Origin: a virus
Length of the DNA stretch: 30,505 nt
Reading direction: 5' to 3' (one strand)
IMG/VR virus record: IMGVR_UViG_3300044627_000290
Coordinates: 1-30,505 of that record
Made by a program: the position numbers and the translations under genes. Each line of letters opens with the position of its first letter. The stretch's first letter is position 1. The notes beneath the pieces are model-generated. The model searched no databases and was not told the DNA's origin. It worked only from the letters and a program-made list of their open reading frames with translations. Shown in pieces: positions 1 through 30,505 of the stretch.

Positions 1-1319
1 TTACTATTTGCATCTTTTCCTAAGAACTGACCATTTGCATTTAAGTCTACTGCAAGACCTTTATTATGGAATGATCCTCCCGGAGGAGCTACCCATTTTC
101 TTGCTTTCTCTGGAGAACCATATTTCTTAAGAGCTTGTTGCCAAAGCTTCTCTTGTTTCTCATATGATCTATATCCTGAACCAACTCCTAAGTCTACTCC
201 TTGTGCTCTAGCATCTAAAATCATTTGAGTAAGTCTCTGTGAGAAATCAGCTGTTAAACCTTGAGTACCACTAACAGAACCTCCGTCATCTTTTCTAATA
301 AGATTACCTACAGAGTGTCCATAACTAGCTTTAGTTAATGAAGGTACAGAAATATCTTCTACTATGTATCCACCTCTTCTGTATTCTTCTATCTCACTAT
401 CATCAAGTTCTACATCCATGAATCCACCTTCTTGTCTAAATCCAATACCTCCAGGTCTACCTCTTGTTTGACTTAAATACTCAGCTTCTCCTTCCATTGT
501 ATTTGCATCTTCATACATAAGAGGTTCAACTGCTCTATCATACTTTATTTGATCTGGTATGAATCTATCAAGATCTTCTGTCCAAATATTACCTGTCATT
601 TCAGGATAAATGTTTTTTAGATTACTTATATACTGGTCTACTTCATCACCCTTTCTTGTATAGTATGATGCTGCTTGTTCATCTGATGCGACAATTGGAG
701 GTCTTTGTTGTGGAAGATTGGGATTACTTCTTAATCTTCCAGTTCTATTTTGCCAAGCATGAACTAACTCATGATTAAGTTCAGCATCATTTGCATTAGG
801 ATTTAAATTAATTGTATCTGATAATGGATCATAATATGATCTACCATCTTCTGGTAAATAAGCTATACCTACATTTTGTGGTAAATCAATTTCTCCTCCT
901 GGTTGAAAATATGGAGAGTATGGATCATAGATCTTATTCTTTGCAGACTTTATTTTTTTAAGTAAAGGGTTCTTTGAAAACAATCTATTCTTAGCCATCA
1001 GGCTTCTTGAATATTTCTTAGATGGTTTTTTACTTCCTCCCTTCTTTGCTTGTGGTATTTCATATACCATGTCTCCCTCAAACTGATATTCATTACCAGG
1101 AGTCATGTATTGTGTGTTACCTAAGTTATCTATACCTAGTAGATCATCTTCTACTCCTTCCATAGTTATTCTACCACTAGGTGTTGGTACTGCTGTAGGT
1201 TGTCCAGGATAATCCCATTGTCCTCTCTCAGAAATAATAAACCCATTAGTAAATTTTTTTAATTCATTGGGTCCTCCTGGCAAACCTAAAGTTTCATAGT
1301 CTTCAAAAAAATCTTCCAT
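1..1319 (-). CDS. Virion-associated or lytic protein with HExxH protease motif and M15 peptidase domain (partial)
   Basis: The reading frame opens at an ATG that overlaps the stop of the muzzle-like gene (TAATG) and runs off the left edge, giving 439 residues without a stop. Two zinc-peptidase signatures are visible. The first is HELVHAWQ, with H183, E184 and H187; E226 in a DEVDQY context is a candidate third ligand, and an EGEAEY stretch follows. The second is an M15/VanY-type D-Ala-D-Ala carboxypeptidase pattern: SGYRS from residue 381, then SFHNKGLAVD with H418 and D425. The final active-site part of M15 (a later xxH) lies beyond the window. A basic AKKGGSKK segment and an RRGG segment separate the domains. 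In the family, M15 enzymes cut peptidoglycan cross-links. I infer a tail-end or cargo protein that opens the cell wall during entry, or a lysis enzyme. The HExxH domain could instead process virion proteins. Confidence 0.8.
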   Translation of the reverse strand, partial: MEDFFEDYETLGLPGGPNELKKFTNGFIISERGQWDYPGQPTAVPTPSGRITMEGVEDDLLGIDNLGNTQYMTPGNEYQFEGDMVYEIPQAKKGGSKKPSKKYSRSLMAKNRLFSKNPLLKKIKSAKNKIYDPYSPYFQPGGEIDLPQNVGIAYLPEDGRSYYDPLSDTINLNPNANDAELNHELVHAWQNRTGRLRSNPNLPQQRPPIVASDEQAASYYTRKGDEVDQYISNLKNIYPEMTGNIWTEDLDRFIPDQIKYDRAVEPLMYEDANTMEGEAEYLSQTRGRPGGIGFRQEGGFMDVELDDSEIEEYRRGGYIVEDISVPSLTKASYGHSVGNLIRKDDGGSVSGTQGLTADFSQRLTQMILDARAQGVDLGVGSGYRSYEKQEKLWQQALKKYGSPEKARKWVAPPGGSFHNKGLAVDLNANGQFLGKDANS

Positions 1320-4300
1320 TATCTAAGTGATGCTTGGTTCTTACTATTTACTATCTTAAGTATAAAGTTAATATCTCTTTCTTCTTGAGTTGCAAGTTTT
1401 GACAAGAACAGATAGTTTAAGTAATGTCTGAATCTTTTTCTTTGTAACTCAGGTTTTGCATAGTTTAAGTTATTTGCATTTAGAGTTTTGATATATCCAT
1501 TTGGTTGTGTATTCCAAATAACTTGATCTGAATAATTACCAAGAAGCTGAGTTGTTCCTGGAACTAAAGGTCCTGTTGGAGGATAATCTGATCCTATTGG
1601 AAACTCTCCTCTGTCTTTTGTAATATCCCAGAACTGGTTGAATCTATATTTGTTTTCTTCTTTTGAGAATAATATATCAAATGAAGCTAAGTTAGATTGA
1701 TTTAGTTTAGGATAATCAAGTGAAAGAGTAATGTTGTTCTTAGGGAATATATTTAAGTTTAAGTAACCAGATACTTGCTCTGTGTTAGATACCACAGCTT
1801 GATTAAAGTTTGCATCTAGAACATGGAACTGATCTACACAGTTAAACTGTGAGTATCTGTATGCCTCAAGAATATATTCAAATGATTTAACTACTGTAGG
1901 TGATTGCCCAGTAACTATAGGATATTCAATCTCAAATGGATATTGAGTTCCATAAAAATTACAAAAGTCATCACATGAATTATTATGTTTCCATATTGTA
2001 TTTCCTTTAACAGTAAATACATTTGATTTTGCTGAGAATGCTAAGTCTGGATGCCAGTCATGATAACTAAGGAATACATTCATCTTAGGGTCATAACTTA
2101 CTGTCCAAGATGCATTATCAAATATAGCTGGATCTCCCAATGGATAATTAACTCCTAGATAATTAAATGTATTTTTATCAGAATTATATGATATCTTACC
2201 TAGTCCAGATTTTAGTTTATAATCTTTCTTTGTAAAATATAATATAGAGTCTTTATTATCATACATTGCTTGTACACCAATACCTGCAACTGGATTATCT
2301 ATATATGGGAAATCTGGAAAATCATCTGTAAGTTTATATGGTAAAAATAAATTAAACCACCACTTAAGACCATTTTGAGAAATCTCTTTTAATCCTTCAC
2401 CGTAAGAAAAGATTTTTCCTTGGTTCATAGATACATAGTAAAGACCTGCAGGAGCATATATAACTGATCTAATATTTTGTGATGAACCATATTCAAAAGA
2501 TGGGTCAGCATTAGATGAAGATTGAGGAGGTGTAGAAAATAAACCTCCGTCACCTATAGTAACTTTCTTACCTAAGTTTGTAGTCAACTGATCTATACCT
2601 TGATAGAATAATGGTCCAGTAGTAGGGAATGTAAATATCATACCCGTCATACCTGTAGGCTTAACTGTAGTTATCCTATCTCTAAATTGTACATAGTTAA
2701 GTGGTAAATAAATTAACCAGTTATTTTCATAAGACTGATCATCTTGATACAATGAATATAATGATCTATTAGGATAGTATGTAAAACATAAATCTGCCAC
2801 ATAAGGATTGTAATTAATTCCCTGTAAAGAACCGGCAGATATATATTGCGTAAAGAACTTAGTAACACTTAATGAGTAATCATAGTTATAGAAGTTACCT
2901 TTAGTAATTACCTCTGGATCCATATCAAATAACTCCCGCATATCTGTATACTGATATGGAATATAAGGTTGTTGATATTGGAAAGTTCCCTGTGATCTAA
3001 AATCTACAAGTACATTGCTCTCTACAAAGAAATCTCTTACACCTGAATTAGCTAGATAGAAGTATGAATTCTTTATTGACAAGAAACCATCATAACCTAA
3101 AGGTCCACCTATCTCATTATCATCAGATCTTCTATATGCATCATTATCTAAATTATAATAATCTATAGGCATTGGTCCTGTACCAAAAGTTGGTTGTGCT
3201 GTAATTAAAGATTGTATTGTAGATATAACACTTAGAACACCACCAGCAAGAGGATTCTCATCTTTGCTATAAGGTTGTGTATTCATCCAATATCTTGCAG
3301 TTGGGATATTATTATATAAAGCATAATTCCAAGGAGTGCCATCTGGAAGATTATATAACCAGTTATAAAAGAACAACATTGTATTCTTTTCAGTAAATCT
3401 ATTTATATAAGTATCTCCACCAAAAATTGTTTGTGTAGGTAACAATACTGTATGTTTAACTTGTATTGGGTTTGGAGTTTGTGTATTACAAAAAGATGAT
3501 GTAGTTACAATTGAAACATCTCCACCTGGATTTGTTGCTGGATCATAAACATTGTTAGGATCAAATCTTACTTCACATGATGTAGCAACAACTTGTTTAA
3601 TACTTTCTAATTGCCCATATTGATTTTGAACATTATATTTTAATCCAACATAGTGACTAGCAATGTTTGACAAGAAACTATTAAATCTTGTTTCATTATC
3701 AAATGACATTCCAAAACTTGAAGTAGCAACAGCCTTACCAAGATTAATTAAACTATTATCTTCTTGGTTACCTGGAACTATAACACCACCCGCATAAGTA
3801 CCAATTAAGTTAGGTCCTTCAATTGGAGCAGTAAGTGGGTTTAAATTATTAGGTGCAGCAGTTCTTAAAAATGCTGTCTTAGTTCTATTAAGATTGTTTA
3901 TACTATATCTCTGAAATGCACCAGTACCATCAAGAAAATCTGGGACCTCTTGATTACTATCAGTAAGATAAAAACCTTCCTCTAAACTAAATCTTTGTAA
4001 TAAGCTTCTTACTGGCGGTACAAATCTTGCATAGAAACCATGTGCAAGAGATTGTAATGCGTATTGTCTAAATGGTAAAAATGCTTGTATTACTCTAATT
4101 GTAGTATTAAATCCTTCTGAGAAATAATAAGGTATCATTACTGAAGGATATAAGAACGTAGGAGCACCAGGAATATTCTGAAGAACTGATGCAGCAGTTT
4201 GTTCGTATAATAATGTTGGTGTTGTATATAATCCTGCATCATTAAACTTATCTGAATAAAATTCAAATATTTGTTGCAATGTAGGATTAGCAGGCAAAAT

Positions 4301-6838
4301 TCCTGGAACAGGAGAAGGTCCACCAGCATTTGGTGCAAACACTGATCCTAATTGACCACCTAAATCAAAGTAATCATCTAAATCTTGTTTGTATGCTTGG
4401 TATATTAAATTTGCTTGTTGCACATTTAAAGGTGCCAGATCAAAACTAACACCAGTTGTATTATTACCAGCTATAACTGGAGCTTTTTGATAAGGAACTT
4501 GAAAATCTGGTATTGCTGGAAATTGAGTTTGTTGCTTACCTAATAGATTTAAAAATGCATTTCCTAAACCAACAAGAACTGATAAGTAGAATGCTTCATT
4601 ACTCATCAACTGATTCTCAGGATGTTTATTTGGAATACTAAACTGATGAACACCATTACCTTCTAAACTTCCATAAATCTTTAACTCAGTTTGGTTTAAG
4701 AATGGATTTCTAAAACTCGTATCTGGAGATGTAAATGAAAGTAAGTTTCTAGGTATATTTTGATTTACAAAAGTTTCTTGACCTTGACTGTTTATGTTTA
4801 TAGTTTTAATAAATGGATCATTATATCTATAATCATGATCTGCAGGATTAAGTGTATTACCTAAAGGTATAGTGCAGTTAAATGGATAGTTAGCATAAAG
4901 ACCCTTTCTATTTCCTTTTGACTGACCTTGTATCTGGTAATCTCTAAAGTTATTAATCATACCTTTAGCTATGATACTTTGGTTACCTTCTCTTGATCCT
5001 CTTAGAATTTCATAACCTACTACTCCAGGTATTGGATTTCCATCATTATCTTTTGGATATATAATTCCTTGGAATCTAACACCCATAATTCTAATGTATT
5101 TTTTTCCATCAGATGGGTTTACTGCAAAGTTAGCATTATCAACTCTAAAGTGATATGTCTCAGGTGACAAAGCATTATCAGGAAACTTATGATGTCTTAT
5201 GGGTTTACCACATAAATCAAAATTTGGATTAGTAGTTCCAGTCCAACATTGTGAACTTGAATTCCATACTTCAGGTTGGTTAGGTGGATAAAGTTCAGAA
5301 GATTCCCAATATCCCATTTTTCCAAATGCTAAAACTTTTCCACCATCAGGTAATATTGGATTGTTACCTACATATGTACCAGTTTGAGTTGCTGTATTAT
5401 ATGTTTGAAATAACATTGTATCATCTGCAAAACTATTTGGATCTAAATATGGAGCATTCTGTCCATATGGTGCATCATCCAATAATGTTTGTGTACTTCC
5501 ATTGGGGGCAATAAACGTATATGGTTCTGCTGGTCTTCCAGGTATATGATAAGAAGCAGATTTATCTCCTGTGTTATATACCCATCTAATAAAGAATGAA
5601 TATACTTCATCTCTAAGGTATCCAGTCTTTGATCCACCTTTAATGTAATAGTCTTCAGGATACTCTACAGTCTCCCAATAAGTTTCAATTAAGTTTGCTA
5701 ATGGTTGATAGTTAAAATCAAATTTAGACTTTGGAGCTATTCTTAATAAGTACTGACCAACATTAACCATTTGGTCAGAAGTTTCATATACGGGATTTTG
5801 CAAAATAACATTTCCTACTGGAACAGTCTCAAGTGATAGTGCTATATCATCTAATACTATAACAGACTGAGAAGTTGAATAGTAACCAATTTTCCTTGCT
5901 ATAACATTTTCATTTATTGATGCTACTATAACAAGCTCAAACTGATCAAAGTTATCAGTATCTAAATCTAGTTTAACTTGTAATGATCCTTGAGATAAAT
6001 TTCTTTCAGTATATACTGGTTGTAAATTACTTGGAGAAAAATAGTTTGTTACTTTTTGTGTTTTAATTGTATAAGCAACAACTGCAAAGTAAGTTCCATT
6101 CTCAAGCGTACCTGTTCCTGGGGCAATTGATAACTCTACACAAGGTGTTTTTACAAGTGATGCTAATCTTATTTTATCACAGTCAAGTTGATTTATATCA
6201 TTACAAATTATACATGGTCCTGCTGTACACTTTTGTTCCCAAGCTGTAATAGGCCAAAGAGATTGAGCACCTGTGCCATCTAAATAATGATTATAATTAG
6301 ATCCAGCAATAGCAGCATTTGATCCTCCCCATGTTAATACTGGATCTGGCCAAGTTTTTGGATCACCAATGTTTAAATATCTATCTACATTTAAACCATC
6401 AGCCCAATATACTTCCCAAGAACAATCACCATTTTGTTTTGATGCACCTGTAATTAAATTATACTTGCTAAAGTTTAAACAGACACCAGATACTATAGGT
6501 CTATATCTACAGAAGTCTTCTTCATATAAACCTATTTCTGAGTTTACATTTTTACCATTAACATATGCCACAGTAAAAACTGCCCATTTGTCAGCAAACA
6601 AATGTATTAATCCAATAATGTGTTTTTCTCCCTGCATGGTCTCACCACTGGTACCACAGAGATAATTTGAATCTTCATTAGATAATGTACCTAACTTACC
6701 TTCATCTGTATTATTGACCATGTTTCTTGCATGCGTCCACAAACCAGAATCTACAAATGAAGGGTCAGTATCTTTATTAAGACCTTTTGAGAAACTATTG
6801 GTAACTATTTGACTAGTGTTTTGAATTTCCTTACCCAT
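1319..6838 (-). CDS. crAss-like tail stabilization / muzzle-type protein
   Basis: An 1839-residue protein, the largest in the window. The N-terminal stretch has the pattern I associate with the crAss-like tail 'stabilization' protein: SFSKGLNKDTDPSFVDSGLW, then ARNMVNN and GTLSNEDSN at about residues 38-57. In crAss-like virions this family forms the distal part of the short tail (the 'muzzle'). The rest is Asn/Tyr/Pro-rich and mainly beta-like, with no signal peptide or membrane segment. It is joined to both neighbours by TAATG overlaps: the ring candidate upstream and the metallopeptidase downstream. This places it in the tail assembly unit. The many short frames on both strands inside it have no support. 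The family call is from memory of the N-terminal pattern; the length and position fit. Confidence 0.78.
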   Translation of the reverse strand: MGKEIQNTSQIVTNSFSKGLNKDTDPSFVDSGLWTHARNMVNNTDEGKLGTLSNEDSNYLCGTSGETMQGEKHIIGLIHLFADKWAVFTVAYVNGKNVNSEIGLYEEDFCRYRPIVSGVCLNFSKYNLITGASKQNGDCSWEVYWADGLNVDRYLNIGDPKTWPDPVLTWGGSNAAIAGSNYNHYLDGTGAQSLWPITAWEQKCTAGPCIICNDINQLDCDKIRLASLVKTPCVELSIAPGTGTLENGTYFAVVAYTIKTQKVTNYFSPSNLQPVYTERNLSQGSLQVKLDLDTDNFDQFELVIVASINENVIARKIGYYSTSQSVIVLDDIALSLETVPVGNVILQNPVYETSDQMVNVGQYLLRIAPKSKFDFNYQPLANLIETYWETVEYPEDYYIKGGSKTGYLRDEVYSFFIRWVYNTGDKSASYHIPGRPAEPYTFIAPNGSTQTLLDDAPYGQNAPYLDPNSFADDTMLFQTYNTATQTGTYVGNNPILPDGGKVLAFGKMGYWESSELYPPNQPEVWNSSSQCWTGTTNPNFDLCGKPIRHHKFPDNALSPETYHFRVDNANFAVNPSDGKKYIRIMGVRFQGIIYPKDNDGNPIPGVVGYEILRGSREGNQSIIAKGMINNFRDYQIQGQSKGNRKGLYANYPFNCTIPLGNTLNPADHDYRYNDPFIKTININSQGQETFVNQNIPRNLLSFTSPDTSFRNPFLNQTELKIYGSLEGNGVHQFSIPNKHPENQLMSNEAFYLSVLVGLGNAFLNLLGKQQTQFPAIPDFQVPYQKAPVIAGNNTTGVSFDLAPLNVQQANLIYQAYKQDLDDYFDLGGQLGSVFAPNAGGPSPVPGILPANPTLQQIFEFYSDKFNDAGLYTTPTLLYEQTAASVLQNIPGAPTFLYPSVMIPYYFSEGFNTTIRVIQAFLPFRQYALQSLAHGFYARFVPPVRSLLQRFSLEEGFYLTDSNQEVPDFLDGTGAFQRYSINNLNRTKTAFLRTAAPNNLNPLTAPIEGPNLIGTYAGGVIVPGNQEDNSLINLGKAVATSSFGMSFDNETRFNSFLSNIASHYVGLKYNVQNQYGQLESIKQVVATSCEVRFDPNNVYDPATNPGGDVSIVTTSSFCNTQTPNPIQVKHTVLLPTQTIFGGDTYINRFTEKNTMLFFYNWLYNLPDGTPWNYALYNNIPTARYWMNTQPYSKDENPLAGGVLSVISTIQSLITAQPTFGTGPMPIDYYNLDNDAYRRSDDNEIGGPLGYDGFLSIKNSYFYLANSGVRDFFVESNVLVDFRSQGTFQYQQPYIPYQYTDMRELFDMDPEVITKGNFYNYDYSLSVTKFFTQYISAGSLQGINYNPYVADLCFTYYPNRSLYSLYQDDQSYENNWLIYLPLNYVQFRDRITTVKPTGMTGMIFTFPTTGPLFYQGIDQLTTNLGKKVTIGDGGLFSTPPQSSSNADPSFEYGSSQNIRSVIYAPAGLYYVSMNQGKIFSYGEGLKEISQNGLKWWFNLFLPYKLTDDFPDFPYIDNPVAGIGVQAMYDNKDSILYFTKKDYKLKSGLGKISYNSDKNTFNYLGVNYPLGDPAIFDNASWTVSYDPKMNVFLSYHDWHPDLAFSAKSNVFTVKGNTIWKHNNSCDDFCNFYGTQYPFEIEYPIVTGQSPTVVKSFEYILEAYRYSQFNCVDQFHVLDANFNQAVVSNTEQVSGYLNLNIFPKNNITLSLDYPKLNQSNLASFDILFSKEENKYRFNQFWDITKDRGEFPIGSDYPPTGPLVPGTTQLLGNYSDQVIWNTQPNGYIKTLNANNLNYAKPELQRKRFRHYLNYLFLSKLATQEERDINFILKIVNSKNQASLR

Positions 6839-7890
6839 TATATAATTCTATTACCAGTTACATTTCTATAATAACCTGCATTAGGTGAATAACTTTCAAA
6901 CATATTGTAGTACTTACCATACATGGCTTTTCTATTTGTCCACCACATTTGCTCTAGCTCTCTAAAGTTTGGAGTATTAACTACACTCAATGCATTGTTT
7001 CTTGCAGCCTTAAGTCTTTGTTCTACAAGTTGCATTCTCTGTGCTACATCCTCACCATTTAAATATAAGTTTTCAAAGATTCTAGCTTTCAAGGCATACT
7101 CATAGTATTCATTTAAAAGATCATGATCTGGAACCATTAGGTTTCCATTATCATCTTCCATCTGTCCTTGATAGTTTAAGTATACTCTTCCTGTTTCAAA
7201 TGTGGTAAATAAAAATCCTCCTTTAATCCATCCTTGGTTTGCAGCATTCCAGTAAAGATTTGGACAGTCACATTCTATCTCTTGACTTGCTTTCATTCTT
7301 AATGGAAGGAGATCTCTGTATACTCTAGTAGTATATGCACCAGAATTATTCATTACTTGAACAAGTTCCCATTTTTCTCCTTTACAGTTCATGAATACTC
7401 TTGGAGCAATACATGTATTACCATAAGGATTATTAGGATCATACTCTGTAGGTATTGGATCTACTATAGGAAAGTTAAGATCACAGGCTGCAGTTTGATT
7501 GCATGGATTAGAATTACATGTTCTGCAGTTTACCGTTGCAGGAGCACATACATCTACAGTAGATGGTACTTCTTGATAAGGAACTTCCATAATATGTGTT
7601 CCTGATGCCATTGGTCCATAACCAACATGTTGCTCATAGTTACCGCAAACAAATGCAAAGTTAAATACATAAAAGTCATCCGGTAGTTTTACTCTACCAT
7701 GACATACTTCTAATATAACTTCCTTAGTTTGATTTACTCTTAAACCAAGATCATAGTTTATTTTTTTAGTCAGCTTTATAAGCTGCTGAGGCTCTATCAT
7801 ATTTTCTAGAGCAAATGTATTTAGGTCAACTGTTACATCTTCTAACAATTGATCAAATGTTCTATATCTAAGAGTATAATTAAAATCCAT
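6838..7890 (-). CDS. Predicted neck/ring structural protein with Cys cluster
   Basis: A 350-residue soluble protein between two tail genes, with TAATG overlaps at both ends. It begins MDFNYTLRYRTFDQLLEDV, followed by a helical region and the segment KEVILEVCHGRVKLPDDFYV at about residues 56-75, a pattern I recall from crAss-like ring proteins that sit between portal and tail. Residues 115-136 hold five cysteines (115, 122, 125, 130, 136), including a CxxC, so an inserted metal- or disulfide-stabilised loop is likely. The C-terminal third is helical and charged and ends in a Tyr/Asn-rich tail. Structural role in the neck is inferred from context and this weak family resemblance. A tail hub component is the main alternative. 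Confidence 0.6.
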   Translation of the reverse strand: MDFNYTLRYRTFDQLLEDVTVDLNTFALENMIEPQQLIKLTKKINYDLGLRVNQTKEVILEVCHGRVKLPDDFYVFNFAFVCGNYEQHVGYGPMASGTHIMEVPYQEVPSTVDVCAPATVNCRTCNSNPCNQTAACDLNFPIVDPIPTEYDPNNPYGNTCIAPRVFMNCKGEKWELVQVMNNSGAYTTRVYRDLLPLRMKASQEIECDCPNLYWNAANQGWIKGGFLFTTFETGRVYLNYQGQMEDDNGNLMVPDHDLLNEYYEYALKARIFENLYLNGEDVAQRMQLVEQRLKAARNNALSVVNTPNFRELEQMWWTNRKAMYGKYYNMFESYSPNAGYYRNVTGNRII

Positions 7891-8555
7891 TATCTAAGAG
7901 AGTTTTGACTATCATCTGCATCATCAGCAGGAACCTGCATAGACATAGATAGTTCTTTGATTACAAATTGTTCTACTTCAGAAAATAAATATTCTGGAAT
8001 GGTTAATGGTTTATCTTGAGCTATTTCACATTCTTGTTTAGGATCACATGGATCTGTAACTCCTTGGAATATAGCTTCCATTCTTACAGCATCCCAATCA
8101 ATGTTAGGTGCATATAAGTAACCATTAAGATACCAGAAATATTTTCTTGTGTTATATTTAAATGTTGTTGTTCTAACCATAGAAACCCAAGTACCCGGAT
8201 CTGTTCTAAACATTTCTATGCTACCATCTATTGAAGATGTAGTACGTATAATAGGGCCAAATGTTCCTTCAAGAATTGTTGGAAGTTTATCTTTAGATCT
8301 TTTAAAATAACATCCTGAGTAAACTCCTACACAACCTGCTTCTACTTTATCTACATCTATAAGTTCAATGTAAGGAAGTACTTGGAAGATAGAACTAATC
8401 TTCATTAATTTAAACTGGTTATCCTCTCTCTTTAAAAGAGTCTGCCCATATTTAATTAATGAGCTATAGATTACTCTATCAGTTAAGAATGGATCTTCCT
8501 TTACTGCTTTTAAAGTATTTCTAACTCTTGATATAGATTCACCAATAGTTGTCAT
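7890..8555 (-). CDS. Predicted ring/head-tail connector protein
   Basis: A 221-residue protein whose stop overlaps the start of the 350-residue gene (TAATG) and whose start overlaps the end of the 193-residue gene by 4 nt (ATGA). The N-terminus (ISRVRNTLKAVKEDPFLTDR) is helical and resembles the opening of crAss-like ring proteins. The middle is beta-rich and aromatic (TTTFKYNTRKYFWYLNGYLY, from about residue 128). A Cys-bearing segment, DPCDPKQEC, lies near residue 168. The acidic C-terminal helix and tail (SMQVPADDADDSQNSLR) may be flexible. No catalytic motif is seen. The tight coupling to the two neighbouring tail genes supports a stoichiometric virion component of the neck; this is inference, with moderate certainty. 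Confidence 0.6.
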   Translation of the reverse strand: MTTIGESISRVRNTLKAVKEDPFLTDRVIYSSLIKYGQTLLKREDNQFKLMKISSIFQVLPYIELIDVDKVEAGCVGVYSGCYFKRSKDKLPTILEGTFGPIIRTTSSIDGSIEMFRTDPGTWVSMVRTTTFKYNTRKYFWYLNGYLYAPNIDWDAVRMEAIFQGVTDPCDPKQECEIAQDKPLTIPEYLFSEVEQFVIKELSMSMQVPADDADDSQNSLR

Positions 8556-9133
8556 AGGTCAAATTCATTATAATGTTTTAAGCCCTCTGTTTCTTGTTTT
8601 TTAGCAGAGCTGGCTAAATAGTTTCTAGTACTGTTAAGTTTTATTTTTCTTGTTGGTTCAACTACTAAGTACATATTCCAGTTTTCTGGATATGTTTTGG
8701 CTACTGCTCTTTTAAATTCTCTGCAAGCAACAAAACCCCAAAACTCTCTATTCTTCATTTTGTGTTTTAATGCATAACTTGTAAAGAATATCTTAGCAAG
8801 CTTACCATCTGTTTCCCAGTTCTTATTACTAACTGCTACTCCATATTTTTTTGACTTTACAAAATCAATGTTTTGTTTCTTAGGACTTTGACAAGTTCCA
8901 ATAAACAACCATCCAATCTGTTCAGGCAATTGAACCCCATCTCTTGTATCTATTACTGTCTGATAAAGTGTGTTGTTAAAGTATTTTACAATCTTCCTTA
9001 ACTCAACATTATCTAAGTCTTTATACTTAGGATGTTTCTTTTTAAAACTTTCAAAGAACTCTTTGTTCATAATTGTATGCACTTCTGGTCTATACCTTGG
9101 TGCTGTTAAATCAGGACTCTTAAACTCCTTCAT
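8552..9133 (-). CDS. Conserved crAss-like protein of unknown function
   Basis: A 193-residue basic, soluble protein. It opens MKEFKSPDLTAPRYRPEVHT and contains KKHPKYKDLD, VIDTRDGVQLPEQIGWLFIG and FKRAVAKTYPENWNMYLVVE. I recall this pattern as conserved across crAss-like phages next to ring and tail genes, but I know of no established function. No catalytic signature, signal peptide or membrane segment is visible. It is the first gene after the hairpin terminator at 9184-9214 and is followed by a 4-nt overlap with the connector candidate, so it probably starts the tail operon. A small DNA-binding or assembly role is possible given its basic character, but nothing in the sequence proves it. 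Confidence 0.72.
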   Translation of the reverse strand: MKEFKSPDLTAPRYRPEVHTIMNKEFFESFKKKHPKYKDLDNVELRKIVKYFNNTLYQTVIDTRDGVQLPEQIGWLFIGTCQSPKKQNIDFVKSKKYGVAVSNKNWETDGKLAKIFFTSYALKHKMKNREFWGFVACREFKRAVAKTYPENWNMYLVVEPTRKIKLNSTRNYLASSAKKQETEGLKHYNEFDL

Positions 9134-9157
9134 ACTATACTATTTAATATACTAAAA

Positions 9158-9183
9158 ATAAATGACTTTAACAAATATAGTAA
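9158..9183 (-). promoter_or_regulatory. Possible promoter element for the tail operon
   Basis: On the minus strand TATATTTG lies at 9179-9172, matching the TAnnTTTG -7 element of Bacteroidota promoters. It falls between the terminator and the start codon at 9133. The usual upstream TTTG about 20 nt earlier is not clearly present at the right spacing: the nearest TTTG is 10 nt away, inside the terminator tail. The position is right for restarting transcription after the hairpin, but the assignment is weak. Confidence 0.3.
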
Positions 9184-9214
9184 TAAAAGCAAAACCCCCG
9201 CGAGTGCAGGGGTT
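9184..9214 (-). terminator. Intrinsic terminator after the fibre/Cys-rich block
   Basis: Minus-strand hairpin with a 9-bp GC-rich stem, AACCCCTGC paired with GCGGGGGTT (one T-G wobble), and a 4-nt loop ACTC at 9214-9193. It is followed by a T-rich run TTTTGCTTTT. It lies 44 nt after the stop of the 81-residue gene. This is the strongest GC-rich hairpin in the window. Confidence 0.85.
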
Positions 9215-9257
9215 CTACCCGTTGTTACAGAAACCAACAAACTGCAACTTTATATTT

Positions 9258-9503
9258 TTAACAGAAGTAAGCAACAATTAATTGAAGTGCTTCTGCCATA
9301 TTTGTGTTAGTAGGTACAACTACCTCTAGACCACAAAGAATAGGATCTCCAGTATATACTACACATTCTGCATCAAAAACTTCAGAACATGTTAAAGGTG
9401 TTGGGCATCCTGCTGGAGTAGGACATGCTGGTGGAGTAGTCAGAGCATTATCTGAGCATCCACATTTTTTGCATCCGCAAGTTGTACAAGTATTATGAGC
9501 CAT
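9258..9503 (-). CDS. Small Cys-rich protein with fibre-type N-terminal motif
   Basis: An 81-residue protein with a dense cysteine cluster at the N-terminus (CTTCGCKKCGC, residues 6-16), a Pro/Cys/Thr-rich linker, and then CVVYTGDPILCGL at 47-59 followed by TNMAEALQLIVAYF near the C-terminus. The second half has the same plan as residues 18-50 of the neighbouring 562-residue fibre candidate (CVIWQGPDIPCI, then KGDTVSDVVYKL). This is a motif I associate with the N-termini of Bacteroidota phage fibre and appendage proteins. Here it ends directly after the motif. It may be a short adaptor, a cap for the fibre attachment site, or a decayed fibre copy. The cysteines suggest metal binding or disulfides. 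It lies 11 nt downstream of the fibre gene. Confidence 0.7.
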   Translation of the reverse strand: MAHNTCTTCGCKKCGCSDNALTTPPACPTPAGCPTPLTCSEVFDAECVVYTGDPILCGLEVVVPTNTNMAEALQLIVAYFC

Positions 9504-9514
9504 GATTTAATTTA

Positions 9515-11203
9515 TTAAGGACAAACAATTGGTGTTGGTATATCAGTAGTACAAGGATCTATATAAGCAATTAACCCGTCTAATTGAAATATAAATCCTC
9601 CAAGATTTGATTCATCATTAGCATTACAGTCAAACTGATATCTTAGATTTGCATTATATTCCATATCTAAGCCAATAGTTCCAGATGCTGCATTACTATT
9701 TACATTAGTATTTGCATTATCAAATTTAGGAACATAGTCTCCATTGCGTACATGTGAAATAATATAATTCAAATGTGAAGTATCATAAGCAGCTGTTCCA
9801 GAGAAAATATTTTGTTCTCCATTTTTAACTAATGCAAATGCTAATGTTTTATTACTAGCAATACTTAAACTTCCCATAGTAGTTAGTATAGTACTTGTAT
9901 CAGGAGCATTATCAATTTGAGTTCTTCTGTAACCTATTGTAAAGTTCTTAGTATAACTGTCATCTAATAATTCAGCAACTCCCATTACACTTGTAGGAAT
10001 AACAATATTTCCTTGATTAAATACAATTGATCCAGAAGTACTTGCAAGAACAGAGCCTGGTCCAACAGATGCGGGAGTAACTGTAGTTGATAAATAATAA
10101 GTATCAATTGGTGGAACATTTTGATATTGCCATAATAATGGTGCACCTGCTCCATCATCAATAGGAATCATTACTTGACCTTTAAAGTGCAGTACATTAC
10201 CAATTCTTCTTACTCTTGGTCTTAATGCATCTGTATCAGCACCGGTATAAAAACTAAAACCATCTAAGTCTACCCATCCAGTATCAAGAATCTTAGAAGA
10301 TATAGTATATGCTGGTCCACCAGTTACAATAGTTTGAATTGTATTTGTGGTTGCTGGAGTTATTGTAACAACAGAACCATTGTAGATATCACATAATACA
10401 ATCCAAGCATTATTTAATAAATCAGCAATAGTAGCAGTTGGTTGAATCCAAGTAGGATATTGCATAGCATATGTAGCAGCAGGATTAACTTTTGTAAAGT
10501 CAGTACCTAGAATACATTGAGAAGCTATAGCATTAGATAAATCTGTTATTGATCCAGTAGTAGCATAAAAACCACACCAAACATTATTTATATATTCTTC
10601 AAGAATAACATCAATACCATAAGTAGATCCTGATATTAAACTATCAACATTACATGCTAATGTAAAAGATGGGATAGTAAATGTAGGAGCTGGAGTAGTT
10701 TCTAATGTAGTTACTCTAATGTCTAGATCATTAATCTGTAAATTAATGGTATTAATCTGATCTATAATATTACAGATTCTAGTTCCCATTGCTTGAGCAT
10801 ATTCAGCTACAGGCATTACTGTTGTTGTACCAACAACAAAACAAGAAGCAACAGTTACTAATGTATCTGCACTTGTAGATCTTGCTTGATTTCCTGATGT
10901 AGTTGGTGTTGCGGCTGCTGCAGCATCTACTGCCTCTAATGCACAAATTCTTTCAATTAAAAATTGAATTAACTCCTGAATATTTTGAGGTTTACAACTT
11001 GCTAAGTCAAAACAAGATAAGTCATAACCATTAACATTTAAAAGATCCATGATGTTACAAAGCTCCATACCAAGCTTGTATACAACATCAGATACTGTAT
11101 CTCCTTTACAAAGTTTAATGCATGGAATATCTGGACCTTGCCAAATCACGCAATTACTTGATATTGGGCTACATGGACTGTTATCTAAATTTATAGGTTT
11201 CAT
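9515..11203 (-). CDS. Predicted fibre / appendage protein
   Basis: A 562-residue protein with the build of a trimeric phage fibre. The N-terminus (residues 10-70) is Cys-bearing and carries CVIWQGPDIPC and KGDTVSDVVYKL. An Ala-rich linker lies at about 92-105. A predicted coiled coil, ICNIIDQINTINLQINDLDI, starts at 143. CNIMD at residue 49 and CNIID at 144 sit in similar surroundings, so the N-terminal module seems duplicated. From residue 180 the protein is beta-rich. WVDLDGFSFYTG at 310-321 and RVRRIGNVLHFKGQVMIP at 330-347 resemble a C-terminal fibre domain common in phage adhesins. The C-terminal part is a plausible receptor-binding region. Whether it attaches to the head or the tail cannot be decided from sequence. 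Confidence 0.68.
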   Translation of the reverse strand: MKPINLDNSPCSPISSNCVIWQGPDIPCIKLCKGDTVSDVVYKLGMELCNIMDLLNVNGYDLSCFDLASCKPQNIQELIQFLIERICALEAVDAAAAATPTTSGNQARSTSADTLVTVASCFVVGTTTVMPVAEYAQAMGTRICNIIDQINTINLQINDLDIRVTTLETTPAPTFTIPSFTLACNVDSLISGSTYGIDVILEEYINNVWCGFYATTGSITDLSNAIASQCILGTDFTKVNPAATYAMQYPTWIQPTATIADLLNNAWIVLCDIYNGSVVTITPATTNTIQTIVTGGPAYTISSKILDTGWVDLDGFSFYTGADTDALRPRVRRIGNVLHFKGQVMIPIDDGAGAPLLWQYQNVPPIDTYYLSTTVTPASVGPGSVLASTSGSIVFNQGNIVIPTSVMGVAELLDDSYTKNFTIGYRRTQIDNAPDTSTILTTMGSLSIASNKTLAFALVKNGEQNIFSGTAAYDTSHLNYIISHVRNGDYVPKFDNANTNVNSNAASGTIGLDMEYNANLRYQFDCNANDESNLGGFIFQLDGLIAYIDPCTTDIPTPIVCP

Positions 11204-11222
11204 ATCTATAATATACTAATTA

Positions 11223-13091
11223 TTATTGAGAATTACAAGGAATAAGTGCAGTACATCCACAAGAAGATTGTCCACATGATGGTGTATTTGGACAACATGA
11301 ATTTACTGCAGTACACTCATAGTTAGGATCTCTTAATGCATCCATATCTATAAGCTCTTTCTTTATAAGCCATTTATCATTTTCATCTGGACAACAATCT
11401 GTTATGCCATATCTTAAATAAAGAACTTGCTTATAATAAACCTCTGCAGATTTACATGAGATTTTTTCATACTTTGCTATAGTACAAGCTGGTGTATTAT
11501 ATCCTGGTTGTACACTTCTTCTTGGATAAACAATTACTGGACATTCCCAAATATCAGTTGATGTTTCCGTACAATTTCCAAAAGTTTCTATGTAGTCTGT
11601 TTCAGGATAATAATCTGCCCACACGCGCATACAGAATCTTTCAGAAGTTTCTCCTGGTGCAAGAGTAAATGTTTGCACTACTACTTCACAATCATAGTAT
11701 CTATATATCTTAGATGTAGTGCTGTCATTTCTTACTGTAGTACAAACACATGGAAATGTAAGTAAACATGTTGGACAGTTTATATACTCTACTTCTGGAA
11801 TTACTATACCTGCATTAGTAGGAGTATTTGTTGCAGCAACAGTCCAACAAGTTTCTGGACAATACTGAATCTTAATTACAGAACCTAAGTATTGGCTAAG
11901 ATCTGTATAAGTAATAATAGGATCTTTGTATCCTGTACAATCTGTAAGTAGGTAATATTCTCTAGCACATTCTATACAATCTATATATGCTATAGTTACA
12001 GTTACTATTGTGTCAGATGGTATATTTTCTATTTCTTCTACATACCAACATCCTGGACATTCTCCTCTTATTATTACTTGCCCAACATAAGCACTTAAAT
12101 TTGAACTAGTATAAACTATTGTACCTGAGTCAGCACAATTTACTAATTTATACTTACTTGGATTTTTACATGTTGGACAATCTTCATATGCTTGAAGTAC
12201 AACCACATCTATAGCACACTCACAATCTATTGCTGCATTAACTATCCAACAAGTATCTGGGTATCCTTCTATAATAACTACTTGTCCTAGTATAGCATAT
12301 TGTCCTAATGAATCTTTATTAGTATCAATAGGATCTTGAATACCATCACAGTCTACTAATCTATAACAAGGTTGTGGGCATTCCCCGTCAACACAAGCTC
12401 CAATATTATTTATATAAAAAGGCTCGGGCCATGCATTACCTACTATCCAAGGTGTAGTAGAGGCACATGGTATTTCTACCATTGTACCTGTTAGTGGTCC
12501 GGTAGTTTGAAAATTACCATCACAATCTAAATAATAACAGTTTTTAGAATTTGCAATTACTTGATAACAGTTGCAATCACAAACACAATCTTCTACATAT
12601 GTTAATGGACTTGTAACTAAATCACATTGTGCATTTGGTGGTGCAATAATTACTTGCACACATGTCTCTGGAAAATCAGAACCAACAAGAACTACTGACT
12701 GACCAACATAAGCTGACAAATCTTGATTTGTTGTAAATGGAGCTAAACTACCATCACATGTCATAACTAAATAACATGGAGGACAATCTAAACATTCACC
12801 AAATAATACTGAACAATCTGTAAATGCATCTCCTGTGTATGATAGCCAGTTTGAACCCAATGTTGGATAAGCTGAACCATCACCAACTATTTGGGTTACT
12901 ATATAACATTGACCAGACTTAAGTCCATAATAATCACCAAGTGTTGAAAAAGCATCATATACAAACTGATGAGGAAAAGTATAACCATTAGCTAATATTG
13001 GAGCACCAAGAGTAGTAGGTGGTTGAAAATATAATATCTCCCCTGTACAACAGGATTCTAGTCTGAAATAAAATGCTGGAGGTGCGGCCAT
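11223..13091 (-). CDS. Cys-rich structural protein built from tandem repeats
   Basis: A 622-residue protein with about fifty cysteines. Residues 7-442 consist of roughly six tandem units of about 60-70 residues (see the repeat entry). Each clear unit has the plan Y-x-L-x-x-C-D/T-G, then DLSxYxGxxVxI, then CPxTCWxV, and ends in a C-x-x-C pair. The C-terminal part is different: YKQVLYLRYGITDCCPDEND followed by KWLIKKELIDMDALRDPNYE (about residues 557-598), a pattern I recall as conserved in Bacteroidota phage structural proteins. The end is again Cys-rich (CCPNTPSCGQSSCGC). There is no signal peptide, so the cysteines would sit in a reducing cytosol during assembly and could bind metal or oxidise once the virion is released. 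Its neighbours suggest an appendage or tail-tip role. The start overlaps the stop of the 52-residue CxxC gene (TAATG). Confidence 0.7.
   Translation of the reverse strand: MAAPPAFYFRLESCCTGEILYFQPPTTLGAPILANGYTFPHQFVYDAFSTLGDYYGLKSGQCYIVTQIVGDGSAYPTLGSNWLSYTGDAFTDCSVLFGECLDCPPCYLVMTCDGSLAPFTTNQDLSAYVGQSVVLVGSDFPETCVQVIIAPPNAQCDLVTSPLTYVEDCVCDCNCYQVIANSKNCYYLDCDGNFQTTGPLTGTMVEIPCASTTPWIVGNAWPEPFYINNIGACVDGECPQPCYRLVDCDGIQDPIDTNKDSLGQYAILGQVVIIEGYPDTCWIVNAAIDCECAIDVVVLQAYEDCPTCKNPSKYKLVNCADSGTIVYTSSNLSAYVGQVIIRGECPGCWYVEEIENIPSDTIVTVTIAYIDCIECAREYYLLTDCTGYKDPIITYTDLSQYLGSVIKIQYCPETCWTVAATNTPTNAGIVIPEVEYINCPTCLLTFPCVCTTVRNDSTTSKIYRYYDCEVVVQTFTLAPGETSERFCMRVWADYYPETDYIETFGNCTETSTDIWECPVIVYPRRSVQPGYNTPACTIAKYEKISCKSAEVYYKQVLYLRYGITDCCPDENDKWLIKKELIDMDALRDPNYECTAVNSCCPNTPSCGQSSCGCTALIPCNSQ
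11766..13073 (-). repeat. Tandem protein repeats in the Cys-rich 622-residue gene
   Basis: Units begin at about residues 7, 106, 175, 242, 314 and 379. Four are easy to align: CYLVMTCDG with DLSAYVGQSVVLV; CYRLVDCDG with GQYAILGQVVII; YKLVNCADSG with NLSAYVGQVII; YYLLTDCTG with DLSQYLGSVIKI. Each is followed by an x-TCW-x-V or GCWYV core. The units at residues 7 and 175 are degenerate. The repeat is visible at protein level; DNA identity between copies is low, so the duplications are old. Confidence 0.75.
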
Positions 13092-13249
13092 TATTTAGTA
13101 AATTTCTGTAAATTATCTTTTGGTTGAGGACCTTTTAATTTTGCTTCATAACTGGCTATGCAATTAGAACATACTGATTGACCATTAGAAGCTGTTCTTC
13201 TTTGACATCCACAGGACAATCTTGTTTTACAATTAGAGCATGCTGACAT
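13091..13249 (-). CDS. 52-residue CxxC mini-protein
   Basis: A short gene filling most of the gap between the 189- and 622-residue genes. Translation from ATG gives MSACSNCKTRLSCGCQRRTA and so on, with six cysteines at residues 4, 7, 13, 15, 27 and 30 (CxxC, CxC, CxxC), then a Lys-rich tail ending QKFTK. The pattern suggests one or two zinc sites, like a miniature zinc ribbon or treble clef. I recall similar mini-proteins next to the structural genes of crAss-like phages. Support for coding comes from the stop overlapping the next ATG (TAATG), the A-rich leader AAAACCAATAATT, and the compact, conserved-looking Cys layout. Function is unknown; a metal-binding assembly factor or a minor virion protein is possible. 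Confidence 0.8.
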   Translation of the reverse strand: MSACSNCKTRLSCGCQRRTASNGQSVCSNCIASYEAKLKGPQPKDNLQKFTK

Positions 13250-13270
13250 AATTATTGGTTTTATTAGTTT
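13250..13270 (-). promoter_or_regulatory. A-rich leader with AAAACCAA motif (copy 1)
   Basis: Directly before the ATG of the 52-residue gene the minus strand reads AATAAAACCAATAATT. The AAAACCAA core recurs before the scaffold candidate and the 341-residue gene. No Shine-Dalgarno is present, so this may be a translation-promoting leader. Confidence 0.35.
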
Positions 13271-13838
13271 AACAATTTCTACATTCCATTTTATTCAAAA
13301 GCTTAACGGCATAGTTGTATAAGCTCATACCTTTCTGTGGCTCAAGACAAAACTCTACCTTAGACTTTGCTGCTTGAAGATACATAAAAATTAATCTTAG
13401 TTCTTCAAGTCTCTGTTTTACTTTGAATGGAGGATCACATGCTGCAACATCTATATCACAAAGAATCTTGTAATATTTATTTAGTGCTGCTGTAACTCTT
13501 AAGTGATTATACTCCACATATACTGTCTCATTAGGAGACACGCTGTATTTTATAATATATATACCGTCTGGTAAATTAAAATAAGTTGTTGCGCAGTTTG
13601 TAGTTTGCAATTGCAAATCACATGCAGTTAAAGTTATGTGACCTGTATTAACAAAATTAGTCATTGCAGTTCCTGTTATCTGGTTAGAATAACCAAACCC
13701 AGGTACTGTAATATTCAATGTAGGACATACTATTGGAATAGCAGGATCTAATGTCTGATATACACTTGTGTCAAGTATTTTAAGAATGCATTCATTCATT
13801 ACTTGAGGCACCTCTAAACTTAATACATGATTTGCCAT
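13269..13838 (-). CDS. Conserved phage structural protein, 189 residues
   Basis: A 189-residue soluble protein opening MANHVLSLEVPQVMNECILK, with an N-terminal beta-rich half. The segments PTLNITVPGFGYSN, LPDGIYIIKYSVSPNETVYV and EYNHLRVTAALNKYYKILCD follow. The C-terminal half is helical (KVKQRLEELRLIFMYLQAAK) and ends in MECRNC. I recall this family as shared among Bacteroidota phages and located in the structural cluster; its precise virion role is not known to me. An immunoglobulin-like beta fold for the N-terminal half is inference from pattern. Its start codon lies only 12 nt after the T-run of the hairpin at 13850-13893, so its transcription must depend on read-through or on a promoter upstream of that hairpin. 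Confidence 0.7.
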   Translation of the reverse strand: MANHVLSLEVPQVMNECILKILDTSVYQTLDPAIPIVCPTLNITVPGFGYSNQITGTAMTNFVNTGHITLTACDLQLQTTNCATTYFNLPDGIYIIKYSVSPNETVYVEYNHLRVTAALNKYYKILCDIDVAACDPPFKVKQRLEELRLIFMYLQAAKSKVEFCLEPQKGMSLYNYAVKLLNKMECRNC

Positions 13839-13849
13839 AACTATGTTTT

Positions 13850-13893
13850 AAAAATAAAGGGGAAAGGAGCTTAAAAAACTCACTCTCCCCTTT
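13850..13893 (-). terminator. Hairpin terminator or attenuator after the 557-residue gene
   Basis: Minus strand: stem AAAGGGGA paired with TCCCCTTT (8 bp), an inner GAG/CTC pairing, and the T-rich run TTTATTTTT after the stem. It lies 24 nt after the stop of the 557-residue gene. Because the next ATG is 12 nt beyond it, incomplete termination is likely. Confidence 0.75.
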
Positions 13894-13917
13894 TATTTAT
13901 TTATTAACCTTTAATTC

Positions 13918-15591
13918 TTAGATTCCACACTGAGCTGGAAGCGCAGGGAAAGCAACTGAAGAACAAGTAGATTTACAGTCATACTCACCAACCTCACAAA
14001 CTGAACAAGCAGCTTGAGATAACCATGCTTTAACAGCATTCCAGAAAGTAGTTCCTGCAGTAGCATCTGTAAAGATAACTTCTAACAAGTATTGATCATT
14101 ATCAAATGTACTAGATGGATTATTAAATCTAGGAACACTGTGTAAGATATGTACTTTGTAATATAATGCTTGTCTGTCAATAGCATTTACAATTTGGTTA
14201 CCTTGAGTAATCTCCCGGATTCTGAAATCAGAAGAGAAGAAGTTTTGTCTGTAAGACTCAGAAAGGATCATCTCTCTAAGTACAGTTTCTCCAAGACCCA
14301 TTGCTTGAGATCCTAAACACTCATTAACTACACAAAGACCAGTAAATTCACATGGATCACCATTATAATCTACTTCACTTACATATAAGTTAACTGGTTG
14401 TTTCTCATAGAAGTCAGAAATTTGGAATGTACAATCTCCAAATCTAGTATCTACATAAGCACCATTAAGGATTAAACCTGCACATTTGTTAGCAACGTGT
14501 CCTGTAGATACATATTTATCCCAAGTACTAGCACCTTCAGCAGCTAAGAAAGTAGCATTTGTTCCTGGAGCATACCAAATAACGCCATTCTCATCTTGAA
14601 TAGCAATCTGAATAAATGGAGATACAATTGGTGATCTTAATAAATCATTAGCCCAAAGGATCATTACTTCAGTAGAATCTACTGGAGTTGGAGCAATAGT
14701 TCCTGGAAGACAACATCCTGTATAAGCAGTTGCAGTATAGTATGCATTGTGATTTAAGAATCTTAATGCTGGAGAACCTTTAACATCTAAACGAAGATTA
14801 TAAGTCTCACCACATAAGAACTCTTTACAACAATCTGTTCCAGGGATAACTGTAGGTTTTGCAGGAGTAACACTATTAATAGTATATACGCAAGGTGTTG
14901 TTACAGGAAGAGTAGTATCACCATTATTTATATTTACTGTATCACCAACTTTATAACCTTTACCAAGACTTGCAATACCAACTACAGTTGGTACATTACC
15001 AGCACTAATATTAATAAATAAAGTTAAACCAGTACCTGTACCAGTAACTGTAGTTGTTCCAACTACAATATTAGTTGAAGGAGCTGGATCATAACCAGTA
15101 CCACCTACAGCAGTACCAGTCAAAACACCACCACCTAAACTTGAATAAGTAGAACCTACGTGTACTACATTATTAGATGGTTGACATGGATCAACATCAT
15201 AAATAGTATTTACATATTTAGGATTAACAATTTTAGATTTGTTAGTCTCTTGGTATCCACCTAAGAAAGGACTGATTTTGTCTTTACAATAGATAGTAGA
15301 ACCTGCAAGGTAAAGTGGGCAACATCCAGTTGAACCACCAACAGCAACTGATAAATTATCTTTAGGATCAAACCAACCAACATATCCACCAAAGTATTCA
15401 CCATTTGCGGTAATACCAGTTGCAGAAAGTTGATTAAGACCATAAGTTGGTACACTAGGAGTATTTAAATATCCATAACTAGTACTTACACCTGTAATAG
15501 TAGAACCATCAGGTTTAGTAATAGTTTGACTACTTAAATTTTTTCCTGTAGCAAGGAAAGCTTTTTGAAAAGCATGATTAAAATAAGCCAT
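13918..15591 (-). CDS. Probable abundant virion protein with inserted beta domain
   Basis: A 557-residue protein opening MAYFNHAFQKAFLATGKN, which resembles the start of a conserved crAss-like structural protein that I believe is a capsid-associated or other abundant virion component. Residues 1-155 and 250-557 look like one body: CCPLYLAGSTIYCKDKISPF at 90-109, CGETYNLRLDVKGSPALRFL at 260-279, EVMILWANDLLRSPIVSPF further on, and a Cys-rich C-terminus. Between them, residues about 158-245 form a Gly/Thr/Val-rich insert containing GGTGYDPAP, TGTGTGLTLFINI and LGKGYKVGDTVNI, the plan of a beta domain often inserted in phage surface proteins. It has its own AT-rich upstream region and a terminator immediately downstream, consistent with a high-expression single-gene unit. 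A head fibre or decoration protein is my preferred guess; a tail role cannot be excluded. Confidence 0.65.
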   Translation of the reverse strand: MAYFNHAFQKAFLATGKNLSSQTITKPDGSTITGVSTSYGYLNTPSVPTYGLNQLSATGITANGEYFGGYVGWFDPKDNLSVAVGGSTGCCPLYLAGSTIYCKDKISPFLGGYQETNKSKIVNPKYVNTIYDVDPCQPSNNVVHVGSTYSSLGGGVLTGTAVGGTGYDPAPSTNIVVGTTTVTGTGTGLTLFINISAGNVPTVVGIASLGKGYKVGDTVNINNGDTTLPVTTPCVYTINSVTPAKPTVIPGTDCCKEFLCGETYNLRLDVKGSPALRFLNHNAYYTATAYTGCCLPGTIAPTPVDSTEVMILWANDLLRSPIVSPFIQIAIQDENGVIWYAPGTNATFLAAEGASTWDKYVSTGHVANKCAGLILNGAYVDTRFGDCTFQISDFYEKQPVNLYVSEVDYNGDPCEFTGLCVVNECLGSQAMGLGETVLREMILSESYRQNFFSSDFRIREITQGNQIVNAIDRQALYYKVHILHSVPRFNNPSSTFDNDQYLLEVIFTDATAGTTFWNAVKAWLSQAACSVCEVGEYDCKSTCSSVAFPALPAQCGI

Positions 15592-15653
15592 TTTTTTAAA
15601 TTTTAGTTAAACATATATATTATAATATAGTAAAAATATTCCTAACTCCAAAA
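15592..15653 (-). promoter_or_regulatory. AT-rich intergenic region with possible promoter
   Basis: This 62-nt stretch is almost entirely A/T. The minus strand contains TATAAT at 15624-15619, about 28 nt before the start codon region, and an upstream TTTTGG at 15653-15648 whose spacing (23 nt) does not fit the Bacteroidota consensus well. A promoter for the 557-residue gene is plausible from position only. Confidence 0.3.
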
Positions 15654-16112
15654 TTATTTTAAGAAAAGTAATTTGTACTTTCCAGAGTTAATAGTATCTT
15701 TTACAGTATCTAATGAATTTACAATTTCTGAGTAAGGCATCTTAGCTTGTAATGCATTTATCATTTGATACATATCTCTTAGATAAGCAATACCTTCTTC
15801 AACTGTATTTAAAGTTCTTGGAGCAGCTTCTTTGTAGTCAAGAAGTTTTTCTGCAGCACCTTGGTATCCTTCAGCAAGATCATCTGCATGACCAGGTAGT
15901 GCATCATATAATTCATTCAATGCTTTGTGTGCAGCATATGATCCTGTTCCTTTTACTTTTAAGTGAAGTTTGTGAATACTAGTTGCAGCATTCATTAATT
16001 CTGACACACAAGCTGCAGTCATTGTATCACAATTAGCTGATCCAGTACTTGGGGCACTTGTATAAGATGCTGATGTCATTGCATCTCTTTTTAACATTCT
16101 AGGTTTTTCCAT
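15654..16112 (-). CDS. Dps/ferritin-like protein (DUF5856-type)
   Basis: A 152-residue helical protein. After a Ser/Thr-rich N-terminal tail (residues 1-36) it follows the pattern of helices A and B of Dps proteins: HKLHLKVKGTGSYAAH at 47-62, then LNELYDALPGHADDLAEG at 65-82. H50, H62, D77 and E81 have spacings 12, 15 and 4, exactly those of the ferroxidase ligands of canonical Dps (H31, H43, D58, E62 in the Listeria protein). The position equivalent to D47 is N66. Dps proteins oxidise and store iron, form 12-mers and often shield DNA. I recall a phage family named DUF5856 with this character. It lies between a neck gene and an abundant virion protein, so it may be packaged, or may protect DNA during infection. 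It is shorter in the C-terminal half than most Dps (about 160-170 residues). Confidence 0.75.
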   Translation of the reverse strand: MEKPRMLKRDAMTSASYTSAPSTGSANCDTMTAACVSELMNAATSIHKLHLKVKGTGSYAAHKALNELYDALPGHADDLAEGYQGAAEKLLDYKEAAPRTLNTVEEGIAYLRDMYQMINALQAKMPYSEIVNSLDTVKDTINSGKYKLLFLK

Positions 16113-16115
16113 TTT

Positions 16116-16817
16116 TTAGTTGTTGCGTTCTGCAGTATCAGTACCTCTAGAGAATTGGTTTCCAGACTCAATATCTCCAGCAATAATACTTACTGCTTCA
16201 TCTATTATTAATTCTATTATATCATCTTTAAACTCACATGTAACATTTACAGGAGATTGTAGAGTAGTGTAAGGGTCTACACAACCTTGGATTTCAATCT
16301 TTCTAGGTTGTCTGTAGTAAGTTAAATCAACCTCTGGTACATTAAACTCTCCATTAGTATAGATGTTAATTGTATCATCTATAAGAGTAGCAAATGTTTC
16401 TGCCCATTCAAAGCTTGGCTTCTTTAACTTGTCTCTAAGTAATATAGATACATTACCTTCTTCAGCAAGATAGATGACCATTCTTCTTTTATCACAGCAA
16501 TCTCTTTGAGCATATACATCTACTCTTTTCCACTGTAAATAATTCTGAGGAATATTTAAAAAAGAATAATCTCCCTTATCAGTTAAATTAGTTATAGTAG
16601 TTTTATTAAGAAGAACTTGCATGTCATCCTTTCTTCTGGTTGATCCTTCATCACCCTCTTTAGTTAGGTTAATACCATGCAACTGTCTTCTAGACCACTC
16701 TACTTGGGCTTTATTAAATGCCTCAACTATCTGCCAACATTCTAAGTTGTCATAGTCTTGGCTATCTAATTTATTTAGCCGTTGTTTAATCTTTACAGTT
16801 ATAGTACTATTTAACAT
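16116..16817 (-). CDS. Predicted ring/neck (head-tail connector) protein
   Basis: A 233-residue protein with a helical N-terminus: VKIKQRLNKLDSQDYDNLEC, then WQIVEAFNKAQVEWSRRQLH at about residues 28-47. The central part is beta-rich (SFLNIPQNYLQWKRVDVYAQ), followed by INIYTNGEFNVPEVDLTYYR and a helical C-terminus with IIELIIDEAVSIIAGDI. This layout matches head-completion or adaptor proteins that bind the portal in short-tailed phages, and the N-terminal pattern is one I recall from crAss-like ring proteins. It lies 3 nt after the last Lys-rich gene and 3 nt before the Dps-like gene. Role inferred from family resemblance and context; which ring it forms is unknown. Confidence 0.68.
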   Translation of the reverse strand: MLNSTITVKIKQRLNKLDSQDYDNLECWQIVEAFNKAQVEWSRRQLHGINLTKEGDEGSTRRKDDMQVLLNKTTITNLTDKGDYSFLNIPQNYLQWKRVDVYAQRDCCDKRRMVIYLAEEGNVSILLRDKLKKPSFEWAETFATLIDDTINIYTNGEFNVPEVDLTYYRQPRKIEIQGCVDPYTTLQSPVNVTCEFKDDIIELIIDEAVSIIAGDIESGNQFSRGTDTAERNN

Positions 16818-16820
16818 TTC

Positions 16821-17354
16821 TTATTTTCTTTTTACAGAGCCACCTTTCTTTTGGTATCCCATTTTATTTCTAACCGGTGTTGGTAATTTAGAAAGACCTA
16901 CCTTATCAGAAGGAACTGGTTTAAGTGATCCACCTTTAGACATTTTTTTTACAGATCCACCTTTTTTACTCTTGCTCATTTGAAAAGCCTTATATTCATC
17001 ATATGCTCCTTGTGGGGAAGTTGGTTTTGAAATTTGAACACCAGGTGTTGGGATAGTTATATTTTTTAGTCTTTCTACTGCTTGGTTGTTACGTTCTTCC
17101 AAATCTGCCTTTTTATAAGCCTCCTCCATCAGTTTACGTGTATTAGCAAGTCCAGTATTATATACGTTATTGCTCATATTAATTTTATTAGCACTATCAC
17201 TAGCAGCAGAAGTAACTTGACTACCTGTTACATCTCCTTGAAATCTTTTTAATGATTTTTTGTAATTAGCTAATTGCCCATTACCCTTTTTAACAGCCTC
17301 AGCTTTAAGATTATTAAAGTGAGTAAGCGGATTTACTTTTTTATTATGTTTCAT
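16821..17354 (-). CDS. Lys-rich protein with three KKGGS-type motifs
   Basis: A 177-residue basic protein, probably largely disordered. The N-terminal 110 residues are helix-prone and Lys/Asn/Ala-rich. The C-terminal part holds SKKGGSVKKMSKGGSLKPVP and ends in YQKKGGSVKRK, so the [K]KGGS motif occurs three times, once at the very C-terminus. There is no enzyme motif, signal or membrane segment. It is the last of ten consecutive small basic genes and is followed 3 nt later by the neck gene. Such proteins could neutralise and condense packaged DNA or be ejected with it; this is inference from composition and position. Confidence 0.65.
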   Translation of the reverse strand: MKHNKKVNPLTHFNNLKAEAVKKGNGQLANYKKSLKRFQGDVTGSQVTSAASDSANKINMSNNVYNTGLANTRKLMEEAYKKADLEERNNQAVERLKNITIPTPGVQISKPTSPQGAYDEYKAFQMSKSKKGGSVKKMSKGGSLKPVPSDKVGLSKLPTPVRNKMGYQKKGGSVKRK

Positions 17355-17356
17355 GA

Positions 17357-17722
17357 TTATCTATTTTTAGCAATTTTCTTTAATGTAATAGCAAGAGCTT
17401 TTCTTTTAGGAGTACAAGTAGGTTTAGTCATTGGAGTACAATATCCTTTGTGTGCAGGATTAATTGCCTTTTGAATCCACTTCTTATCAGTTGATCCTCC
17501 TTTTTTATATGGGTTTACTTTTGTATCTCTAGATGATCTAGATATTACATCTCCTTTTTTATTAGTTCTTGTTTTTTCAATGTGCTTTCCACCACCGGGC
17601 ATTTTAAAAACTTCCTTAGATATTTTACTACCCAGTAAACCAGATCTTGTAATAAGTTTTCCCTGAACTTCTTTACCATCAAATTCTTTAGATATTGATG
17701 ATACTTTTCTAAGTTTAGCCAT
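17357..17722 (-). CDS. Small basic protein with C-terminal KGYCTPMT...KRKAL motif
   Basis: A 121-residue basic protein. Residues 1-75 are beta/turn-like (EFDGKEVQGKLITRSGLLGS), with a YKKGGSTDKKW junction near residue 72. The end carries KWIQKAINPAHKGYCTPMT, PTCTPKRKALAITLKKIAK and a basic tail. I recognise the last 40 residues as a short module that recurs in phages and large DNA viruses (WIQKAI-x-P, a CTP pair and RKALAxTLKK), of unknown function. Start at ATG 17722; the stop is 2 nt before the next gene. The KKGG motif links it to its neighbours, and the terminal module has the same look as the C-terminus of the 90-residue protein at 18460-18732. Confidence 0.65.
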   Translation of the reverse strand: MAKLRKVSSISKEFDGKEVQGKLITRSGLLGSKISKEVFKMPGGGKHIEKTRTNKKGDVISRSSRDTKVNPYKKGGSTDKKWIQKAINPAHKGYCTPMTKPTCTPKRKALAITLKKIAKNR

Positions 17723-17726
17723 GACC

Positions 17727-17765
17727 TTACTTTTTTACTTTACCTTTATTTCTACAGCTACACAT
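17727..17765 (-). CDS. Possible 12-residue mini-ORF
   Basis: Between two Lys-rich genes the minus strand holds an ATG followed by 12 codons, MCSCRNKGKVKK, then TAA. Its composition (CxC followed by Lys) matches the start of other small Cys/Lys proteins here. It may be a remnant of a longer gene, a leader peptide for the downstream 121-residue gene, or chance. It occupies most of the 49-nt gap in an otherwise tightly packed block. Confidence 0.25.
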   Translation of the reverse strand: MCSCRNKGKVKK

Positions 17766-17771
17766 GATTAA

Positions 17772-18443
17772 TTATTTTTTAGTAGTTCTTGACTTCATTA
17801 CTTGACCATGAGTTTTACCCTTGTTAGGCCCCATAGTATATTTCTTAGTCTTTGGATCAAAACCATACCATTTGCTTGTAGATGATCTTCCTTCAGAGTC
17901 TTTCTTATAACCCATCTTATCATAACCAGCTTTACCTTTGTTATATTGTCTTTCTAAATTTGCATTATTTACAATTACTTTATCAAAGTTCTTATCATTA
18001 ATGCTCATATTAGACATTTCTGCAGATTTTTTTCTGTAATAGTTTGCGCTATCTCTTGCTGCTGTTGAGGTAAAAAGTTTATTGTATGCTGGTGAATTAA
18101 TTCCAGGTTCTTTATAACCTTTTTCTTTAGTAAATTTATCTCTATTACTTTCTTTAGTAGGTCTATCCCCACCAGTAGAAATACCTTTCTGAGCTTTAAC
18201 TAATTTTCTAACAGCACCACCTTTCTTCATGGTATTAATACCTTGAATGTTTGGTCCTGTAGGTCCTGCATTAGGAACACCATAGATTCCCATTTTAGTA
18301 TTACCACCACCTTTCATAGGTTTAGTAGGTGCTTTAGGAGCATTTAGTTTATTAGTAGCTGACCCACCCATGGCCATCTTTTTTACTTTTTTGATTGTGC
18401 CTCCAGATTTCATCTTACCACAACCCATTTTACAAGTCTTCAT
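17772..18443 (-). CDS. Lys/Gly-rich protein with KKGG and VKAQKGIS motifs
   Basis: A 223-residue basic protein. The N-terminus, MKTCKMGCGKMKSGGTIKKV, carries a small Cys pair and an SGG motif. A low-complexity stretch with MAMGGS, PMKGGGNTK and YGVPNAGPTGPN follows, then MKKGGAVRKLVKAQKGISTG at about residues 72-91. After this the protein becomes more ordered: SANYYRKKSAEMSNMSIND in the middle and a Lys-rich C-terminus with KWYGFDPKTKKYTMGPNKG. KLVKAQ-x-GI(S/T) is shared with the 180-residue protein at 19230-19772. I do not recognise an enzymatic family. Membership of the basic block and shared motifs point to a common role with its neighbours, perhaps in packaged DNA or virion interior. Confidence 0.62.
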   Translation of the reverse strand: MKTCKMGCGKMKSGGTIKKVKKMAMGGSATNKLNAPKAPTKPMKGGGNTKMGIYGVPNAGPTGPNIQGINTMKKGGAVRKLVKAQKGISTGGDRPTKESNRDKFTKEKGYKEPGINSPAYNKLFTSTAARDSANYYRKKSAEMSNMSINDKNFDKVIVNNANLERQYNKGKAGYDKMGYKKDSEGRSSTSKWYGFDPKTKKYTMGPNKGKTHGQVMKSRTTKK

Positions 18444-18459
18444 AATTATATATAATAAA

Positions 18460-18732
18460 TTAACAATTCCACTTTCTTAAAGAAAGAGCTTTTCTAGTTG
18501 GTCTTCCTTTTTCATCTTTCATTGGCCCTGGCATTCCAGACATTCTAGCACAAAAACTTTTACGTCTTTTAGCATCCTTGCTTCCAGCTTTTAGTTTTGA
18601 TGGTTTAGTAGTTACAGCTGTCTGAAGTTTACTTCCTGGATTAGCTGCTCTATAACTAGCCACACCTTTAGCATTAAGACCTCCTGTTGGGTTCTTACCT
18701 TCTTTTCTTTGCCATGCTGGTGACTTTGCCAT
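18460..18732 (-). CDS. DUF6321-like small basic phage protein
   Basis: A 90-residue protein whose whole length fits a family I recognise from many aquatic phages (DUF6321-like): SPAWQRKEGKNPTGGLNAKG at residues 4-23, KRRKSFCARMSGMPGPMKDE at about 56-75, and GRPTRKALSLRKWNC at the C-terminus. Function is unknown. The single Cys near residue 62 and the terminal Cys are typical. It is basic and very likely soluble. It starts inside the upstream gene with a 38-nt overlap, the longest in the window, so the MAKSPAWQRKEG start also encodes the KKRR tail of the 96-residue protein in another frame. The start is well supported because the family motif begins immediately after it. Confidence 0.78.
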   Translation of the reverse strand: MAKSPAWQRKEGKNPTGGLNAKGVASYRAANPGSKLQTAVTTKPSKLKAGSKDAKRRKSFCARMSGMPGPMKDEKGRPTRKALSLRKWNC

Positions 18733-18985
18733 TTCCTTTTCCTTTATATTTATAATCAGGGTTGTCCTTATGCCATTTCTTTGTAGCAGCTACACCCTGC
18801 GCAACTGTCTTGGCTCTACCTTTTGCAGTAAGATCTATTGTATCCCACTGACCTTTATCTTTGGTAGGATGGTTAACCATTATATTGCCAACCTTTCCTT
18901 CACCTTTTTTTGTAGTCTTTTTATAGACTACATGTTTTTCTCCACCGGCAGTAACTTTTACTTTCTTTGTTTTTGCCTGTGCCAT
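18695..18985 (-). CDS. Small basic protein with HPTKDKGQWDTIDL motif
   Basis: A 96-residue basic protein. A Lys/Thr-rich N-terminus (residues 1-27, including VTAGGEKHVVYKK) is followed by GNIMVNHPTKDKGQWDTIDL and TAKGRAKTVAQGVAATKKWH at about residues 33-73, then a Gly/Lys tail ending MAKKRR. I recall the HPTKDKG-x-WDTIDLT pattern from small proteins of crAss-like and aquatic phages, without known function. It overlaps the next gene by 38 nt and is preceded 2 nt upstream by the 80-residue gene. Disordered ends around a compact core are likely. Confidence 0.65.
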   Translation of the reverse strand: MAQAKTKKVKVTAGGEKHVVYKKTTKKGEGKVGNIMVNHPTKDKGQWDTIDLTAKGRAKTVAQGVAATKKWHKDNPDYKYKGKGNGKVTSMAKKRR

Positions 18986-18987
18986 GA

Positions 18988-19230
18988 TTAAAACTTTTTA
19001 CCAGCAGCAATGCTGTTAAATTCTTTTGCTTTTTCAGCAGCAAGTCTTTTTACATCATTCATGAGTTTAGCATTCTTCTGAATCTCAGCAGCTCTTTGTA
19101 ATGTAGACATAGCAGATTCAATTTCCCACTTTCTCATGTCTGCTTTGCTACCACCTAAAATAGAAATACCAACTGAAGAAGATTTCTTAGCTGGTGTTGA
19201 TTTTCTAGTTGTTGTTTTTCTAATTGCCAT
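18988..19230 (-). CDS. Small basic helical protein
   Basis: An 80-residue protein. Residues 1-25 are Lys/Arg/Thr/Ser-rich and probably disordered (KTTTRKSTPAKKSSSV). Residues 29-75 form one or two long helices (KADMRKWEIESAMSTLQRAA, then NAKLMNDVKRLAAEKAKEF). The tail ends AAGKKF. The helical segment resembles one I have seen in small proteins of other crAss-like phages. The N-terminal tail plus helices is reminiscent of histone-like layouts, but no known DNA-binding signature is present. The start overlaps the stop of the 180-residue gene (TAATG). Confidence 0.6.
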   Translation of the reverse strand: MAIRKTTTRKSTPAKKSSSVGISILGGSKADMRKWEIESAMSTLQRAAEIQKNAKLMNDVKRLAAEKAKEFNSIAAGKKF

Positions 19231-19772
19231 TATTTTCTTTTTTTAGTTTTTACAACTCCACCTCTTTTTTGTTTACTAAAAATAGGACCTGGTTTAGAAT
19301 AGTTACTTGTTCCAAAATAAGTACCATCACCTCCTGGTGCAAAACCTTTTTCTCTTTTAAATCTATTAACTTCTTTATTTTTATCAATTGCCTTACTATA
19401 GGTAGCCTCAGCTTTATCATATAAAGCATCGGCTTTTGCTTTATTTGAATTAACAACTTTTTGGGATCTTTGTAATTGATTAACAGCTTTTCTATTAGTT
19501 ATATTTCTATCAATTCTTTTTCCAGCTAAAGAAACTTTATCAGAAAAAGATGGTTTAGTAGAAGATGATGTGCTTGTAGATGGTTTAGAAGTTTTTGGTT
19601 GCATTTCTTCATCATACTTATCTTTTAATTTTTTCCATCTATTCAAATTTGTATTAGGATTAGCCATTTTTTTTGCAATCCTATCTGCTTTGTTAGATCT
19701 AGCTGGTACAGTAATACCACTTTGTGCTTTAACTAATTTTTTAACTGGTTTCTTAGCTTTCATCTTATACAT
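19230..19772 (-). CDS. Lys-rich protein with VKAQSGIT motif and KRGG C-terminus
   Basis: A 180-residue basic protein. It opens MYKMKAKKPVKKLVKAQSGI, sharing KLVKAQ-x-GI with the 223-residue protein at 17772-18443. A helix-prone charged region follows (DRIAKKMANPNTNLNRWKKL), then a Ser/Thr/Lys linker (STSSSTKPSFS), a second helical region (residues about 95-140), and a Gly-rich end with FAPGGDGTYFG closing in KRGGVVKTKKRK. There are no catalytic motifs. Its start lies 8 nt inside the DUF5872-like gene and its stop overlaps the next ATG, so the three genes are coupled. Function unknown; probably part of the same set of virion-interior or DNA-binding proteins. Confidence 0.62.
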   Translation of the reverse strand: MYKMKAKKPVKKLVKAQSGITVPARSNKADRIAKKMANPNTNLNRWKKLKDKYDEEMQPKTSKPSTSTSSSTKPSFSDKVSLAGKRIDRNITNRKAVNQLQRSQKVVNSNKAKADALYDKAEATYSKAIDKNKEVNRFKREKGFAPGGDGTYFGTSNYSKPGPIFSKQKRGGVVKTKKRK

Positions 19773-20103
19773 TTTTAATTCTTCTTCCCATTCCTACTCT
19801 AGACTTCTCTGCCTTTTTAGCAGCTAGTTTAGAAGGAGTTAGTTCATACTTTGTTTTTGGTGTATCTTTAGATACTCTTTTTGTAGGCCGGCAGTATTCA
19901 TTTTTACCACCGGCACCACAAGCTTTTCCTGATTTAGTATCCTGCCACTTTTCTGCTTGCCATCTTTTTAGCTCTGTACCCTTCTCAGTCTTTCTTACTT
20001 GACCTTTACCTTTACGGCATTTGGCAATAGCTTGAGAAGCCCTTGCTGAAGGGAACACGGCATACCGTGCTTTTACACTATGATAGCAAGAATCCTTTGG
20101 CAT
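19765..20103 (-). CDS. DUF5872-like protein
   Basis: A 112-residue protein that matches a family I recognise from phages and giant viruses (DUF5872-like). Visible elements are CYHSVKARYAVFPSARASQA at residues 6-25, IAKCRKGKG, RWQAEKWQDTKSGKACG, and KNEYCRPTKRVSKDTPKTKY at about 66-85. The conserved cysteines (C6, C29, C62, C71) could bind zinc. The family's function is unknown. A basic C-terminal tail (KLAAKKAEKSRVGMGRRIKN) is typical of this gene block. It starts at an ATG that overlaps the stop of the 57-residue gene (TAATG) and overlaps the next gene by 8 nt. Confidence 0.75.
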   Translation of the reverse strand: MPKDSCYHSVKARYAVFPSARASQAIAKCRKGKGQVRKTEKGTELKRWQAEKWQDTKSGKACGAGGKNEYCRPTKRVSKDTPKTKYELTPSKLAAKKAEKSRVGMGRRIKNV

Positions 20104-20276
20104 TATGGGTTTGCTTTTTTAGGAGCTTTAGATACACCACCTGAACGTCCTTTAGCTACTTTAGATGCAGAGACTTTAGAGTTAACTCCAGACTTTGTAC
20201 CTTTTGTACCAGCAGATTTTAATGCAGAAACTTTATTGTTTAAACCAACATAAGTTCCAGTTTTTGTCTTTTTCAT
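20103..20276 (-). CDS. 57-residue Lys/Ser/Gly-rich protein
   Basis: A short gene between the DUF5872-like and 372-residue genes. Translation gives MKKTKTGTYVGLNNKVSALK followed by SAGTKGTKSGVNSKVSASKV and a KGRSGGVSKAPKKANP end. LNNKVSALKS and VNSKVSASKV look like two copies of a short unit (N-x-K-V-S-A-x-K). It contains an SGGVSK variant of the GG motif shared by its neighbours. No known family. Coding is supported by the TAATG overlap with the next gene, the in-frame basic composition matching all neighbours, and the lack of any other explanation for 190 nt in a packed region. Confidence 0.65.
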   Translation of the reverse strand: MKKTKTGTYVGLNNKVSALKSAGTKGTKSGVNSKVSASKVAKGRSGGVSKAPKKANP

Positions 20277-20296
20277 TTTATTTAATTTTATATAAA

Positions 20297-21415
20297 TTAT
20301 TTTTTTCTTTTAACAGCAATCTTCTTACGCATCTTCTTAACTGAACCTCCTCTTCTAAATCCTTGTTCTTCAAATTCCATATCTGCTCTTTCCATTGCAC
20401 CGATTCCTGATCCAGCATATGGAGTAGGTTTAGGTGTAGGAGAAGGTGTAGGAGTTGTTGTAACTGGAGTTGGAGTAGTCTCAGTTTTTGGCTTTGACAA
20501 ACTACTTTTACTTATTTCACCAGACTTTAACTTCTTCATCAAAGCAATATTAGAACTTGCTGAACCATCAGTTAATCCTTGCTTTTTAGCTTCAGACCAA
20601 CTAGTACCAGTTTTTTGTTGCCACAACTGTGATACAGTTGGTTCAGATTTTTTTGGAGGCGTTACAACAACTTCAGGAATAGTTACTTTCTTTCTAATCT
20701 CTGGTCTTTTTAAAGATTCAATTTTAGATTTTACTTTTTTAGATTGTCCTTTTTTAAAATCTTCAGTTTTTTTAATTAATTTTTTTACTCCAACTTCAGT
20801 GTTCCAATCAGGATTTTTTTCAAGTTTACCAGTCTTAGTATCTAAATAAAAAGCTTGACCAGTTCTTGTCATCTTGTTAAGAAGATCTTTGTTAATAGGA
20901 GCTGGTTTTTTAACTTCAGGTTTTTTAGTAACCACCTTTTTAGTTTCTACTTTTTTGACAGTAGCTTTAGGTTTTTGAACCGGAGCTACTTTTTTAGTAG
21001 GTGCAGCTGGTTTAGTTTTAACGCTATAATAATCTGCAGGCCTTGCACCAGTAGCTACATCAAGAAAACTATTACCTGTTACTTTAGGTTTACTAGGTGT
21101 AGTTTGTTTTTTAGTTTCTACTTTTTTAACTACTTTCTTTTTATCTGAAGTTTTAGATGCCATGCCATATGGCTTTTTCTTAGAATCAGAAGGTTTATTA
21201 ACTACTGGTTTTCCATATTGATCTTTAACTGTTGTATCATATAAAGATGGTCCAGATTTTTTATTTTCAACCTTTTTCTTAGGTTCCACCTTTTTCTTAG
21301 ATGCATCAGCTTTAGGTTTTGCTTTTACATTTACTTTTGGCATACTAAAACCTTTATAAGAATTTAGTTGGCTTAATATATAAGCATTTCCGGCATTAGA
21401 TTTTTTTTTGGCCAT
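20297..21415 (-). CDS. Lys/Pro-rich low-complexity protein with C-terminal RRGGSVKK
   Basis: A 372-residue protein, extremely Lys/Pro/Thr/Val-rich, with KPKATVKKVETKKVVTKKPE, VEPKKKVENKKSG and a PTPVTTTPTPSPTPKPTP linker near residue 315. Short repeats of K-K-V-x-T/P-K-K-x recur throughout. More ordered patches are MTRTGQAFYLDTKTGKLEKN at about 195-214 and VSQLWQQKTGTSWSEAKKQG at about 260-280. The end is GFRRGGSVKKMRKKIAVKRK. The length and composition resemble histone H1-like or linker proteins, with a compact module on flexible basic arms. No signal or membrane segment. It opens the block of ten small basic genes after the 341-residue gene. A DNA-condensing or ejected cargo protein is my preferred reading; nothing here proves it. 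Confidence 0.6.
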   Translation of the reverse strand: MAKKKSNAGNAYILSQLNSYKGFSMPKVNVKAKPKADASKKKVEPKKKVENKKSGPSLYDTTVKDQYGKPVVNKPSDSKKKPYGMASKTSDKKKVVKKVETKKQTTPSKPKVTGNSFLDVATGARPADYYSVKTKPAAPTKKVAPVQKPKATVKKVETKKVVTKKPEVKKPAPINKDLLNKMTRTGQAFYLDTKTGKLEKNPDWNTEVGVKKLIKKTEDFKKGQSKKVKSKIESLKRPEIRKKVTIPEVVVTPPKKSEPTVSQLWQQKTGTSWSEAKKQGLTDGSASSNIALMKKLKSGEISKSSLSKPKTETTPTPVTTTPTPSPTPKPTPYAGSGIGAMERADMEFEEQGFRRGGSVKKMRKKIAVKRKK

Positions 21416-21427
21416 TTTATTTTAATT

Positions 21428-22453
21428 TTAACTATTCCATAATTTCTCAACAGAAGCTGTAAGATCCTTAAGAACATCCTCATTAAGTGGGTTCTTTAAG
21501 TACTCTACAACATCAGCTACATTTCTACCAAGTAAGCTATTTGACTTAGCATGATAAATATGACCATCTGCCTTATTAATAATATACTTAAAAAATACGG
21601 AATCTCTAACAACTGATTTAATTTTTAGTGTCTCCATATCCATATTTACTGCATCCATGAAAGATTTAGCTGCTCTTTCTTTGTTGCTTTCTCCTCCTTC
21701 ACCATTTATGTACATATCCATGTTCTCATAAATGACATCATTTGGTGTATGTTTTCTATACTGTGTGCTATTAATATCTACTACTTTAGCAACATAGAAT
21801 AGTTTTGTACTGTTCTTATCAAATAACTTCTGTAATTCAGAAAGTGCTTTATTACGCATTTTCTTGTACTCAGTTCTGATCATTACAGTTTCTTCTTCTT
21901 TATCTAAATAAAACTTAGGCGGTTTAGCTTTTGATCTTGCATCTTCATAGCTCTTTGCTACAATTGAAAATCCTCCAGCTTCAATAGCATAAATTTTAAT
22001 TCTATCAAAAGGATCTTTTGGATCAAGATAAACTGGCTCATTACCACATTTTAAATCTATCTTATTCCAGAAGTCTTTATTATTTGGATTAAGTAATTTT
22101 ACTTTATTCCAAAATTCTTTGTCTTCAATATCTACAACATTTGCTGCTAGTTCTCTTTCTAGCTCAGCAACTGCTGTTCTGATTTCTCTAACCTTAGCTT
22201 CTTTTTGGTCTGTAGGCAAAACTCTAATCTCAGGTGCAAATTCATTTAAACCTGTGATATATCTAATTACTCCATTAACCTCTAAGCAAGCTAACTGCTC
22301 ATGGTGCTTAACACCATCAAATAATACCTGTTGGTAATTCTCTAATCCCATGTTAGAAGAATTACTATCAAAGAACGTTCTAATAGCTATGGCTGTTTTT
22401 CTGCTGGTGGCAGCCTTATTAATTTCCACCATTGTAAATCCTGTAGTTTCCAT
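21428..22453 (-). CDS. Conserved protein downstream of the major capsid gene
   Basis: A 341-residue charged, mainly helical soluble protein. It begins METTGFTMVEINKAATSRKT; Met8 is an alternative start. Visible segments are VLFDGVKHHEQLACLEVNGV, KEAKVREIRTAVAELEREL, and a local duplication, KEFWNKVKLLNPNNKDFWNK, at about residues 107-126. The C-terminal part has SVVRDSVFFKYIINKADGHI. I recall proteins of this type next to the capsid gene in crAss-like phages, but not an established function. It lies beyond the terminator that follows the capsid gene, with an AAAACCAACAAAAA leader before the ATG. A capsid-associated or assembly role is suggested by position only. Confidence 0.6.
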   Translation of the reverse strand: METTGFTMVEINKAATSRKTAIAIRTFFDSNSSNMGLENYQQVLFDGVKHHEQLACLEVNGVIRYITGLNEFAPEIRVLPTDQKEAKVREIRTAVAELERELAANVVDIEDKEFWNKVKLLNPNNKDFWNKIDLKCGNEPVYLDPKDPFDRIKIYAIEAGGFSIVAKSYEDARSKAKPPKFYLDKEEETVMIRTEYKKMRNKALSELQKLFDKNSTKLFYVAKVVDINSTQYRKHTPNDVIYENMDMYINGEGGESNKERAAKSFMDAVNMDMETLKIKSVVRDSVFFKYIINKADGHIYHAKSNSLLGRNVADVVEYLKNPLNEDVLKDLTASVEKLWNS

Positions 22454-22470
22454 TTTTTGTTGGTTTTAAA
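22454..22470 (-). promoter_or_regulatory. A-rich leader with AAAACCAACAAA motif (copy 2)
   Basis: The minus strand immediately before the ATG reads TTTAAAACCAACAAAAA. It is nearly identical to the leader of the scaffold candidate at 25417-25430. With no Shine-Dalgarno present, it may help ribosome recruitment. Confidence 0.4.
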
Positions 22471-22480
22471 ATTTAAAAAT

Positions 22481-22512
22481 AAGTAAAAAGAGGGAGCTAT
22501 TACACTCCCTCT
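22481..22512 (-). terminator. Intrinsic terminator after the major capsid gene
   Basis: A perfect 8-bp stem, AGAGGGAG paired with CTCCCTCT (22512-22505 with 22496-22489 on the minus strand), and an 8-nt loop, followed by TTTTTAC and further T-rich sequence. It sits 15 nt after the capsid stop codon and 28 nt before the next ATG, so some read-through is likely. Confidence 0.85.
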
Positions 22513-22526
22513 CATACTTTGATCTA

Positions 22527-24146
22527 TTATAGAGAGCCTCCAGTGATTGGGTTTCTCATAACAATTTTCAAGACTTTAGTTGGATCTTTAACCCAAATAG
22601 CTGGCATTGTTTGAGACATCATCACACGGTACCCGTTGAATTGTCCAGAAGACTGGAACCCTTGAGTTCTACCCATGTAGTCCATAGTACCATTTTGATA
22701 CCACCACTTCAATTGGTTATCCCAAGAAAGTTTCAACATAAAGATGTTATCATTAGTGTTATCTGTGATATCAAAGATAATAAAGCTGTAAGAAGATAAT
22801 GGGAAACCATCAATGATTGGGTTCTCAATATCATTTGTATGAACATTGTCAAATGCTGGGTTAAGAACAAACTTAACATTTGCCAAGAATGGAATTACAT
22901 ATGAAGTATAAGCAAATCCAAAGTTCAAGTCCATACCTTTACCAGTGATAGCACCTATATCAGCAGCCTGAATTAACAAACCTGAAGAGATAGCTTCTTG
23001 CTTAATGGCCTCATTAACCATACGCATACCACCCATACCAGTTTGTACAATAAGAGATCTTTTTGGATCTGGTCCTTGGAACTCAACCTTACCATTGAAG
23101 AAGTTATAGATTTCTCCACGGAATAAGTCAAGAGTAAAGTTATTTTTGTTGTATACTCTTTTGAACGCATTGTTCAATTGTTGCCAAAGTCCAACAGATA
23201 ATCTGATATCATCTGGACCATCTTGCTTAACTTTACCTCCTTGTCCCCACATTAAGTAAGTCTCAATGTCAGTTGCAATTTTAGAAAGGTGAGCTGCTTC
23301 CATGTTTGTCAAGAAAGTTCTAGACAAATCTCCGTTATCAAATGCTTTCTTAACAGCATCTTTACCCATAACTTTAACCATATCCTCTAAAGATGTGATT
23401 GATGGGTCTAAAGTGTTTTTATCAAATGTTCTCCAGATCTCAGTTACAGGAACTGTACCATCTGCATTCATACCACCTTTGATCATTAAGTCTGCTCTAG
23501 AAGAGATAGAATAATGTACGTGAGCTTCTGCACCACCAACAAAGTTATAGTATTCACGGAAACCTGCTTGAGTGATGATATCAGAGAATCTCTCACCATA
23601 CTCACCTCTTGCAGAACCTTTTCTGAATAATCTTGTACCATTAGCCAAATACTTGTTATCCAAATATTTAGTGTTGTCATTGTTTACAAGTTGAACAGTA
23701 TAGACAAAACCATCACCTAATGGAAAGATATCCTCATCTGTAATATACATTTCCACACCATTGTATTTGTCATAAGTGATGATATCACCATGTCCAAACT
23801 CTCTGCGGCTAATTTTAATTTTGAAGGTTGTACCATCAACACCTTTAAAAGCATTTAGTGGTTCAATATCTTCAATTACATATGGAAGATCTGTAGAGAC
23901 TGGAGTCTGCCACTTGTACTCTCCACGAGCATTGTCAACCATAATTACATTTTTGCCACCAAAGCTAGAAAGCTGGTAAAGCGGCATTTCTACTTTCTGA
24001 GCCATAGCCCATAAATCAACTGGACCTAAATCCATAGGTTCAGCATCTTTTAACATATTCACTAAGTGATAAGAGTCTACATGCGATGAAGCTTGGTAGG
24101 CTGTATCTCTTAGGAATATCCCATTGTTTAAAATTGGAGTTGCCAT
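22527..24146 (-). CDS. Major capsid protein
   Basis: A 539-residue protein whose N-terminus (NNGIFLRDTAYQASSHVDSY, residues 7-26) and position (after scaffold and portal, before a strong terminator) match the crAss-like major capsid protein, which has an HK97 fold. Further conserved-looking segments are MVDNARGEYKWQTPVSTDLP at about 70-89, then GAEAHVHYSISSRADLMIKG and TKVLKIVMRNPITGGSL at the end. There is no sign of N-terminal processing that I can identify. The own terminator and A-rich leader (AAACAAATATAAAA) suit very high expression. The product forms the icosahedral shell. The fold itself cannot be seen from sequence; family resemblance and synteny carry the call. Confidence 0.85.
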   Translation of the reverse strand: MATPILNNGIFLRDTAYQASSHVDSYHLVNMLKDAEPMDLGPVDLWAMAQKVEMPLYQLSSFGGKNVIMVDNARGEYKWQTPVSTDLPYVIEDIEPLNAFKGVDGTTFKIKISRREFGHGDIITYDKYNGVEMYITDEDIFPLGDGFVYTVQLVNNDNTKYLDNKYLANGTRLFRKGSARGEYGERFSDIITQAGFREYYNFVGGAEAHVHYSISSRADLMIKGGMNADGTVPVTEIWRTFDKNTLDPSITSLEDMVKVMGKDAVKKAFDNGDLSRTFLTNMEAAHLSKIATDIETYLMWGQGGKVKQDGPDDIRLSVGLWQQLNNAFKRVYNKNNFTLDLFRGEIYNFFNGKVEFQGPDPKRSLIVQTGMGGMRMVNEAIKQEAISSGLLIQAADIGAITGKGMDLNFGFAYTSYVIPFLANVKFVLNPAFDNVHTNDIENPIIDGFPLSSYSFIIFDITDNTNDNIFMLKLSWDNQLKWWYQNGTMDYMGRTQGFQSSGQFNGYRVMMSQTMPAIWVKDPTKVLKIVMRNPITGGSL

Positions 24147-24174
24147 TTTTATATTTGTTTTATTTGTTACTTAA

Positions 24175-25416
24175 TTAAAATCTCTTGAACATATTAGTTC
24201 TTGAGATGGTTTTTTGTGGTTTACTAGTTCTAGTCTTAGCATCATACTCTCTGTCATCATTTACAGAAGATGTGATCTTTCTTGACTGTTCTGTCTTTAA
24301 TTGTCTTACTGTTTTCTCTACAGCTTGTTTAGTTCCTTGATCCTTAATTTTAGATTTATATCCATCTGGATCTGCAAGTAACCAAAGTGCTTCTGCAATA
24401 AGATCATGTCTTGGTTCTACAAACTGATACTTCTCTAATAAGTGTCCAAGTAAGTTAGTTTGTTTACCAGAAATAGAAGGGTAGTTAGGTTGAACTAATC
24501 CTGAGTATAACATACTTTGTACTTTTCTATCAAGTTTAATTCCACCAATTTCACCATTTGCTAAAGTTCCATATACATTATCTGTGTATTGTCTAGCAGC
24601 TTGCTCTTGTTGTTGTTTCTTTACTTCTTGCTCTGCAAGTTGTCTAGCAACAATCTCTTCTTGCATTCTATCTAACTTTGGTTTAAACTGATTAGCTTTT
24701 TGACCAAGCTTATCCATATCTTTCCAGTCATTAATTTCTTCTTCAATTTCTTCTGGAGTTCCAAAGTTTGTAGTAAACAAGTATTGTCTTGCAATTTCTT
24801 CCTGGTCATATTCATCATTTGGATCTAACTCTCTCATCTCCTCTACATGAGCAAGAGTTCTAAATAGACCCTTAAGATCTGTACCACCATCTGCTACATA
24901 TTTAGCAGCATACTGAAGTTCTTCTGGTAATGCATTAAAGAACTCTTTTGGAGTATTCTCTCTAACTGCATTTTCTCTTTCTTGGAAGTTTGCTTCAAAT
25001 AGTTCACGGAAATCTTTTGTAGTATACTCCTCTAATGGTTTGTCATCATCAAAAGGTACTAAAGATCCTTCCTCAATCATTTTAGATGCTAACTCTGCTA
25101 GACCTGATTTATCAACCTTTGGTCTGCCTTTGTTACCAGCATCTTCTTCTTGAGTAATTAAACTATCTAACTCAGCAATAGTTTCTTCTACTTCTTCTTT
25201 CTTTGCTACTTCTTCTTTAGAAGTAGGCTTGTCAAGGAACGATGTGTCTACATTCTCTTTAGAGAACATAGACTTAGGTTTTTCTTCATCTGCTGGGAGC
25301 ATTACATTCTCTGCTCCTGGCATTCCAAACATCTCATCAATGTTTACATCTATCTGTTCTACCTTTGTGGTAGCTTGCACTTGGTCTTCACCAAGTACTT
25401 TGTCTAATTCTTCCAT
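24175..25416 (-). CDS. Predicted capsid scaffolding protein
   Basis: A 413-residue acidic protein between portal and major capsid genes, the usual place for a scaffold. The N-terminal 120 residues are very rich in Glu/Asp/Lys and probably disordered (EVAKKEEVEETIAELDSLIT). The middle is helical, with DEYDQEEIARQYLFTTNFGT and a coiled-coil stretch, MQEEIVARQLAEQEVKKQQQ, at about residues 250-269. The C-terminus switches to basic (TSKPQKTISRTNMFKRF), which resembles the capsid-binding tail of scaffolding proteins. No protease motif is visible, so if the scaffold is removed by cleavage the protease is encoded elsewhere. Call is by position, composition and helical layout. Confidence 0.68.
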   Translation of the reverse strand: MEELDKVLGEDQVQATTKVEQIDVNIDEMFGMPGAENVMLPADEEKPKSMFSKENVDTSFLDKPTSKEEVAKKEEVEETIAELDSLITQEEDAGNKGRPKVDKSGLAELASKMIEEGSLVPFDDDKPLEEYTTKDFRELFEANFQERENAVRENTPKEFFNALPEELQYAAKYVADGGTDLKGLFRTLAHVEEMRELDPNDEYDQEEIARQYLFTTNFGTPEEIEEEINDWKDMDKLGQKANQFKPKLDRMQEEIVARQLAEQEVKKQQQEQAARQYTDNVYGTLANGEIGGIKLDRKVQSMLYSGLVQPNYPSISGKQTNLLGHLLEKYQFVEPRHDLIAEALWLLADPDGYKSKIKDQGTKQAVEKTVRQLKTEQSRKITSSVNDDREYDAKTRTSKPQKTISRTNMFKRF

Positions 25417-25430
25417 GTTTGTTGGTTTTG
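25417..25430 (-). promoter_or_regulatory. A-rich leader with AAAACCAACAAA motif (copy 3)
   Basis: The minus strand reads CAAAACCAACAAAC directly before the scaffold ATG, matching the leader of the 341-residue gene in 11 of the core bases. Confidence 0.4.
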
Positions 25431-25508
25431 TTTATAATTTAATATAAGCAATAAACTTGAAAAATTTATAATAAGAATATTTATTTTTTGCACTATATGG
25501 CTAAGTGC
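25431..25508 (-). promoter_or_regulatory. AT-rich gap between portal and scaffold, possible promoter
   Basis: This gap is almost all A/T. Directly after the portal stop the minus strand has a small hairpin, GCACT/AGTGC with a 9-nt loop (25508-25490), followed by an A-run rather than a T-run, so it is not a standard terminator. Further down lie TTATTATAAAT and TTATATTAAAT, either of which could act as a -10 element. A late promoter for scaffold and capsid is a reasonable guess. Confidence 0.3.
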
Positions 25509-28259
25509 TTATTCTTTTTCTTTATTCTTATTCTTACTATCAAATTTATTCTTATTTTCTCTTGCTATCTGTAGCTGTTTATCTGCTATTTCTTTTTGTG
25601 CTTGAAGTTTTTCCCTTTCAATATCCATCTTTTGAGACTGTCTCATATTCTCATTAACCTGCTTTTCTCTTTGCAAGCTAGTTTGTTCTTGATATTGTTC
25701 AGAAGATCTAATCTCTTTCATTTGATCTGCATAGTCTGACATCTCATTCTTATTAACATCAGCCATAGATCCATATCCAGCAGCTCTAATTTCAGCAACC
25801 AAGATATCTCTTTGTCTATCTTTTTCTTTCTCAGCAGCTTGAGCATCAATCTTCATCTTCTCAATTTCTTGTTGAGATTTAGTTTGTTGTTCTTGCATTT
25901 GCTGTTGTTGTTGCATTTCTTGTTGTTTCAACTGTGTCTGTTTATCTTCAGATGACTTAAGAGCGTTATTAAGCTCAGCAATTGAATCAGACTGAACAAT
26001 CTTACCTAGATCATAAATAGATGCCCCTGTGGTATTATTTTGCATTGCCATTTGTTTTAACTGTTCAAGAACAGCTCTATGGTTTGCAGTAGTACTACAG
26101 AATATATTAAGATCTCTCATCAAAAGATCTGTACCATTAATTTGAAAATTAACTTTTTCATCTGCTGATGTAGTATATGTTAATCTTGCAGATGGTTTAG
26201 TTGCATTATAATACTGTGCCAAGTCAGTTCTCATTTGGTGAACTCTTGGCATTAAGTAATCAGCATGTTGTATAAAGAATACTTCTGTCTGTGCATATGA
26301 TGAAGAAGTTGCTTGCTCAATACCGGTAGCTGTCATTTGTGATAACTGCTGACCCATTCTTTGAGCATTAACACCAATTACTTCATAAGCTTGTTGCTTA
26401 AAGTGATTAGCCAACTGAATCCTTGACATTAATCTTTCTGTCTGAGATAGATCTAGTTTTTGGAAGTGTTGGAAGTTAAGAGCATTTTCTGTATTAGCAA
26501 TAGATGTATCTAATGGTAACATCTGGAAATTCTTCATTGCTACATAAGCCTTAGCATAGTTACCTTTACCCCAGTCTTCACCAAGTGAATGTTTAGGTAA
26601 AGTATTCTGGTCTAACATGATAATAGTACCAAGCTCATCTACTAAGATATCTGCTATCTGATTATTTACAATGTTATATCCAATCTGGTATGGTTTCATT
26701 AAGTCTATTAAAGCTGTAGACTTAGTATTTCTATCTGAGAATACTGCTCCTTCTACAGGAAGCTTACATCCATACAAGCTTTGATCTCCTTTGAATTGGA
26801 ATCTTAATGGGCCAATTTTGTTTCTCTGGATACCAATATAGATAGGTGAGAATCCACCAGGATTATTCATACCCCAGAAAGATGGAATGTTTGGTCCAAT
26901 CTTAATGCCACCCCATACTTCATTAATCCAGATCCAGTCTATGTGTTCACCAAATGCTAAATTATCTTTTGTCTTATTCTTAAATAATCTAGTATCATAG
27001 ATTGGCTTATCTGTAACTTGGTAGTCTTCTGTTACTACTTCATTAGTAACTTGACCATCTTCAGTTATTTTAGTAAGGTGACCTACTTTTCTTTGAGACT
27101 TCCAATATGCTTGGGTTACTCTAAGTAAGTATGCTGTACCTTGATCAAAGTAATCTTCTCCCTGTGATAGTATCTGATTTATAATATCACCACCATCAGT
27201 AATTGAATTTGCTCTAGCTGTAGTATATTGTCTATATGCAAGAGAAGGCATATTAACATTCCACTCATGAGATTTTGTTCCATCATAATATGTACCGTCA
27301 TTTTGATAACCACCAACTATATAACCACCTGATCTAATAGGATATACTGCTTCAAGAGCTTTTAACTGCTCCTCACTCATTATATATCCAAACTTATCTA
27401 TTACATCAGATACTGTAAACATGTCTATTTTACCTACCCAGTTTCCTTGAGAAATATATCTAGCATCTGGAGACTTGTGATAGAAAGTAACTACTGGATT
27501 CCATAGTTCTACTTCATAGTCATCTTCTAACATATTAAAATGCCAGAACTCTCTATCTGTAATAAGCATATCTCTAAATGCTCTTTCTTCAAGCTCATCC
27601 ATCTTAAACTTCTCAACATCTACTCTATGTTGGTGAGAAGCCCATTGCTCTATCATTGATCTATAATCTTTCTTAAAGAAAGCTTCTATCTCAGGAAGTG
27701 TTTTAAGATTTTCTGGAGATGTTTGTTGCTGTGCCTCTTCAGAATTTGGATCTAATCCTTGCTCTAATAATGCAGTAACAATTTTCATTTGAGCATCTGC
27801 TAGAAGAGTTTCTTCAACCATCTTTCTTTTTTCTTCTAGCATCTCATTATATGAAAACTCATCTACTGCTCTATATGTAAGTTTGGTTGATCTCTTAGCA
27901 AATTCAGATACAAGAACATTAATAACATTTGGGATAATAGGGTAGAACTTTAACTCTAATGCTGTAGCTTCTTCTCTTGTAAGTAATTCTACAATGTCTT
28001 TATATTCATTATTCTCTTCAATGATATAATCTGTTCTATCTATAATACCTTTTGCAAGCTTATAGTTTTTCATTAGTCTTCTAGCATTTCTTCTGATTTG
28101 CTTAAGACCATTCCATTCTAACCAGTCTAAGTTCCAAGCAGCCCATTCTTCATCTTTATCTTTTTTAGATAAAAACTGCAAAGGCTGGGTAACACTACCC
28201 ATCCTGTTTTGATCTACCTTAGCACCTTTCTTTAACTGTAATGCGTTATATACTTGCAT
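25509..28259 (-). CDS. Portal protein
   Basis: A 916-residue protein directly after the terminase (2-nt gap) and before scaffold and capsid genes. The N-terminus contains DEEWAAWNLDWLEWNGLKQI and RRNARRLMKNYKLAKGIIDR at about residues 36-76, with the clip/stem-like body following. KRSTKLTYRAVDEFSYNEML, INEVWGGIKIGPNIPSFWGM and GINAQRMG-like (EVIGVNAQRMGQQLSQMTA) are conserved-looking elements. The last 160 residues are a Gln/Glu/Lys-rich coiled coil (QEMQQQQQMQEQQTKSQQEI and later repeats), the part that builds the long internal barrel in crAss-like portals. It is longer than most podovirus portals, as expected for this group. It forms the twelve-fold ring through which DNA is packed and ejected. 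Confidence 0.85.
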   Translation of the reverse strand: MQVYNALQLKKGAKVDQNRMGSVTQPLQFLSKKDKDEEWAAWNLDWLEWNGLKQIRRNARRLMKNYKLAKGIIDRTDYIIEENNEYKDIVELLTREEATALELKFYPIIPNVINVLVSEFAKRSTKLTYRAVDEFSYNEMLEEKRKMVEETLLADAQMKIVTALLEQGLDPNSEEAQQQTSPENLKTLPEIEAFFKKDYRSMIEQWASHQHRVDVEKFKMDELEERAFRDMLITDREFWHFNMLEDDYEVELWNPVVTFYHKSPDARYISQGNWVGKIDMFTVSDVIDKFGYIMSEEQLKALEAVYPIRSGGYIVGGYQNDGTYYDGTKSHEWNVNMPSLAYRQYTTARANSITDGGDIINQILSQGEDYFDQGTAYLLRVTQAYWKSQRKVGHLTKITEDGQVTNEVVTEDYQVTDKPIYDTRLFKNKTKDNLAFGEHIDWIWINEVWGGIKIGPNIPSFWGMNNPGGFSPIYIGIQRNKIGPLRFQFKGDQSLYGCKLPVEGAVFSDRNTKSTALIDLMKPYQIGYNIVNNQIADILVDELGTIIMLDQNTLPKHSLGEDWGKGNYAKAYVAMKNFQMLPLDTSIANTENALNFQHFQKLDLSQTERLMSRIQLANHFKQQAYEVIGVNAQRMGQQLSQMTATGIEQATSSSYAQTEVFFIQHADYLMPRVHQMRTDLAQYYNATKPSARLTYTTSADEKVNFQINGTDLLMRDLNIFCSTTANHRAVLEQLKQMAMQNNTTGASIYDLGKIVQSDSIAELNNALKSSEDKQTQLKQQEMQQQQQMQEQQTKSQQEIEKMKIDAQAAEKEKDRQRDILVAEIRAAGYGSMADVNKNEMSDYADQMKEIRSSEQYQEQTSLQREKQVNENMRQSQKMDIEREKLQAQKEIADKQLQIARENKNKFDSKNKNKEKE

Positions 28260-28261
28260 AG

Positions 28262-30463
28262 TTACTTTATATTTTTAAATGGTGATTTTTTAAATACTGA
28301 ACCATTTGTTAATCTACCGTTGTTACCCATATGCCTAAATGGACTACTATTTAATTTAAACAAATTTTCTGACTTTTGCAAGTTTTTAGCAGCATCATCC
28401 ATAACAGTTCTCTTTGCATAACCTCTATTAGATTGTTGTATTCTCATGAATGCAACTAATGCTGTAAATGCTACAAGTCTATCCACGTTAACTCCATCTG
28501 CATATTCTTGCATTTCTTTAATTAACATGGGGTCAGGAATTCTTTCTATTCCATACTTAGTTCTTACTATTGTACCATCAGATTTTGTTTCTACATCTAA
28601 CTCTTCCTTACAGTATTCAATAGCATAACTTAATAAATGTCCTTTAAATAATGTACCGGTGTTTCTCCAACCATACTCCTGGTAAACGTTAGTGTTTGCC
28701 CCTAAGTCTTTTAAGAACATAATCTGACCTTTTGGTACAAGATATCTTTGCTTCTTTCTAGATATCATGTATTGTATAAACAAAGACACGTTACTTTCTA
28801 TAAGTGCCCATGCATTATACCATTCTATTATTAGCTCTAATCTCTGGTGTGTTTTATTGATATCATCAAATCTACCACACCAAGCAGCTACTATTCTATC
28901 TTGTTCTATATATGTTTCTGTTTCAGGACCAGTAACTTTAGTTACTTCTACTGGAGCTTTCATTATATATATGGAACACAATGATTCTGAGGTAGTTGTC
29001 TTTCCTTCTGACACGGGGTCAATGGATGCATAGTATTGTCCAAAGGTTGGATCCTTAATTGGTCTTTCCCATACAACAAGGGTTCCTGTTTTATCTTCTA
29101 GTTTCTTAGACACAGGGAATTGCATAATTGGTAACTTATTAGTTTCCTTTACTTTAGGTTTCCCATTCTCATCATAGAATATATCTAGAAATTCATAAGC
29201 ATATTCTTTCTCATCTATTCTTCTTTGTTGTGCTGCAACAAGATGTGGTGGGAATATAGATACAGATCTGTGAGCAAATGCTTCTTCAATATTTCTAGGG
29301 TGCTGAGATATCCTTAACTGGTAATCTTCAGGAGATAAATCTTTCTTCCATTCTTCAAATTGTTTATCTAATGCTTCTAATGCATTTTCTACAAGTGAAT
29401 TACCATATGGATCTATATGTGGAGGCATAGACCATTGCTCAGGAATAAACAAACCTGAGAGACCTTCTGTATTATTCTTATCAATAAGATTTGTTTCTAC
29501 TGCATAGATATCTTTAGATGTAGGATTTAAGATCATATCCTTAAGTGGATTACACTGAGATAAATCCCCCACAGATCCTGCAGCTATAAACATACCTGTA
29601 GTAATTAAACCAGATCTCATTGCTGGTCTCATATACTCATATGTTTGATCCATCTTTGGTGCAATACCAGCTTCCTCATGAAAGAAGAACTTTACCGGAC
29701 CCCCTACACCATTTGTTGGATCTTTCTCAAATGACATACCTTGCATTGTACCTTTGAGACCAACTTCATTCTTTCTATCCCCTTTCCTTACTTCAATCTT
29801 CTGTTGCCACATCATTACTTTATGTGGAGTCATTGGTCTATACCATGCAGTATGCTCATTTAAGAAAGCAGCATATTCATCTAAGAACTTCCATGAACCT
29901 TTCTCATTTATATAGTCTTTTAGACTTGCTCCTATCTTCAGAGTAACCCCAGCCTCAAACCAAATTTGATTTAATAGCTTAGCCATGTGAAAATAAGAAG
30001 AGGCTATCTGACGTTTTTTAAGAATAGCTACATGCTTAAAGTTGAGCTCTGCCAATAGTTCATAGAGGGCCATGTGATACTGGGCATCCCTGATTTTAGC
30101 AAAGTCAAAAATTTGTTGCTCCTTATCAAATATTGGTAAGAAATTAAGCCACATGTAGTAATCTCTTGTAAGATACCAAGTTCTTTCTCCTGATTTATAG
30201 ATAACTCCTCTTCTACATCTAAGCTTTTGGTCATCCCAGTAATTGATGAAGTCTTTGGACTTAAAGGGAGAGTCGCAGTAATATCCATTTTCTCTGAACT
30301 TTCTTGATTCAGAATTAAATAATAAGCTAGTTTCATCAAAATTATATTTACCGGGTTCATCAAAAATATCTCTTACAAACTTGGCAAACTCTTCTCTTGA
30401 AGAAAAGTCTGTAACAGTCCAAGTTCCATTGTCATAGGTTGGTATGTTTTCAAATATCTCCAT
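28262..30463 (-). CDS. terL: Terminase large subunit
   Basis: A 733-residue protein with both terminase parts. The ATPase part has a Walker A-like segment, AILKKRQIASSYFHMAKLL, at about 146-164; it lacks a classical GxxxxGK[ST] loop but fits the R-x5-x[ST] type seen in terminases. A Walker B-like stretch, VKFFFHEEAGI, lies at 257-267, with H262-E263 in place of the usual D-E. The RNase H-like nuclease part shows YYASIDPVSEGKTT (D482), ALIESN (E556) and VDRLVAFTALVAF (D661) as candidate metal ligands. It cuts concatemeric DNA and drives it into the head through the portal encoded next. The start overlaps the stop of an upstream gene (TAATG). The C-terminus ends in a basic tail. Confidence 0.9.
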   Translation of the reverse strand: MEIFENIPTYDNGTWTVTDFSSREEFAKFVRDIFDEPGKYNFDETSLLFNSESRKFRENGYYCDSPFKSKDFINYWDDQKLRCRRGVIYKSGERTWYLTRDYYMWLNFLPIFDKEQQIFDFAKIRDAQYHMALYELLAELNFKHVAILKKRQIASSYFHMAKLLNQIWFEAGVTLKIGASLKDYINEKGSWKFLDEYAAFLNEHTAWYRPMTPHKVMMWQQKIEVRKGDRKNEVGLKGTMQGMSFEKDPTNGVGGPVKFFFHEEAGIAPKMDQTYEYMRPAMRSGLITTGMFIAAGSVGDLSQCNPLKDMILNPTSKDIYAVETNLIDKNNTEGLSGLFIPEQWSMPPHIDPYGNSLVENALEALDKQFEEWKKDLSPEDYQLRISQHPRNIEEAFAHRSVSIFPPHLVAAQQRRIDEKEYAYEFLDIFYDENGKPKVKETNKLPIMQFPVSKKLEDKTGTLVVWERPIKDPTFGQYYASIDPVSEGKTTTSESLCSIYIMKAPVEVTKVTGPETETYIEQDRIVAAWCGRFDDINKTHQRLELIIEWYNAWALIESNVSLFIQYMISRKKQRYLVPKGQIMFLKDLGANTNVYQEYGWRNTGTLFKGHLLSYAIEYCKEELDVETKSDGTIVRTKYGIERIPDPMLIKEMQEYADGVNVDRLVAFTALVAFMRIQQSNRGYAKRTVMDDAAKNLQKSENLFKLNSSPFRHMGNNGRLTNGSVFKKSPFKNIK

Positions 30464-30505
30464 TACTGATCATATGCCATTCCAATACCACCTCTTACTC
30501 TACTA
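30463..30505 (-). CDS. 3' end of an unidentified upstream gene (partial)
   Basis: The last 14 codons of a frame entering from beyond the right edge: RVRGGIGMAYDQ then TAA, which overlaps the terminase ATG. The R-G-G near the C-terminus recalls the basic GG motif of other proteins in this window. Too short to identify. Confidence 0.55.
   Translation of the reverse strand, partial: SRVRGGIGMAYDQ

Follow-up and report, generated by a model that had tools for sequence, protein, structure and literature searches.

What does a gene for a Dps-like mini-ferritin do among the tail and capsid genes of a phage? The question is raised by positions 15654-16112 of the viral DNA analysed here (IMG/VR virus record IMGVR_UViG_3300044627_000290, positions 1 to 30,505), a stretch of 30,505 nucleotides that we call the window. 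The answer towards which we lean, if only slightly, is that the gene specifies a late-made mini-ferritin of Dps type, belonging to the family DUF5856, which would be built into the virion of a crass-like phage or carried by it.

The reading frame

The gene is read from the minus strand, a point left unstated in a preliminary description of this DNA; the plus-strand reading was rejected, as it contains many stops. It encodes 152 amino acids and opens with an ATG 3 nt past the stop of the gene upstream. There is no Shine-Dalgarno sequence and the leader is A-rich (AACAACTAAAAAATG). Leaders of this style are frequent in Bacteroidota, and here the leader hints at the host group only. Comparison with eight relatives gives dN/dS values of 0.05-0.21, meaning that the gene is under purifying selection.

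Eight longer relatives were available. Each of the seven records of 115-122 kb has one copy of the gene, while in the 136-kb record there are two, close to opposite ends. A search of these eight for a second, canonical ferritin gene gave nothing above the family cut-off. Bacterial relatives were sought in genome contigs, where 30 pattern matches yielded none.

Genomic context

The gene directly upstream (16116-16817, minus strand) encodes a protein of 233 aa that we assign to the crAss-type R3/R4 tail ring proteins. Searches with the neighbouring proteins against PDB sequences gave no useful match, and the assignment comes from structure comparison, in which the 233-aa protein matched 7qoj_D of the phiCrAss001 tail barrel (E 1.1e-12, TM 0.72); CrAss_Ring_3_4 is also matched by 7 of its 34 relatives. 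Two further ring proteins are encoded on the minus strand, tail ring protein 2 (CrAss_Ring_2, 221 aa, 7890-8555; PF25702, 2.6e-21) and tail ring protein 1 (CrAss_Ring_1, 350 aa, 6838-7890; PF24228, 4.1e-10). The same strand carries the gene for a crAss-like major capsid protein (22527-24146; phrog_11589, 3.4e-31), which is 28% identical to that of Leptolyngbya phage Lbo-JY46 and more weakly similar to those of crAss-like phages. A terminase is also encoded within the window. With ring proteins and major capsid protein together, the window corresponds to the virion gene cluster of a phage of Crassvirales type, and the placement of the mini-ferritin gene in such a cluster, as first proposed, holds.

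What was said of its immediate neighbours needs revision. The "neck protein" on one side is the tail-barrel ring protein just described. The "abundant virion protein" on the other side is a 557-aa product (13918-15591, minus strand) without a Pfam or PHROG match, and that name for it is unsupported. The order of the three genes is conserved: the mini-ferritin gene follows directly behind the ring gene in 103 of 103 related loci, and the 557-aa gene comes next in all 100 that extend that far. Lbo-JY46 has the ring protein and lacks the mini-ferritin at the corresponding place.

Two other features of the window deserve mention in their own right. Nine small and very basic proteins, with 20-28% Lys+Arg, are encoded in a run that separates the capsid genes from the ring gene (16821-21415, minus strand). 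Five of the nine contain a basic motif with GG-[SATV] (KKGGSVKK type), which occurs 9 times, where shuffles of the nine proteins lead one to expect about 1.1 in all. These could be internal proteins that neutralise DNA, or the motif could be a common processing or targeting tag. At the other end a minus-strand gene that runs off the window (3-1319) encodes a 439-aa protein with a VanY D-Ala-D-Ala carboxypeptidase domain (PF02557, 1.2e-16), an HExxH-like stretch (ELNHELVHAWQ) and a KKGGSKK resembling that of the basic proteins.

Family and fold

The 152-aa protein matches Pfam DUF5856 (PF19174) with 57.2 bits against a cut-off of 34.6 (3.7e-15), as do all 65 of its aligned relatives at E<=0.01. 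Ferritin (PF00210) remains under its cut-off (17.7 against 24.5 bits) and is matched by 10 of the 65 relatives at the same E value, the best at 3.7e-5; the Dps equivalog cut-off is not reached either (16.1 against 114). Profile searches, which had been suggested as a check, thus place the protein in DUF5856, with matches to Dps/HP-NAP profiles besides. Among PDB sequences the best match is HP-NAP (E 5e-4 for the sequence alone, 5e-6 with a profile). There is also a match to PHROG 858 (2e-21), labelled "starvation-inducible transcriptional regulator". This label echoes the annotation of Dps and should not be read as evidence for transcriptional control.

An AlphaFold2 model built with 65 sequences shows a four-helix bundle whose core has a pLDDT of about 97. 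Helix A covers residues 28-52 (15957-16031, minus strand), helix B residues 58-87 (15852-15941), and helices C and D residues 104-124 and 128-150 (together 15663-15803). The best solved structures found by Foldseek are Dps proteins (probability 1.00, TM 0.61-0.67, E about 1e-3), so that the bundle expected of a Dps relative is what the prediction gives. The short BC helix that lies at the dimer axis in Dps is missing from the model, which has no helix at residues 88-103. Taking profiles and model together, we are close to certain that the product has a Dps-type fold and belongs to DUF5856.

In front of the bundle is an N-terminal tail (residues 1-27; 16032-16112, minus strand), mostly of low confidence in the model. 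It starts with the basic MEKPRMLKR and continues as a variable linker, with pLDDT below 50 at residues 9-25. The tail is net positive in all 38 crass-like representatives, and 34 of them have the RMLKR-type motif. None of the other sampled DUF5856 groups has this basic motif.

Matches of the model in BFVD include Dps-like domains inside long proteins of uncultured phages, annotated as prohead protease (333-763 aa), NUDIX hydrolase and ParB/sulfiredoxin. This suggests fusions of the mini-ferritin domain to other phage proteins.

The ligand residues

Central to the original proposal were H50, H62, D77 and E81, said to reproduce the 12-15-4 spacing of the Dps ferroxidase ligands. The residues are where they were claimed to be. 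The pattern H-x11-H-x14-D-x3-E is present at a single place in the protein; among 200,000 shuffles that preserve its composition, 38 contain it (p about 2e-4). Residues 34-81 align without a gap to residues 35-82 of the E. coli Dps model PRK09448 (NCBI), which pairs H50, H62, N66, D77 and E81 with H51, H63, D67, D78 and E82; the latter five we take to be the ferroxidase ligands of E. coli Dps. Four of the five are therefore present, and the D67 equivalent is N66, just as described before.

Relatives were gathered from viral contigs and isolate phages and reduced to 74 representatives with less than 85% mutual identity, diverging down to about 25%. Seven of the 152 columns are invariant in all 74, namely H47, H50, H62, D77, E81, G85 and D135, a count with some bias towards conservation, since the seed peptides used to find the loci partly overlap the motif region, several of them lying elsewhere. 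H47 and H50 are in helix A, D135 is in helix D, and the other four are in helix B. The H/H/D/E pattern is thus kept throughout the homologues, and the residues invariant across DUF5856 as a whole are all kept in this protein. A chance origin of the motif was rejected on its rarity in shuffles and its invariance in the representatives.

The fifth position behaves differently: it varies freely among the 74, most of which have N, Q, G or E there. The Trp that stands beside the first His in Dps is replaced by Leu. In the PDB alignment HP-NAP carries Glu at the fifth position; it also has H-x2-H. The loss of Asp there therefore need not by itself mean a loss of function. The K-G-x3-Y/F pattern, which had been ascribed to helix A, is present in the turn between helices A and B (53-58) and fails as a family feature: in place of K54 there is often T, and G55 is missing in about a third of the representatives.

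Where would these residues meet? H62 is separated from D77 and E81 by 15-19 residues of helix B, or about 22-28 A, and they are at opposite ends of that helix. H50/H62 and D77/E81 are too distant within one subunit, and a single site can form only across subunits. By the helix geometry, such a shared site requires helix B of a second subunit to run antiparallel, as in Dps, and the invariance of both pairs throughout the family supports a site of this kind. A metal-binding site between subunits is, on this geometry, likely. Judging by helix level, D135 should be near D77 and E81, and H47 near H50; H47 and D135 may substitute for the missing Asp.

Relatives in the virions of other phages

That the protein is packaged, as the preliminary description also proposed, can be approached through its relatives, several of which occur in the virions of other phages. 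LIMEstone1 ORF078, a DUF5856 protein of 13,149 Da by sequence (13.15 kDa in the published table), was detected in virions by MS (3 peptides covering 28% of the sequence); a putative late promoter lies upstream of its gene (PMC3296691). Its gene belongs to an island, ORF078-085 (L217:1637-5908), of MS-confirmed unknown structural proteins situated away from the main structural region. Sajous1 gp217, called a ferritin by Phyre2, gave 10 spectra in CsCl-purified virions (PMC10892097), and from this call and the matching gene order it is probably a DUF5856 protein. Dps-domain proteins have likewise been found with the virions of SU10 (CDS67; PMC4281155) and Privateer (PMC7881722). For phiR1-37 g280 the sole support for virion status is the GenBank note "phage structural protein"; the 2026 paper contains no discussion of the protein. 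The text of the phiCrAss001 virion atlas contains neither "Dps" nor "ferritin", and the papers on that phage name no Dps in their text.

Gene placement varies within the family. In two types of podovirus (L112:4273-6423, L083, L211) the DUF5856 gene comes immediately past the gene for the portal or head-tail connector, which is an independent case of placement in a virion cluster. In T4-like and several other phages it is found among early or metabolic, non-structural genes, so the family is not tied to the virion module. Weighing these relatives, we think it rather probable that the mini-ferritin is a virion component in the source phage too.

What might the protein do?

Several suggestions can be made, and three of them differ from the one we prefer. 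The protein could be a late mini-ferritin of the cytoplasm, transcribed with the tail genes, that sequesters iron and protects replicated DNA before packaging while staying outside the particle. Proposals of this kind have been published for phage Dps proteins (PMC8008677, PMC6669764), and the members in T4-like and other phages that lie outside virion modules would agree with it. Since a Dps cage may co-purify with virions, MS alone is no proof of packaging. Yet MS of purified virions has found such proteins in several unrelated phages, and the gene invariably adjoins a tail ring gene in the related loci and, as a separate occurrence, portal genes in other phages. We regard a purely cytoplasmic role as unlikely.

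A second suggestion is structural reuse. If a ferritin-like bundle had been fixed as a part in head-tail or tail assembly, its metal site might be structural (e.g. zinc) and not redox-active. The adjoining ring or portal genes would then be expected, the conserved MEKPRMLKR tail could dock to a partner, and the replacement of both the fifth Dps ligand and the Trp beside the first His would be in keeping. Lbo-JY46, however, has the ring protein and no mini-ferritin at the corresponding place. Moreover, identical invariant residues are found in phages whose tails are unrelated, and a common chemistry would explain this better than a common role in docking. Such reuse seems to us quite improbable.

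Finally, a "Ferrojan horse", in which iron held in the tail exploits the iron-uptake receptors of the host, has been proposed for Vi01-like phages from gp217, but it is very improbable here, as those phages infect TonB- and FeoB-deficient hosts about as well as the wild type (PMC10892097; a result that bears on an entry role only) and nothing in our results puts the mini-ferritin at the tail tip.

We return to a mini-ferritin that is built into the virion or carried by it. Invariant metal-binding residues, together with relatives in purified particles, make it probable that a protein for handling iron travels with the DNA of this phage. The protein would be expressed late, from the tail and capsid gene cluster. 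Its subunits would pair as in Dps, with H50 and H62 of one (and H47 nearby) meeting D77 and E81 of the other. Fe(II), or some other divalent metal, might bind at the site so formed and be oxidised there by peroxide or oxygen, and Fenton-active iron would thereby be kept off DNA that is packaged or has just been injected. For the conserved basic N-terminal tail, the expected binding partner would be DNA or a component of the virion. That iron oxidation and DNA protection are the main job is a tentative reading, to which we give a little less than an even chance. The full combination, in which the protein is cargo of the crass-like virion or a component of its tail barrel and its redox-active iron site protects the genome in storage and during entry, we consider doubtful.

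What it would mean

Phage Dps proteins are already known (PMC8008677, PMC6669764), and some of them are already known to be virion-associated. In the open-licence papers searched we found none that names DUF5856. What appears to be new is that this family is linked to an invariant site of Dps type, to proteomic detection in the virions of unrelated phages and to an unvarying position within the tail cluster of crass-like phages. Dps-like proteins of virions have so far been reported singly, usually as an "unknown structural protein" or a "starvation-inducible transcriptional regulator". Grouped in a single family whose metal site is invariant and whose members occur in virions, they lead to a testable claim, that the particles of some phages contain an iron-oxidising protein as well as DNA, and DUF5856 would gain a fold and a likely chemistry. 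If a redox-active iron site is indeed packaged, DUF5856 as a whole would form a phage lineage within the Dps superfamily, with a rebuilt site between subunits in which H47 and D135 replace the lost Asp.

Comparison with known systems

The mini-ferritin resembles E. coli Dps and H. pylori NAP in its fold and in the spacing of its ligands. It differs from Dps in the Asn at the D67 position, in the Leu for Trp after the first His and, in the model, by having no BC helix.

Among other phages, the Kuravirus-type SU10 (CDS67) and Privateer also have a Dps-domain protein, in their case found with purified virions. The DNA-binding protein of SU10 is a structure match to the mini-ferritin at 12% identity; its Dps-domain gene is located among middle genes, whereas ours is in the tail cluster. 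The DpsA-like protein of the gut crassvirus cr106_1, annotated by similarity to phiCrAss001, is Dps-like and has E-x2-Q-G after the last ligand, as here. It keeps the canonical His-Trp, its His-His spacing is shorter than that of the mini-ferritin, and its gene is beside tRNA genes upstream of the terminase, outside the tail cluster.

Within its own family, DUF5856 / PHROG 858, the mini-ferritin stands beside LIMEstone1 ORF078, phiR1-37 g280 and the T4-like rI.-1 (MobD.6). All members, the mini-ferritin included, have in common H-x2-H, a further H, D-x3-E, G and the Asp of helix D. T4-like members lie among non-structural genes; the LIMEstone1 and phiR1-37 proteins are recorded as virion proteins. 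Unlike all of these, the crass-like branch has a basic N-terminal tail with a linker and a fixed position behind the tail ring gene.
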